Source: DHVE2 group archaeon
Lineage (GTDB): Archaea; Thermoplasmatota; Thermoplasmata; Thermoplasmatales; Aciduliprofundaceae
Reading direction: 5' to 3'
Assembly: GCA_027023265.1 (NCBI GenBank)
Contig: JALVVV010000054.1
Coordinates: 1-64,000, forward strand
Length of the DNA stretch: 64,000 nt
The translations under genes were made by a program, and so were the position numbers. The notes beneath the pieces were generated by a model. It was not told the DNA's origin, ran no database searches, and saw nothing but the letters and a program-made list of their open reading frames with translations. Positions 1 to 64,000 of this stretch are shown here, piece by piece. Positions within the stretch are counted from its first letter, which is position 1; every line of letters starts with the position of its first letter.

Positions 1-127
1 TAAAGCGGAATTCTCGTTCTCTTTAGCACTTTCAACCCTATCTTCACAATCTTTATCAAATCAAATTTCCTGCTCATCCTTTATTAATCTCTCCTATTTT
101 ATTTTTGTGCAGGGTTTCAACCTGCCC
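1..127 (-). mobile_element. 5' end of an IS element (element A) with transposase N-terminus, truncated by the window edge
   Basis: Reverse complement reads GGCAGGTTGAAACCCTGCACAAAAATAAAATAGGAGAGATTAATAAAGG-ATG and encodes MSRKFDLIKIVKIGLKVLKRTRIPL. This matches MSRKLDIYNVVKIGQKVMKRAKIPLYW at 50447; the TIR is shared with three other copies in the window. Confidence 0.85.
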
Positions 128-230
128 GCGAATAGGAAAATCTTAAAACCTCAAGTCAAAATGAGTTAGCTTAAAAAATAAAAATACCGCATTTTTGCGG
201 CAAGTAAAATTCTACAAATTCACTTTCAAC

Positions 231-2318
231 TCACTTGAGGATTATCCTCGCATCCACTACCTTCAACCCACTTTCGTATACCATCACTGGATTCGCATCT
301 ACCTCTTTTATGTAGTCCCTGAGTTCCCAAACCAGCTGTGAAAGCCTGCTTATTGCCTCTGCTATTGCTTTAACATCTTTTGGCTTCTCTCCCCTGGCGC
401 CTTGGAGAACTTTGTAGCCCTTTATCTCGCTGATCATCTCCATTGATTCCTCCTCAGAGAACGGTGCTATGCGGAAAGTAACATCTTTCAGGATTTCTAC
501 GAATATACCTCCAAGTCCGAACATTACTGTTGGGCCAAACTGCGGGTCGTAAACGCTTCCTATTATTGTCTCGGTTCCCCATGGCTCCATGTGCTGCACG
601 TAAACTCCATGAATTTCCGCATTAGGATCATATTTCTTTGCATTTTCTATGATCTCCTTATATGCCTGCTTAACTTCTTCATCGCTGTTCAAATTCACCT
701 TGACACCACCGGCATCGCTCTTGTGAATTATCTGTGGTGAAACTATCTTCATAACCACGGGATACTCTACCTCATGCGCTATAGCCACGGCCTCTTCCTC
801 GGTTTTTGCCATCTTACCCTTTGGTACGGGCAATCCGTAGGCGGCAAATACCTGCTTTGCCTCTGGTTCAGTAAGAAGCTTTCTGCCGGAAGACAACGCG
901 TTCTTTATGATTTCTTCTGCCATCTCCCTGTTAACCTGGTAGGGCTTGAATTCTGCGTTTGTTTTCTCAAGATACCTGCCATAAGTTCTCAGCATGCCCA
1001 TCGCCCTGACCGCTGCATCAGGACTCTTATAGTACGGAATACCGTGCTCAATTAGCCATTCACCTGCCTTTATGCTTTTCTCTCCACCGGTGTAATTTAC
1101 AATAACAGGCTTGTTCACTCCAGCCTCGTCGATGGCTTTCTTTATGTTCTCTGAAATCTCAAGAGGATTTGTGAAAGAAGTCTCGCAGAAAAGAACCACA
1201 ACACCATCCACCCAATCATGCTTCAGGGCATCTCTTATTGAACCGTAATACTGCTGGGCATCAGCCATACCAGTAAGGTCCACAGGATTTTTGGGACTGC
1301 CAAATTCGGGCATGTGCTTTCTCATCAATTCCTTTAAATCCTCCGGAGCGTCTTTTATTGGTATGCCATACTTTTCAGCGGCGTCCGTTGCAAGCACACC
1401 CACACCGCCGCCATTTGTGATAATTACCAGATTGTCTCCCCTCATCGGCGGCTGAAGGGCAAGGGCCATGGTTCCGTCAAATAAAGCATCCAAGTTCTCT
1501 GCCCTCACAACGTGACCCTGCTTGAATGCAGCATCGTAAATCTTTGTGCTTCCTGCCAGGCTTCCTGTGTGAGACGCGGCGGCAGCAGCACCTCTCTGAG
1601 ACACACCCGCCTTGAGCGCTATGATAGGCTTCTTTGATTTTTTAGAGTTCTCCAGGAACTTGCGCCCATCTTTAACGCCTTCCATGTAAAGAGAGATAAC
1701 GTTTGTATCAGAATCCTCATTGAAATATTCTATCAAATCGCCAAAGTTGAGGTCTGCCATATTACCTATACTAATCATATGGGATATTCCCACCTTGTCG
1801 CTCCAAGTTCTCGCGTCCATTGCGATAAGGAGCGCCCCGCTCTGGGAGATTAACGCAGCGTTACCCGGATACGGGAGATACGGACCGAAAGACGCGTTTG
1901 CTTTCAGGGGGTTATTCATAATACCCACAACGTTGGGTCCAAGTATGCGCATTCCATACTTCCTGGCTATTTCCACAACCTGGTCTTCGAGGTCCTTGCG
2001 TCCAACCTCGCTGAATCCAGATGCAATAACCACAAGTCCTTTTGCACCCTTCTTGCCGCAATCTTCAGCTGCGGAAGGAACGTACTTTGCAGGAACCACT
2101 ATCAAAGCAATATCAATTTCATCGGGAATATCTAAAACGCTGTGATAACACTTCAGTCCGCGAATCTCATCTGCTTTTGGATTCACAGGGTATATTTTTC
2201 CTTCGTATCCAGATTCTAAAAGATTCTTGACGCACTGGTGTCCTATGGCTTTTGGATCTCTGCTCGCACCGACAATTGCTATACTTTTTGGTTTAAATAT
2301 TGGGTCTAATGGATGCAT
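231..2318 (-). CDS. Acetate/acyl-CoA synthetase (ADP-forming), fused alpha-beta (CoA-binding + ATP-grasp)
   Basis: MHPLDPIFKPKSIAIVGASRDPKAIGHQ CoA-binding N-terminus, ISQSGALL, and C-terminal ATP-grasp (VVMKIVSPQIIHKSDAGGVKVNL). The likely start is the internal Met before HPLDP rather than the ORF start at 2366. Confidence 0.9.
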   Translation of the reverse strand: MHPLDPIFKPKSIAIVGASRDPKAIGHQCVKNLLESGYEGKIYPVNPKADEIRGLKCYHSVLDIPDEIDIALIVVPAKYVPSAAEDCGKKGAKGLVVIASGFSEVGRKDLEDQVVEIARKYGMRILGPNVVGIMNNPLKANASFGPYLPYPGNAALISQSGALLIAMDARTWSDKVGISHMISIGNMADLNFGDLIEYFNEDSDTNVISLYMEGVKDGRKFLENSKKSKKPIIALKAGVSQRGAAAAASHTGSLAGSTKIYDAAFKQGHVVRAENLDALFDGTMALALQPPMRGDNLVIITNGGGVGVLATDAAEKYGIPIKDAPEDLKELMRKHMPEFGSPKNPVDLTGMADAQQYYGSIRDALKHDWVDGVVVLFCETSFTNPLEISENIKKAIDEAGVNKPVIVNYTGGEKSIKAGEWLIEHGIPYYKSPDAAVRAMGMLRTYGRYLEKTNAEFKPYQVNREMAEEIIKNALSSGRKLLTEPEAKQVFAAYGLPVPKGKMAKTEEEAVAIAHEVEYPVVMKIVSPQIIHKSDAGGVKVNLNSDEEVKQAYKEIIENAKKYDPNAEIHGVYVQHMEPWGTETIIGSVYDPQFGPTVMFGLGGIFVEILKDVTFRIAPFSEEESMEMISEIKGYKVLQGARGEKPKDVKAIAEAISRLSQLVWELRDYIKEVDANPVMVYESGLKVVDARIILK

Positions 2319-2474
2319 TTTATTACCTCCTTTATTGCTTCCTAAGGGGACATGGCAGCATTCCATAATAACTTTAATATTCGTCTAAAAACGAATTTAC
2401 AATTGGTGATGGTCGTTTTAAAAAAGATGCGGTAATTAAGAGAAAACATTAAATCGGAAAATAGAGATATCCAC

Positions 2475-2780
2475 GTGGCGAGAAATATGCTATCAAGAAT
2501 CCCTTTTGATATGAACGCACTGCGAATGTTAGGCAAAAAAGAGCCGGATGTTGAACTGATAAGGATAGGCATAATTGCAGAGCTCGATGCCATTAACCTA
2601 TACGAGCAACTTGCTGCACAGGCCGAAGACCCTCTGGTAAAAAAGGTATTTATGGATATCGCACAGGAAGAAAAGGAGCATTTCGGAGAGTTTATGGAGT
2701 TGCTCAAAAGATTTGACGGAGAAATCGTGGAAGCACTTGAGGATGGGGCAAACGAGGTTATGGATTTAGAGGAAGATTGA
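2475..2780 (+). CDS. Short ferritin-like protein resembling the encapsulin-associated ferritin (EncFtn) domain
   Basis: IIAELDAINLYEQLAAQAEDPLVKKVFMDIAQEEKEHFGEFMELLKRFD: E..Y / EExxH motifs. It resembles, from memory, the N-terminal domain of the Pyrococcus furiosus encapsulin fusion. Confidence 0.75.
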   Translation: MARNMLSRIPFDMNALRMLGKKEPDVELIRIGIIAELDAINLYEQLAAQAEDPLVKKVFMDIAQEEKEHFGEFMELLKRFDGEIVEALEDGANEVMDLEED

Positions 2781-2789
2781 GGTGATTAT

Positions 2790-3302
2790 ATGAATTTGGA
2801 AAAATACAATCTGGAAGAGCTACTGCTGATAGGGATAAAGAGCGAAATTGAAGCGGAAAAGGTGTACAGAGAAACTGCAAAAAAAGTCAATAATCCATTT
2901 TTGAAAAACAGGCTGGAAGCATTATCAAAGGAGGAAAACGCACACAAAGAAATATTAGAGAAAACTTACAGTAAAATGTTTCCGGGCAAGGAAATAATCA
3001 TACCCGAAAATCCGGATTTTTTACCTGAGTTTCCAGAGATAAAAATATTCAGAGAGCTCGGTACGACCACTGATGTGAGAAAGGTTCTTGAACAGGCAAT
3101 GAAAGCAGAGTTGGGTGCGAAGGAGTTCTATGAGAGTATCGCGAACATGGTTGATGATGACTACACAAAGAAGCTAATGCGTTATATGGCCAAAATAGAA
3201 GAGGGACACTACATGATACTGAAAAAAGAGTACGACGACATGGTGGAATTTGAGAGCATGATGAAAGATTTGGATTATGCGCAGTTTGACGCTCGATTTT
3301 AA
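2790..3302 (+). CDS. Rubrerythrin/ferritin-like diiron protein (no rubredoxin domain)
   Basis: Paired E..Y, EENAH, E..FYE and EEGHY motifs in a 170-aa four-helix protein. Confidence 0.8.
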   Translation: MNLEKYNLEELLLIGIKSEIEAEKVYRETAKKVNNPFLKNRLEALSKEENAHKEILEKTYSKMFPGKEIIIPENPDFLPEFPEIKIFRELGTTTDVRKVLEQAMKAELGAKEFYESIANMVDDDYTKKLMRYMAKIEEGHYMILKKEYDDMVEFESMMKDLDYAQFDARF

Positions 3303-3351
3303 TGGAGGAAAATATTTATCCTCCCTTGTATACACCTAACGGGGTGAAAAT

Positions 3352-4497
3352 ATGGTAGAACTGAAAGCGGTAGTGGTCAAGGAAGTAATGGTAAAAGACG
3401 TGGTATGTGTGCATCCATCGGATACCATATCAAAAGCAATCAGCAAGATGCAGGAGCACGGGTTTCACGAGTTACCTGTAGTGGACGATAAAGGCAATTT
3501 ACTTGGGATAATAAATTATAAAACGCTCATAAGGAGAAAAAGCATATCTCTATATTCCCACGTGGAAAATGTGATGATAAAGCCCCCTGTAGTATCTCCG
3601 GAAGACAACATAGTTGATGCTGTGGTAAAGATGTTAGATGGAGGATTCAGGTCCTTGCCCGTGGTAAAAAAAGGCAAGGTTGTGGGCATAATTTCCAGAA
3701 CAGATGTTATTAAACTCGTTCCGAGCATTCCTGACCTTGCAAATATCCCTGTGGAAGATGTTATGACTTCAGAGCCGTATGTGATTGACGAGAATGCCCC
3801 GGTGGACGCTGCAATAGAGCTCATGAAAAAAATTAGCGAGTTAAGTTTGCCGGTGGTTGATAGCAACAATCACCTAAGCGGTGTTGTTCACATGCGAGAA
3901 ATTTCTCGTGCTATATGGCGTGCAAAGGAAAGAGCAAGCCAGGGAGAGCTGGCAGGAGAGAAAGAGAAAAAGGTAGTGTACATAAAAGAGCTTATGAGTC
4001 CTCCTGTATATGTTGAAGAGGATTCAAAGTTAAAGGAAGCTGCTGAGAAGATGACCGAGTTTCATTCATCCATCTGCGTAGTAATAAACAAAGATAACGT
4101 GCCCATAGGAGTCATATCCCAGAGAGACGTTATGGAAGCAGTTGTCAGAAAAGGAGAAGCCGAGGGCGTGTTCGTGCAGATAACTGGCCTGGACATAGAT
4201 GATCCGGAGCCATACACGGTCATATACGATATGGTTGAAAGTTTCCTTAACAAAATAAACAAACTAAAAGATTTTAAACCCCAGCTTTTGGTGTTCCATG
4301 TGGAAGTTCATCACGTGACAGGCAATGAGATCAAGTACAGCGTCAGGGCAAGGTTCACCACTGACAGAAAGCTTTTCTTTGCAAAGAGCTATGACTGGAA
4401 TCTTTACAAGGCCTTCAAGGAAGTTCTTGAGATTTTGGAAAGAAATGTGAAAAAGGAGAGAGAAAAACTCCAGGAATTCAGAAAAGTCACTCTCTAA
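3352..4497 (+). CDS. CBS-domain protein (four CBS motifs) with C-terminal HPF/S30AE-like domain
   Basis: Four CBS-type segments (VMVKDVVCVHPSDTISKAI, VMIKPPVVSPEDNI, VMTSEPYVIDENAPV, LMSPPVYVEEDSKL), then a ~108-aa alpha/beta tail ending in LYKAFKEVLEILERNVKKEREKL. Confidence 0.8.
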   Translation: MVELKAVVVKEVMVKDVVCVHPSDTISKAISKMQEHGFHELPVVDDKGNLLGIINYKTLIRRKSISLYSHVENVMIKPPVVSPEDNIVDAVVKMLDGGFRSLPVVKKGKVVGIISRTDVIKLVPSIPDLANIPVEDVMTSEPYVIDENAPVDAAIELMKKISELSLPVVDSNNHLSGVVHMREISRAIWRAKERASQGELAGEKEKKVVYIKELMSPPVYVEEDSKLKEAAEKMTEFHSSICVVINKDNVPIGVISQRDVMEAVVRKGEAEGVFVQITGLDIDDPEPYTVIYDMVESFLNKINKLKDFKPQLLVFHVEVHHVTGNEIKYSVRARFTTDRKLFFAKSYDWNLYKAFKEVLEILERNVKKEREKLQEFRKVTL

Positions 4498-6103
4498 ATT
4501 TCTCTACCTTTTCAATATTTATTTCCGCACCCACTACAGGATATCCTATGTCAAACTTTTCCAGCACTTCTGGATGTATTTCTCCAAAGAAACCTATTTT
4601 CTCGCTTTTTACCACTATATTCGCACATCTTCCAGGTATAAAGCTGGGATGTTCAGAGGAAGTGACAAGATAATCAGTTATCCCCATATCCCCCAAAACA
4701 CGCTCAACTATGGATTTTATGTCCGTGAACCCCACGCGAGAAGCAACTATCAAAAACGCCAAATGCCTTTCAAGGGAGCTACCTCGAACATATCCCGTTT
4801 CAAATATCTTTTGAGGTAAATCACGATGCTTGTTCTTTTTGAGAATCTCCATCAGCGAGGGAATAAGCCAAGTTCTGAGAGTTTCGGTACCCTCGCTAAC
4901 TGGATTGGAAACAACCACAGAAGGCTCACGATTCAATTGCATCAGGTCGTATTCAGCTGACATGGAAACAAGGGTCAATGTCTTTACCTCCACAAAACCC
5001 AAGCCAATCATTGATAAACGGGGGATTTCTTCCCATCTCATGCCACGACCGCGTCTGTACTTATTTAATTTGCTCAACGGAATATTATCATAGCTGTAGC
5101 CCTTGGCAATATCTTCCACGATATCGATTTCATGAAGAATATCCTGCCTGTATGGAGGAACAGTAACTTTGAGGGAGTGCCCTTTAGAGATAGAAAAATA
5201 TCCCATTTTTTCCAGGGCTTTTATGATTTCCTCTTCGCTTATCTCAAAACCCAAGATTTTACGAGCATAATCAATATTCACATCCATCTCATAATATTTT
5301 AGCTCAGGAGTGTCTATTTTTAAATCACCGTAATCTATGTTTACCTTTTCTACCTCGGCACCGCGGTCAATGAACGCACAAACAACAATGTTTAGAGCGG
5401 ACAAAAGGGTGTTCAGGTCCGTACCTGTCATATCAATAAATATGTTTTTAGTATTCGGCGTAATCTGCGTTAACACTCCATTTATTACCGGTGGAAAAGA
5501 AACCACATTCCCCTCAGAATCAAGTATAATAGGATATTTCTCTTTATTTATCAATATGTTTCCATACTCCACTCCTTTGGGATGCTTTTCCAAAATCTCT
5601 TTAAGCGTCATCTCATGTTCAAACCCCAGGGGAACAAATGAAAAATTTTCATCCTTTGTGGTATATGTGAAAGGTCCCTTTACCTTGTCGTAATCGTGGA
5701 GCCCTATGGCCACCTTTTTTCTCTTTCTTCCCACGGTTATATGCAATTTTTCTTGAAAATCCATCATACTTTTTATCATCAATTCGTCCACATTAACATT
5801 CCTAACAACCGCCGCAACTATGTAAGGCCTAACATCTTTAACGTTAGGCTCAACCACTATTCGCTCAGCACCATCATTTACGGCATATTTTTTCTTTTCA
5901 CCCCTGCCAAGGTACTGCTTTATTGCCCTAACCACTCCTTCCACACTGTACAGATCAGGACGATCAGGAAAGAACTCCACCAAAATTTCCTCGCCACTGG
6001 CATCTTTGAGATCTGCACCTAACATGCGAACGTTCTCTACCAGCTCATCAACACTTACGCCAAGTCTTTCAAGCTCTTTTCTCTGAATTCTGATAACGGG
6101 CAT
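4487..6103 (-). CDS. pheT: Phenylalanyl-tRNA synthetase beta subunit
   Basis: MPVIRIQRKELERLGVSVDELVE...VEFFPDRPDLYSVEGVVRAIKQYLG and the B5/core domain layout of archaeal PheT. Confidence 0.93.
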   Translation of the reverse strand: MPVIRIQRKELERLGVSVDELVENVRMLGADLKDASGEEILVEFFPDRPDLYSVEGVVRAIKQYLGRGEKKKYAVNDGAERIVVEPNVKDVRPYIVAAVVRNVNVDELMIKSMMDFQEKLHITVGRKRKKVAIGLHDYDKVKGPFTYTTKDENFSFVPLGFEHEMTLKEILEKHPKGVEYGNILINKEKYPIILDSEGNVVSFPPVINGVLTQITPNTKNIFIDMTGTDLNTLLSALNIVVCAFIDRGAEVEKVNIDYGDLKIDTPELKYYEMDVNIDYARKILGFEISEEEIIKALEKMGYFSISKGHSLKVTVPPYRQDILHEIDIVEDIAKGYSYDNIPLSKLNKYRRGRGMRWEEIPRLSMIGLGFVEVKTLTLVSMSAEYDLMQLNREPSVVVSNPVSEGTETLRTWLIPSLMEILKKNKHRDLPQKIFETGYVRGSSLERHLAFLIVASRVGFTDIKSIVERVLGDMGITDYLVTSSEHPSFIPGRCANIVVKSEKIGFFGEIHPEVLEKFDIGYPVVGAEINIEKVEKFRE

Positions 6104-6192
6104 GGGTGGATTAATGGCTCCCACTTATTTATTTTTACCCGTGCTCGCATAAGATATTCAAATATCCTTGTCCCATTGATTATACCATATGC

Positions 6193-6663
6193 TCAGCGCA
6201 TTAATGCCCGGTATGCTAGCTCCACGGCTTCTTCAGCATCATGCGCTATTATGTACTCTCCGTTGTTTATCTTCTCCCTATCTATATCCCATGATTTGAG
6301 GGCAATAACTGTTTTCCCTTCATTTAATGCAAAGGAGAGCTCACTCAGGGTTCCTATGTACCCGTCTATTGCTATCAAAACGTCGCTTGCTCTGACAACC
6401 ATATGATTCCTTGCCAAGCCGTAATATGTGGGGATGGCTATGTCCACGTACTCGTTAGCACTTTCTTTTCCGTAAGGTAAAATTCCCACCGTTAAACCTC
6501 CAGCATCCTTTGCACCCCTGCACGCGTGGAGCATTACACCACCCATTCCACCAGACACCAGAACTCCACCTTTTCTGGCAATCAGATAACCAACCTTGTA
6601 AGCCAACTCGCAAATCTCTCCTTCACAGTGTGAACCACCAATGACACCAATATTTTTGTACAT
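6193..6663 (-). CDS. TIGR00725/LOG-like Rossmann-fold protein
   Basis: IGVIGGSHCEGE...VLVSGGMGGVMLHACRGAKDAGGLTVGILP. Confidence 0.8.
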   Translation of the reverse strand: MYKNIGVIGGSHCEGEICELAYKVGYLIARKGGVLVSGGMGGVMLHACRGAKDAGGLTVGILPYGKESANEYVDIAIPTYYGLARNHMVVRASDVLIAIDGYIGTLSELSFALNEGKTVIALKSWDIDREKINNGEYIIAHDAEEAVELAYRALMR

Positions 6664-6717
6664 AAAAAGAAAATTAAAAAGAGAATTAAAAAATTATCGC
6701 CTGCCAGAGAATTCTAA

Positions 6718-7143
6718 TTAGCGGCGATAATTATTGTAATTGTTGTTATACCTTCTTCCCCCATAACTTCTCTTCCTGTACTGCATCTCGTGCTCGGCAG
6801 CACTCATATCCAGCTCTTCATTGACCTCGTCCATGGGCTCATCGCTTGCCTTTATCTCTCCGTATTTTCCAACGTTGAGACGCATATGCCCACGCACGAG
6901 AGACACGTATCCGTTATTTACTAAAATGGTGTCTCCCTCCTCAACCTGGTTTGCCTGGTCGTCCCACAGGGACATGGTAACCACGCCGGTTTCATCGCCC
7001 AACACGGCTTCCGTCACATGCTTGATTTCACCATAGCGCGTGGTTATCTCTTTTGGTTCGCTCTTATGCACAACTTTAGCGAGGACATTTACTCTCTTGT
7101 CCTCAGGCTTCAAGTCCTTTATTTTGGTAATTTCTCCTTCCAT
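6718..7143 (-). CDS. Single-OB-fold ssDNA-binding protein (RPA/SSB-like) with Arg/Tyr/Asn-rich tail
   Basis: KIKDLKPEDKRVNVLAKVV...EAVLGDETGVVTMSLWDDQANQVEEGD..., tail RKRSYGGRRYNNNYNNYRR. Confidence 0.8.
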   Translation of the reverse strand: MEGEITKIKDLKPEDKRVNVLAKVVHKSEPKEITTRYGEIKHVTEAVLGDETGVVTMSLWDDQANQVEEGDTILVNNGYVSLVRGHMRLNVGKYGEIKASDEPMDEVNEELDMSAAEHEMQYRKRSYGGRRYNNNYNNYRR

Positions 7144-7602
7144 TTTCTACACTTCCTTTTTGGTTTTTCGAGGAAAAATCTCTCTATATATCTCATAGAG
7201 AAATCGTTCCCCCTGTACCTGTATCCAGAGAGGGTATAAAAACATTTTGAAGATTATGACAATTCTGTGTTATCTGCAAATTATTTCTCTTATTCATGTG
7301 CCATCACATCCTGCTGCATCTAAGCAAAATTCTAAAACACTCAGAACACTATATCTGCAATTTTTCATAGAATACCTTCTCCAACACCCTCAAATCAAGG
7401 GAGAAAAGAGGTCTCACTCTGTTGTATCAATCCCTGAACTCTTCCATATTAGCAAACTTTCCTCTGATAAGGATATCCCTGATAAAATCTCTCCACTTTC
7501 CCACATACTCCGATGATTTAAAACCATGGTGAAATCTTTTCCAGATGACACAATAAAAACTACTCTCAAAAAAGTTATTTACAAACACCACTTTCTCAAA
7601 AT

Positions 7603-8427
7603 ATGTACATATATTATCCAGGCAGGTCATTTCCTTCTCTTTCGGTCACAGGACCATACTGCGCACTAAAATGCAAACACTGCAACGGCAAATACCTGCA
7701 GCATATGATACCTGTAACAACTCCAGAAAAGTTAATTGAATTTGCCAAAAATAACGATGGAAAAATATCCGGATTCCTTTTAAGCGGTGGCTCAACCAGA
7801 GATGGAAAAGTCCCCCTTAAAAAATATACCCGAGCAGTAAAATGGATTGTGGAAAACACATCCCTAAAAGTAAACATACATACTGGAATCATTGACAGGG
7901 AGGATATCACGTATCTGGAGGAAATGGCACCGCACCAAATCTCTTTTGACGTGATTGGCTCAACAAAAACTATACGAGAAGTGCTTGGGACTTCCAAAAC
8001 CAAGGAAGATTACTTTGAGGCATTGGACATGCTGGATAGCTCCACTTTAAATTACTCACCGCACGTGATTGCAGGGTTACACTTTGGAAAGGTACTTGGT
8101 GAATATGATGCTGTAAATAAAATAAAAGATTTGAAAAGGTTCAGTAACCTCGTGCTCATAATTCTCATACCTACCAAAGGAACACCCATGGCAAACGTTA
8201 AAATAGACAAGGATGAGGTAATATACTTTTTCAAATATACCCTTGATTTAATTTCACCAAAAAAAGTTGTGCTTGGGTGCATGCGCCCACGCTCATTCCT
8301 GGATGTGGAATTTCTATGCGTCAAGCGACGGTGCAAGGGCATAGTGATTCCTTCGTTAAAAACCCTTAAAATGTTAAAGGACGAAAAAGTGGATGCCATT
8401 AAAAAAGACATGTGCTGTGTTTTTTGA
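7603..8427 (+). CDS. BioB-like radical SAM protein (archaeal)
   Basis: CALKCKHC (CX3CX2C) cluster motif, LLSGGSTRDGKVPL, HTGIIDRED, IPTKGTPMA. Confidence 0.8.
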   Translation: MYIYYPGRSFPSLSVTGPYCALKCKHCNGKYLQHMIPVTTPEKLIEFAKNNDGKISGFLLSGGSTRDGKVPLKKYTRAVKWIVENTSLKVNIHTGIIDREDITYLEEMAPHQISFDVIGSTKTIREVLGTSKTKEDYFEALDMLDSSTLNYSPHVIAGLHFGKVLGEYDAVNKIKDLKRFSNLVLIILIPTKGTPMANVKIDKDEVIYFFKYTLDLISPKKVVLGCMRPRSFLDVEFLCVKRRCKGIVIPSLKTLKMLKDEKVDAIKKDMCCVF

Positions 8428-8467
8428 GCACGGGCAAATTTTAAATGGAACACCAATATATTCCCGT

Positions 8468-9817
8468 ATGAGATTATTTGGAACCAACGGGATAAGAGGA
8501 GTAATTGGCGAGGATTTCACCCCCGACTTCTTAGCAAAAATAGGCATGGCTATAGGGACATACCTGTCAGAAGGCTCTACTGTAATAGTCGGAAGGGACC
8601 CGCGCGTTTCCGGGGACATGGTTCAAAGCGCGGTAATATCTGGATTGCTCTCAACGGGTATAGACGTGATGGACATAGGTATAGCACCAACTCCGGCTGT
8701 ACAGCTATACACTAAAAATCACGGTGATTTTGGATTGGTAATAACCGCATCTCACAATCCACCACGGTTCAACGGGGTAAAGGCGATTGCAGGTGATGGA
8801 ACCGAACTATCCCGGGATATGGAGGAAAAAATAGAGAGCATATACCTGCACGAAAAATTCAGAATTGTGCCCTGGGACAGGACTGGCTCATATTCCCCCG
8901 GAGGAGATGCAAATACAGAATACATAAGAAGAATAATGGATAATGTAAGTGTAGAAAAAATAAAAAATAAGGGTTTTAAAGTTGCCATAGATTGTGCAAA
9001 CGGTGCATCATCTCTCACATCTCCGTATCTTCTGGAAGAATTGGGAGTTAAGGTAGTATCTCTTAACTGTCAGCCAGATGGCCGTTTTCCAGGACACGAG
9101 AGCGAGCCAAAGCCTGAAAATTTAAATGATCTCATATCCTTGGTGAAGGAAGGTAATTTTGATTTAGGAGTCGCCCACGATGGGGACGCGGACAGGGTCA
9201 TATTTGTGGATGAAAAGGGCAATTTCATTCCTGGAGACAAGTCTCTGGCATTGGTGGCAAAGTACATCCTTAAGGAAGGAGATATAATGGTGACCCCTGT
9301 TAGCTCATCCATGGCCATAGAGAAAATTGCAAAAATGAATGGTGCTAAAGTGGTTTATACCAAAGTAGGTGCTCCAATAGTAGCCAGGAAAATGATTGAA
9401 GTGAAAGCAAAATTTGGCGGTGAAGAAAACGGGGGCATGATTATCCCGGAGATGCAATACTGCCGCGATGGAGCCATGGGACTTGCTAAGGTTCTGGAAA
9501 TAATGGCCAGTACGGGGAAAAAGCTGTCTGAATTGATTAATGACCTGCCACAGTACCATCAGGGAAAAATCAGTGTGCCATGTGCAAACAATAAGAAAGA
9601 TAAAGTGCTAAAAGAGCTCGAAAAAGAGTTTTCTGAAGAAAATATCATAACAATAGATGGCATAAAAATTGTAGGGGAGAATTGGTGGGTTCTAATTAGA
9701 CCTTCTGGCACGGAACCGATTTACAGGATTTACGCAGAAGCTACGACGAAAGATAAATTTGAAGAAATAATTGAAAAATACAGAAAAATACTGGAGGAAA
9801 TCATCCAGAAATTTTAG
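8468..9817 (+). CDS. glmM: Phosphoglucosamine mutase / phosphomannomutase
   Basis: MRLFGTNGIRGVIGEDFTP, TASHNP, HDGDADR, RPSGTEPIYRIYAEA. The start is the Met at 8468; the ORF start at 8393 would overlap the upstream gene. Confidence 0.92.
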   Translation: MRLFGTNGIRGVIGEDFTPDFLAKIGMAIGTYLSEGSTVIVGRDPRVSGDMVQSAVISGLLSTGIDVMDIGIAPTPAVQLYTKNHGDFGLVITASHNPPRFNGVKAIAGDGTELSRDMEEKIESIYLHEKFRIVPWDRTGSYSPGGDANTEYIRRIMDNVSVEKIKNKGFKVAIDCANGASSLTSPYLLEELGVKVVSLNCQPDGRFPGHESEPKPENLNDLISLVKEGNFDLGVAHDGDADRVIFVDEKGNFIPGDKSLALVAKYILKEGDIMVTPVSSSMAIEKIAKMNGAKVVYTKVGAPIVARKMIEVKAKFGGEENGGMIIPEMQYCRDGAMGLAKVLEIMASTGKKLSELINDLPQYHQGKISVPCANNKKDKVLKELEKEFSEENIITIDGIKIVGENWWVLIRPSGTEPIYRIYAEATTKDKFEEIIEKYRKILEEIIQKF

Positions 9818-9825
9818 TTTTTATA

Positions 9826-11124
9826 TTATTTTTCGTTCAGGTACTCTCTCAAAATTTTTATGGCGCAGAACTCCCCGCACATTGTGCATACCTGCGGACT
9901 GTGAGGGTACCTCTCTTTTCTAATTTTTATTGCATTCTCCTTGTCTATGCTGAGATTTAACTGCTCGTCCCAGCGCAGTGACGCCCGTGCCCTTGACATC
10001 TCGTAATCCCATTTGTACTCCTCTTCAAATCTCGTGAGATTAACTGCATGAGCAGCTATTCTCGTTGCTATAACGCCCAACTTGACTTCCTCTTCATTGG
10101 GCAGAGCCAAGTGTTCCGCAGGGGTCACATAGCACAAGAAATCCGCACCCGCTCTGGCAGCCAGCGCACCGCCGATGGCCGCGGTGATATGGTCATACCC
10201 TGATGCTATGTCTGTCACTAAAGGACCAAGAACGTAAAATGGCGCGTTGCCCGTCGCGATTTTCGCCATCTTTACATTTGCTTCCACCTGGTCAATTGGA
10301 ATGTGCCCAGGGCCTTCCACCATGGCTTGAACATTTTTCTCTCGTGCTTTCTTAACTAGTTTGCCTATTGTGTATAGTTCGTGAATCTGCAGAAAATCGG
10401 TTGCATCTGGCAATCCTCCGGGACGCAGACCGTCCCCCAGACTTATTGTTGCATCGTATTCGGCAAGTAATTCGAGGAGATAATCGTAATTCTCGTAAAA
10501 CGGGTTCTCCTCTCCATTGTGCAGAATCCAGGCGGCATGGAAAGTGCCTCCGCGGGATACCGTGCCCACCACACGGGGATGTTGCTTCATTTTTTCAACG
10601 GCTTCTCTCGTGACTCCGACATGAATTGTTAAAAAATCCACCCCGTCCTTTAAATGAGATTCCACCGCATTGAACATATCATCGGAACTCATCTCAACTA
10701 TGGCTTTTTTTCGCTCCAACATCTGCCAAGCAGCTTCGTAAATAGGAACTGTCCCCGTAACAATAGGTACTTCACTCATTATCCTCCTTCTTATTTCAGG
10801 CAGATTTCCGCCGGTGCTGAGGTCCATTATTGCGTCCGCCCCGTACTTTTTAGCAATTTTCGCCTTGCGTACTTCAGCGTCCACATCCACAATGTCCATG
10901 GAAGTTCCAATGTTCGCGTTTACCTTCACACGCAATCCAGAGCCAACTCCAACAGGCTCTATATTATGCTTTGCGTTTTTCAAAATTACCACATGACCTC
11001 TGGCTACGGCTCTCCTCAATTTCTCAACATCAATTCCCTCTTTATCCGCTATGAACTTCATCTCGGGAGTGTATTCTCCATCCTTTGCACTCTTCATTTG
11101 CATGAAAGTCACCTTTTGGTACAT
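9826..11124 (-). CDS. thiC: Phosphomethylpyrimidine synthase ThiC
   Basis: MDLSTGGNL, GTVPIYEAAW, HVGVTRE, EGPGHIP, and C-terminal CTMCGEFCAIK (CX2CX4C). Confidence 0.95.
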   Translation of the reverse strand: MYQKVTFMQMKSAKDGEYTPEMKFIADKEGIDVEKLRRAVARGHVVILKNAKHNIEPVGVGSGLRVKVNANIGTSMDIVDVDAEVRKAKIAKKYGADAIMDLSTGGNLPEIRRRIMSEVPIVTGTVPIYEAAWQMLERKKAIVEMSSDDMFNAVESHLKDGVDFLTIHVGVTREAVEKMKQHPRVVGTVSRGGTFHAAWILHNGEENPFYENYDYLLELLAEYDATISLGDGLRPGGLPDATDFLQIHELYTIGKLVKKAREKNVQAMVEGPGHIPIDQVEANVKMAKIATGNAPFYVLGPLVTDIASGYDHITAAIGGALAARAGADFLCYVTPAEHLALPNEEEVKLGVIATRIAAHAVNLTRFEEEYKWDYEMSRARASLRWDEQLNLSIDKENAIKIRKERYPHSPQVCTMCGEFCAIKILREYLNEK

Positions 11125-11165
11125 TAACGTTCACTAAATAAGCATTTCTAAACAGAACTGTGTAT

Positions 11166-11369
11166 TCACAAAACACTCTCCAATTCTCTTTTTAAATTTT
11201 CCAACCTGCGTTTTGCATTTTCATAATCTTCCATGGATACTTTTCCATTCTCTTTATCCATTTCCAGCTTGAAAAGGAGAGTATTTACCTTATCCAGTTC
11301 CTCACGCAACGCGCCATGCATGGACTTAGTTCTAAGCTCATCATTTTTCTTCTTCCTGAGAAATAACAT
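11166..11369 (-). CDS. Small coiled-coil hypothetical protein
   Basis: 67-aa highly charged heptad-like sequence; no recognised family. Confidence 0.5.
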   Translation of the reverse strand: MLFLRKKKNDELRTKSMHGALREELDKVNTLLFKLEMDKENGKVSMEDYENAKRRLENLKRELESVL

Positions 11370-11416
11370 GATTAGAGGGAGATTTAAGCTAAATATATGT
11401 CATTTATGGGATAATT

Positions 11417-11790
11417 GGTTAGTTGAAACCCTGTAGGAAAATAAAATGGAGAAGATTAAGGAGAAATGAGCAGAAAAATATATATACGGGATCGCAAAAA
11501 TAGGGTAAAAAAGCTAAAGAAAACAAATATACCCTCTTTACTGACGCTGTATACAGGAAGCACAATCAAAACACTCGCAGGGGATTGCGAAGAATGCTCC
11601 TGGAAAAGAGAAAATCAACTGATTGTAAAAATAAATACTCGCATGGAAATGTCTGGATTACTTCTTCACCCATTCTTTCTCTTCCGCCACTAAACTCCTT
11701 CTTTTTAAACTGCTGGATTATGACTTCGGTATTTAATCCCTCTTCATTTTTATTTTCGCTTTTCCATGTTTTTAAGAAATTCAACCTACC
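11417..11790 (+). mobile_element. IS remnant / internally deleted derivative (element B, ~374 bp)
   Basis: Left GGTTAGTTGAAACCCTGTAGGAAAATAAAATGGAGAAGATTAAGGAGAAATGAGCAG. The right end, reverse-complemented, reads GGTAGGTTGAATTTCTTAAAAACATGG. Same ends as elements A, C and D. Confidence 0.85.
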
Positions 11791-11835
11791 CAGCTATTAG
11801 AAATATTTATAATCCCCTCTACATTCCTGAATTCT

Positions 11836-14800
11836 ATGGAAATTCGTAGTGTGGCTGACTTTCCCAGAGCGGAAGAAGAAATACTCAGATATTGGGAAGA
11901 TAAAAAAATTTTCGAAAAGGTCCGAGATAAAAACAGGGGCAAAAAGAGGTTTATATTTTTAGAAGGCCCGCCAACTGCAAATGGTATGCCACATATGGGG
12001 CACGCGCTCACCCGCTCCGTGAAGGACGTTTTTCTCAGGTACAAATCAATGACCGGACACGAGATATACCCGTGGATTGCCGGTTGGGACTGTCATGGTT
12101 TGCCCGTTGAGATTGAAGTTGAGAAGAAGCTTGGTATAAATTCCAAGAAGGAGATCGAAAAATTCGGAATAAAGAAGTTCAACAAATTGTGCCGTGAGAG
12201 TGTATTCAAGTACCGCGATGAATGGATTAAGATGTCCAAGCGGATAGGTTTCTGGATAGATTTTGAAGATGCATACGTGACTATGAAGGATTACTATATA
12301 GAGAGTGTGTGGTGGGCTCTTAAAAAGATTTACGATGAGGGATTGCTTGTAAAAGATTACAAAGTAGTACCGTACTGTCCCCGCTGCGGTACTCCGCTGA
12401 GCAGTCATGAGGTTGCACAGGGATACAAAATTAGAAAAGACCCCTCTGTTTATGTAAAATTCAAGGTCAAAGATGAGGATGCTTATTTTCTTGTATGGAC
12501 AACGACACCATGGACCCTGCCCTCAAACCTCCTTCTTGCAGTGGGAGAAGATATTGACTACGTTTTAGCGGAAAAGGATGGAATTAAGTACTACCTGGCA
12601 AAGGCAAGGTTGAAAGCTGTACTGGGTGATGCTAAAATTATCAGGCAGATGAAGGGTAAGGATATGAAGGGCATGAGATACGAGCAGCTGATGCCTTTTA
12701 TAAACGTGGAATACGACGCTTTCTACGTAACCACTGCGGATTTTGTAAGCACTGAGGACGGCACGGGCATAGTGCACATAGCGCCTGCGTTTGGAGAAGA
12801 CGATTATCATGTGTGCAAAAGGGAAGGGGTGCCATTAATCAAACCGGTTAATGAAGAGGGGAAATTCACAGCTACTCCTTGGAAAGGTATGTTCGTAAAG
12901 GACGCGGACCCTCTGATAATTAAGTGGTTGAAAGAGGAGGAAAAGCTGTTTAAGAAGGAAACTGTGGAGCACAGTTATCCGCACTGCTGGAGATGCGGCA
13001 CTCCTTTGCTATACTACGCTCTGGATACCTGGTACATTTTGATGAGTAAAAAGAGAGATGAGTTGATTGTAAATAACGAGACTGTAAACTGGAAGCCTGA
13101 GCACTTGAAACATGGAAGATTTGGCAATTTTCTTGAAGATATAAAGGACTGGGCACTATCAAGAAATCGCTACTGGGGAACACCTCTTCCAATATGGAAA
13201 TGCCCTGACGGTCATGTTTTCGTACCATCTGGAAAGGATGACCTATTAAAGCATGTCGAGGGCGATATTCCAGAAGATTTCGAGTTACACAGACCCTGGG
13301 TTGATGAGATTCACGTCAAATGCCCGGTATGTGGCAAGGAAATGAAAAGGGAGCCATATCTGATTGATGTTTGGTTTGATTCGGGGAGCGCACCATTCGC
13401 TCAGTTCCATTATCCGTACGAGAACCAGGATGATTTTAAAAATGCGTTTCCTGTTGATTTCATCACCGAAGGTATTGACCAGACACGTGGCTGGTTCTAC
13501 ACCCAGATGGCCATATCTACGCTTGTGTTCAACAAGGCACCCTATAAGAATGTGCTTACTCTCGGGTTAATACTTGACGAGGATGGAGAAAAGATGAGCA
13601 AGTCCAAGGGCAACGCCGTGGACCCGATGGATATTATGAACAAAGTCGGTGCTGATGCAGTAAGGATGTATCTTTACTCTTCTCCCGTTTGGAAAAGTCG
13701 TAGATTTTCCGAATCGCTTGTACGTGAATACATGCAGAAAACCATAGGTACTCTCTGGAACGTGGTTTTGTTTTTCAAGAAAAATGCGGAGTTGGATAAC
13801 TATCTTGGTGAATTTTTCGAAGTTAGAAACGAACTTGATAAATGGCTTCTTTCAAGAATCAATTCCACGGTAAAAGATGTTCGCATGCACTTGGATAACT
13901 ACGATGTGCACCTGGCCACGAGGTCTATTGAGAGGGCAATTGACGAGTTGAGTAACTGGTACGTTCGCAGGTCCCGTAGAAGGTTCTGGCGCGAGGAGAT
14001 GAGCGAGGATAAGAGAAGCGCTTACACATCACTATTCATTGCTCTTAAAACTCTATCTCTTGTGATGGCTCCTTTCACTCCATTCTTATCGGAGATAATA
14101 TACGGTGAGCTTTTTGGAGATAAGGAAAGCGTGCATCTTGAAGAGTATCCAGAGGTAAAAGAGGAGCTAATAGATGAAAATCTTGAAGAAGAGATGAACG
14201 TGGCCATAAAAATTGCAGAGGCGGGAAGACGCGCGAGGCAGCTTGCAAACGTAAAGCTCAGACAGCCCCTTGGCAAGATGATAGTTTCCTGCGAGGAAAA
14301 ATACGTGCCCATAGTGACTAAATTTAAGGATGTGCTCAGTGAAGAGATTAATGTAAAGGAGATTGAGATAGGAGACATGAGTGAACTTACAAATCTTGAA
14401 ATGAAGATTAACTATCGTGCTCTTGGACCCAAGCTAAAGGGTGATTTGAAAGAGGTGGTTAGAAAAATGAATGAAATGCCCGTCGCGGAAGTCAGAGAAA
14501 AAATAAGGAAGGGAGGGCTCGAGATAATGGGTTATACAATTACAGAGAATGACGTGGAGTTTTTCGAAAGGCCCAAGGAAGGCGTTCAGGCCATAAATGT
14601 GGAGGGCTTGCCCATTGTTATATATTTAGATACTACAGTGACGGAAGAGCTTAGAAAAGAGGGGCTTGCGAGAGAAATAATAAGACGGGTGCAAACCATG
14701 AGGAAAGATATGAACCTTGAGTACGATGCAAAGATAGTTACTAAATATTCGGGAGACAGTGGACTGGAAGATATCATGAGGAAATACGCGCGTCGCATAA

Positions 14801-14907
14801 TGGAAGAAACTCAGAGTATTGAACTTGAAAAGGGTGATGATGGAGAATACGGAAAAGAATGGGAAATAGATGGCAGAAAAATTAAAATATTCGTCTCCCG
14901 CGCCTGA
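11836..14907 (+). CDS. ileS: Isoleucyl-tRNA synthetase
   Basis: GPPTANGMPHMGHALTRSVKD, ITEGIDQTRGWFYTQ, KMSKSKGNAVDP. Confidence 0.95.
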   Translation: MEIRSVADFPRAEEEILRYWEDKKIFEKVRDKNRGKKRFIFLEGPPTANGMPHMGHALTRSVKDVFLRYKSMTGHEIYPWIAGWDCHGLPVEIEVEKKLGINSKKEIEKFGIKKFNKLCRESVFKYRDEWIKMSKRIGFWIDFEDAYVTMKDYYIESVWWALKKIYDEGLLVKDYKVVPYCPRCGTPLSSHEVAQGYKIRKDPSVYVKFKVKDEDAYFLVWTTTPWTLPSNLLLAVGEDIDYVLAEKDGIKYYLAKARLKAVLGDAKIIRQMKGKDMKGMRYEQLMPFINVEYDAFYVTTADFVSTEDGTGIVHIAPAFGEDDYHVCKREGVPLIKPVNEEGKFTATPWKGMFVKDADPLIIKWLKEEEKLFKKETVEHSYPHCWRCGTPLLYYALDTWYILMSKKRDELIVNNETVNWKPEHLKHGRFGNFLEDIKDWALSRNRYWGTPLPIWKCPDGHVFVPSGKDDLLKHVEGDIPEDFELHRPWVDEIHVKCPVCGKEMKREPYLIDVWFDSGSAPFAQFHYPYENQDDFKNAFPVDFITEGIDQTRGWFYTQMAISTLVFNKAPYKNVLTLGLILDEDGEKMSKSKGNAVDPMDIMNKVGADAVRMYLYSSPVWKSRRFSESLVREYMQKTIGTLWNVVLFFKKNAELDNYLGEFFEVRNELDKWLLSRINSTVKDVRMHLDNYDVHLATRSIERAIDELSNWYVRRSRRRFWREEMSEDKRSAYTSLFIALKTLSLVMAPFTPFLSEIIYGELFGDKESVHLEEYPEVKEELIDENLEEEMNVAIKIAEAGRRARQLANVKLRQPLGKMIVSCEEKYVPIVTKFKDVLSEEINVKEIEIGDMSELTNLEMKINYRALGPKLKGDLKEVVRKMNEMPVAEVREKIRKGGLEIMGYTITENDVEFFERPKEGVQAINVEGLPIVIYLDTTVTEELRKEGLAREIIRRVQTMRKDMNLEYDAKIVTKYSGDSGLEDIMRKYARRIMEETQSIELEKGDDGEYGKEWEIDGRKIKIFVSRA

Positions 14908-17900
14908 TGAATAGCATAAAAATGAAAATTAGGAGGAAAAGTGTCGCGGAAGATGTAAATTCCGGGACCTCTTCGGGCACATAAACCACGTAGTATCTTA
15001 CAACGTATGTGTATCCATTGAACGCTCTAACGTATATCCTGTGATATCCGCCTCCCAGCGATGACAAATTATACACCACATACCATCTATTTGTCCCGTT
15101 CACTTTAATGGGATTCTCGAAAGATGGGTCATCTATTGAAATCTCCACCTTGCTAATTGCGTCGTGATACTGGAATACTCTAACATGAAACTCGCTATTA
15201 TTATCCGGCTGCACATTGCCAGCAACAATTTCCTCTTTTCCATTGTTTGTCAAGTCTCCCGCATACACTGCCGACAACGTGCCCATGTCCGTTGCGTTTA
15301 AAGTATATAGCTCTTTGAAACGGGTACCGTTCCATTCAAGTACGTGTATGAAGTTAGTACCCACTATCAAATCCGTGATTCCATCAAAATTTATGTCTGC
15401 AGCGGCTATGGCGGTTAACACGGGCGACTCGTTACTCCATGTTTTGTTGTAAATTTCTTGGTACGCACTTCCATTCCATCTGAACACATAAATTTCAGGA
15501 CTGTCAAGCCCTATCGCTATCTCATCATTGCTTTTTCCATCAAAATTGCCAACGGCTATTCCAGATGCGTTTTCTGGAAAATTCTTGCATATGTAATGTG
15601 CAACCAGAGAATTATTATTCCATTGTAGTACAACTGCCTGATTCCCTGGCGTGGCAATAATTTCATCAATACCGTTTCCGTACAAGTCTGCCACGCTAAC
15701 CTCAGGAGCAGACTGGTTCTCGTAAGGGTCCTTCCACTCTGCCTTTTCTTTCCAGGTATTATTTACCAGATACAGCACAATTATTTCTGATGTGCCGTTA
15801 AGTGTTTTGAGAGAAAGTACCACTTCATTGATTCCATTCCCATCTATATTACCTATTGCACACCCTGTAAAATTAAAGGATGTGTTTTTGCCCCATATGT
15901 CTCCGATAATCCTAAATGCGCTACCGTTCCACTCAAAGGCCGAAAAATCGTATTTCCAGGCAACTGCAATATCCTTAATACCATCTCCGTTTAAATCCCC
16001 TATTGCGTAGCCTTCTGGATTATCTCCTTTTCCACTAGGGTCAGTTATGTTTCCTATTTCCGAGAAATTAGTGCCGTTCCATTCAAATACGCTTATAACC
16101 CCATCGTCTCCTCCAATTAACAGGTCATTTTTTCCGTCATTTGTTACGTCTCCTATTGCCTGTGCACCGTGTAAAACAGCGCTGCCGTAATTCATGTTCC
16201 ATATTTCGTCAAAATTTCCTGAAATTGGGTCTGATGCCAGTCCAGTTATGTTAACCTCTCCCTTAGCTTCACTGTTGTTAAGCGGTGTGAGCAAAGTTAC
16301 AGTGGTATTACTTTTGACGGTAACCTCCAAACTATCTGATACAGGGGATATGGCACCTCTTGAATCTATGGCACGAACGTTTACCATGTAAGTTCCCGGT
16401 TTGAGCCACTTATGAGCTAAATTCACCGTTTTCCCCGATGGTACGTAGGGTGTCACGGACACGTTTCCATCCCCCCAATTGAAAATATAAGCCACCGTAT
16501 CGTTGTCCGGATCAATGGTGTTGGTTGTGTATCTGTACCAGACTCCCGTTTCTCCTTCGTCCGGACCGTCAGGTGCAGATGGGGTTAGAGGAGCGTTATC
16601 CCCTGAGACCATCAGCCAGCTTATTATGTTATTCATTAACAGTGAGCCTGTAGTATTGTTGTTATTTTCTACGGCAACAAAAGAAAACGCCGTGAACACC
16701 GTTCTGAACACTCCCGAATTGTACCTTGATGCTGTAGCGTTCCCCGATGAAGAGTTTTTGAAAATTATGACTGCTGAGGAACTCACATTTATTTCGTCGT
16801 CGTAATTAGTTATCCCCTGGGGATATGTTAGATTAATTAATGAGAAGTCTCCGGATATCGGGTCATTTTTAACCCCACTCACTTGACTGTACCCTACATC
16901 ATTATTAACGTAAGTCACCTGCAGATACTCTTTTATAAATTCGTTGTTTATATACCCGTTCACACCATTGGTGAGGTCCCACAGAACGTCCTGAGAGCTT
17001 AGATACAACCTTCCCCCTGTCTTAAGAAAATACGTCAGGTTTTTTTGGTCTCCAGATGTTAGCGTGTTCCTGTATTCAGCACCAGTTTCCCATATAACAA
17101 TTTCGTAGTTCTCAAGTTCCTCAAAAGATGGAGAACCATTTAAAGATACGTTCCATACGTCATATTTGTAACCGCCACCATTAAGCGCATCTTCAAAATA
17201 TTCCTGAAAATTTGCACCTCCATCATCGTCTACCAGCAAAATAGGGGGTCTTATAGTTGTGGTTGTTACAATTTTTGCACTTTTTGATGAATTTCCCTCT
17301 GAAATCCCTGTTACTGTGATGTCTGCACGCTCCCCGGAAACTGCGTTCTCAGGTGATTTGACATACAAATATACCATGGTACCAGAATACGGCTGCAACG
17401 TTACGGAATAGGATGTCAGCTCAGCAGACCAGTTTTCAGGAGCGGTGATTTCCAAATCGTATGTATCCTCGTAAGTTCCAGTATTATTAACGAATATCTC
17501 ATAGCGGGCAACGTTTCCTCTCGAAATCTCGCTTTGGTTATCTTTGCAACTCATGTTTATAGCATAACCCATTACCGTGATGTTTTTCCAGGCTATGTTG
17601 TTACTTTCGTTGAGTTCCGCGATGCTCTTTGTAGAATCTGCATAAACGTATATTCTGTGTTTACCAGCATATCCAGAGGTGCTCCAAGATATGTTTTTAG
17701 TCACGTATTCCCCTTCAGTTATGTTTCCATAATTGACTGTGCGAATCATGTGCTCTTCATCAATTTTATCTACATAAAACGAAACGTTGACATTATATGA
17801 GTTGTTGTTTCCAGTGTTGTACACTGTGGCAGATATATTAATCATTTTTCCCTCTTCCGGAGTGGTGTTGCTGAGATGAATGTCAGAGGAGTTTATTACA

Positions 17901-20032
17901 AGGTCCGGTAAATCGGTTCTTTGAATCACGTTTATCACTATGCTGGCATATAGAGAGTATAGGTTTCCATCATATGCTCGTGCGAATATGTGGTGCTGTC
18001 CAAGGCTCAAATTGGAGAGATCCAGGGTGTAGTTCCATGATGCAGTTCCGTTTGCCGGAATCCAATTTCCCCTGTCTATCTTTACCTCAACCTCCTGCAC
18101 AGAGCCATCTGGGTCACTGGCGTTTCCTGATATTTTTATGGTTGCTGTTTCTGGAAAGCTGCTGTTATTAACGGGAGATTCTATTGAGCAGGATGGCGCC
18201 TCGTCATCATCGTTTGTTTTCAGGGTGTAAACCTGGTGAAGCATCTCACCCCATTCTGTTTCTTTAAATATGTAAAAAGAGGAATCTACCTGCGATTCGG
18301 AGTCAGTTTCGGCCATTATTATTTTTCTTGAAGAAGTATCATAATCGTAGAAATTTATGACGCTGTAACTAACGTTCTCTATTAATCTGTTTGCCCAGTA
18401 CCTTACCAGGGTATTGTTAACATGGGATAAAAGCTGTTTTGCAAAATCCCCCACATCTTTTCCGTTGCTCCAGTACTGGGAATCAGCAGATACCGTGTCG
18501 TTGAATGCTGCCCTTATTTCAGAGTTCTCTGTTCCTGCGTCCTTTCTTATTGCCTGCGCTAATTCATTGTAAGCTTCCATAAACCTGTAATCCCACCGCG
18601 TAACATTTATTGCAGCCATGGTTACAACGCACTGATGGTCGTTTTCGTCATCAACGTGCTCCACAAAGCTGTATGCGAACTGCTCCGGATTTTGATTGTA
18701 ATTTTCCGTTAAATTGGTTAGTATTGCGTTGTAGTCCCAGCCATCACTGCCTTCTGTGTGCTCGGAAGCCACGATTATATTTGCCGCTTCTTTGATTTGA
18801 TAATTGTCCGCACCAGCGTCCATCAGACACGCATCGTAGCCCCAGATATCTATGCTCCTTCCTATATTCTCTTTGATGTTATCCGCCGCTTCTTTGAGGT
18901 CTTCCAAACTCAGATGAGTTCCTGAGGTGTCATCCCACATTGCCCCGCTGTAGTCACCGCCATGGTCCCACAGGTCTAAAAAATAATACTCAGCTGGATA
19001 ATTTTTTACTGTCCATTCCACAAATTCTTCAAGGGTTTGGGGATCGCCCATGTCCACCTCCGAGCTCATCCATGGGGCGGAAGAGGATATATCATCGTAT
19101 CCCCCTGATTTTATCTTTATTAACTTTGAATCGCCATTGCCGTTTCTGTCCCAGAGAACTATTACATTTACCTCCCCGCTTGCAGATGCTTTATATCCAT
19201 TTTCCATTTCATCTATATCGCCGTAGCTTGATGAATTCAAGTTGTTATCCGCATCCATGTACACCATAAATGTCCATTTAGCCACTGCTCTTCTGTGAAA
19301 TGTTGCAAATTCTCTATTAATCGTATGATAGGTTTTCTTTTTAGGCTCCACTTTCTCACTGATTATTTGCCAGTCTGTGTAATCCATGGTGGTATAATTT
19401 TTGAAAATCCACGAATCTTCCGACTCTTCTTTTACGGAAATACCATGTGAAAATATTGAAATATTGCGGATCGGGAAATATCCTTTTTCTACCTCTTCAG
19501 GAGGGGAAATTTTTCCTTTTTCAACGTAAGCTATAAACAAGTTGTTTCGGGAGTTCCAAGCTACTATCACTTTTCCGTCGTAATATACCGCGGTAGTTGT
19601 TGATTCTTTATCGCTTATCTTTATCCCTTTCCATGTCCCGTTTTCTTCGTAATATAACCAAGGCCTGTGGTTTATTGATGAAGATACAAATACTCCCTTA
19701 TTTGATATGTACCAGTTTGCGTAACTTCCTCCAACGTACTCTTTTTTGCTCCAGTTTCCATTGTATTCTCTGAAGTAGGTGTTTATTTCACGGGATTGCG
19801 TTGCATACAGTAAGTATATTTTTCCCCCTTCCGAGACGTGCCGTTCCCACATCACGTTTTTATCTAAGATTTTTTGGTGCGTTGAGTTACCGTAATACAG
19901 TGTGGAGTTGCTTATCCATACTTTAAAATCATCATTGACTTTGATGCTGTTGCCGTGCATGAAATACATGCCGCTTCCAAATAACATTACGATTAAAATT
20001 CCAATAACAGCAACTTTATTTGCAGGACTCAT
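14882..20032 (-). CDS. Secreted clostripain-family (C11) peptidase with CARDB/PKD domains, FG-GAP repeats and C-terminal membrane anchor
   Basis: KWTFMVYMDADNNLN, FLDLWDHGG (His), IDIWGYDACLM (Cys); CARDB-like segment; PKD-like FNWGDGN; repeated GD(V/L)..DG..D(L/I)..G motifs; C-terminus PEFTSSATLFLLIFIFMLFIRRGRRIF. Confidence 0.87.
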   Translation of the reverse strand: MSPANKVAVIGILIVMLFGSGMYFMHGNSIKVNDDFKVWISNSTLYYGNSTHQKILDKNVMWERHVSEGGKIYLLYATQSREINTYFREYNGNWSKKEYVGGSYANWYISNKGVFVSSSINHRPWLYYEENGTWKGIKISDKESTTTAVYYDGKVIVAWNSRNNLFIAYVEKGKISPPEEVEKGYFPIRNISIFSHGISVKEESEDSWIFKNYTTMDYTDWQIISEKVEPKKKTYHTINREFATFHRRAVAKWTFMVYMDADNNLNSSSYGDIDEMENGYKASASGEVNVIVLWDRNGNGDSKLIKIKSGGYDDISSSAPWMSSEVDMGDPQTLEEFVEWTVKNYPAEYYFLDLWDHGGDYSGAMWDDTSGTHLSLEDLKEAADNIKENIGRSIDIWGYDACLMDAGADNYQIKEAANIIVASEHTEGSDGWDYNAILTNLTENYNQNPEQFAYSFVEHVDDENDHQCVVTMAAINVTRWDYRFMEAYNELAQAIRKDAGTENSEIRAAFNDTVSADSQYWSNGKDVGDFAKQLLSHVNNTLVRYWANRLIENVSYSVINFYDYDTSSRKIIMAETDSESQVDSSFYIFKETEWGEMLHQVYTLKTNDDDEAPSCSIESPVNNSSFPETATIKISGNASDPDGSVQEVEVKIDRGNWIPANGTASWNYTLDLSNLSLGQHHIFARAYDGNLYSLYASIVINVIQRTDLPDLVINSSDIHLSNTTPEEGKMINISATVYNTGNNNSYNVNVSFYVDKIDEEHMIRTVNYGNITEGEYVTKNISWSTSGYAGKHRIYVYADSTKSIAELNESNNIAWKNITVMGYAINMSCKDNQSEISRGNVARYEIFVNNTGTYEDTYDLEITAPENWSAELTSYSVTLQPYSGTMVYLYVKSPENAVSGERADITVTGISEGNSSKSAKIVTTTTIRPPILLVDDDGGANFQEYFEDALNGGGYKYDVWNVSLNGSPSFEELENYEIVIWETGAEYRNTLTSGDQKNLTYFLKTGGRLYLSSQDVLWDLTNGVNGYINNEFIKEYLQVTYVNNDVGYSQVSGVKNDPISGDFSLINLTYPQGITNYDDEINVSSSAVIIFKNSSSGNATASRYNSGVFRTVFTAFSFVAVENNNNTTGSLLMNNIISWLMVSGDNAPLTPSAPDGPDEGETGVWYRYTTNTIDPDNDTVAYIFNWGDGNVSVTPYVPSGKTVNLAHKWLKPGTYMVNVRAIDSRGAISPVSDSLEVTVKSNTTVTLLTPLNNSEAKGEVNITGLASDPISGNFDEIWNMNYGSAVLHGAQAIGDVTNDGKNDLLIGGDDGVISVFEWNGTNFSEIGNITDPSGKGDNPEGYAIGDLNGDGIKDIAVAWKYDFSAFEWNGSAFRIIGDIWGKNTSFNFTGCAIGNIDGNGINEVVLSLKTLNGTSEIIVLYLVNNTWKEKAEWKDPYENQSAPEVSVADLYGNGIDEIIATPGNQAVVLQWNNNSLVAHYICKNFPENASGIAVGNFDGKSNDEIAIGLDSPEIYVFRWNGSAYQEIYNKTWSNESPVLTAIAAADINFDGITDLIVGTNFIHVLEWNGTRFKELYTLNATDMGTLSAVYAGDLTNNGKEEIVAGNVQPDNNSEFHVRVFQYHDAISKVEISIDDPSFENPIKVNGTNRWYVVYNLSSLGGGYHRIYVRAFNGYTYVVRYYVVYVPEEVPEFTSSATLFLLIFIFMLFIRRGRRIF

Positions 20033-20121
20033 TATATACTCTAAATTAGGAGTTTATTTAAACTTTCCTCGGTATTTACCGTGAAATATTAGCTGTGTAA
20101 AAGTATGGTATATATCTTGCG

Positions 20122-21291
20122 ATGTTCTGCGAAAATAATAAATCGGGTGTTGGACATGACCAGTCAATGGTTAAAATCCTCCACACGATTAAGGAATTAT
20201 CCTCGATAGTGGTCACATTTGTAATCTTGCTAATTCTCCTTACTAATTTTGTTACCATGTTTTACTCCGCCTGGTACATTATTCCGTTCATTGGAGATAA
20301 GTACTTTGCCATTCCATTTTACATACTGGTTCCAGTGCCATTACTTTTCGCAATAGTAAGGGGTTTGGCAGCTTACGGATGGTACCTGTTTTTGGTTGCT
20401 GCAATAACAACGAGCGTCACGCTTTTAATGGTTAGGGGTTTTCCAAAGTACCTGCGTAAGCTGAAGAGCTCTCCGCTTTCGTACGAGACAAATTCCGTGC
20501 AGGAGTACGCAGAGATATTCTCCATGGTTCTTTTCCTGGATATTTTAGTGGTATTTATAATGAGAATGTTCAGCGTGAAAACACCTTCAATAGGTATTGA
20601 AAACACGCCCCTGTATTTTCAAATGCTGTCACTCCTTCACGCGTCGGTGTACGAGGAGATTGTAACGAGGCTTGCCTTTATTGGCATACCCGTGTTTATA
20701 TGGAGATTGCTGAGGCGAAATAAATACGGAGACAATGTAAAGTTCTGGCATATTTTTGGAGGAACTAACAGATTTGAAATTCCCGAAATAACTTTCATAC
20801 TGATCTCTGCGGCCATATTTGGAATTGCGCACACGCCCGCATGGGGCTGGTGGAAATTCGTGCCCACGTTCATAGCAGGAATCGCTATGGGTTATCTCTA
20901 TGTGAAGTACGGAATGCACATGTCCATACTTATGCACTTCACCACCGATTTTATGACAATACCCATGGCTTTTGACTCGCGATTGTACCTGATTTATTCC
21001 GTGCTCCTTATTGTTGTTGTGGTTTTAGGCTTCATATTCACCATTTCATATTCCATTAAAATTTTGCAGCATTTCTCCGTGGTAGGAAAGAATAGAGGAA
21101 AGAAAGCGAATATGGGCATGCCGGTGGCACCATGGATAGATATTAAATGTCCAAACTGTGGCTCCCAGAAATTCGTTTATTTGGGCAACGGAAAATTACA
21201 ATGTGTAAAGTGCGGAACTATAATAGACGAGTATTCGGAGCAATCTCATCAATTAGATGATGAAGGTTCTCACCTATCACCTCCACCATGA
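20122..21291 (+). CDS. CPBP-type intramembrane protease homolog with C-terminal zinc ribbon
   Basis: EEIVTRLAF (EExxxR), FGIAHTPAWGWW, HFTTDF in a multi-TM protein; CPNCGSQ...CVKCGTII tail. The start may instead be 20167. Confidence 0.78.
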   Translation: MFCENNKSGVGHDQSMVKILHTIKELSSIVVTFVILLILLTNFVTMFYSAWYIIPFIGDKYFAIPFYILVPVPLLFAIVRGLAAYGWYLFLVAAITTSVTLLMVRGFPKYLRKLKSSPLSYETNSVQEYAEIFSMVLFLDILVVFIMRMFSVKTPSIGIENTPLYFQMLSLLHASVYEEIVTRLAFIGIPVFIWRLLRRNKYGDNVKFWHIFGGTNRFEIPEITFILISAAIFGIAHTPAWGWWKFVPTFIAGIAMGYLYVKYGMHMSILMHFTTDFMTIPMAFDSRLYLIYSVLLIVVVVLGFIFTISYSIKILQHFSVVGKNRGKKANMGMPVAPWIDIKCPNCGSQKFVYLGNGKLQCVKCGTIIDEYSEQSHQLDDEGSHLSPPP

Positions 21292-21595
21292 TATCTCCCA
21301 GAGGAACATCACCCACGGAAAAGCTGACTTTTCCCACAGTAGCAACCTGCTTGTTTAATTTAAACTCTATTCTGCTACCGTGCAGGTTTGATAGAAGAAC
21401 AGACCTTGCCGCGTCTCTAATTTTCTGCTCTTTCAGGAGCCTGGCAAACGTTGAGATGTCATAAGAGGTGCAAGTTATATTTCCTGCATTCACCGTGCAA
21501 TTTGCATCAGGGAATAGTGCGTGGATTGCATCAATAATCTTTTTTTCGTCTTCAGTCGGGTGCAGCTCTGCATTTATGTTTATTTTCAAACCCAT
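21218..21595 (-). CDS. UPF0201-family archaeal protein
   Basis: Small archaeal alpha/beta protein (LKININAELHPTEDEKKIIDAIHALFPD...RDAARSVLLSN), recalled as the UPF0201-type pattern. Confidence 0.7.
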   Translation of the reverse strand: MGLKININAELHPTEDEKKIIDAIHALFPDANCTVNAGNITCTSYDISTFARLLKEQKIRDAARSVLLSNLHGSRIEFKLNKQVATVGKVSFSVGDVPLGDIMVEVIGENLHHLIDEIAPNTRLL

Positions 21596-22122
21596 ATTGC
21601 ATGTCTCCTCCTCAGGTCTTCCTCGCTCTGAGAAGTCCTTTCCATGAGCTCAGATACCAGGGAATCCAACAAGATAACCGTGGATATTTCAAACATTGTC
21701 CCAAGCGGCGCGTAATTTCCATTGGTTTTCGGGACATTTACATGTATTACCACGTCTCCATATTTAGCAAGGGGGGAGTGCGCGTTGGAAGTAATTGCTA
21801 TTATTTCTGCACCTATATTTTTAACCACACTTGCCACAAGCAATGTTGATTTTGTCTTGCCCGTGTTAGATATCAAAATTACTGCATCGTCCTTTGTTAC
21901 CACAGGAGTTATGGTTTCACCTATGAAGTATGATGTAAATCCCAGTTGAACCAACCTCATTGCAAAAAATTTCCCGACGAGGCCACTTCTTCCAGAGCCG
22001 TATACAAATATTTGCTTACTTTTTTCTATAATGTCCACCACTTCTTTAACCCTTGAATCGCTCACAGAATCAAGCGATTTATTGGTGTTTGATAGTATGT
22101 ACCGGTACGCATCTCTGAACAT
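21586..22122 (-). CDS. hxlB: 6-phospho-3-hexuloisomerase (SIS domain)
   Basis: IFVYGSGRSGLVGKFFAMRLVQLGF, ISNTGKT, and C-terminal RRHAIWV resembling PHI. Confidence 0.82.
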   Translation of the reverse strand: MFRDAYRYILSNTNKSLDSVSDSRVKEVVDIIEKSKQIFVYGSGRSGLVGKFFAMRLVQLGFTSYFIGETITPVVTKDDAVILISNTGKTKSTLLVASVVKNIGAEIIAITSNAHSPLAKYGDVVIHVNVPKTNGNYAPLGTMFEISTVILLDSLVSELMERTSQSEEDLRRRHAIWV

Positions 22123-23129
22123 CAGGCTCCCTTCTTTCCCATCTTTCTCTGAATAACTCTCTCAGTGATAGTTCTCATGTACGCTGCATCGTGCTCTAAG
22201 AGAGGTGATGCTGAAATCACCCGTATATTGTACTCCTGTTCGTAAAGAGCGGTGGCAAAGGTTTCGAATTTCAAATCCCCTCTTTTTATTGGAGTTAGCC
22301 TCAGCTCGTTTCCGTTTTCGTATTCCACCCCTGAAAACTCCACGTAGTGCTCGTCACCCATGTACTTTTCCACCTTGTCCAGTACCCCCACAAAATCTTT
22401 TGGTTCTTTGAACTTCCCATCTTCTCTCGCGTGAATGTGGGCAAAGTTCACTATGGGCAACACGCCTTTAACTTTTTTCACTAAAGATAGTATTTCGCTG
22501 AGGGTCCCAAACAACTCCTGTTTCCCGGAGGTCTCGAATCCAAGCTTTGGCTTCAAATTAAGTTCCTTGTACCTTCCCTTTATTGCCTTTACATTGTTTA
22601 CGACGTTGTTCATTGCTTCTTTCTTTTTCAAACCACCGTAAAGGCCAATATGATTTACAACTATATCCGCACCCATCTCGTTTGCGAGTATGCCCCCCCA
22701 AACTATGTAATCTATTGATTTCTCGGTTAGCTCCCCGTTGCTCACAAGGTCCATATAATATGGGGTGTGCAAACTTAACTTCACATCAAGCTCCCTTGCC
22801 AGCTCGCTGAGCATGTTTAGCTCCTTATAGCTTGATGCTAAATTCCAGAAAAGCTGCAGCACGATATCCTCTTCCTCAAGTTCACTGTCTATTCCAATTG
22901 GAACGTAATTTCCTTCTTCGTCGGGACGGAGTGTTTCTACAATGATGGCATCTTCAACTTCCCTTGGTTTCATTCCAATCTCATCTATAACCGCACGCTC
23001 CTGGACATTTGCCCTTAGAAATTGAATTTCCATTGCGTGAAGTCCCATCCTGTGGGTATCCTCAATGGCATCCTTTAAAGTGCGACCTTTACATGAAAGA
23101 GGTATGCCTGCAAGACCAAACCTGAACAT
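22122..23129 (-). CDS. Sugar isomerase / endonuclease IV-like TIM-barrel protein
   Basis: MFRFGLAGIPLSCKGRTLKDAIEDTHRMGLHAMEIQF, LSLHTPYYMDL, VVNHIGLYG, FETSGKQ. Confidence 0.78.
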   Translation of the reverse strand: MFRFGLAGIPLSCKGRTLKDAIEDTHRMGLHAMEIQFLRANVQERAVIDEIGMKPREVEDAIIVETLRPDEEGNYVPIGIDSELEEEDIVLQLFWNLASSYKELNMLSELARELDVKLSLHTPYYMDLVSNGELTEKSIDYIVWGGILANEMGADIVVNHIGLYGGLKKKEAMNNVVNNVKAIKGRYKELNLKPKLGFETSGKQELFGTLSEILSLVKKVKGVLPIVNFAHIHAREDGKFKEPKDFVGVLDKVEKYMGDEHYVEFSGVEYENGNELRLTPIKRGDLKFETFATALYEQEYNIRVISASPLLEHDAAYMRTITERVIQRKMGKKGA

Positions 23130-23205
23130 CTGTTGATGTTATGCGCTCACCTATAATAATCTTTTCGGGGGAAAAGAATTTAACTCTCATTGCATTACAA
23201 ATCCA

Positions 23206-24186
23206 ATGCTTCCTTACATGGTTGATTTTCAGAAACTCAGAGAGAAGATAATGGATAAGGGATACAACAAGGTTCTGCTGCAGCTACCTGACGGGTTAAT
23301 CACGTACGCGAGGGATATTGTTAAAGAGCTAAGTGATTTTAATGTTTTCCTGTCCTCAGAGCCGTGCTACGGAGCCTGTGATATTGTGGTCCACGAGGAT
23401 AAACTCACCGTGCAATTCGGGCATTCTGAAATACCAAATATACGGTATCCAGAAAACGTGATTTTTGTTGAAATGTTCAGCGATAAAAAATTTGATGATG
23501 TCGTTGAGAAATTCATCGAAAAAACAAGATGCGATAGCGTGGGCATAGTGGCATCTGTGCAGCATGTGAATCATGTTAGTGAGGTAAAAGCTCTTTTTGA
23601 AAAAAGGGGCATAACAGCGTTGATTGGGCAAGGAGATTCAAGGGTAAAGTACCCGGGGCAGGTGCTTGGATGCAATTTCTCAGCGGCAAGAGCTGTGGAT
23701 ATGGATGTTGATTGCTTCGTGCTGTTAGGTACTGGAGTGTTCCACGGAGTAGGTGTAAGAATAACCACTGGCAAGAAGACTTACGTTCTTGACCCGTTTT
23801 CAAACACAGTAACCGATGTTGAGGCAGAGGCAGACCGCATTGTGAGGCAGAGGTTCGGAGCAATTGCCTTGACGGAGCAAGCTGAGAGATTCGGAATAAT
23901 AATAAGCGATAAAATAGGGCAGAAGAGGGAGCGACTTGCGCTGACTCTTAAATCAATGATAGAATCTGCAGGTTTTGAAGCATACCTAATTTACGCAAAC
24001 AGAGTGGTGCCAGAGAACTTTTATTACGATGTTGATGCTTACGTGAATACTGCTTGTCCGAGAATCACCTACGATGATTACCTTAGATTCAGAAAACCGA
24101 TTCTTTCCCCTGTGGAGCTGCAAATTGCCCTGAAATACAAGCTATGGGAAAATTACTCCTTTGACGAGATAGTGTATGTGGATTAA
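23206..24186 (+). CDS. dph2: Diphthamide biosynthesis protein Dph2 (2-(3-amino-3-carboxypropyl)histidine synthase)
   Basis: VLLQLPDGLITYA, SSEPCYGACDI, VLGCNFSAAR, VNTACPRITYDDY: three conserved Cys positions. Confidence 0.92.
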   Translation: MLPYMVDFQKLREKIMDKGYNKVLLQLPDGLITYARDIVKELSDFNVFLSSEPCYGACDIVVHEDKLTVQFGHSEIPNIRYPENVIFVEMFSDKKFDDVVEKFIEKTRCDSVGIVASVQHVNHVSEVKALFEKRGITALIGQGDSRVKYPGQVLGCNFSAARAVDMDVDCFVLLGTGVFHGVGVRITTGKKTYVLDPFSNTVTDVEAEADRIVRQRFGAIALTEQAERFGIIISDKIGQKRERLALTLKSMIESAGFEAYLIYANRVVPENFYYDVDAYVNTACPRITYDDYLRFRKPILSPVELQIALKYKLWENYSFDEIVYVD

Positions 24187-24249
24187 CCGAATCGTTTAAT
24201 GCTGTATTTTCAGGAAAACTTAAAATACGGTGTGAATTAATACTCTCGC

Positions 24250-25992
24250 ATGCACAGGGCAGTCTTAGCGATACTTGCAATAATACTTGTTTCGATTCTG
24301 CCTGCAATTTCTGCGGCTAATGCTAATGCGAGCCAAGAAAACAAGATACATGTTGATATGAGTACAAACAAGGGGACGTATCTTAATTTTGAGAGTATAA
24401 TCGTCACATACCATGTTTATTCGGAAAATGGGCGCGTTGTTTCTGGAGGGAACGGCACATGGTTTTTCAGGTATTCTTCAAACGGCACAGTTGTAGCGAA
24501 TGGAACTCTTGATGATTCTCACGGCTATTTTAAAATAAATCTTAAAAACTACAATATTTCCGCAGGAAGCGGTACAAGTTTTAGCATAAGCATCATTTAT
24601 AATTACAATGGCAATGCGGCACGCACCACATCTTATGTTTATGTCATTGGGGTGAATTATTTCCAGTTTAGCGTCAAGGTGGTGCCCTTTCCAGGTGGCT
24701 ATTATCCGGGAAACTATGTGGGCGTGGAGATTTTTGCTCCCGTGGGAGGTTTGCATGTGGATTACATTCACGTGAGTACCCCTCACTATCTCTGGTGGAA
24801 CGTCACTAATTTAAATCTCAATTACGAGGGCTTTGGGAGATTCAACTTTAAGATTCCAGAGTCATGGGCCCCTAAAACTACTGTTAATGTAACCGTGCAA
24901 ATTGCCGGAGTGAAGGAGGGTACAAGTTTCAACGTCACAATGAATTACGATATTTACATGGTAGTACACCACAGGGAAGAGCACATTCTTTCTGGAGAGA
25001 CCATAGGAATCGGCATTATCAACACTAATTCAATAAGAGGCTCTTATTTTCATTTTCAAATTCTTACAAAGGATGGGGATAGGGTTCTCTACGAGCGCTA
25101 CACATTCGACAATGTTACCGTTTTCACAGTACCTTCCAATTATTCCGGGTATCTGTTTGTTGTTTGTGATGTTTTCAATAACACAGGTAAGATTGCCACT
25201 TTAGAGAAGGTTGAGAAAGTAGATTATGCCAATTTAAATGTTTATTTTGACAGGGAATCGTACCATTCAGGAGATACTTTCAATGTTTATGTGAATATGA
25301 CATCTTACGTTATGAAAAATCCTGAATTTCAATATAGCGTTTACGGGATATACAAAGATGGAAACAGCAACCTTCTCTACCGGATAATCACAAAAAACAG
25401 AAGCATAAGCGTTCATGTACCAGATATCGCCCCCGTAAAATATGTGGTAAAGGTTATTGCAATCTCCGGCGCATTTACAGTTCAATCCTCATCGAGCATA
25501 GACTTTTCAAACTACATTAAAATAGATGCAAATGTTATCAGCAGATCCCCTTATGCCACAGGCGCTTTTACCCCTGGAGAAAACATAGAAGTGGCGTATC
25601 AGATATCCGGGAGTTTCAAGTATGGGGTCCTTTATTATGGATTGGGTAATTCTTTTTACACGAACCCTGGAAAGATGGTTATTCACGGGGACAAAAATGG
25701 AGTGTTCACTGTGAGCATACCTCAAGATGCAAACAGCGGTATTTACACATTTCACATAAAACTAATTTACAATGGGGGTGAGGTTGAAAAGGATGTTATG
25801 CTATTTGTAGATTCATCCCCTCCCTGGAGCCAGTATCTCATATTCACCGTTCCTGCGGGTGATTTTCTTACCATAATGGTAGTTCTATCCTCCGCAATAT
25901 TTGTTGTTATTTACGTGAAATATTCCCCAGAGAAACATAAAGGAACCAAAGATAAGAGGGTTGAAAATGATAAGGAACAAAAATCAAAGTGA
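24250..25992 (+). CDS. Secreted / surface-anchored hypothetical protein (macroglobulin-like beta domains, C-terminal TM)
   Basis: N-terminal signal peptide MHRAVLAILAIILVSILPAISA, repeated extracellular beta-sandwich-like segments, and C-terminal FTVPAGDFLTIMVVLSSAIFVVIYVKY followed by a basic tail. Confidence 0.65.
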   Translation: MHRAVLAILAIILVSILPAISAANANASQENKIHVDMSTNKGTYLNFESIIVTYHVYSENGRVVSGGNGTWFFRYSSNGTVVANGTLDDSHGYFKINLKNYNISAGSGTSFSISIIYNYNGNAARTTSYVYVIGVNYFQFSVKVVPFPGGYYPGNYVGVEIFAPVGGLHVDYIHVSTPHYLWWNVTNLNLNYEGFGRFNFKIPESWAPKTTVNVTVQIAGVKEGTSFNVTMNYDIYMVVHHREEHILSGETIGIGIINTNSIRGSYFHFQILTKDGDRVLYERYTFDNVTVFTVPSNYSGYLFVVCDVFNNTGKIATLEKVEKVDYANLNVYFDRESYHSGDTFNVYVNMTSYVMKNPEFQYSVYGIYKDGNSNLLYRIITKNRSISVHVPDIAPVKYVVKVIAISGAFTVQSSSSIDFSNYIKIDANVISRSPYATGAFTPGENIEVAYQISGSFKYGVLYYGLGNSFYTNPGKMVIHGDKNGVFTVSIPQDANSGIYTFHIKLIYNGGEVEKDVMLFVDSSPPWSQYLIFTVPAGDFLTIMVVLSSAIFVVIYVKYSPEKHKGTKDKRVENDKEQKSK

Positions 25993-27138
25993 TTCCAGGT
26001 ATCTCTCCACGCCGTCCAGTCCTTTTTCAAGGTTCTCCATGGATGTCGCAAATGAAATCCTGAAATGATTCTCGCCGTAATTTCCAAAAGCAAATCCCGG
26101 AGTGATGGCGACTTTCTCCTTCATCATGATATCTTCTGCAAGCTTCTTTGAAGGAACATCTTGCTCGTAGCGAGGGAACATGTAGAAAGTTGCACGTGGC
26201 TTTCTTACCTTTATGCCGGGCATCTTTGACAAACGCTCGTAAACGTAATCTCTACGTTTCTTGAATTCAGCAACCATTTCTTCCACGTAACTTCTTGTTT
26301 TCAGCGCTTCCAGAGCCGCGTACTGCGCCATGCTGGGTGCGCATGAGATTGTGTGCTGCTGTACCTTTTCAAGTTCTGGTATATACCTGTGCGGGGCAAT
26401 GAGGTACCCTATTCTCCACCCAGTCATTGCCCATCCCTTTGAAAAACCGTTTACTATTATGGTATTCATCCTCAGGTCATCGTATATCCCCGGAGAGATA
26501 TGTTCTCCCTCAAATATTATTTTCTCGTAAATTTCATCGCTTATCAGAATAAGATCAAAATCCAGAACTATGTCGCGTATTGCTTTTATGTCTTCATTTG
26601 TGAGAACTCCACCGGTTGGGTTGGTGGGCGTGTTGATTATGATAACTTTTGTTTTGTAGTCAATTTTGCTGACAATGTCGTCCACGTCCAGGCGCCAGTC
26701 CTTGTCCTCGTCCAGCCGGATGCTGACGGGCTTGCCCCTGGCGAATCTAACCATTTCTCTGTATGAAACCCATCCCGGGTCAGGAACCAAAACCTCATCA
26801 CCTGGATCAACAAAAGCGGATAACACGTTGAATATTGCTAACTTTGCTGGAGTAACTATTATGTTATTTGCGTCCACATCCACACCGTTCTCGGAGCGAT
26901 ATTTTTCGGCTATTGCCTCGCGTAGTTCCTTTATTCCCGAGGGAGGCGTGTAGTGTGTTTTTCCAGCTTTCATGGCTTTACAGGCCGCATCTATTATATT
27001 GGGTGGAGTTATGAAATCAGGCTCACCTACAGCCAAAGATATTATGTTGTATCCCTTTTCTTTAAATTTGGCAGCCATCTCAACCAGCGCGAGGGTCTGA
27101 GAGGGGTACATCCCCTGTACTCTCTTGGAAATGAGCAT
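25984..27138 (-). CDS. PLP-dependent aminotransferase (aspartate aminotransferase family)
   Basis: AVGEPDFITPPNI, INTPTNPTGGVL, SDEIYEKIIF, NGFSKGWAMTGWRIGYL. Confidence 0.92.
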   Translation of the reverse strand: MLISKRVQGMYPSQTLALVEMAAKFKEKGYNIISLAVGEPDFITPPNIIDAACKAMKAGKTHYTPPSGIKELREAIAEKYRSENGVDVDANNIIVTPAKLAIFNVLSAFVDPGDEVLVPDPGWVSYREMVRFARGKPVSIRLDEDKDWRLDVDDIVSKIDYKTKVIIINTPTNPTGGVLTNEDIKAIRDIVLDFDLILISDEIYEKIIFEGEHISPGIYDDLRMNTIIVNGFSKGWAMTGWRIGYLIAPHRYIPELEKVQQHTISCAPSMAQYAALEALKTRSYVEEMVAEFKKRRDYVYERLSKMPGIKVRKPRATFYMFPRYEQDVPSKKLAEDIMMKEKVAITPGFAFGNYGENHFRISFATSMENLEKGLDGVERYLESL

Positions 27139-27261
27139 ACCGCCCGATTATATAAAAATAGTATATTACCTTTTCCTTTAGATTTCCACAGGAAATACAG
27201 CCTGTTTTTCGTGCAATTTGAGCATAATATATTCGACATTCAATTATTTTAAATGATGAAG

Positions 27262-27270
27262 TATTTATAT
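27262..27270 (+). promoter_or_regulatory. Candidate TATA box upstream of tbp
   Basis: AT-rich tatttatat ~34 nt upstream of the ATG at 27304; an AGGTGG Shine-Dalgarno-like motif lies at 27293-27298. Confidence 0.5.
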
Positions 27271-27303
27271 GTTGTATCCATACCCTATATAAAGGTGGTA
27301 TAA

Positions 27304-27858
27304 ATGGGCGAAGAAGAAAAAGTGCAAATTGAGAATATTGTGGCTTCAACTGCGCTTGCTGATAAGCTGGATCTCGGGAAAATAGCGCTCACTTTAGATG
27401 GTGCAGAATACGAGCCGGAGCAGTTTCCCGGCCTTATTTATCGTTTGAAGGAACAGAAAACTGCTGTGCTGATTTTCCGCAGTGGCAAGGTGAATTGCAC
27501 AGGTGCAAAGGATATAGAGAGTGTCAAAAAGACCATAGATACCCTTGTGAAGAGATTGAAACAGGCGGGTATAGAGGTTTATGATAACCCCAAAATTGTC
27601 GTGCAGAATATAGTTGCTGTTTACGATTTGGGAACTGAGCTAAACCTCACGAACATAGCCCTGAGCCTCGGTCTTGAAAACGTGGAGTACGAACCGGAGC
27701 AGTTTCCAGGACTGGTTTATCGCGTTGAGGAACCAAAGGTAGTATTGCTCCTATTCGGCTCTGGCAAGGTTGTATGCACCGGTGCAAAGAAGAAGGAAGA
27801 AATAGTGGAAGCGATTAAAAAGCTCAAAAGCGAGCTTAAAAGTGTGGGATTAATTTAA
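27304..27858 (+). CDS. tbp: TATA-box-binding protein
   Basis: Two direct repeats: IENIVASTALADKLDLGKIALTLDGAEYEPEQFPGLIYRLKEQKTAVLIFRSGKVNCTGAK and the second NIVAVYDL...YEPEQFPGLVYRVEEPKVVLLLFGSGKVVCTGAK. Confidence 0.98.
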   Translation: MGEEEKVQIENIVASTALADKLDLGKIALTLDGAEYEPEQFPGLIYRLKEQKTAVLIFRSGKVNCTGAKDIESVKKTIDTLVKRLKQAGIEVYDNPKIVVQNIVAVYDLGTELNLTNIALSLGLENVEYEPEQFPGLVYRVEEPKVVLLLFGSGKVVCTGAKKKEEIVEAIKKLKSELKSVGLI

Positions 27859-27940
27859 GCCCTTTTATTTTCTATCTTTTTGTATGTTTAAAAATTCCTG
27901 CCATAAAAAATGTTAAGTACGTGAATGATGTATTTGAATC

Positions 27941-28249
27941 ATGGACCCTGCGGTTCTTGTCCTCGCAGCCACATCCGTTCCAGTGCTTGGTCACAACGCT
28001 TACTGGCTTTACCGGGAAAGGGAGGTGGACTTGTATTATGGGGTGTTGTCGGGAATATTTACTTTTATTGGTGCAGTGCTTGTTGCATACGGGTTTCCCG
28101 GCTCTTGGATAATGCCACTTGCGTTTGGAATAATCGCAATTGGCGGCTTTCACGGATTTGTAAAAGTAAAGAAAAGGGGTAAGTTAGTCAAGGGAATACT
28201 TTTTGCAGCCTTGTCCATGGGTATATATCTATCGGGGGTGTTCCTGTGA
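27941..28249 (+). CDS. Small multi-TM membrane protein
   Basis: Hydrophobic ~102-aa ORF overlapping the next gene by 4 nt. Confidence 0.6.
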   Translation: MDPAVLVLAATSVPVLGHNAYWLYREREVDLYYGVLSGIFTFIGAVLVAYGFPGSWIMPLAFGIIAIGGFHGFVKVKKRGKLVKGILFAALSMGIYLSGVFL

Positions 28250-28806
28250 AGGTAAACTGGAAAAAGGTAATATCGGCCGTCTCCGCTTATCTTATAATGA
28301 TGGGAATTTACGTGGCCTTTTTTGCGTACCCTGTGGTTCCAGCACACAGCACACATCCCAGCTATGTTGAGGTTGAAAACAAAACCTATTCCACTTTGCC
28401 TTATGTTGTTTACCGTGTTTATCTCAGGGGCTCGGTGAATCCGGGTATTCTGTTAGTAGCCACAGTGAGAACACCTTTCTTGCCGGATAAGACTTACAGC
28501 AAAATTTTGAGGTCCATGGAGAGCATAATTGAAAACGAAACAAAGAAGAGGTACCACGCAGATATTGACCTTGTGCTTGTGGGTACAAAAAAAGCTGTTA
28601 TTGGCGGTCATGATGTTGTGATGGATGATTACGATGTGCATTTGAGGTATTTAAACCAGTTGCCCGGCTGGGGAAGGCCAGACACAATCAAGATGTACTT
28701 CGGAGCATTCTTCTGCAGGGAGCATTACGAATCAGTTATAGTTGCATATGTGGCTCCACCAGATTTGGGTGACTTTAACGAAGTTATGTCGGAGGTGAAG
28801 TGTTGA
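28246..28806 (+). CDS. Hypothetical membrane-anchored extracellular protein
   Basis: N-terminal TM (VISAVSAYLIMMGIYVAFFAYPVV), then a hydrophilic domain; co-directional and overlapping with neighbours. Confidence 0.6.
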   Translation: MKVNWKKVISAVSAYLIMMGIYVAFFAYPVVPAHSTHPSYVEVENKTYSTLPYVVYRVYLRGSVNPGILLVATVRTPFLPDKTYSKILRSMESIIENETKKRYHADIDLVLVGTKKAVIGGHDVVMDDYDVHLRYLNQLPGWGRPDTIKMYFGAFFCREHYESVIVAYVAPPDLGDFNEVMSEVKC

Positions 28807-29501
28807 AGTTAATAAGAGTGTCTCTTCCTGTGGAAGCATCTAAGAGATATTCCACATTCAGGCGTTTTTTGAAAACAATTAACGGTAGCTGGATTCAGAC
28901 CTACATGTATTGCCCTTACCAGCTGTATTTAGAAAGGGTTAAAAAGGTAGAGGTACCCACCACCAAGAGCATGAGAGAGGGTACAGCAGCACACTTGGTT
29001 ATTGAAGAAGAGCATAAAAAAATGGTTGAAAGGGAGCTGAGTATAGAGGACGCACTCTCTTTAGCACCTTTTGAAAAAGAATCTTATGCTTACCGGGAGA
29101 TTAAGTACATAACGCAGTTTGATAATTTTCAGCTAATAAGCAAGGTTGACGAGATTGTAATTGAGCCAGAACAAGTTGTGATAATTGACGATAAAAAAAG
29201 CACGAAAGCGTATGATGGACAGATATTTCAGGTGTACGCTTACGCATATGCTTTCAAGCACATGTTCGATGTTGACAGGGATATTCGAGTTCAGATAAGA
29301 AGTCATGTTAATGGCAAGATACTTTACGACCACGAGTTTGGAAGGGAAGAGGAGAGGGCAATAGAGAAAACTCTTGACGATGTTTTGCGACTTTTGAAAA
29401 ATGAGTTTGTTCCGCGGGTTGAATATCGCTCTTCTAAATGCGATAAGTGCAGGTTCAGAGATTACTGCGAGGTGTATTTGAAGCATGTGGGTAAATGGTA
29501 A
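28800..29501 (+). CDS. Cas4-like PD-(D/E)XK nuclease with Fe-S cysteines
   Basis: INGSWIQTYMYCPYQLYLERV, VIIDDKKS, QIFQVYAYAYAF, and C-terminal CDKCRFRDYCEVY. Cys layout is Cas4-like. GTG start. Confidence 0.82.
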   Translation: MLKLIRVSLPVEASKRYSTFRRFLKTINGSWIQTYMYCPYQLYLERVKKVEVPTTKSMREGTAAHLVIEEEHKKMVERELSIEDALSLAPFEKESYAYREIKYITQFDNFQLISKVDEIVIEPEQVVIIDDKKSTKAYDGQIFQVYAYAYAFKHMFDVDRDIRVQIRSHVNGKILYDHEFGREEERAIEKTLDDVLRLLKNEFVPRVEYRSSKCDKCRFRDYCEVYLKHVGKW

Positions 29502-29551
29502 ATCTTTATGAAAGAAAATCCTAATAAAGTGCTTTGAGATACACCCGCATC

Positions 29552-30397
29552 ATGGAAGCTATAAATGACGAAAAGGTAAGGGAGCTAAAGCTGAAAGCCA
29601 ATGAAATCCGCAAGTGGGTAATAAAAATGGTGTACGCTGCCCAATCCGGGCATCCGGGAGGGTCCTTGAGCGCCGCAGACATTTTAGCAGTGTTGTATTT
29701 TCATGAGCTGCATGTTGACCCCAAAAACCCCGATTGGCCACAGAGGGACCGTTTTGTTCTGAGCAAAGGCCATGCCTCTCCTGCTTATTACGCCGCTCTG
29801 GCAATGCGTGGATTTTTCCCAGAGGAAGAGCTTTTGAAGTTTCGCAAGGTAGAATCCTTTTTGCAGGGACACCCATCGCTCATGGTTCCCGGGGTAGATA
29901 TGTGTACCGGTTCTCTCGGACAGGGACTAAGTGCTGGAATTGGTATGGCACTCGCCGGCAAGATGGATTCTCTTGATTATCGGGTATATGTGCTTCTCGG
30001 GGATGGCGAGATAGAGGAAGGTAATGTTTGGGAAGCGGCCATGACTGCGGCCACCCGTAAGCTGGATAATTTAGTGGCCATCGTGGACAGGAACAAGATA
30101 CAGCTTGATGATTTCACCGACCGCATGGTTGAGTTAGACCCCCTTGAAGAAAAGTGGCGCGGATTCGGCTGGAGGGTGATATCAATAAATGGACACGATA
30201 TCGTGCAGATAATAAGAGCACTAAACGAAGCGAGGAAGACGGGTGGAAGGCCCACCGTGATTATTGCACATACCGTTAAGGGGAAGGGTGTGAGCTATAT
30301 GGAAAATACGCCTGTGTATCACGGTAAGCCGCCGCAGAGTGAGGAAGAATATGAGAAGGCTCTTAAAGAACTTGAAGAAGAGAGGCGAGGAATATGA
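29552..30397 (+). CDS. Transketolase, N-terminal subunit
   Basis: QSGHPGGSLSAADILAVLYF, RDRFVLSKGHASPAYYAAL, GSLGQGLSAGIGMAL, LGDGEIEEGNVWEAAM. Confidence 0.93.
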   Translation: MEAINDEKVRELKLKANEIRKWVIKMVYAAQSGHPGGSLSAADILAVLYFHELHVDPKNPDWPQRDRFVLSKGHASPAYYAALAMRGFFPEEELLKFRKVESFLQGHPSLMVPGVDMCTGSLGQGLSAGIGMALAGKMDSLDYRVYVLLGDGEIEEGNVWEAAMTAATRKLDNLVAIVDRNKIQLDDFTDRMVELDPLEEKWRGFGWRVISINGHDIVQIIRALNEARKTGGRPTVIIAHTVKGKGVSYMENTPVYHGKPPQSEEEYEKALKELEEERRGI

Positions 30398-31335
30398 ATT
30401 GGGATTACGAGTCTCCCAGAAAAGCTTATGGAGAAACTTTGGTTGAGCTGGGCAGGGAACGAGATGATATAGTGGTCATGGATGCAGACCTCAGCACAAG
30501 CACAAAGACTGCAATGTTCGGTACCGAATTTCCTGAAAGATTTTTCAACGTGGGGTTGCAGGAGCAAAATATGATGGGTATAGCCGCGGGGCTTGCAAGG
30601 TGCGGTAAAACAGTTTTTGCATCGTCTTTTGCAGTATTTGCCACTGGCAGGGCGTATGATCAGGTAAGACAGAGCATAGCATATCCTCGTTTAAATGTCA
30701 AAATTGTGGCTACGCACGGTGGTATTACTGTGGGCGAAGACGGCGCAAGCCATCAGATGATTGAGGATATTGGACTCATGTCCGGGCTTCCTAATATGCG
30801 CGTGATTGTGCCTGTGGATTCAAATGAGGTGCGTTCCGTGATAAGATTTGTTGCCTCTGAAGATGGGCCTTTCTACGTGCGTTTAACACGTACAGCTCTT
30901 CCAAATCTAACCGATGGGGATTTCAAGTTTGGAAAAGGTGCGGTTATGCGAGATGGTACGGACATGACCATAATTGCCACGGGTATAGAGGTTGGATATT
31001 CTTTAAAAGCAGCAGAGCTCCTTAAAGAAAAGGGAATCGATATGCAAGTTGTAAATATGAGTACAATAAAGCCTATTGATAGGGACATAATCATTAAATC
31101 TGCACGGGACACCGGATTGATAATGACCGTTGAAGACCACAACATTTACAACGGGCTGGGCTCTCGCGTTGCGGAGGTTCTCTCCGAAAACTATCCTGTT
31201 AGAATGTTGCGCCATGGTATGCGAGATATTTTTGGAAGAAGCGGAAGATGGGATACTTTGCTGTCTCATTACGAAATGGATGAAAAGGGAATTGCGAAAG
31301 TTGCCGAGAATTTTTATAAGGAGGTGAAATCTTGA
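30394..31335 (+). CDS. Transketolase, C-terminal subunit
   Basis: VVMDADLSTSTKT, FFNVGLQEQNMMGIAAGLA, ATHGGITVGEDGASHQMIEDI; 4-nt overlap with the upstream subunit. Confidence 0.93.
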   Translation: MNWDYESPRKAYGETLVELGRERDDIVVMDADLSTSTKTAMFGTEFPERFFNVGLQEQNMMGIAAGLARCGKTVFASSFAVFATGRAYDQVRQSIAYPRLNVKIVATHGGITVGEDGASHQMIEDIGLMSGLPNMRVIVPVDSNEVRSVIRFVASEDGPFYVRLTRTALPNLTDGDFKFGKGAVMRDGTDMTIIATGIEVGYSLKAAELLKEKGIDMQVVNMSTIKPIDRDIIIKSARDTGLIMTVEDHNIYNGLGSRVAEVLSENYPVRMLRHGMRDIFGRSGRWDTLLSHYEMDEKGIAKVAENFYKEVKS

Positions 31336-32135
31336 AGATTTTTATTGATACAGCAAGAATTAGTGAAATAAAGGAAGCGATATCTTGGGGGATAGTGGAC
31401 GGAATAACCACTAATCCTTCTCTTGTGCGCAAGGCTATGGAAACAGAGGGAAAAGGTAAAAAGATTGATGAGTACATTGAAGAGATTTTGAAAGTAGCAG
31501 GAGAGGACAGGCCTGTTAGTCTTGAGGTAATGAGCGTTGCATCAAAGGATATGGTAAGAGAGGCAGAGTTGCTTTACGATAAATTTAACGACATTGCCGG
31601 TAATGTTGTCATAAAAGTGCCGGTTAATACATATGCAGGACATTACGAAGGTTTAAAAACAATTAAGACACTGAGTGAGGAGGGCATCCCCGTGAACTGC
31701 ACCCTCATAATGACTCCTGAACAGGCCCTCCTGGCTGCGAAAGCTGGGGCAAAATACGTGAGTCCTTTTGCAGGGAGAATTGATGACTATATAAGAACCA
31801 TAAAACTCGGGCTAACACCAGGTAAAGATTTTCAAAAGGGAGATTACTACCCCTGGGACGGAACCGAAGTAGATGACAACGGAATAAGAAGTGGCTCTGA
31901 TTTGATTGAAAAAGTGGTCATGATTCTGGATAATTACGACTACGATACAGAAGTAATAGCTTCGAGTATAAGAAACGCGAGACAGGTGAGAGAAGCGGCG
32001 ATGATCGGTGCGCACATTGCTACAATTCCTTTCAACGTTCTTCAGGAAATGCTCCTGCACCCAAAGACCGAGGAAGGCGTGAAGAAGTTCAGCGAGGACG
32101 CGGAGAAAGCTAATTACGGGGAGATTTTCTCCTGA
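31332..32135 (+). CDS. Transaldolase / fructose-6-phosphate aldolase family
   Basis: MKIFIDTARISEIKEAISWGIVDGITTNPSLV, VIKVPVN, VNCTLIMTPEQALLAAKAGAKYVSPFAGRIDD. Confidence 0.93.
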   Translation: MKIFIDTARISEIKEAISWGIVDGITTNPSLVRKAMETEGKGKKIDEYIEEILKVAGEDRPVSLEVMSVASKDMVREAELLYDKFNDIAGNVVIKVPVNTYAGHYEGLKTIKTLSEEGIPVNCTLIMTPEQALLAAKAGAKYVSPFAGRIDDYIRTIKLGLTPGKDFQKGDYYPWDGTEVDDNGIRSGSDLIEKVVMILDNYDYDTEVIASSIRNARQVREAAMIGAHIATIPFNVLQEMLLHPKTEEGVKKFSEDAEKANYGEIFS

Positions 32136-32149
32136 ATTTTTCGATTAGC

Positions 32150-33127
32150 ATGCGCGTTCTTGTAGTGTATTACGGGGGGAAATCTACTTTTATCCAGAGA
32201 GATATTGATATTTTATCAAAGCATTTTGATGTGGAGGAAATATCTATAAAAAAAGCCAAGGATGTTTTCACCCTTGCAAAAAAAATAAAAAATAACGATG
32301 TGGTTTATATCTGGTTTGCAGGAAAGCACGCAGGGGTTTCTGTGTTTCTCGCTAAATTGTTTGGAAAGAAAAGTGTTGTGGTTGTTGGAGGATACGATGC
32401 AGCAAAAGTACCTGAAATAGGTTATGGATTATGGGCAGTTGGTAGTTTTTGGGACAGGTTCCTTGCTAAATACGCACTTAATAATGCAAGTAAGGTTATA
32501 TCTGTAAGTAAAAATCTGGTTGTTAATTTGAGAAAATACGTAAATATAACAAGGGATATTTCTGTAGTACCCACCGGATATGACCCGAATTTCTGGAATC
32601 CAGGAAATGTGAAAAAAGAAAATATTGTTCTTACTGTGGCACTTATAAACAGGGTTGAAAGAATAAAACTAAAAGGTATAGACCTGTTTCTGAAAGCTGC
32701 AAGATTATGCCCTGACATACGATTTTTAATAATTGGGGTAAAAGATGAAATGAGAAAGGAAGTTAATAAATTTGTAAAATCCGAAAATGTTGAAATTTTA
32801 CCCCCTTTACCACCAGAGGAGCTTCTAAAGTATTATCAAAAGGCTAAAGTTTTTGCTCTTTTATCGTTAAGTGAAGGTTTGCCAAATACTTTGTGCGAGG
32901 CCATGCTTTGCGGGTGCGTTCCCGTGGTGACCCCTGTAGGAGCCATGCCAGAGGTGGTAAATGGTGTGGGGTATATAGTTAGTAAAAAAGAGGAGGTTTG
33001 TGTAAATATTGCAAAAGCCCTTGATAATTTCCCAGAACTTAGTAAAATGGCCAGAGAACTAATATATTCAAATTATTCGATTTGGAAAAGGGAAAAATTT
33101 CTATTGAAATTGTTAAATGAAAACTAA
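32150..33127 (+). CDS. Glycosyltransferase family 4-like
   Basis: SVVPTGYDPNFWNPG, FALLSLSEGLPNTLCEAMLCGCVPVVTPVGAMPEVV. Confidence 0.88.
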   Translation: MRVLVVYYGGKSTFIQRDIDILSKHFDVEEISIKKAKDVFTLAKKIKNNDVVYIWFAGKHAGVSVFLAKLFGKKSVVVVGGYDAAKVPEIGYGLWAVGSFWDRFLAKYALNNASKVISVSKNLVVNLRKYVNITRDISVVPTGYDPNFWNPGNVKKENIVLTVALINRVERIKLKGIDLFLKAARLCPDIRFLIIGVKDEMRKEVNKFVKSENVEILPPLPPEELLKYYQKAKVFALLSLSEGLPNTLCEAMLCGCVPVVTPVGAMPEVVNGVGYIVSKKEEVCVNIAKALDNFPELSKMARELIYSNYSIWKREKFLLKLLNEN

Positions 33128-34110
33128 AGAGGAGGCATTTTGAGTATGAAGTTAAGCCATTCTATATTCAACTTAAGGATGCTAAACAGTATTCCGTTTA
33201 ACGCTTTTATTTTCATAGGATAATCCCCATAGTCTAAAGCTTTAATAAACATCTTTCTTGCTTGTTCCCAGTTTTTGTAATATAGTGCTTGCCTTCCAGA
33301 ATGAAAATATTTTCCTGCAATTATGTTGTTGTGATATTTTTTTAGTTCTTTTAGGTTGATGTTCAATGACTTTTTAAAGTTATCTGGGAGATTCATATAA
33401 AATTCTAAGGCATATCTTCGACCAGCAAGTCCTAATTCTATGTCTTTTTTTTGGCTTATTTGTGTGGAATGTCTTCTCCAATATCCAAGAACTTCTCCTG
33501 AAAAACAGAAATTTCCAATTTTTCCTAAATTTAACCATGTAGGATAATCTACAAAGGGAGTATAATCCGTTTGCTTAAAACCACCTATTTTTAATAAAGA
33601 ATCTTTAGTGGTCATAACTGTAACTGCTGGAATTACATTTTCATGAAGTACTTTTTTGAATAGCTCCACATGGCTTTTATTTAGGAGATATTCCGGATTA
33701 TCTGGGAAAAATTTAATTATGTTTCCGTTGGAGTTAGTAATCCCTACAACTCCCCACGTTAATACTACATCACGTCTCTCAAAACAGGTAATTTGTTTTT
33801 CTAGTTTATCATGTGGCCAAAAATCATCTCCTTCCAAAATGGCTATTAACTCCCCATTTGCATGTTTTAAAGCTTTATTGTATGTCTCATTAAGTTTCCA
33901 AATTCCCTTGTTTTTCTGTCTGTAATATTTAATTCTATCCTCATCGTATTTAGCAATAATGTCCGGTGTTTTGTCTGTTGAACCATCATCTATTATTATC
34001 ATCTCCCAGTTATCATATGTTTGAGCAATTACACTCTCTATGCATTTGGCAATGTATTTTTCATGATTGTAAGTTGGAGTTATTATTGAGACAAGTGGTT
34101 TTTTTTTCAT
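33124..34110 (-). CDS. Glycosyltransferase family 2
   Basis: PLVSIITPTYNHEKYIAKCIESVIAQTYDNWEMIIIDDGSTDKT, LEGDDFW. Confidence 0.92.
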   Translation of the reverse strand: MKKKPLVSIITPTYNHEKYIAKCIESVIAQTYDNWEMIIIDDGSTDKTPDIIAKYDEDRIKYYRQKNKGIWKLNETYNKALKHANGELIAILEGDDFWPHDKLEKQITCFERRDVVLTWGVVGITNSNGNIIKFFPDNPEYLLNKSHVELFKKVLHENVIPAVTVMTTKDSLLKIGGFKQTDYTPFVDYPTWLNLGKIGNFCFSGEVLGYWRRHSTQISQKKDIELGLAGRRYALEFYMNLPDNFKKSLNINLKELKKYHNNIIAGKYFHSGRQALYYKNWEQARKMFIKALDYGDYPMKIKALNGILFSILKLNIEWLNFILKMPPL

Positions 34111-34964
34111 ATATCTACCACTATTTCATAGGCATTTAAGAATGTCCTTAAAGCATCTTTCCAGTTGGGTAAGTTCAATCCAATTTTTTCCAATTTCGCA
34201 TTTTCAAGGGCAGAGAAAGCAGGTCTTTGAGCTAAGCGATTTAAATCATAGGAAGTAATTGGTTCCAAGGGAATGCTGCAGTTTATTATCTTTAAAATCT
34301 CCTTTGCAAACTCAAACCACGTGCAGTATCCGGAGTTTGTCATGTGATACACGCCATACCCTGGTTTAAGTTCAATGAGTTTCTTCAGTGTTTTTGCCAC
34401 GTCTACAGTGTATGTTGGACTCATTGTTTGGTCGTTTACTATTTTTAGTGGCTCTTTCCTTTTTGCTTTATCTATAATCCATTCTACAAAATTTCCTCCT
34501 TTTCCTCGAGCACCACCTCTTCCATAAAGACTTGCAACCCTTATTATATAATATTTTTTTGAATAATTCTGTGTGAAAATTTCACCTGCATATTTACTAA
34601 GTCCGTAAACATTAATGGGATTAGGTAAATCCGCTTCCGTATAGGGCACACCTTTTCTTCCATCAAACACATAATCCGTGCTAATATAAACATTAACTGC
34701 ATCAATTTCACTTGCAATTTTTGCAACATTTAAAGCACCAATTGAATTAACCGTAAACGCCTTTTCAGGATAATTTTCTGCATCATCGACCCTCACATAA
34801 GCAGCGGTATTGATAATCACATCAGGATTTATTTTTTTCAGTATTTTCAAACTTTCAAATTTGGTTACATCCACATCTTCATGAGTGAGGGGGACGGCAT
34901 TCTCAAAAGTGTCAACAAGGGCGCTCCCAAGCTGTCCGTTTGCACCGATTATCGCTATTTGCAT
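34107..34964 (-). CDS. rmlD: dTDP-4-dehydrorhamnose reductase
   Basis: IAIIGANGQLGSALVDTF, YISTDYVFDGRKGVPYTE, NVYGLSKYAGE. Confidence 0.92.
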   Translation of the reverse strand: MQIAIIGANGQLGSALVDTFENAVPLTHEDVDVTKFESLKILKKINPDVIINTAAYVRVDDAENYPEKAFTVNSIGALNVAKIASEIDAVNVYISTDYVFDGRKGVPYTEADLPNPINVYGLSKYAGEIFTQNYSKKYYIIRVASLYGRGGARGKGGNFVEWIIDKAKRKEPLKIVNDQTMSPTYTVDVAKTLKKLIELKPGYGVYHMTNSGYCTWFEFAKEILKIINCSIPLEPITSYDLNRLAQRPAFSALENAKLEKIGLNLPNWKDALRTFLNAYEIVVDI

Positions 34965-34970
34965 TTAGTA

Positions 34971-35531
34971 TCACCCAAACAACTGGTTGTTTTCTTTTAA
35001 CTCTTTTATATTTGGCCATTTTTTATCTTTATCGGAGACGAGGGGATTATCAATAGGCCAAGCGATATTCACCTCTGGATCGTTGTAAATCAGACCCCCT
35101 TCATGATCTGGCGCGTAAATATTGTCCACTTTATAAACCACGTCCGCATATTCACTTAGAACAAGGAATCCGTGAGCGAAGCCCCGAGGGATATACAGTT
35201 GGTATTTGTTAAACTCTGATAATATTGCACCCACATATTTTCCGAAGGTGGATGATGAAAGCCTAAGATCCACCGCCACATCGTAAATAACACCCCGAAC
35301 ACAGCGCACAATTTTTGCCTGCGCATACGGCTCTTTTTGAAAGTGCAATCCCCGTAATACTCCGTGTTTGGATCTGGATTGGTTATCTTGAACAAACTCA
35401 CCAAATATTCCTGCATTCTCAAAAACTTCTTTTTTGTATGTTTCCATGAAAAATCCCCGGGAATCTTCGAAAACCCGAGGTTTTATCAAAATCACATCTG
35501 GAATTTCTAATTTTTTAAATTCGAAGGGCAT
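34971..35531 (-). CDS. rmlC: dTDP-4-dehydrorhamnose 3,5-epimerase
   Basis: IKPRVFEDSRGFFMETYKKEVF, QDNQSRSKHGVLRGLHFQ, YIPRGFAHGFLVLSE. Confidence 0.93.
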   Translation of the reverse strand: MPFEFKKLEIPDVILIKPRVFEDSRGFFMETYKKEVFENAGIFGEFVQDNQSRSKHGVLRGLHFQKEPYAQAKIVRCVRGVIYDVAVDLRLSSSTFGKYVGAILSEFNKYQLYIPRGFAHGFLVLSEYADVVYKVDNIYAPDHEGGLIYNDPEVNIAWPIDNPLVSDKDKKWPNIKELKENNQLFG

Positions 35532-35533
35532 GT

Positions 35534-36538
35534 TTACCACCTCAATTTCCAAGGTGTTTTACTGAGAACTTTCTCATCTACAAGTTTTTCCCACCACTGT
35601 TTATTTTCCATGTACCATTTAACCGTTTTTTCAATTCCCGTGTTAAAATCATATTTTGGTTTCCAACCCAAGTGCTCTTTGAGCTTGGAGGAATCTATGC
35701 TGTATCTAATGTCATGACCTGGTCTGTCTTCCACAAATTCAATCAAGTTCTCATCTTTGTCCAGTATTTTTAGAATTGTTTTAACGATTTCTATATTTGT
35801 TTTTTCCTCTCCTGCAGAGATGTTGTATATCTCTCTTTTTTCCCCCTTTTCTAACACTTTTTCTATTGCTTCGCAATGGTCTAGGACGAAAAGCCAATCT
35901 CTTTTGTTTTCACCTGTACCGTAAACGGGTATTTTCATACCCATTGATGCCCTAATAATTGTTTTTGGAATTAGCTTTTCTGGGAACTGGTAAGGGCCGT
36001 AATTGTTTGTGCATCGGGTTATGGAGACATCTAAATTATACGTCCTTGCATACCCCAGCACAAGAACATCCCCTGCAGCCTTGCTTGCAGAATACGGGGA
36101 GGAAGGCATTAATCGATCTTCCTCGGTGAATGACCCATAGAGAATATCTCCGTACACCTCGTCTGTGCTTATGTGGACAAATCTGGTTTTAGGATTCACT
36201 TTTCTTATTGCTTCAAGAAGGGTTTTCACAGAGAAAATATTGTTGTCGACAAACTCTGAAGGATTTGAGATGCTTCTGTCCACATGGGATTCCGCCGCAA
36301 AATTAATTACCGCGTCCACATCTTTAATAACATTCTTCACTGTTTCAAAATCGCACACATCTCCTTTTATGAACTCATAATGCGGATTATCTTTCAAATC
36401 TTTAAGGTTGTCTAAATTTGAGCCATATCCGAGCTTATCGATGTTTATTATTTTCAGATCATCATGTTTTTTTAACATATATTTGATGAAATTGCTTCCT
36501 ATGAACCCTGCGCCGCCAGTGACTAACATTGTTTTCAT
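35534..36538 (-). CDS. rmlB: dTDP-glucose 4,6-dehydratase
   Basis: MLVTGGAGFIGSNFIKYML, FAAESHVDRSI, HISTDEVYGD, YSASKAAGD, TRCTNNYGPYQFPEKLIP. Confidence 0.94.
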   Translation of the reverse strand: MKTMLVTGGAGFIGSNFIKYMLKKHDDLKIINIDKLGYGSNLDNLKDLKDNPHYEFIKGDVCDFETVKNVIKDVDAVINFAAESHVDRSISNPSEFVDNNIFSVKTLLEAIRKVNPKTRFVHISTDEVYGDILYGSFTEEDRLMPSSPYSASKAAGDVLVLGYARTYNLDVSITRCTNNYGPYQFPEKLIPKTIIRASMGMKIPVYGTGENKRDWLFVLDHCEAIEKVLEKGEKREIYNISAGEEKTNIEIVKTILKILDKDENLIEFVEDRPGHDIRYSIDSSKLKEHLGWKPKYDFNTGIEKTVKWYMENKQWWEKLVDEKVLSKTPWKLRW

Positions 36539-36600
36539 TCGAACACCTCTTTTGCAGTATATTCGTAAACTATTAATACATTTTTCTCATAAAAGTAATA

Positions 36601-37476
36601 ATGAAAGCAATATTGATGGCTGGAGGAAGCGGCACGAGATTGTATCCCATCACCCTTGCTGTGAACAAACACCTTTTACCTATATATGACAAACCGATGA
36701 TATATTATTCTCTCTCTATACCTATGTTGGCTGGAATTCGGGAAATACTTGTAATATCTGATGAAGAAAGTCTTAAGACATACAAGAAACTCTTTAAAGA
36801 TGGGACGCAATGGGGCATTAGAATAGAATATGCTTCGCAGAATTCACCGCGAGGAATTGCGGAGGGATTAATAATAGGAGAAGAGTTTTTAGATGGAGAT
36901 TCGGTCTGTTTGGTGTTGGGGGATAATATTTTGTATGGTCATGATTTACAAAATCAGTTGAAAAAAGCAAGGGAAAAAGCAGAAAAAGGAGGAGCGGTGG
37001 TTATGGGGTACATGGTAAAAGATCCAGAGAGATATGGAGTCTTAGAATTTGATGAATCTGGAAGACCCACAAGGATAATAGAAAAACCAAAAAATCCACC
37101 CTCTAATTATGCTGTCATAGGTGTGTATTTCTACGACTCCGAAGCACCGGATATAGCTAAAAAAATAAAGCCCTCGTGGAGAAACGAACTCGAGATCACA
37201 GATGTAAATAATGAATATTTGAAGCGTGGAAAACTGGATGTTATAAAGTTGGGTCGCGGATACGCGTGGCTGGACACGGGTACGTACGAAAGTTTGCTTG
37301 ATGCTGGAATGTTCGTTAAAGCGGTGGAAGAGAGAATGGGCATGATGATTAGTTCCCCAGAAGAAATAGCCTATCGAATGAAATATATAAATAAAGAAAA
37401 ACTTAAGTTATTGAGGGAATATTTAAATAATACTTCTTATGGAGAATATTTATTAAAAGTATATAACACTAAATAG
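36601..37476 (+). CDS. rmlA: Glucose-1-phosphate thymidylyltransferase
   Basis: MKAILMAGGSGTRLYPITLAVNKHLLPIYDKPMIYYSLSIPMLAGIREILVI. Confidence 0.94.
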   Translation: MKAILMAGGSGTRLYPITLAVNKHLLPIYDKPMIYYSLSIPMLAGIREILVISDEESLKTYKKLFKDGTQWGIRIEYASQNSPRGIAEGLIIGEEFLDGDSVCLVLGDNILYGHDLQNQLKKAREKAEKGGAVVMGYMVKDPERYGVLEFDESGRPTRIIEKPKNPPSNYAVIGVYFYDSEAPDIAKKIKPSWRNELEITDVNNEYLKRGKLDVIKLGRGYAWLDTGTYESLLDAGMFVKAVEERMGMMISSPEEIAYRMKYINKEKLKLLREYLNNTSYGEYLLKVYNTK

Positions 37477-37601
37477 TAGTAATTGTTGTAAATAATAACA
37501 TTATATATATGGTAATCGTTTAGTTGATGTTTGTTATTTTTAAAGAATCCTCCATTGCAGCAGGGGAAAATATAATAAAACCAAATTACATGGGGCAACC
37601 A

Positions 37602-38240
37602 ATGGCGGACATAATAGAGGGAGTAAAACCCACTCGCATGCAGCTTCTTGAGATTCGGAAGAAGAGAAAACTGGCAGAAAACGGCCACAAGTTGCTAAGC
37701 GAAAAGAGAGATGCATTGATTTCTGAATTTTTCAAAATTATAGATGTTCGCAATTCACTCAGAAAGAAGGTCGAAAGTTCATTAAAAGAGGCTTTTTCTG
37801 ATTTAATTGATGCGGAAATGATAATGGGCAGGACTTCTGTTGTGGATGTTGCCCGGCAGATGGAACCTATGGACGAAGTGAAAACCACTACTATGAATAT
37901 AATGGGTGTGCTCACCCCTCAAATGGAAATGTTTTCAGATAAAAACCAGCTTGAGTACGGATTTTTGCATACCTCGGCAAAATTAGATGTGGCAACTCTG
38001 AAATTCAGGGATATTATGAGAGACATAGTAAAACTGGCAGAAGTGGAAGGCACAATAGAAGACCTTGCAAGGGAAATAGAAAAAACAAAGCGCAGGGTAA
38101 ATGCCCTGGAGCATATCTTTATTCCAAGGTTTAAAGCCACTGAGAAGTACATAGAGCTTGTTTTAGATGAGAGGGAACGCGAGGATTTCTTCAGGAGGAA
38201 GAGAATAAAAAGTATCCTGGCGGCGAGAAACAATGCTTAA
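37602..38240 (+). CDS. atpD: A/V-type ATP synthase subunit D
   Basis: VKPTRMQLLEIRKKRKLAENGHKLLSEKRDALISEFFKII, FIPRFKATEKYIELVLDEREREDFFRRKRIK. Likely start is the Met at 37602; the upstream ORF extension is unsupported. Confidence 0.9.
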   Translation: MADIIEGVKPTRMQLLEIRKKRKLAENGHKLLSEKRDALISEFFKIIDVRNSLRKKVESSLKEAFSDLIDAEMIMGRTSVVDVARQMEPMDEVKTTTMNIMGVLTPQMEMFSDKNQLEYGFLHTSAKLDVATLKFRDIMRDIVKLAEVEGTIEDLAREIEKTKRRVNALEHIFIPRFKATEKYIELVLDEREREDFFRRKRIKSILAARNNA

Positions 38241-38397
38241 ATCCATACTGAAACCACCGTCAAATTATGATATAGATGTAAAACGAAGGGTGAAGATATA
38301 CCGCTTACTCCTATACTCGCAGATTGCAGCTACTATTCTCATGGTGGTGGGCTTTATATTTTTCATATTAATTGTTGCCAAAATCATTGAGATTTAG
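38233..38397 (+). CDS. 54-aa single-TM protein translationally coupled to atpD
   Basis: ATG overlaps the atpD stop; translation MLKSILKPPSNYDIDVKRRVKIYRLLLYSQIAATILMVVGFIFFILIVAKIIEI*. Below the ORF-track size cut-off. Confidence 0.65.
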   Translation: MLKSILKPPSNYDIDVKRRVKIYRLLLYSQIAATILMVVGFIFFILIVAKIIEI

Positions 38398-38436
38398 GTA
38401 GAAATGTTTTTATCGTAGCGAAATTTCAGGCAAACT

Positions 38437-38841
38437 ATGAGTATGAAGGTAACAATGAGGCATATTGAAGGTATGAGATTTATTGGTGAGACAGATACAC
38501 ACTCAATCGTTTTAGAATCGGATTATTTAAATGTGCAAAAGGCTGTGGCGCCTATGGAGGCATTTCTTCTCTCCCTTGGAGGCTGCACAGGCATGGATGT
38601 TGTTGCAATTCTGATGAAGATGAAGCAACCTCCAAAAAAATTCAGGATTGAGATCGAAGGAGAGAGGGCACAAGAGCACCCTAAAGTGTACACCAAAGTC
38701 TATATTAAATACTATCTCGAAGGTGTGGAGTACGAAAAAGCGAAAAAAGCGGTGGAGCTTTCGCAAAATCGCTACTGCCCGGTAAGTGCCATGCTACGCC
38801 GCAGTGGATGCGAGATTGAATACGAAGTAATCGTGGATTAA
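38437..38841 (+). CDS. OsmC-family protein
   Basis: APMEAFLLSLGGCTGMDVVAILMKMKQPPKKFRIEIEGER, SQNRYCPVSAMLRR. Confidence 0.9.
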   Translation: MSMKVTMRHIEGMRFIGETDTHSIVLESDYLNVQKAVAPMEAFLLSLGGCTGMDVVAILMKMKQPPKKFRIEIEGERAQEHPKVYTKVYIKYYLEGVEYEKAKKAVELSQNRYCPVSAMLRRSGCEIEYEVIVD

Positions 38842-38987
38842 GTATCCATCAAAGTTAGCATTGCCCTTGCCATTGCAATCTTGGAGTCCCCATTCAGAAG
38901 CAAAAATGCACGTGCCATGGCTAACAATTCATTTTTTTGCCCCTCATCGATTATTTCAAATTGAGATACTTCAATAGCACTCATCAT
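38838..38987 (-). CDS. Small (49 aa) hypothetical protein
   Basis: MMSAIEVSQFEIIDEGQKNELLAMARAFLLLNGDSKIAMARAMLTLMDT, preceded by GAGAGG ribosome-binding-like sequence; 4-nt convergent overlap with the OsmC gene. Confidence 0.45.
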   Translation of the reverse strand: MMSAIEVSQFEIIDEGQKNELLAMARAFLLLNGDSKIAMARAMLTLMDT

Positions 38988-39197
38988 AGTTATTCCTCTC
39001 AACCATATTTTAAAAATGCTCCGTGGTAATAATCTCTGGAGATTTTCAAAGTTAAGAATGAGCCCCTCAGCCCGCCCGTCTCTCATCACCGTCAGCTAAG
39101 GCTGAACTCATCATCGGGGCATGGGGTTATGCATGCGCACATACTTATTTTTTGGGAATGATTTTGTAAATGTTTAATAAATGGATTCCATGTAAGG

Positions 39198-39944
39198 GTG
39201 ATGCTTGAAATTTCAAATCTTACCGTGAAATACGGAGACTTTATTGCAGTTAATGGAATAAGTTTTGAGGTTAAAGATGGAGAAATTTTCGGGCTTCTTG
39301 GCCCAAACGGTGCTGGCAAAAGCTCCACCTTAAAATCAATAATGAGATTGGTAGAGGTTCAGGGAAAAATCAAGCTTTTTGGCAGGAGTATTGGAGTTAA
39401 AGAAATGAACGACATCGGGTATGTGCCGGAGGAATTTATGCTCATAGATTCACTAACGCCCATGGAGTTCTTTGAATTTATTGCTTCAGTTCGCAGGATT
39501 AAAAGAGACAATCTGGAGAGGCTTAACAGGCTCATTTACGGTTTTGGCATAGAAAACCATGTGAATAAGCCCATTGCAACTCTTTCCATGGGTACCAAGC
39601 AAAAGGTCCAGATTATTGCAGCGCTCATGCACAATCCTCCTTTTTTGATTATGGACGAGCCTCTCAACGGTCTCGATGCGAAATCCACCAGAATTCTCAA
39701 AGAGCTTCTCAGGTTAAACGTTGAGAAAAATGGGGCGGTTCTTTTTTCCACTCATATAATGGAAATCGCTGAGGAACTCTGTGATAGAATTGCAGTGATT
39801 AATCGGGGAAAAATAGTTGCAGTGGGAACGATAGATGACCTAAGGGCAAAAGCCAAAACGGAGGGTACTCTTGAGGACATATTCCTGAAGCTAACTGGAG
39901 AGGAAGAGAGCGTTAGAGGGGTCGTAAATGCGCTTTCCAGGTGA
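39198..39944 (+). CDS. ABC transporter ATP-binding protein
   Basis: GLLGPNGAGKSSTLKSI (Walker A), LSMGTKQKVQII (signature), LIMDEPLNGLDAKS (Walker B). Confidence 0.94.
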   Translation: MMLEISNLTVKYGDFIAVNGISFEVKDGEIFGLLGPNGAGKSSTLKSIMRLVEVQGKIKLFGRSIGVKEMNDIGYVPEEFMLIDSLTPMEFFEFIASVRRIKRDNLERLNRLIYGFGIENHVNKPIATLSMGTKQKVQIIAALMHNPPFLIMDEPLNGLDAKSTRILKELLRLNVEKNGAVLFSTHIMEIAEELCDRIAVINRGKIVAVGTIDDLRAKAKTEGTLEDIFLKLTGEEESVRGVVNALSR

Positions 39945-41409
39945 ATTGTGGAAGCTTTCGGGCATATTCTACCAGGAGCTGTCTTTCAAATCTCTGCTTG
40001 ACATGAGGAGACCAAATGCCAGCGAGCTTACGGTAAGAAGAATACTCTCAAAATCAAAGATTTCAATGACAATGAATAAGATATTTCTATCTCTGGTGTT
40101 TTTATTATCGGGAATATACGCAGTTTCCGAGAACACGATTATATCATATAGCACCTATTTTTTAATGCTCACCTTCATGTTTTCACTCTTTTTTCTCCAA
40201 TCTGTAACTTATTTTTTTCAGATTAATTTTGATTTTCTAAAAACTCTGCCAATGACCAGGAAAAACCGTGAGAGAGTGATATTTTTAACGTTTATACGAA
40301 TTTTTGATATACCTCTGGTAACTAATATCATAGCAGTGCCACTGGTGGTACTTTTGGGTCCGGGGGCTTTTGCGGCTATGGCATCTGCTTTAGGAGTGCT
40401 CACCGCGGAGGCTTTTTCCATTTCAATAGTCACATATTTCTCCAGGTTGTTTTATCAAAAGCTTGCCTCTCCCACAAGGGGATGGAAATCAGCTATGCGT
40501 TTTGTTTTTATAGTCATATGGGGAACGGCCTTTTTCATGCTCTACGCGATAATGATGTGGATGCCCATAATCTTGCACATGCTTAGAAAATACGATTATT
40601 TTATGCACGAATATAAATTTGTACTCACAATGCTCTTCCCATTTAATATTTCTTATTTAATGCTCTCACCAGACATATTTTCACTTATATCATCTCTTTT
40701 TTTCCTTTTCTTAGGATACCTTTCAATTCGCTGGGTAATGCGTGTGATCGGCAAGAGAGTTATCATAATTTATGGGTCTGAAAAAGATATGGTAATTAAG
40801 GTTAGAAAACCTGTTACTGCAATGGTATTGAAAGATTTTAGACTCACAACGAGAAATCCCGGACTTGCCATGTTGCTCCTGTTGCCGGTATTTGAAGCGG
40901 TTTTGCTGGAAAGCATGAACGTTACAGGATTAGGATTGATGGGAGTTTTGGTAACATTCACCATAATCTACCTTTATTCAATTTACGGATACGAAAATAG
41001 GAAATTGTTGAGAGTTTTGCCAGTCTCTAAATTTGAGACATATTTCGAGAAGTCCATTTTGGCTTTCTTCGTGTACATTATAACATTGATAATTTGCATT
41101 GTCTATTCTTTTATAAGAGGCTCACCGCTGAACTATTTGCATTATGCACTGCTCACTATGGGGGTATTTGCCTCATGTATGGTCGTGATGTACATGGGGG
41201 ATACCTTGGGATTAAGGCCAAGTGCAGGTATGAGCGCTCTTGGATTTTTAGTGCTCATAATAGTAGCAAATACCATTTCTTTAATTCCCATAGCACTAAC
41301 CATATTGTTGCCTGGTTCTTCTGGCGTTTTTATTTCCGCAGGAGTGGCAACAATTATCTTAGCAATCACGTGGTATCTTGTAAAGAAGCTAAGTGATAGA
41401 AAATTATGA
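39928..41409 (+). CDS. ABC-2 type transporter permease
   Basis: Long multi-TM ORF overlapping the upstream ATPase gene by 17 nt. Confidence 0.8.
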   Translation: MRFPGELWKLSGIFYQELSFKSLLDMRRPNASELTVRRILSKSKISMTMNKIFLSLVFLLSGIYAVSENTIISYSTYFLMLTFMFSLFFLQSVTYFFQINFDFLKTLPMTRKNRERVIFLTFIRIFDIPLVTNIIAVPLVVLLGPGAFAAMASALGVLTAEAFSISIVTYFSRLFYQKLASPTRGWKSAMRFVFIVIWGTAFFMLYAIMMWMPIILHMLRKYDYFMHEYKFVLTMLFPFNISYLMLSPDIFSLISSLFFLFLGYLSIRWVMRVIGKRVIIIYGSEKDMVIKVRKPVTAMVLKDFRLTTRNPGLAMLLLLPVFEAVLLESMNVTGLGLMGVLVTFTIIYLYSIYGYENRKLLRVLPVSKFETYFEKSILAFFVYIITLIICIVYSFIRGSPLNYLHYALLTMGVFASCMVVMYMGDTLGLRPSAGMSALGFLVLIIVANTISLIPIALTILLPGSSGVFISAGVATIILAITWYLVKKLSDRKL

Positions 41410-41441
41410 TATGTTTAAATATGTACTGTAAATAAGCCCTT

Positions 41442-42206
41442 ATGCTCACTTTCGTAGGCTTGGGTCTTTACGATGCGAACGACATAACAATCAGGGGAAA
41501 AAAGGCAATTGAAGAGGCGGATGTGGTTTTTGCCGAGTTTTACACTTCTAAATTGATAGGCATGAGCGTAGATGAGTTAGAAAGAGCTATTAGGAGAGAG
41601 ATAAAAGTGCTGTCCCGGGAGGAAGTGGAAGACGGAAAGCGCATAATTGAAGAAGCAGCTGGCAAAAAAGTCGTGCTGTTGGTTGCGGGAGACCCGATGA
41701 TAGCCACAACTCATGTCTCTCTTAGAATCATGGCGGAAGAAAGGGGAATAAAAACAAAAATAGTGCACAACGCATCAATAATTAGTGCTGCACCCGGTCT
41801 TCTTGGCCTTCAAAACTACAAATTTGGAAGAACGGTATCACTTCCTTTTCCACAGGAGAATTATTTTCCCACCAGTGCTTACGATTTCATATACGAGAAT
41901 TATTCAAGGGGATTGCACACCTTAATTCTCTTAGATATTAACCCAAGACCAATGACTGCAAACGAGGCAATGCAAATCCTGCTGGATATGGAAGAGAAAA
42001 AAGGAAAGGGGCTGTTCAAAGAAGATACGTTAATGGCGGTTATTGCAAGAGCAGGAGCTCCTGATTGCATAGTGAAAGCTGGGTATGTTGAAGATTTATT
42101 GAGCTACGATTTTGGCCCACCCTTGCACTCCCTCGTTCTTCCGGGGAAATTGCATTTTGCAGAAGAGGAAGCGTTGGAAAAGTTAGCCGGCGCACCGAAG
42201 ATATAA
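41442..42206 (+). CDS. dphB: Diphthine synthase
   Basis: MLTFVGLGLYDANDITIRGKKAIEEADVVFAEFYTSKL, VAGDPMIATTHVSLRIMAEERGI. Confidence 0.95.
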   Translation: MLTFVGLGLYDANDITIRGKKAIEEADVVFAEFYTSKLIGMSVDELERAIRREIKVLSREEVEDGKRIIEEAAGKKVVLLVAGDPMIATTHVSLRIMAEERGIKTKIVHNASIISAAPGLLGLQNYKFGRTVSLPFPQENYFPTSAYDFIYENYSRGLHTLILLDINPRPMTANEAMQILLDMEEKKGKGLFKEDTLMAVIARAGAPDCIVKAGYVEDLLSYDFGPPLHSLVLPGKLHFAEEEALEKLAGAPKI

Positions 42207-42208
42207 CT

Positions 42209-42481
42209 CTATTTTTTGCACACTTCCCCGGCAACTTTTTTTCCTAGCTCGGTAAAGCGGTAAATTATGTAATTTTCCCTTCTCTCTCCTTCAATTAGGC
42301 CCGCATTTTTCAATATGGAAAGATGGTAAGAGAGCTTTGAATACGCGATGTTCACCACGCTCCTTATGAGGCAAACGCATGATTCTTGAACTCGCAGAAG
42401 GCATATAATTTTCAATCGCAGGAGGTCAGAAAGGGCCTTGAACATCTTCGCGCTTTTTCCGAGTTCTCGTCGAGATGGCAC
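42209..42481 (-). CDS. ArsR-family transcriptional regulator
   Basis: MFKALSDLLRLKIICLLRVQESCVCLIRSV...KLSYHLSILKNAGLIEGERRENYIIYRFT; CVC in the metal-sensing helix position. Confidence 0.88.
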   Translation of the reverse strand: MPSRRELGKSAKMFKALSDLLRLKIICLLRVQESCVCLIRSVVNIAYSKLSYHLSILKNAGLIEGERRENYIIYRFTELGKKVAGEVCKK

Positions 42482-42593
42482 ATTTTTCAGTATTTCTTTT
42501 AGCCCCCCTTATTTTCGATTTCCTACGCGATGTCGTCAGGCACGTTCTCGGGCATCTTTTTGACCATCGTAATTAAGTAATGGAATTTTCATA

Positions 42594-42631
42594 TTGAAAA
42601 GTTATTTCAAAAAAAATTGAAATATTTGAAA
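42594..42631. promoter_or_regulatory. Candidate ArsR operator in the divergent intergenic region
   Basis: TTGAAA (42594-42599), TTTCAA (42605-42610), TTGAAA (42617-42622), TTGAAA (42626-42631); the middle pair forms an inverted repeat TTTCAA-N6-TTGAAA. Confidence 0.4.
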
Positions 42632-42645
42632 CGCATGTAGGCATA

Positions 42646-43056
42646 GTGATAAAAATGGGTGATAAGAAATTTGATTACTGGTTCGGGGTGCCGAGAAAAG
42701 AGATCAAATGGTACCCAAAAATAGACCCAGCGGCATGCATTGGCTGCGGTCTTTGCGCTGTTATATGTGGTCGCGGCGTTTACTCCTATGACCTCGTTTC
42801 AAAAAAGCCGATAGTTGCAAAACCCTTCAATTGTTTGGTTGGATGCCAAACATGCGCCAATCTTTGCCCCGTAGGAGCGATTGAATTTCCATCGCCGGAG
42901 GTGGCCAGAGAAGCGGCGAGAAAAAATAAAATATTCACAAAGGTGAAAAAGATGTTAGAAGAGAAGTTCGCGCAGCAGATGTTGGAAACTGCGAAGCAAT
43001 ATCAGGCGCAGATGGCAAAACATGAAAAAGAGATTAAAGAAATAGAAAAAAGATAA
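42646..43056 (+). CDS. 4Fe-4S ferredoxin-domain protein
   Basis: CIGCGLCAVICGRGVYSYD and CLVGCQTCANLCPVGAIEFP. Confidence 0.88.
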   Translation: MIKMGDKKFDYWFGVPRKEIKWYPKIDPAACIGCGLCAVICGRGVYSYDLVSKKPIVAKPFNCLVGCQTCANLCPVGAIEFPSPEVAREAARKNKIFTKVKKMLEEKFAQQMLETAKQYQAQMAKHEKEIKEIEKR

Positions 43057-43092
43057 TTTCAAACTTTTTAATCTTCTCTTTTATTTCCCTTT

Positions 43093-43977
43093 ATGCATCA
43101 TCATGCCCACACACAACTCAAGGGAAAGCTCCTTCTATCCATATTTTTGAATCTCACAATAACAATCGTTGAGATTTTCGGCGGGATAATTTCGGGGAGC
43201 ATTGCGTTATTAAGCGATTCTGTGCACAATTTGGGCGATTCAGCAGGGCTCATTGCAAGCTACGAAGCTATAAAAATTGGAGAGAAGGAGAAAAATAAAA
43301 AATACACATTCGGGTACAAAAAGGCCGAGATTTTGGTTGCTTTAGGTAACTCGGTGTTTCTCCTTACAGTGTCCATATTCTTAATTTACGAAGCGTACGA
43401 AAGATTCATTCATCCGAATCCCATTCATGGAGTAATTATGCTCATCGTGGCCATAGTCGGCCTGATTGGAAATCTTCTCTCCGTTCTTTTCTTACATTCG
43501 CACGCGAAGGATAGTATGAATGTAAAATCCGCTTATCTTCACCTTATGAGCGACACTCTCTCTTCTGTTGGGGTTGTTGCAGGCGCACTGCTTGTAATAT
43601 TTTTTGATATTCTGTGGATTGACCCCCTTATTTCCATATTGATTGCTATTTACATAATCTACGAGGTAATCGGCATAATAAAGGAGAGCGTTGAAATACT
43701 GATGGAATCTGCGCCAAATTTAGATTTTGATAGAATCAAAGAAGAAATAGAAAAAATAGACGGTATAAAGAACGCTCACCATTTCCATGCGTGGAGAATT
43801 GGAGAAAGCGATGTACTTTTTGAGTGCCACATAGAAGTTGAAGACATGCCTGTGAGCGAGGCTCAGGTGCTCATCGATGAAATAAATGAAAAATTGAAAA
43901 AGTACGGAATCACGCATACCACGATTCAGTTAGAGACGGATCGCTGCAAAGGGAAAAATGTCATATGTAAGGGCTAA
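43093..43977 (+). CDS. Cation diffusion facilitator (CDF) efflux transporter
   Basis: MHHHAHTQLKGKL, GSIALLSDSVHNLGDSAGL, YTFGYKKAEILVALGNS, LMSDTLSSVGVV. Confidence 0.93.
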   Translation: MHHHAHTQLKGKLLLSIFLNLTITIVEIFGGIISGSIALLSDSVHNLGDSAGLIASYEAIKIGEKEKNKKYTFGYKKAEILVALGNSVFLLTVSIFLIYEAYERFIHPNPIHGVIMLIVAIVGLIGNLLSVLFLHSHAKDSMNVKSAYLHLMSDTLSSVGVVAGALLVIFFDILWIDPLISILIAIYIIYEVIGIIKESVEILMESAPNLDFDRIKEEIEKIDGIKNAHHFHAWRIGESDVLFECHIEVEDMPVSEAQVLIDEINEKLKKYGITHTTIQLETDRCKGKNVICKG

Positions 43978-44366
43978 TGCTCCTTGCATTCTCCCTTTTT
44001 CTTTTTCTCTCTTTCAATTTTCTCTTTCCAGTACGGGTCCACCTCAAGCATGTTGTGGATGAACGCATCTATCACATCCCTTATTCTTCCTCCAGCACCG
44101 GTGACCACATCTATGCCCAGTTGCTGGAAGAAATCCACCGCGCGGTGGCCCATGCCGTAAGCGATCACGACTTCGCCGCCATGCTCCTTCACGAAGTTCG
44201 GCAGGTCTCCGGGGCCATGCTCCTCAAAGGGCACGGGGAAAACTTCCACATTTTTTATCTCACCATCTTCAATATCCACGAAGGTGTAATACGGGGAGCG
44301 ACCGAAATGGCCGCTTACCTCGCTATCCAACCCGCCATCGTTTATGCTCGGTATTGCTACTCTCAT
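43974..44366 (-). CDS. NifX/NifB-like dinitrogenase iron-molybdenum cofactor biosynthesis-family protein
   Basis: MRVAIPSINDGGLDSEVSGHFGRSPYYTFVDIEDGEI...GEVVIAYGMGHRAVDFFQQLGIDVVTGAGG. Confidence 0.88.
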   Translation of the reverse strand: MRVAIPSINDGGLDSEVSGHFGRSPYYTFVDIEDGEIKNVEVFPVPFEEHGPGDLPNFVKEHGGEVVIAYGMGHRAVDFFQQLGIDVVTGAGGRIRDVIDAFIHNMLEVDPYWKEKIEREKKKKGECKEH

Positions 44367-44375
44367 TTTATCACC

Positions 44376-44714
44376 TCATTCTTCGGTTATTTTTCCAGAT
44401 ATTAGTTCTGCACATATCTTCTTTACTCTCAACTTCCATAGTTTCTCCGGCGCTCCTCCTCCTTCCTCTCGGTATCCAGCCATCTCAATTATGCCCGCAT
44501 CCGAAAGAGAGGAAAGATGGTAGTACAGCGTGGATCTTGGCATTTCTAATCCTTCTTCTTTCATTTTTTCGTAAATCTCATTAGTGCCCTTAGTGTCATC
44601 TCCAATGGCCTTTATTATGCTCCACCGCGGCTCGCTGTAAACGAATTTAATGCGCATTATCATGTTGTGAATCTGCTCTTTTTTCTTTATCATTCCTCTG
44701 GGCATTGAGACCAC
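44376..44714 (-). CDS. ArsR-like winged-helix transcriptional regulator
   Basis: IIKAIGDDTKGTNEIYEKMKEEGLEMPRSTLYYHLSSLSDAGIIEMAGY. Confidence 0.8.
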   Translation of the reverse strand: MVSMPRGMIKKKEQIHNMIMRIKFVYSEPRWSIIKAIGDDTKGTNEIYEKMKEEGLEMPRSTLYYHLSSLSDAGIIEMAGYREEGGGAPEKLWKLRVKKICAELISGKITEE

Positions 44715-44809
44715 TTTTCACAACGTCCATGGGGCTATTATTTATAAAATTATTGCTTTTGATGCGTTTTATTTAAACAATAACCAAATTATTAGTGAAA
44801 AATGCAATA

Positions 44810-44841
44810 ATTACAATAACAATTAAATATTTGATTGTAAT
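44810..44841. promoter_or_regulatory. Candidate operator: inverted repeat ATTACAAT-N16-ATTGTAAT
   Basis: Perfect 8-bp inverted repeat (44810-44817 / 44834-44841) between the divergent HTH gene and the ABC operon. Confidence 0.45.
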
Positions 44842-44870
44842 AATCCTCTAAAAATTCAAGAGGCAATCAA

Positions 44871-45791
44871 ATGAGCGTTGAAATAATCAAAGCGGAGCAT
44901 CTGAAGAAATATTACGGAAATTTTCTGGCGGTGAATGATATTTCATTCTCCGTACATAAAGGAGAGATATTCGGATTTTTGGGGCCGAATGGGGCGGGAA
45001 AAACAACAACGATAAGGATGCTCACGGGAATTTTGAACCCGAGCTCCGGAAGAATTGAAGTGTTCGGCATGGATATGAAGAAGCATAAAATTGATATTCG
45101 CGAGAGAACGGACATTGTGCCCGAGATGGCCAATCCGTACATTGATTTGAGCGCTATGCGCAACCTGAGGTTGATGGGGCGCCTCTACGGGATGAAAGGG
45201 AGAGAAATTGAAAAGAGAAGCATAGAGCTTCTGAAGTTATTCAATCTCTACGAGAAAAAGGATACGAAAGTTAGAGGATTTTCAAAGGGAATGAAGCAGC
45301 GGCTGAGCTTGGCGATGGCCATGCTTCCGGACCCAGAATTACTGTTCCTGGACGAGCCCACCTCCGGCTTGGATGTCATGTCCGCGAGATTGATAAAGAG
45401 AATAATAAGGGAAGAGCAGAAGAAGGGAAAAACGATATTTATGAACACTCACAACATGCAGGATGCAAATGAGCTGTGCAATCGCGTGGCAATAATAAAT
45501 CACGGAAAACTAATTGCGATAGACACTCCCGAGAAAATCAAAGAGATAGGGGCAAAGAGCAATGTGATTGAGTTCTCACTATCTCCTTTCAAATTTGAAG
45601 GGGGAATCGTGGAGGGCAGAGTGGAAATACTCGGCGACAAGGTGAAAGTGTATACCGGGGAAGTGGATGAAACGATAAAGAAGATAGTGAATTACGCGGA
45701 GAGGGAGAATTTGAAAATTATATCTCTTAATGTGGAGAAGCCATCGTTGGAAGATGTGTTCATGGCTTTGGTGGGTGAGAAAAATGAGTAA
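44871..45791 (+). CDS. ABC transporter ATP-binding protein
   Basis: GFLGPNGAGKTTTIRMLTG, GFSKGMKQRLSLAMAML, LLFLDEPTSGLDV. Confidence 0.94.
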   Translation: MSVEIIKAEHLKKYYGNFLAVNDISFSVHKGEIFGFLGPNGAGKTTTIRMLTGILNPSSGRIEVFGMDMKKHKIDIRERTDIVPEMANPYIDLSAMRNLRLMGRLYGMKGREIEKRSIELLKLFNLYEKKDTKVRGFSKGMKQRLSLAMAMLPDPELLFLDEPTSGLDVMSARLIKRIIREEQKKGKTIFMNTHNMQDANELCNRVAIINHGKLIAIDTPEKIKEIGAKSNVIEFSLSPFKFEGGIVEGRVEILGDKVKVYTGEVDETIKKIVNYAERENLKIISLNVEKPSLEDVFMALVGEKNE

Positions 45792-46530
45792 GCTCTCGCA
45801 GTTCTCCCGCTCGCTGGCAATCGTTAAGAAGGACATGCTCATCTTTTATCTTAAGGGCCCAGTGGTCATCATGGGCCTTCTGTTTCCCTTCTTCTTATTT
45901 GGTGCATTTTTAATCGGGAGAGATTTGAGCCATGAATACCTGTTTGTAGCGCTCATAGCCATGACGGCATTTTTCACCTCCACAGCAGTTGGACCAACTA
46001 TAATCCCGTGGGAAGCGAGAAGCAAGACATTCGAAAGATTGATATCATCGCCAGTTTCCATCACGACCGTTTTATTCGGGGATATGCAAGCATCGTTTTA
46101 TTTTGGGATAATCATAACTTCATTTATCTCTCTCACTGCGATTTTTCTGGGAATTGGAGTGAATCTCCTTATCTTTATACCTGTAGTGTTATTATCTATA
46201 CTCACATTCTCCGCAATGACCATTTTGATGTCCTCTTATCCCCCGACGGACGTGCCTGCAGATGTGATGATGCTCTCATCGCTGGTCAAATTCACCCTTC
46301 TGTTTATCAGTGGTATATTCGTGCCTCTGGAAAAACTGCCGTGGTACGCCCGCGCCGTGTCCGCGATATCGCCGCTTACATACATGGTGGATGCCCTACG
46401 CTACTCCGTCTCAATGCGCGGTTACTTTCCCCTGTGGCTCGACCTCATTGCATTGCTCCTCTTCTCGCTGATTTTCTTCTTCTCCGGCGTGTTCATTCAC
46501 AAAAGAGTGCTGGAGAAGAGGTTTACATAG
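45784..46530 (+). CDS. ABC-2 type transporter permease
   Basis: Multi-TM; starts MSKLSQFSRSLAIVKKDM at 45784, overlapping the ATPase stop; PLEKLPWYARAVSAISPLTYMVDALRY is typical of ABC-2 permeases. Confidence 0.9.
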   Translation: MSKLSQFSRSLAIVKKDMLIFYLKGPVVIMGLLFPFFLFGAFLIGRDLSHEYLFVALIAMTAFFTSTAVGPTIIPWEARSKTFERLISSPVSITTVLFGDMQASFYFGIIITSFISLTAIFLGIGVNLLIFIPVVLLSILTFSAMTILMSSYPPTDVPADVMMLSSLVKFTLLFISGIFVPLEKLPWYARAVSAISPLTYMVDALRYSVSMRGYFPLWLDLIALLLFSLIFFFSGVFIHKRVLEKRFT

Positions 46531-46531
46531 C

Positions 46532-46936
46532 TTATAAAATTTCCACATTCCCCGATATTTTTTCCTTCCCTATGGTGTTGAACACCGTGCCGTACTTTTC
46601 CGCGAGAGCTTTCACTTTTTCTATTTTTTCTTTCGGCTCGGAGGTTTTAATTTGAACAACATAATCTATTTCCTGCAGCTGTGGTTCTCTGAGATTTCTC
46701 CACCCACTCACTATAATTTGCAGCTCCTGCACTTGAAGGCGCATTTTCTTTATCAATCTTCCCCAGTTTATCATTAGACATCCGCTCAGCGCAGATAGGA
46801 GCATCTCCGCCGGCAGAGGGCCTTCATCACCTCCATCTGTGTTGGAATCGGTGCGGAGAGAAAAATGCCTAACTTTGATATGGGAGCCAACGTTTCCGTC
46901 CCACTTCGCTTTAATTTCGTACTCTAATTTTTCCAT
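46532..46936 (-). CDS. OsmC-family protein (second copy)
   Basis: GPLPAEMLLSALSGCLMINWGRLIKKMRLQVQELQIIVSGWR. Confidence 0.8.
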   Translation of the reverse strand: MEKLEYEIKAKWDGNVGSHIKVRHFSLRTDSNTDGGDEGPLPAEMLLSALSGCLMINWGRLIKKMRLQVQELQIIVSGWRNLREPQLQEIDYVVQIKTSEPKEKIEKVKALAEKYGTVFNTIGKEKISGNVEIL

Positions 46937-46993
46937 ATGACATCAAAAAAAGAGAGAGGTATTTATTTTTTCACTTTCAGACCTTTACCATGT

Positions 46994-48406
46994 TTATATA
47001 TTGCTAACCTCTTTAAATCTCTCTTGGTCAGATTGCATGGTCTGTCTTGCCACCTTAATTGCATTGGGAATTGCTCTTCTGAATATGAAGCCGCCCTGCA
47101 TTATAATGTCTTTTAGCAGGTATATAGGTCTCACGTAGAATGATACGTAGGCCCACTGGAGCATTTTAGTTATCTGCTCAGTCGTGAAGTTTTTCAATTT
47201 CATAACTGGATCGAGGGTGGTGTACTTTCTCCAGTCAAATGTCATTATCAGGTTTCTGCTCATTGCGTAATCCCATAGACGGGTACCCGGATACGGAGTC
47301 GCCACTGTAAACTGGGCATAATCCACGCCCACCTTCTTGGAAAATTTTATTGTCTTCTTTACATCCTCCTTTGTTTCTTCCGGGAATCCTATTATGAAGG
47401 CGCCCAAAGCGTGAAGTTTTCTGACCTTTGCTTTCTTAACTGCAGCCATGGATTGTTCTGGAGTTATTCTTTTGCCTATGAAATCCAGTGTTTTCTGAGA
47501 GCCTGATTCTATTCCAAAATACACTGTGTGACATCCGCCGTATTTTAGCGCGTCTGCCACTTCGTTTGTAAATATATCCACGCGGGAAGATGCTGTCCAG
47601 GATATATCCAAGCCTTCGTCTTTAATTCTTTTGGATATTCTTATAGCTCTTGGCCTGTTCAATGTGAATGTATCATCCAGAAACTCTATTTCCTTACGCC
47701 CGTACTCCTCACGGAGTATTTTCAATTCTTCCAAGACTCTTGAATCGCTATGACCTCTCCACCGCTTTCCAAACTGCAGGGAGGAGGAGCAAAAAGCGCA
47801 TTCAAAGGGACAGCCACGGGACGTCATTATAGTTCCAAATTTGATTCCATCTGCCTGGTATTTATCCATGGGTAGCAGGTCGTATGATGGTATGGGTATG
47901 GTATCAACGTCTTTAATCAAAGGCCGGGCAAGGTTATTTTTAACTTTATCTCCAAGGTTAACGCTCAATCCCAGTATATCTTTTGTATCTTTATCCTTAG
48001 CAAGGTTATCTACAAGCTCTTTAAATGTTAGCTCCCCCTCTCCACGAACCACGTAATCTATGCTGGGGCATTCTTTTATTGTTTTCTCCGGGGTAAATGT
48101 AACGTGGGGGCCACCTATGACCACTTTTATGTTTTCGTTGTGCTTTTTTGCCATTCTTGCGACTGCATAAGCATCAGGAATCATGGATGTCGTGGAAGTT
48201 ATGCCAACTATATCCGGGTCGTATCCCTTTATTATTTTATAGACATCTTCATAGCTCAAATCTTCGGCTATTGAATCAACTATCTTCACCTCGTGTTCAT
48301 CGCGAACCATTGACGCTAAATATGCCAGACCCAGCGGTGGGCCGGTGGTACCCACTATGGCTTTAATTGCACTAATTGTGGGTGGAGAAATAAGGAGAAT
48401 TTTCAT
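46994..48406 (-). CDS. B12-binding-domain radical SAM protein
   Basis: MKILLISPPT...GPPLGLAYLASMVRD (B12-binding N-domain), SRGCPFECAFCSSS (CX3CX2C), FGIESGSQKTLDFIGK. Confidence 0.9.
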   Translation of the reverse strand: MKILLISPPTISAIKAIVGTTGPPLGLAYLASMVRDEHEVKIVDSIAEDLSYEDVYKIIKGYDPDIVGITSTTSMIPDAYAVARMAKKHNENIKVVIGGPHVTFTPEKTIKECPSIDYVVRGEGELTFKELVDNLAKDKDTKDILGLSVNLGDKVKNNLARPLIKDVDTIPIPSYDLLPMDKYQADGIKFGTIMTSRGCPFECAFCSSSLQFGKRWRGHSDSRVLEELKILREEYGRKEIEFLDDTFTLNRPRAIRISKRIKDEGLDISWTASSRVDIFTNEVADALKYGGCHTVYFGIESGSQKTLDFIGKRITPEQSMAAVKKAKVRKLHALGAFIIGFPEETKEDVKKTIKFSKKVGVDYAQFTVATPYPGTRLWDYAMSRNLIMTFDWRKYTTLDPVMKLKNFTTEQITKMLQWAYVSFYVRPIYLLKDIIMQGGFIFRRAIPNAIKVARQTMQSDQERFKEVSNI

Positions 48407-48412
48407 AAGGCA

Positions 48413-49939
48413 TCACTTGCTCATCACGAAATCTACTTCTTGTTTATTATCGGATTTAAGATGCTCGGTATCACTTGTTGCGTTTTCACTATGCACTTTT
48501 AATTTCAGTTTTTCCCACTCATCTTTCATCATGATGCATCCTGGGTCCGGCGCTTTTATATCGCCATAGTATGCGTAAGCTCTTGCCCTGCATCCACCGC
48601 ACACATACTTGAACGGGCATGTTGAGCATGCATAATCCTTAGCATCTCTATCTCTAAGTTCGTTGAAAACTGTGCTGTTCTTCCACACGTTTACAAAGCC
48701 ATCTTTTATAACATTTCCAACTTTTATTGGGAGAAACACGCATGGCTGGATATCTCCGTTTTGCTCTATGGAGCAGTAAATACGACCAGCGCCGCATCCG
48801 CCGATGAACTCAGTTAGCGCTTTGGCAGCTCCGCCAAATTCGGCGGGCAGTTCCATTTCTGCAAAGTGTGTAGGCGATACTTTATCACCGCTTCCATCGT
48901 ACATTGCAGTTAGAGATATTCTTGAATATGCGGGGCATGTGGAGAAAATCTGCATATCTCCTTTCTGCCACTCTTTGTAAAGGTACTTCATTAATTCTTC
49001 CCTCTCTTCTGGGGTCAGATCTTCGTTGATAATATCCTTTCCCCTGCCAGTTGGTATGAAATTGAACACTATCATGCGGTCTGCATTCAGCTCCCGTGCC
49101 AGTTTCACAATTTCAGGTATGGAATCCAGATTCTCGTGAGTGGCAGTGGTGGCGATTCCCACTTCCAACCCTGCAGCTTTCGCATTTTTTATACCACGTA
49201 TAGTTGCATTGAAAGCACCTTTGACTCCTCTAAATTCATCGTGTATCTCTGCATTGGGTCCATCTAAGCTTATTTCAACGTACCTTATCCCCACTTCCTT
49301 TAATTTTTGAGCCATTTTCTCGGATATAAGAGTGCCATTGGTTGCCACTGTCAAATAGAATCCCTTGGAATTGGCATATCTTGCAACCTTAAGAAAATCT
49401 TTATTGGTGAGTGGCTCTCCTCCTGAGAAAGATATGGCTGCAACTCCAGCCTCGTCTAACTGGTCAACAACCTGATACTTCTGCTCCAATGTTAACTCGT
49501 CCGGGGCTGGATAAGGTGTGGCATTTGCATAGCAGTGCTTGCATTTTAAATTGCACTGCTTGGTGAAGTTCCACACAACCATGAATGGAGCAATTAACCT
49601 CTGAGGTTTGCTAATTCCGTACTCTGCTATGCTTCTTATTATTACAGCAAAGCCCTTGCGCATGTAAGAATCTTTAAGAAAATTCTTGATGGCTTCTGGG
49701 GATGCACCAAAACGTTCGGCACCTTTTTCAAGCGCTTCCCCAACTATTTTTGCATGAAGCCTCTCTTTCACACCTTTTGGTTTTTCAACTCCCGCATATA
49801 CTGCAAAAGATTTTTCAAGTTTTTTAACTTCTGTCATTTCTTTCATTATAAACTTCGCAAATTTGTGGTCCATAACATGGTTCAGGTAGTCTATAATTTC
49901 ACCTTCGTCAAAATCTTCCTTCGTTTTTTTATTATCCAT
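48413..49939 (-). CDS. Radical SAM/SPASM protein with ~130-aa N-terminal extension
   Basis: NFTKQCNLKCKHCYANA (CX3CX2C), FSGGEPL, and C-terminal SPASM CVFLP...CSTCPFKYVCGGCRARAYAY. Confidence 0.9.
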   Translation of the reverse strand: MDNKKTKEDFDEGEIIDYLNHVMDHKFAKFIMKEMTEVKKLEKSFAVYAGVEKPKGVKERLHAKIVGEALEKGAERFGASPEAIKNFLKDSYMRKGFAVIIRSIAEYGISKPQRLIAPFMVVWNFTKQCNLKCKHCYANATPYPAPDELTLEQKYQVVDQLDEAGVAAISFSGGEPLTNKDFLKVARYANSKGFYLTVATNGTLISEKMAQKLKEVGIRYVEISLDGPNAEIHDEFRGVKGAFNATIRGIKNAKAAGLEVGIATTATHENLDSIPEIVKLARELNADRMIVFNFIPTGRGKDIINEDLTPEEREELMKYLYKEWQKGDMQIFSTCPAYSRISLTAMYDGSGDKVSPTHFAEMELPAEFGGAAKALTEFIGGCGAGRIYCSIEQNGDIQPCVFLPIKVGNVIKDGFVNVWKNSTVFNELRDRDAKDYACSTCPFKYVCGGCRARAYAYYGDIKAPDPGCIMMKDEWEKLKLKVHSENATSDTEHLKSDNKQEVDFVMSK

Positions 49940-50350
49940 TTATTCCACCTCCTTTTCAACCTTTCCAAGGTAGTTTATACATTCATCTATATGCTCCACC
50001 AAATCCTTGTAATCCTTCTTGTCCTTCAGTGCGTTCCTTGCTTCTGTCAGGTACTCTATTAACTGTCTTCTCTCCCTTCTCAACATCCCCACAAAATCCG
50101 CATTTGCTCCGTACTCATAACAACGCGTTCTCTTATTTCTATCAACCAAATACCTGCGCCTGAGGTTGTTAAGCGCGTTTACCACCGAGGAGTACGCGTA
50201 CCCAGTGCTCTCTGCAATCTCCCTCGCGCTCATCTTTGTCTTGCTGAGAACCAGTAGCGTGTAAATCTCTGATTCAATATCGTTAAGTCCTCTGTGCAAC
50301 ACCACTTTTTTTAATGCATCATATGCTCCATTTTTTATGATATCTTTCAT
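49940..50350 (-). CDS. Winged-helix (TrmB/MarR-like) transcriptional regulator
   Basis: LNDIESEIYTLLVLSKTKMSAREIAESTGYAYSSVVNALNNLRRRYLVDRNKRTRCYEYGA. Probable start MKDIIKNG at 50350. Confidence 0.78.
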   Translation of the reverse strand: MKDIIKNGAYDALKKVVLHRGLNDIESEIYTLLVLSKTKMSAREIAESTGYAYSSVVNALNNLRRRYLVDRNKRTRCYEYGANADFVGMLRRERRQLIEYLTEARNALKDKKDYKDLVEHIDECINYLGKVEKEVE

Positions 50351-50397
50351 TGTTATGAGAGATAACATAATGATATTTAAAGATTTCTGTAAGAAAG

Positions 50398-50949
50398 GGT
50401 AAGTTGAAGCCCTCAATAAAAATAAAATAGGGGAGATTAATAAGAGATGAGCAGGAAGTTAGACATATATAATGTTGTAAAGATAGGGCAAAAAGTTATG
50501 AAGAGAGCGAAGATTCCACTTTACTGGAGCAAGTACCTTAGGAAGGCTCACACAATACACCAGCACATCATACTGATGATGCTGAGAGAGTATTTTGGTA
50601 ATAAAGAAAACACGCTCCAGATTTTAGATTCTTTGGGGATGAAAGAGCATCGGAAGATGCGAGCAAGCCACATTTCATGGGGCTATGACACCTTTCTTTT
50701 AAAGAAAGGGGTTCTATGCACAATTTCAAGAGAGTTGAGAATGATACCAGAGCACTGGAGTTGCATAGTAATGTAGTAGTATCTGTCTTCCACTCATTCA
50801 AAAGAGTGGTGGGCGATTACTTTCTCTCCCGCTCTTTCTCTGTTGCTTCTAAGCCCCCTATTTAAAGTTCTAGCATATGATCTCTATGTCTAACTTTACT
50901 CTGTTTTTGTTCCTTCTTTTTTCATGTTTTTCAAGGATTTCAACTTACC
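50398..50949 (+). mobile_element. IS element remnant (element C) with transposase fragment
   Basis: TIRs: left GGTAAGTTGAAGCCCT; the right end, reverse-complemented, reads GGTAAGTTGAAATCCT. Internal ORF 50447-50776 MSRKLDIYNVVKIGQKVMKRAKIPLYWSKYLRKAHTIHQHIILMMLREYFG is a transposase N-terminus fused to a later, degraded segment. Confidence 0.85.
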
Positions 50950-50996
50950 CCTATTGTTGAAAATTTTTAAATACTGGTTTTCTATCCCTTATTTGT

Positions 50997-51070
50997 GCCG
51001 CCGTAGCTTAGTAGGCTGGAGCGGCCGGCTGTTAACCGGCAGGTCCCAGGTTCGAATCCTGGCGGCGGCG
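50997..51070 (+). tRNA. tRNA-Asn (GTT)
   Basis: Cloverleaf: GCCGCCG/CGGCGGC acceptor, GCCGG-CTGTTAA-CCGGC anticodon arm, CCAGG-TTCGAAT-CCTGG T arm, discriminator G. Confidence 0.97.
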
Positions 51071-51184
51071 CTGCAATGTTTTCACATATTTTGTATCACA
51101 ATAAAGTTCTTGCAAAGTAAAAATAAAATCAACGATAAGTACACATAACAAATTAAAAATAAAACAAAAAATAGGTGTTAAAAA

Positions 51185-54100
51185 TCAGCTCAACAGCCAT
51201 GACACAATATTGTACATCAATGTAGCACCTGTATCTGAGTCATATTTCTCTACTGCTTCGAATGAAAACGGTGTAAACACTGTCTTGAAGTTGCCATTGG
51301 AATAGCTAACTCCGGCATAATAGCCTGTGTAAGGATCCACAAATATTCCGTGTGCACCGCTCTCAACAGTAATATCATCTGCATAGTTAGTATATGGATA
51401 ATCAAAGTACACTGTACCCAAATCACCAGTAATTGGATCTCCGCTCACACCATATACCTCATCGTAGGAAACATCGTTTATCACACCGCTAACACCAAGA
51501 TAGTCATTGACAAATGTATTGTATATCGTTCCATCATTTCCTCCAGAGAGATCCCACAATATATCTTGACCGGATAGATACAACCTACCTCCATTATCCA
51601 AGTACTCCATCAAGTTCTGTTGATCCTCCGGGGTAATTGTATTTTGATAAGCATATCCCGTATCCCAGATAACCACCGCATAATCAGACAAATCACTATA
51701 TGACGGTGCATAACCAACCTGGTAAACATCCCACTCGTACACCTCGTATTCGTCAGTAAGTCCTGAATCAATTAATGCCTGCTCGAAATATTTGCTGTAC
51801 GGGCTGCCTTCATCATCTGCAACAAACAGTATCTTGATACTCTGAGTTGTAGAGGACGCATGAGGTGTAGCACTCACTTCGTTACTCTTCTCGCTTTCAC
51901 CTACAGAATTTACCGCAGTAACATAGTAATAGTAGGTCTGGCCATTAGTCACAGATGTGTCATTGTAAGCAAGAGTTGTTCCACTTACAGATGTAAGTAA
52001 GCTTTCTCCCCCGGAGCTCGTTCCTCTGTATATATTGTATCCTGTTATGTTAGCACCACCATTACTATTTGGTTCACTCCAAGTGAGCATTACATATCCA
52101 TCTCCGGCGCTTGCATAAAGATTTAATGGTGCACTAGGAACGGTTGGATTGTTATTACCTGTACCTGTTCCATTTCCACCTGTGCTATTGCTCCCTCCAT
52201 TGCCAGTACCACCTGTGTTATTTCCACTGCTACCACCAGAACCACTACCGCTTGAACCACCACTACCTCCTGTTCCATTGCCGGCAGTGCCATTATTACC
52301 AGAGCTTCCAGAGCCAGAGCCGCTGCCACTTCCACCGCTGGAGCCACCATTAACGGTAAGCGTCAGGGTCACGGAATTCGTGAGATTGCCCCAGTGCCCG
52401 GTGGTGTGGTTGTACGTGTACCCGGTCACGGTAAGCGTGTATGTGCCTCCAGGTGTGCTGCTGCTCGTGTGTATGCTCAACGTGAATCCTGCCGTGGCTC
52501 CGTCTCCCGCAGGATGCACGTAATTTGTGGACGTGCTGTATGTAGCACCGCTGGGCAATCCACTCACCGTGAAATGCCCTACCTCCGTGGTCCAGTCATA
52601 CGGAAACTCCACGTTTATGTAATAACTTGCAGTAGCTCCTGCGCTAACGCTCGCACTGCTACTGCTCGCGCTCATCTTGAACCCGATATCGTGTATGAAC
52701 TCCCACGCATTTATCACTCCCCAGCCACTTGCCTGATCCCAGCCAGTTCCGGCAGAACCTGCGCTACCCGTGGCACCTTGAGTAACATCGTAGAATGGTG
52801 GACTATTGCTGTACTTTCCATTATGATAGTAATCATATCCGAGCTCATAAATTGTAGGATCCAAAAATCCGAGACCATGGTTTGATACGCCATATTTCAC
52901 TCCAATGTAAGCATCCATCATGGCTATCATTCCAGCAGTTACCGGACAGGCCACGGATGTTCCCGCAACAGCACCCCACTTAGTATTTCCCTGTCCATCA
53001 CTTATGTAAACAAGAGTATGATTTCCCATTGCACTTACATCAGCGGTTACCCTTCCACTGTATGTTCCAATATATTGTTTCTGCCATGATGGCTCAGGAT
53101 AGGCGGAACTCACACCGCTCTGTGTACCCCAGTGGTCACCGCGCGAGTTAGTGCTGCTGGAATCGTACCATACAATCTCATTGCTTCTTGGATTCGCCAA
53201 ATTTGTGTTGTAACCCATTGTTGCAGCATCTGTTAGCGAGGTCAAATCCTGCCCATTTGGATAGGGTGTAGTGCCACCCACAGCCACGACTCCGAATGTA
53301 TCCTGGGCATCTGTAGAAGGATAGCTTGGAGAAGTAGTATCCCCATCATCACCACTGCTGGCCAACACTGTCACACCCATCGCATTTAATGCCTTTATAT
53401 CGTTATCAGTAGCAGCAGAACCCTGTGCATCACCACCGCCCCAAGAATTGCTCACAGCAACGAGTCTTGGAGAGGAAACCTGAGCAAGAGAGTTGAGTAT
53501 GTAGTTGTACTCGTTATCTGGGAAATTGTTCTCTGCAGGACTTCCTTGACTGGTTCCAGGCCCGTAAACACAGTATGTATCTACACCTGGTGCAACTGTT
53601 CCCACCATCTCTAAATCAAGCTCATTCTCTCCTGAGACCTGGCCATCTGTGTTACTCCCAGGAGGTGTTGTTCCAGCCATACCATGAGAGTGCACCGTAG
53701 ACATAACACCTAAATTCTGTATCCACTGTGGTATCACGTGCTTGTAATAATACTCTACCGCGTTAGGGTCAAAGGGCGCAGAATTAGCCCCTTCCCACAA
53801 CACAGTTGCAACCCTCAATCCTGTGGCAAAGATATGCTTTGAGCTTGGCGCCCCAGTTGCAGAGTCGTTATACAACTCGTAAACATGATACATCCTTGCA
53901 ACATCTGCACCGCTCAGGTAATCAATACCACTGCTCGCGTGGAAATAATTCAAGTGGAATTTCGTGGCATTGTCCAGCCCGCTAATTCCATATATGTACG
54001 GGGCAAACTTTGCTGGTATCTTAGGCGCACTCATTGGCGCAAAGTACGTGCTCTTTAACTCTGGATTATTGCTTTTGTACACTCCAAACTGCACATTTAG

Positions 54101-54562
54101 TAGCTTGCTTATCTTCCCTATCGTATCGTGTATAGTTATTGCATTCCTCAAATTATAAGTGTACGCCACATTTATATTATTATCATGAAGCCACTCAAGC
54201 ATCCCAGCATATATCTTGCCAGACGGAGCAAAATTTGCTTTAAACTCCTTGTAATTCATATAATGATGATACATCGGTGAACGCACATCGTTTACCTCTC
54301 CCAAAAACTTGTTGAGCTCGTCCTCATGACTCCATTTCAGCACGAATGTGAGCCATATCTCCTGGTTCGGATTCGCCTTCCCTATGTACGTGCCTTCCTT
54401 GGTTAACTCTGACCTGTATCCATTCGTGACCGGAACCTTCTCGTTGCCAGCCAGCCCTGATAAAAATCCAAAGTACAATCCTCCGGCCACTACCACCACC
54501 ACTATTGCAAGCACCATTACTTTTTTCCATCCTATTTTCACATTCATTTTTATCACCACCAT
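51185..54562 (-). CDS. Large secreted S53 (sedolisin/kumamolisin-like) peptidase with Fn3 and C-terminal accessory domain
   Basis: Signal/TM N-terminus; pro-kumamolisin-like prodomain; GENELDLEMVGTVAPG (E..D); VSNSWGG; GAVAGTSVACPVTAG (catalytic Ser); Gly/Ser/Asn linker; Fn3 PSAPLNLYASAGDGYVMLTWSEP; C-terminal ~210-aa domain. Confidence 0.9.
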   Translation of the reverse strand: MVVIKMNVKIGWKKVMVLAIVVVVVAGGLYFGFLSGLAGNEKVPVTNGYRSELTKEGTYIGKANPNQEIWLTFVLKWSHEDELNKFLGEVNDVRSPMYHHYMNYKEFKANFAPSGKIYAGMLEWLHDNNINVAYTYNLRNAITIHDTIGKISKLLNVQFGVYKSNNPELKSTYFAPMSAPKIPAKFAPYIYGISGLDNATKFHLNYFHASSGIDYLSGADVARMYHVYELYNDSATGAPSSKHIFATGLRVATVLWEGANSAPFDPNAVEYYYKHVIPQWIQNLGVMSTVHSHGMAGTTPPGSNTDGQVSGENELDLEMVGTVAPGVDTYCVYGPGTSQGSPAENNFPDNEYNYILNSLAQVSSPRLVAVSNSWGGGDAQGSAATDNDIKALNAMGVTVLASSGDDGDTTSPSYPSTDAQDTFGVVAVGGTTPYPNGQDLTSLTDAATMGYNTNLANPRSNEIVWYDSSSTNSRGDHWGTQSGVSSAYPEPSWQKQYIGTYSGRVTADVSAMGNHTLVYISDGQGNTKWGAVAGTSVACPVTAGMIAMMDAYIGVKYGVSNHGLGFLDPTIYELGYDYYHNGKYSNSPPFYDVTQGATGSAGSAGTGWDQASGWGVINAWEFIHDIGFKMSASSSSASVSAGATASYYINVEFPYDWTTEVGHFTVSGLPSGATYSTSTNYVHPAGDGATAGFTLSIHTSSSTPGGTYTLTVTGYTYNHTTGHWGNLTNSVTLTLTVNGGSSGGSGSGSGSGSSGNNGTAGNGTGGSGGSSGSGSGGSSGNNTGGTGNGGSNSTGGNGTGTGNNNPTVPSAPLNLYASAGDGYVMLTWSEPNSNGGANITGYNIYRGTSSGGESLLTSVSGTTLAYNDTSVTNGQTYYYYVTAVNSVGESEKSNEVSATPHASSTTQSIKILFVADDEGSPYSKYFEQALIDSGLTDEYEVYEWDVYQVGYAPSYSDLSDYAVVIWDTGYAYQNTITPEDQQNLMEYLDNGGRLYLSGQDILWDLSGGNDGTIYNTFVNDYLGVSGVINDVSYDEVYGVSGDPITGDLGTVYFDYPYTNYADDITVESGAHGIFVDPYTGYYAGVSYSNGNFKTVFTPFSFEAVEKYDSDTGATLMYNIVSWLLS

Positions 54563-54889
54563 GTGGTCCTACCATAGATATATTTATCAATAGCACCACA
54601 TATATTTCTAATTCCTTCCACAAGTTAATAGTATATACGCTTTTCTGATTTTGATTTCTATGCTATAATGTTACATTGATAAGTTAAACAGCACTATTGC
54701 CCAAAAAACAAGGGAAATACCAATAAAAACACCTCATTCAACCTATCAAAAATAATGTGTACTACTACAAAGTAGAACAACACTTCAAAGTTGTACTTTT
54801 GTAAAAGAAGTATATAATGTAGAGAAATTTAGCAAATAAACAAAAATTAATGCAAATGTAAAAATAGATAAAAAGAAGATACAGGGATT

Positions 54890-56107
54890 TTACTCGTCAA
54901 AATAAGCAGGTACATCGTACTCAGTTGCATCCAAACCTGCCTCTTCTTCCTCTTCAGGCACGCGTAGCGGAGTTATTTTGTTCACGAGCCAGAGTATTCC
55001 ATATGTAACCCCGAATGCATACGCCGCGGTAAATAGGTCAGCAGCAATTTGCTTTCCGAAGAAATCCACGCCTCCGTAGATAAGACCATTTGCACCGTTT
55101 ATTGCTGCACTACCAAATATGCCTAAGAGAATTATCCCGGTGAAACCACCAATTCCGTGTACACCCCAGACATCCAGCGCGTCGTCCCAGCCCTTCTTGT
55201 GCACGAAATCTACAACCCAGTGTGATACCAAAGCTGCAGTTATGCCAATAATCATCGCTGCCTGTGGATTTACAAATCCTGCAGCAGGGGTTATTGTTGC
55301 AAGACCCGCAATAGAACCTGTCATGAAACCTATGCTGCTCCACTTCTTTCCAACGGCGTAATCCCAGAACATCCATGTTATCGCAGCAAAGGATGCCGCA
55401 ATCATGGTATTGATAAAAGCCACATTTGTGTCTGCATCAACTCTTAAAGCACTTCCCGCGTTGAAACCAAACCATCCAAACCAAAGCAAAGCGGTACCCA
55501 GCACTATCAGAGGTACACTGTGATTGCCAGGCTTGGGATGCAAGCGCTTTCCCAAGAAGAACACAGACGCAAGAGCGCCAAATCCTGCGCTAACATGAAC
55601 AACAATTCCTCCGGCAAAATCCTCAACTCCCCACTGTGCGAGAAAACCGCCGCCCCATAGCCAGTGGGCAAACGGGAAATATATCAGGAACAACCAGAGC
55701 GTTAGAAAAACAATAAATCCTTTGAACCTCATTCTATCTGCAAATGCACCGGTCATCAGTACAGGAGTAATTATTGCAAACATTAGCTGATATATCATAA
55801 AGGTGTACATGCTTATTGCTCCGTTGCTGTACAGAGTATTTGGAGTCAAATTGAACAACGCCACGTAATTGCAATTGCCAATTATTCCTGCAATATCTGG
55901 CGCAAATGCAAGGGTAAATCCAAACAAGACCCATATCACAGTCGTCCATCCCGCAGAGAAGAAATTCTGCATCATCATTGCCACTGCGTTTTTCTTGTTA
56001 ACCATACCCCCGTAGAAAAGTGCAAGACCAGGTGTCATTATAAACACCAGTGCCGCTGCAATCAGCATAAATCCATCACTTGCCGGATCAAATGCCATTT
56101 TTATCAT
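54890..56107 (-). CDS. amt: Ammonium transporter
   Basis: FIMTPGLALFYGGMVNKKNAVAMMMQNF, PFAHWLWGGGFLAQWGVEDFAGGIVVHVSAGFGALAS, VWGVHGIGGFTGIILLGIFG. Confidence 0.96.
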   Translation of the reverse strand: MIKMAFDPASDGFMLIAAALVFIMTPGLALFYGGMVNKKNAVAMMMQNFFSAGWTTVIWVLFGFTLAFAPDIAGIIGNCNYVALFNLTPNTLYSNGAISMYTFMIYQLMFAIITPVLMTGAFADRMRFKGFIVFLTLWLFLIYFPFAHWLWGGGFLAQWGVEDFAGGIVVHVSAGFGALASVFFLGKRLHPKPGNHSVPLIVLGTALLWFGWFGFNAGSALRVDADTNVAFINTMIAASFAAITWMFWDYAVGKKWSSIGFMTGSIAGLATITPAAGFVNPQAAMIIGITAALVSHWVVDFVHKKGWDDALDVWGVHGIGGFTGIILLGIFGSAAINGANGLIYGGVDFFGKQIAADLFTAAYAFGVTYGILWLVNKITPLRVPEEEEEAGLDATEYDVPAYFDE

Positions 56108-56168
56108 CTCCTTATATAGTTTCTACTGGGAAATTGCACCAGAGTACTTAAATTTTTTTTGAAGGTGA

Positions 56169-56658
56169 GGTAAGTTGAAATCCTTGAAAACATGAAAAAA
56201 GAATGGGTGAAGATGTAATCTTCAACCCCTCTTTTGAATTATGGCTCACCACCTATTTCCAATACAGAGCGTATGTTGCGTAGGAGTCATAGCCTTTATC
56301 AGTATAGACTTATTTTATTTTCTCGCCTTTCAAAAGAGTAATGAGATATGGCGAATTATTAACATGCCATTTAGTAACCATTGCATTGGTAATGAGCTTT
56401 TTCTCAATATCCACAGCAGCGCGCAATTTCAACCCTTCTATTAGTTTTACTATCTCACTAATTACTATGCGATTCCAGAGCTTGGGAATTCTTTTTATCG
56501 CCCATGAAATTGTGCTTAGAATCCCTTCCTTTAAAAAAGGTGTCCTTTCTACAAAGCAGGGCGGGCTCGCATCTTTCGACGCTCATTCATCCCCAAAGAA
56601 TATTAGGCTTTGAAGAATAATCCCCCCATTTTATTTTTCTGCAGGATTGCAACTTACC
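56169..56658 (-). mobile_element. IS element remnant (element D), minus orientation
   Basis: Ends GGTAAGTTGAAATCCTTGAAAACATG and (reverse complement of right end) GGTAAGTTGCAATCCTGCAGAAAAATAAAATGG. Interior is collinear with element C (the reverse complement contains tttaaaggaaggg(a)ttctaagcacaatttc, matching tttaaagaaaggggttctatgcacaatttc) and includes a YTDKGYDSYATYALYW transposase fragment. Confidence 0.85.
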
Positions 56659-56932
56659 TGAATGTGTGAAATGAAACGTGTGCGCTTCACAGATGAGGTC
56701 TCTTTTGGGGAGTGGTCAGAGAAAACGGGATAAGCGCAAAATTTTACACCGAGAATTCCTGAGGTGACAGATACTTTATATTAGCATTCCACCAATTATT
56801 TTTATCTTTCATCTTTTTAAAATTACATGGTGCATTTATTAATATAGGTTTTTTTCTTCAAGTATCATTGAATCTTTTAATAGTGACCCGTTACTGTAGG
56901 TGTGCGGTGGGGATACAGAATTGATTAGCTTT

Positions 56933-57113
56933 TTCCAAACCTATATCTTTCAAGTTCCTTATCCATCCTATGGTACTCTCTCCACGCCTCATCTGTTAGC
57001 TCCAAGAATTTCTCCATGTTCGAGTTAAATTGATTCATTATCTCCTTCAGATGAAAATGCACCTCTGGATTGGTAAACTCAATAAACTGTGACGAAATGC
57101 TATCCTGCCTAAT
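56933..57113 (-). pseudogene. Truncated coding remnant
   Basis: Minus-strand reading QDSISSQFIEFTNPEVHFHLKEIMNQFNSNMEKFLELTDEAWREYHRMDKELERYRFGKS*, with in-frame stops immediately upstream. Confidence 0.4.
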
Positions 57114-57185
57114 TCATTAGCCATAGCAATAGAAATAAACATAATATTAAAAGCATCTGCGCAATGTGGTTTATGAGCAACTGCA

Positions 57186-58879
57186 CTATGTCTGCAAGTA
57201 CCTATCTTCCTCCTCGCTCGCGTATATTTTGAGCGGAATTTTCACCATGTCCACCCTTAACAATCCTGTGGAGAATCCGTAACCTTTCCGCTGTGCGCCT
57301 GAAGGATGTAATCTTCCTCATAGGGAAGGAGCTTGTAGAATTGCCTCGTCTCATCAGAAAGGTTATCGTGATAGAGGAGAAGGTGAATCTTTGCATTTTC
57401 CATGATAGCGCGAGTGTGCTCGTTCACAAACGCGTCGTTGGCGCTCTGAGTCAGAAGAACCATGCTCGTTTTATAATGCCTCGTGCGCCTCGCCATCCAC
57501 TCGAGGAGCTCTGCGCATTTATCGTATTTCCAGATGTGGTGCACCTCATCGATGTAGAACAGCTTATTTTTCCCTATATTTTTCTCACTGCGAATTTGCA
57601 AATACACGAAGGCGGAAATCATGAACATGAAGAACGGAAGAAATCGGTCGGGTGTTCCTTTCAAATCGAAATTCACGTACTTCTCCTCGCCGATGTTTAT
57701 GTTACTTCTCCTGTTGAGAAAAGATAATGAGCCCTCTTCAAATATTCGCATTGCATTTCTCAACCTCGATAATCCCTGCGTCTTCTCCATCTCCGCAATT
57801 ACGTCGCTCATTATTAACTCTTCTTCTCTCTCCGTGAATAATTTAGTTAGTATCACGTCCATCAGAGCAGCTTCCTCATCGGTCATGTTGAAAAGTGTGG
57901 AAAGAGTGGCTATCACGCCGTCCACTCTCTCATGTATCGTCTCGCCCAACCTCGGGTCGAGAGGATTTAAAATTGCACCTTCGCCTGTTGGATTCCAGAG
58001 GCGGATGCTCTTACCTCCCATCGCTTCAAATAGGGCTCCGTTCTCTCCCAGCGGATCTATGGCATAAATCAACACCCCGGGGTCGTTCATCTTACTGCAA
58101 ACCATGGTGAGCTTCTCGAAGTATGATTTTCCGCTTCCCGTCTTACCGAATATGAGCATGTTGTAAGAGGAGAGTACGAATCGATCCACGAATACCGGTG
58201 TGTCGTTGTTTGCATTCAACCCAAATAGTATGGCGTTTTTGCCCATGACCGAATACGTGGCGGACACGAAAGGAAACAGAGCCGTGGCCACATCGGTATG
58301 AATCACCCTCCCTTTGTGGTATGGAATCCTCACATCCATAATTGGCGCCGTGTGCTTGAAAATCTCCCAAACTCGATATATGCCTTCAATAACGCTGAAA
58401 TTTAAAGCTCTGAAACGGGATAGTAGACGCTCATAGAGGTCGTTTGCATCGCTGTATGTGTTCCCCCTTGCAGAAACAACGAATGTGGCCTTATACAGAT
58501 GGGATAACCTCGCAGAAATTAAATCTCGCAGCTGCTCAGCACTCTCTTTTTCCAGTACCAATTTTGAATACCTGTACGAAGTCGGATCCGTGGTGTGTAG
58601 CTCGGTTAGCACAGTACTCAATTCCCTCTGAATCAGCCGCAATGAGTAATCGTCTTCCATCCTTTCCAAATATATTCCGATGTCTGTGGAGAACTTGGAG
58701 GATATGAACTCTTTCAGAAACCCGTAATAGACATTTTTAGGATATTCGTACGGCAATATCACTTTGACGTATTTCCCGCTCTCAGTCTTGATGTAATTCT
58801 TTCCGATTTCATGCTTGAATTTGAGCAGGTTCCCGATGTTCCTCTTCTTCTCTTCTTTGATTTTATATCCCATAGCCAA
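57186..58879 (-). CDS. VirB4/TraC-like conjugation ATPase, with probable frameshift near the 3' end
   Basis: MLIFGKTGSGKSYFEKL (Walker A), DPLGENGALFEAMGGKSIRLWNP, FDLKGTPDRFLPFFMFMISAFVYLQIRSE, LFYIDEVHHIW (Walker B), RTRHYKTSMVLLTQSANDAF. The annotated frame stops at 57257; the TraC-like C-terminus TGLLRVDMVKIPLKIYASEEEDRYLQT* continues in another frame to 57186. Confidence 0.85.
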
Positions 58880-59282
58880 ATGCCTCCGCTAGTTCTCTTT
58901 TTTCTTTCAACTCTTGCATAAAAAATAGATACGCCAATATGGGCGAGGTGAGCGAGGAGCCGTAGGCCCCGATTAAGTACGCCAAATTGTTAGGATTCAG
59001 GGAAAACGCAAGGAAAAATAAGGTGATGAGCAAAACTACAATTATCCATCTTCCAAATTTCACTTTGTTTTTAGAAGCTTCCATTCCATAAATCAACAAC
59101 GTTATCAGAGAGATGAACGAGAAAAAATAGAGGAGCGAGAGAAGCAGGATAGATGTCCATGCTACAAAAAGAACTACAATTGTAGCAACAAATACCGCCT
59201 TGAAAAGTTCGTACCCGCTTATCCGATAATCCACCAGGGATACGGTTTTCTTCTCTTTCTCCTTCTTTTTGCGGAAGATCAT
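58863..59282 (-). CDS. Multi-TM membrane protein of the transfer operon
   Basis: Four hydrophobic segments; 17-nt overlap with the VirB4-like gene and 4-nt overlap upstream. Confidence 0.7.
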   Translation of the reverse strand: MIFRKKKEKEKKTVSLVDYRISGYELFKAVFVATIVVLFVAWTSILLLSLLYFFSFISLITLLIYGMEASKNKVKFGRWIIVVLLITLFFLAFSLNPNNLAYLIGAYGSSLTSPILAYLFFMQELKEKRELAEAFGYGI

Positions 59283-60043
59283 GATACCGCGCTCCGTATC
59301 ACATCGTAAATCTGGGATTTTCCTTTCAACACTTCTCCCCCGATTCCAAGCTGGTTTAGATGCTCCATCACTATCTTCGTTCTTATGTCCAGCATGTCCC
59401 TCGCCCTGCGGTACTGCACCCGCTCATCTCCGCTTTTTAATTCCCATGTGAACACGGGAACCACTACATAGTAGAATTGCAGATAGAGATTCTCCGTGAA
59501 TTTGTGTATTAATTTTTTATAGCTTTCTGCCAGCTCGCTCTTCTCTGTGATAAGCTCATCGAAAATTTCCGGCTTAACTTTCCTCGTTTTAACCACGAAT
59601 TGCAGTGGGAAATCGCAGGCGTTGAGCATCATCTCGTAAGTTTTCAAAGCGGATATTTTCCCGCCAGTGCTCATAAAATCGAAAGGAAGGCCATTAGACA
59701 CCAAAATTATGCGAAAATATGCACTTCCGTTGAATAGGGTCATCTCGTCATTGTATATGTAAAGCGGTGGAAAATCAGGTGTTTTATGCTTCGCCGCCTT
59801 TTTCAATATGAGATACGAATAAAGGTCCATCTGGTCCATCTTCCAGAATGCAAACATCCAAGCGATTACAAATCCGAAAATCACCACACCCAAGGCGGCC
59901 CATACATTCGGAATAACAAGAGCAACCGCTATAAATGCCACAAATATAATGATGAATATGAATAAATCGCGGACATTGAACACCCCGATGCTCATCTTCC
60001 TGCCGAAATTTTCCGGCACTTTAACGCGGAGTTCCTCAATCAT
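59279..60043 (-). CDS. PrgI/VirB3-like TM pair followed by a VirB4/TraC N-terminal-like domain
   Basis: VKVPENFGRKMSIGVFNVRDLFIFIIIFVAFIAVALVIPNVWAALGVVIFGFVIAWMF, then GSAYFRIILVSNGLPFDFMS...CDFPLQFVVKTRKV...FYYVVVPVF. Confidence 0.65.
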   Translation of the reverse strand: MIEELRVKVPENFGRKMSIGVFNVRDLFIFIIIFVAFIAVALVIPNVWAALGVVIFGFVIAWMFAFWKMDQMDLYSYLILKKAAKHKTPDFPPLYIYNDEMTLFNGSAYFRIILVSNGLPFDFMSTGGKISALKTYEMMLNACDFPLQFVVKTRKVKPEIFDELITEKSELAESYKKLIHKFTENLYLQFYYVVVPVFTWELKSGDERVQYRRARDMLDIRTKIVMEHLNQLGIGGEVLKGKSQIYDVIRSAVS

Positions 60044-61257
60044 TTCTCCAATCCTCCCTTGTTTATGGCATAACCGGAGATATTTACCGTAGTTTGACTA
60101 ACCGAATAACTGTATATTGTAATCTGCCCTTGCCGCGATTTTTTATCATCTCCAAACACTTTATCCAGAGCCTTATCCAGTCCTTTATCAATCAACTTAT
60201 CCTGCACTTTATCCGTAATACCCCCAGAAAGTTTTCCAGAAATTCCTTTCCCTACGACTCCGGAAAACGATGTTATCATGTTCCCTGCTGCACCCCCACC
60301 AACCACGCCGCCGGTTAACAGATTACCCGCTTTTTGAAACCCCGCTCCGCTAAGCATGGTGGGCTCTTTTGCAAGCAAATATATTGACCCCAGGATCGCT
60401 GTAAGGGAAGCTATGAAGAAAGCCACTGAGTTGCCAATAACTGTGGAGAGCATGAGAGGGATTATCATCACTATTGGGATGAATATCAATGAGATTGCAA
60501 GCCACCAGAGGCGCGAGCCGATGCTCTGGGTCCATGGATGTATGAGGAGAACCGAACCAATGGGCAAGATAACTATCAACATTGCAAGAAGGACCATGCG
60601 GAACGCGACGAAGACTAATAGAGATAGTGCTTCCGCCATTATTATGAATACCCATAGATAATGCCAGTACATATTCGCTACCTGATTCACCTGGGCAAAG
60701 GGGCTATTAGAGGATACTATTCTTATCTCCGGCGCAACCTTCATTATATAATCCGCCTGCTTCCACGAGTTAAAAACACTAAGGTTGTAAAACATCAGAT
60801 ACCCTGCCTTGCTTATAATCATCAGGGCCTCCACAATGTAGAGGGAGGTGTATGCAAGAACCAACCCAAAGACCACTCTCGGAAGCATGGTTTTCAATTT
60901 TCCGAAATGCTGCTCAAATAAATCGGAGTAGATGTATGCAAGACCCACGAATAGTAGAATCAGGAAAAACAGCGAATTTACTATGTATTTCATAACCACA
61001 TTTTGCTGGAGATATATTGCGGCGGAAATGACATTGTGCCCAGGATAAGAACCATATCCGCCATCAAAGGGTGGATACAGATAATCGGGCTGCATATAGC
61101 TCACGAATCCTTTCCAGCTCATATTTACTATGGTGGCATTTACATTATAAATAAGCCAGAGAGATATTACAGCCATCACCGCCATAACTATCGCTTCCAC
61201 CCCTCCAACACCTTCCTCCTTTCTTAAAGCCTTAGAGAAGTCTTTTCTTATTTTCAT
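60040..61257 (-). CDS. VirB6/TrbL-like polytopic membrane protein
   Basis: Multiple TMs including MVLLAMLIVILPIGSVLLIHPWTQSIGSRLWWLAISLIFIPIVMIIPLML, Gly-rich cytoplasmic tail; operon context. Confidence 0.65.
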   Translation of the reverse strand: MKIRKDFSKALRKEEGVGGVEAIVMAVMAVISLWLIYNVNATIVNMSWKGFVSYMQPDYLYPPFDGGYGSYPGHNVISAAIYLQQNVVMKYIVNSLFFLILLFVGLAYIYSDLFEQHFGKLKTMLPRVVFGLVLAYTSLYIVEALMIISKAGYLMFYNLSVFNSWKQADYIMKVAPEIRIVSSNSPFAQVNQVANMYWHYLWVFIIMAEALSLLVFVAFRMVLLAMLIVILPIGSVLLIHPWTQSIGSRLWWLAISLIFIPIVMIIPLMLSTVIGNSVAFFIASLTAILGSIYLLAKEPTMLSGAGFQKAGNLLTGGVVGGGAAGNMITSFSGVVGKGISGKLSGGITDKVQDKLIDKGLDKALDKVFGDDKKSRQGQITIYSYSVSQTTVNISGYAINKGGLEK

Positions 61258-61260
61258 CTT

Positions 61261-63030
61261 TTACCCCCCAAACACCCAGTTCATCAATCCAACTAAATTT
61301 GCCCAGCCAAATATGACCATTGCCGAGATTATCGTCCCTATGGACGCTTTAAATATCATGTCTTTCGCTTTCTCTCTATTTTGCTGATTCACGCTGTGCA
61401 TCATTATTCCAATCCGCATCCACCCAATCGCCACAAATACACCTATTATCGCCGAAAAACCGCCGAATATGAGCGGAACGTTCATGGTCGTTTCCTCACC
61501 TAAATACCTCGCGTTATACTCGACAGGTTTGTCCACATTCACCATGGGTGTTGCATTTATATACTCAATCAACTCTTTTTCATTCTGCCCTTCATCGGGC
61601 ACTCCCAGCCCCGCAGTTAGATTTCTCATCATTATGCCCGAGGGAATTTGGCCGGTGAGAGACGATCCTGTTCCCAGATATCCCTGAAGATAGAGAATCA
61701 TGCCCTGATGCTCCACGTATGTGATGTTGTTCCCCTGTATAACGTTTATATCTCCAGTGGTGTTACTTTTCACCGTAAAATTAGAAAACACCGCATGAAG
61801 CTTCAATAGATTATTAAACAGTTTGTAATCCTTCGTCTCAGTGTAATTTATCGTCTGATTCTCCCTGGAAAGATTGATTCGCTGTGATATGGTGATATTG
61901 TCTTTAACTATCGCGGAGTAGAACTTTCCATTCACATCAGAGGAATATATGCTTACCCCAAACCCCGTAATTTTACCCCAGAATGTTTGATTCGTCTCGT
62001 TGTAGTTTCCAACAGCCCGTGCTATCACAAATCCCCTAAATATCTCATTATCCACAATCACATTCACATCAGCTTTTTTCGTGGTGACATTTCCTATATT
62101 ATTTCCGAATATCCCCATCCCGTATTTTCCCTGTACATTAGTTTTCGGGTCTATGTACGTGCCATCCATGGTAACTGTGCCATTGAACACTATGTTTTTT
62201 ACATCCTCGAAATCCATATTGTATTCATACCTCGCAAAATTATTCAGTCCTCCGAACACCACAGTATTAACTTTCTTTATTAAAACCCCGCCCCCTGGGG
62301 CTTTTGTGTGCACTGAAGGAGATATATAATCGTTTTCGAATGTTACTCGCTCCGCATTCTCTATGAACACCGGTGTTTGAATCGCCGTATCCACGTACAT
62401 GTTCAGAATATCCACAGTATTTCCATTAATTACGGAAATAGCAGTGTTAGAAATCCCCTTATAAAACGCTGGAGAGCTTGCTTCTCCAACGGCCTGAATT
62501 GCAACCTGGATATTTTTGGCTGCTTCGTAAAGGTTGTAAAGAGGTATAAGTGCTCCCCAATCCATGCTATATTGGTTACTTTCTATCTTCTTTGTGAGAT
62601 ACACCGCTTTTCCAAAAATCAAATGCCCCTCAAAGTTATTTACCATAATTGTGGATCTCTCGAACCCTGTGATTACAACAGTTACATTCTCTCCTATATT
62701 TGATATGGAGATGTAGCACCCGCTTTCTGAGATTGTATGAGGATACCCGTTTTTATCCATGTACTGATAGGGTGCGATTATGTAAAAATTATCGGGATAA
62801 TACATCTTGCTCTTGTCGAGAACCACATCCACCTTCCACGCTCCGTTGTCGTAGTGCATAGTCACGAACTTGTTTTCAGAGAAAAAGCGATTTAAATCCG
62901 AGATTGAGTTGAAAGATAGCGAGACATCCTGAATGGGCATGTCCGCCTTCGCAGTGCTGGAGAAAGAGACAAAACCAAAAAGTAAAGAGAGAAGTATAAG
63001 GCTACACACCAATCCTCCCATTAGCTTCAT
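61261..63030 (-). CDS. Large extracytoplasmic protein with C-terminal VirB2-like two-TM hairpin
   Basis: Signal peptide; ~500-aa extracellular region; C-terminal GWMRIGIMMHSVNQQNREKAKDMIFKASIGTIISAMVIFGWANLVGLMNWVFGG. Confidence 0.7.
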   Translation of the reverse strand: MKLMGGLVCSLILLSLLFGFVSFSSTAKADMPIQDVSLSFNSISDLNRFFSENKFVTMHYDNGAWKVDVVLDKSKMYYPDNFYIIAPYQYMDKNGYPHTISESGCYISISNIGENVTVVITGFERSTIMVNNFEGHLIFGKAVYLTKKIESNQYSMDWGALIPLYNLYEAAKNIQVAIQAVGEASSPAFYKGISNTAISVINGNTVDILNMYVDTAIQTPVFIENAERVTFENDYISPSVHTKAPGGGVLIKKVNTVVFGGLNNFARYEYNMDFEDVKNIVFNGTVTMDGTYIDPKTNVQGKYGMGIFGNNIGNVTTKKADVNVIVDNEIFRGFVIARAVGNYNETNQTFWGKITGFGVSIYSSDVNGKFYSAIVKDNITISQRINLSRENQTINYTETKDYKLFNNLLKLHAVFSNFTVKSNTTGDINVIQGNNITYVEHQGMILYLQGYLGTGSSLTGQIPSGIMMRNLTAGLGVPDEGQNEKELIEYINATPMVNVDKPVEYNARYLGEETTMNVPLIFGGFSAIIGVFVAIGWMRIGIMMHSVNQQNREKAKDMIFKASIGTIISAMVIFGWANLVGLMNWVFGG

Positions 63031-63653
63031 ACATTTTTCCTCCTAATTACCACAACTGCGGTAGCCACTAAAATTACAACGACCACACCCGCTATTGCTC
63101 CCATCTCCCACATGGGCATCCCGCCAACCTCGGAGGTAGAGGTTTTATTGTTGTTCCCTCCGCTGTTCCCGGCTGGACTTACGTAAAAGTTATACTGATC
63201 CCACACAGTGTCTGTACCTAACCCATTATCGTCACCCCATCCTGTTCCACGGAGATAAAAACGAATATTAACCATCACACTCCAATTGCCGCTCACGCTA
63301 TCCGGTATATGCACGTGAAAAGTATAGATTTTTACTGTTTTATTTGGATCAATCACCACAATACCGTTGCCCACGTAAGGAGTTGCATCATACCAGTCTG
63401 TCCCCCAAGTTACAGTCCACTCAAGCACATCCACCCCAAATCCCTTATCAGAATCATTAATATTGTTGTGAGCATATAGAGAGAGGTAAAAATCTCCGCC
63501 TGGAACCATGTTGGGCTTTGGCTTTTTCTCTACCTCAAACCATAGCTTTAGATAATCCCGCGCATGATACTCCTTCGCATTTGCCATGGGCAGAGCTGCC
63601 GTACCGACTATCAATAATGTGAGAGCCACCGCCAATACCCACGCATACTTCAT
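63027..63653 (-). CDS. Secreted protein with C-terminal TM anchor
   Basis: Signal peptide MKYAWVLAVALTLLIVGTAALPMANA, beta-rich ectodomain, C-terminal MGAIAGVVVVILVATAVVVIRRKNV; 4-nt overlap with the next gene. Confidence 0.65.
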   Translation of the reverse strand: MKYAWVLAVALTLLIVGTAALPMANAKEYHARDYLKLWFEVEKKPKPNMVPGGDFYLSLYAHNNINDSDKGFGVDVLEWTVTWGTDWYDATPYVGNGIVVIDPNKTVKIYTFHVHIPDSVSGNWSVMVNIRFYLRGTGWGDDNGLGTDTVWDQYNFYVSPAGNSGGNNNKTSTSEVGGMPMWEMGAIAGVVVVILVATAVVVIRRKNV

Positions 63654-63668
63654 TTCCTTTCCCTCCGC

Positions 63669-63998
63669 TTACACTCCGGCGATCCACCTCGCCAGCATCC
63701 AGATTATCCCTCCAACGGCCATGGCGATTATTATGCTCCCTATCAACGCCCACATCATCTTTTCCTTCAACTCTTCCCTTCTCTGCTGGTTCGCCATGTG
63801 ATACTCTACCCCTATCCAAAGCCACATTCCTGCAATTATCACTCCTCCGATTATCCCTAATATCAGCATTATTCTGTTTGCCACACCTTTTAGATATTCC
63901 GAGCCGTTCTCTGTGTTGTTCGCTCTTACCTGTCTATATTCTGTGTATTTCTCTGCATACACACTCTGAGGTATCAAGGTTATTACTATCAGTCCCAT
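63669..63998 (-). CDS. VirB2/TrbC-like small membrane protein (pilin-like candidate)
   Basis: N-terminal signal-like segment, then two TM helices: IMLILGIIGGVIIAGMWLWIGVEYHMANQQRREELKEKMMWALIGSIIIAMAVGGIIWMLARWIAGV. The ORF reaches the window edge, so the start is uncertain. Confidence 0.65.
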   Translation of the reverse strand: MGLIVITLIPQSVYAEKYTEYRQVRANNTENGSEYLKGVANRIMLILGIIGGVIIAGMWLWIGVEYHMANQQRREELKEKMMWALIGSIIIAMAVGGIIWMLARWIAGV

Positions 63999-64000
63999 AA

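Follow-up and report, generated by a model that had tools for sequence, protein, structure and literature searches.

Several described protein domains are alike in fold to the accessory domain reported here, which forms the last 222 residues of a secreted archaeal protease and measures about 215 residues in general. The trimerisation (GATase1-like) domain of GH42 and GH164 enzymes is likewise accessory to a multi-domain hydrolase (PMC7105311). However, it shares only 11-16% identity with the present domain and belongs to glycosidases, in which it packs rigidly into a trimer (PMC7105311), whereas the accessory domain is borne by proteases. ThuA (PF06283) and the ThuA-like structures 4pxy and 1t0b also show the fold (TM 0.58-0.65, E ~1e-7 to 7e-7), together with a weak sequence likeness in 5/34 copies (best E 0.003), but ThuA proteins are single-domain, unlike the multi-domain hosts of the accessory domain. 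The GIFT domain of IFT52 and GldG (5fmr; PF23355, PF09822) is alike in fold (TM 0.67, E 2.3e-8) at 15% identity, yet it is found in intraflagellar-transport or membrane-complex proteins, and sugar binding has only been proposed for it (PMC7226087). The best structural match of all is STM3548 of Salmonella (2gk3, E 9.9e-9). At the sequence level, DUF4159 (PF13709) gives weak profile matches in 8/34 members (13.1 bits for the window copy vs a gathering score of 25.9), and the best PDB sequence-profile match, covering the first half of the domain, is the C-terminal domain of the N,N-dimethylformamidase large subunit (PF20254, 6lvb; E 0.019, not significant), which belongs to an amidohydrolase, unlike the accessory domain. 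No relevant account of secreted proteases bearing a GATase1-like domain emerged from literature searches.

The window, i.e., the whole stretch of 64,000 nucleotides analysed from a DHVE2 group archaeon, carries two host genes, both on the minus strand. The first (51185-54562) encodes an S53 (sedolisin/kumamolisin-type) protease of 1125 aa, which comprises, in order, an N-terminal hydrophobic segment, a Pro-kuma_activ prodomain (residues 58-198, E 2.8e-24 in a profile search), the S53 catalytic part, an Ig-like stretch, a linker, an fn3 domain and the accessory domain. The linker (52148-52348, minus strand; residues 739-805) consists of 67 Gly/Ser/Asn/Thr-rich residues, with G/S/N/T reaching 98% over 60 residues, and separates the catalytic/Ig part from the fn3-domain tail. 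The fn3 domain (51869-52135, minus strand; residues 810-898; PF00041 E 1.3e-6, above gathering) is the immediate N-terminal neighbour of the accessory domain (51188-51853, minus strand; residues 904-1125), which in turn reaches right up to the stop codon at 51185-51187. Past this stop, by about 115 bp and on the opposite strand, lies a tRNA-Asn (GTT) gene (50997-51071, plus strand). The second host gene (14882-20032, minus strand; 1716 aa) encodes a C11 (clostripain-family) protease with the order C11, Big_7, CARDB, accessory domain (16607-17263, minus strand; residues 924-1142), PKD, FG-GAP repeats and a C-terminal hydrophobic segment followed by RRGRR. Its end overlaps by 26 bp, tail to tail, with a plus-strand ORF (11836-14907) that resembles isoleucyl-tRNA synthetase (HGLPVE, KMSKSKGN).

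The initial annotation held that one accessory module sits on two mechanistically unrelated secreted proteases, and the peptidase hallmarks of both bear this out. The S53 protein has the prodomain, the E-x-x-x-D motif (ENELD), the GTSxxxP serine (GTSVACP) and the calcium-site motif (DVTxG...GWD) by which Peptidase S53 is recognised, and it matches the kumamolisin structure 1t1e with E 7.7e-13. The C11 protein scores 129.2 bits against Peptidase_C11 (PF03415; cut-off 25.8, E 3.7e-37) and contains the His/Cys motifs DHGG and DACLM. A direct BLASTP comparison of the two accessory domains gave 47% identity over 225 columns (187 bits, E 9e-65), an E-value that excludes chance similarity and confirms, from the sequences, that the two are homologous; the extent first given for the S53 copy, 51185-51846, also lies within a few bases of the present one. 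Both protease copies are thus real, but two is an undercount, as the genome (1.64 Mb) holds seven. The other five comprise two copies in an S53-type gene that is cut off where the contig named C11 ends, two in a kelch/fn3 protein of 1244 residues and one in a truncated ORF on contig C57. The gene of this kelch/fn3 protein lies at 2215-5946 (minus strand) of locus L036 and its two copies are C-terminal, and the N-terminal region of the same protein matches ABC_transp_aux/IFT52_GIFT/DUF4350, apparently as a second GATase1-like domain of another family.

The PDB sequence searches returned no significant match to the accessory domain, so that a comparison of folds was needed. An AlphaFold2 model built from an 87-row alignment of window and fetched sequences (pLDDT 96.9, pTM 0.94) was compared with the PDB by Foldseek, which gave 154 matches at E<=0.001 with TM mostly 0.5-0.67, led by STM3548, GH42 enzymes, the IFT52 N-terminal domain, ThuA-like proteins, GH164 and gamma-glutamyl peptidase. 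The domain is therefore confidently predicted to adopt a class I glutamine-amidotransferase-like fold (GATase1/flavodoxin-like alpha/beta), as had been guessed initially from the sequence. None of the single copies reached the cut-off of any Pfam or NCBIfam model. ThuA PF06283 came to best E 0.0029 in 5/34 copies without a single domain attaining its gathering score, although in a two-copy protein the total was 36.4 vs 33.4 bits with every single stretch below. The gathering scores of DUF4159 PF13709, GLMA_2nd PF22369 and DUF4350 PF14258 were likewise not reached, and the GIFT domain gave no profile match over the accessory domain in alignment A1, its likeness being structural only. The weak Pfam matches common to most members were to GLMA_2nd, DUF4159 and ThuA, with a lone DMFA2_C match, all of which we take to be GATase1-like families; NCBIfam matches to 'vsr' and 'dnaG' were taken as chance. 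As judged by Pfam and NCBIfam, the accessory domain is a distinct family of a known superfamily, whose fold SUPERFAMILY or CATH may already assign.

The former active site was examined in 63 sequences whose collection did not rely on the QD-containing search pattern (the pattern-free set). A Cys at the nucleophile-elbow positions 95-97 was found in 0/63 of these, and the S53 and C11 copies in the window contain no Cys at all; amidotransferase-type catalysis is thus unlikely, because the elbow Cys is absent throughout the pattern-free set. Other positions are well conserved in the same 63 sequences, i.e., D12-D14 (81-83%), W63 (97%), G66 (78%), Q96 (73%), D97 (84%) and E199 (62%), as well as G88-G89. 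They fall in a DDD motif that follows beta-1, a W-x-T-G motif closing beta-3, an S-G/S-Q-D motif at what was the nucleophile elbow, and a conserved FE near the C-terminus of the domain. The full conservation of Q96, D97 and G89 in alignment A4 was rejected as evidence, since the collection pattern itself contained these residues. In the AlphaFold2 model, the conserved positions lie at the C-terminal ends of strands 1, 3 and 4, and further ones start a helix near the C-terminus. The C-terminal ends of the strands are the ligand edge of the GATase1-like fold, which suggests, from the topology alone, a putative binding pocket.

Beyond the window, the domain was found in 43/296 genomes and 31/138 genera of a phylum sample. 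A scan of the GTDB collection with the pattern GG[RAK]L[YFW][LI][STI][SG]QD gave 215 confirmed stretches, from which 80 loci were kept, spanning Thermoplasmatota, Asgard archaea, Chloroflexota, Planctomycetota, Zixibacteria, Gemmatimonadota, Ignavibacteriota and others; no relative was found in the viral contigs searched. Within the genus and the archaeal family, sampled through two genomes that each form a single contig (G011, G013) and through MAGs whose titles read DHVE2 group archaeon or Aciduliprofundum sp., the hosts are S53, C11, S8, kelch, fn3-array and MG2/Big proteins. In the MAGs of the genus, many copies stand at contig ends that fall just before the domain (L004, L009, L010, L025, L026, L027, L028 and others), which looks as if a repeated upstream sequence had broken the assemblies. 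Among 51 host proteins from outside the family, Pfam assigned 30 to S8, 4 to C25, 2 to M6 and 1 each to C11, M1 and M14. By per-protein tables and motifs, about 38 of the 51 have a catalytic peptidase domain, with six families represented, and two further hosts have a C25 propeptide only. With S53 added, the peptidase hosts amount to seven families of serine, cysteine and metallo types, which stand beside non-protease hosts such as kelch, BNR/sortilin, Omp28-like and PKD/fn3-array proteins. The predominance of proteases is descriptive, since hosts were counted without a control set and many of the S8 hosts are orthologous proteins from Chloroflexota, each bearing the domain twice. The position and copy number of the domain vary among these multi-domain secreted proteins, in which it is interleaved with fn3 and also neighbours CARDB, PKD and Big, domains typical of secreted adhesive proteins. 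The sharing between S53 and C11 hence stands, but a scope of two proteases was too narrow; the module is a general swappable domain of secreted proteins.

This swapping can be followed within the archaeal family. Between its genera, S53 catalytic parts are 74-81% identical vs 43-68% for the C-terminal domains, and such faster divergence is expected of an accessory part. Within the window's genome, the S53 gene shares a block of 508 nt at 97.2% identity with the S53-type gene on the contig named C11 (window 52182-52689, minus strand, against 14154-14661 of L167), and this close match breaks off abruptly within the Gly/Ser linker, where identity falls to ~65%. Neither the tails nor the flanking genes of the two loci agree; beside the second lie TldD/PmbA-like genes and a seryl-tRNA synthetase-like ORF (read from translations). 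We do not regard this contig as a strain variant of the window locus, as its flanking genes differ and have no match to the window. The block likely records a recent recombination or gene conversion event, with the linker as the likely breakpoint of tail exchange, though it may instead have arisen from misassembly at the contig end. A third S53 gene (within G000:C18 128000-136500; an ORF of 1418 aa, 69% identical) has a CARDB-like tail that carries a hydrophobic anchor at its C-terminus, and it lacks the accessory domain.

A domain-fn3-domain cassette is common to the kelch protein and the two-copy S53 proteins. In the tree, first copies cluster together (90/80) and second copies do the same (100/99), with those of the kelch protein placed inside the S53-type ones. 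The data reject a tree in which all S53 and unassigned copies are kept apart from kelch, C11 and fn3-array copies (p 8e-71). Nor is either kelch copy most closely related to the other (p 1e-4); polyphyly of the C11-borne copies was unsupported (p 0.2). A first test of an S53-borne clade (p 1.8e-72), like variants of it, is disregarded here as unfair, since many end-truncated copies may be S53-borne; the more generous test given above takes its place. Accessory tails are thus exchanged between genes in this family.

Homology, the confidently predicted fold, the absence of the catalytic cysteine, the spread over hosts and the exchange of tails are shown here, and they point to a probably non-catalytic, exchangeable module of large secreted proteins, above all of exoproteases. 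That this module tethers the protease to its substrate or to a matrix is the reading we favour, at about an even chance of being right. In the S53 protein, the fn3 and accessory domains would hang on the 67-residue flexible Gly/Ser linker behind the catalytic part, much as a cellulase carries its carbohydrate-binding module. The domain would hold the protease on the substrate or on an extracellular or cell-surface matrix, proteinaceous or glycan, and binding would occur via the putative pocket at the C-terminal edge of the sheet, where the conserved residues sit. The pocket and the binding role are both inferred, and substrate binding was among the roles proposed initially. Of the related folds, the GIFT domain with its proposed sugar binding would fit this reading, but the accessory domain could be assigned to no characterised binding family. 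A bolder version, which we hold only tentatively and do not expect to be correct, is that this unnamed GATase1-derived family was recruited as a dedicated exosite by seven exoprotease families, with the former amidotransferase site remodelled into an acidic pocket (D-D-D, Q-D, E) for a ligand or Ca2+, in which substrate is captured.

Several other roles were weighed against tethering. The same fold family includes gamma-glutamyl peptidase, and acidic residues are conserved at the active-site edge, both of which would fit an enzyme that is still active as an amidotransferase, peptidase or metal-dependent hydrolase; given the missing elbow Cys in the pattern-free sequences and the lack of any Cys in the window copies, we consider this extremely improbable. 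A structural role in oligomerisation, in which the domain packs protease chains into dimers or trimers, draws on the Foldseek matches to GH42 and GH164 enzymes (E 1e-8 to 7e-7) and on the fact that the corresponding domain of Bs164 and GH42 is a trimerisation domain (PMC7105311). However, the likeness is at the level of the fold only, the GH42 interface includes the catalytic domain, which here differs among hosts, and tandem copies per chain together with a flexible linker suit tethering better than a rigid trimer, making oligomerisation rather unlikely. Much the same weight is given to a spacer or stabilising domain without a specific ligand, comparable to fn3, PKD or Ig-like repeats. The variable position and copy number, the interleaving with fn3 and the faster evolution relative to the catalytic domain are what such a spacer would show, but the conserved polar residues D12-D14, W63, T65-G66, Q96-D97 and E199 at the pocket edge exceed its needs; conservation of Q96 and D97 in alignment A4 is partly by construction, yet it persists at 73% and 84% in the pattern-free set.

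Retention or anchoring at the archaeal cell surface, another role put forward initially, was suggested by the domain forming the extreme C-terminus of several proteins of the family, where S53, kelch and other tails share the exact end ...SWLLS or SWLAS. No conserved sorting motif follows the domain, though, and in C11 and S8 proteins it lies within the chain; some of these proteins carry a C-terminal anchor of their own, as the window's C11 protein does with its hydrophobic segment and RRGRR; moreover, the paralogous S53 protein that lacks the domain uses a hydrophobic anchor of its own. Anchoring is accordingly disfavoured and appears very unlikely. Acid stability, also envisaged at first, is disfavoured as a general role as well, because the domain is no less acidic in Chloroflexota, Planctomycetota and others than in the Aciduliprofundum group.

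Exoproteases drive protein breakdown at vents and in sediments, and their non-catalytic parts are mostly unnamed. The accessory family described here is real and widespread, and as an unnamed family of known fold it is of an ordinary kind, but its set of protease hosts is broad and interesting. Seven peptidase families sharing a domain of known fold that has no Pfam or NCBIfam model make a concrete target for assay, and one binding assay on this domain would bear on hundreds of secreted proteases. If the exosite reading were true, a former amidotransferase site would capture protein or glycoprotein substrates in both archaea and bacteria. The linker-bounded exchange seen in one archaeal genome, in turn, illustrates how exoproteases may acquire new tails.
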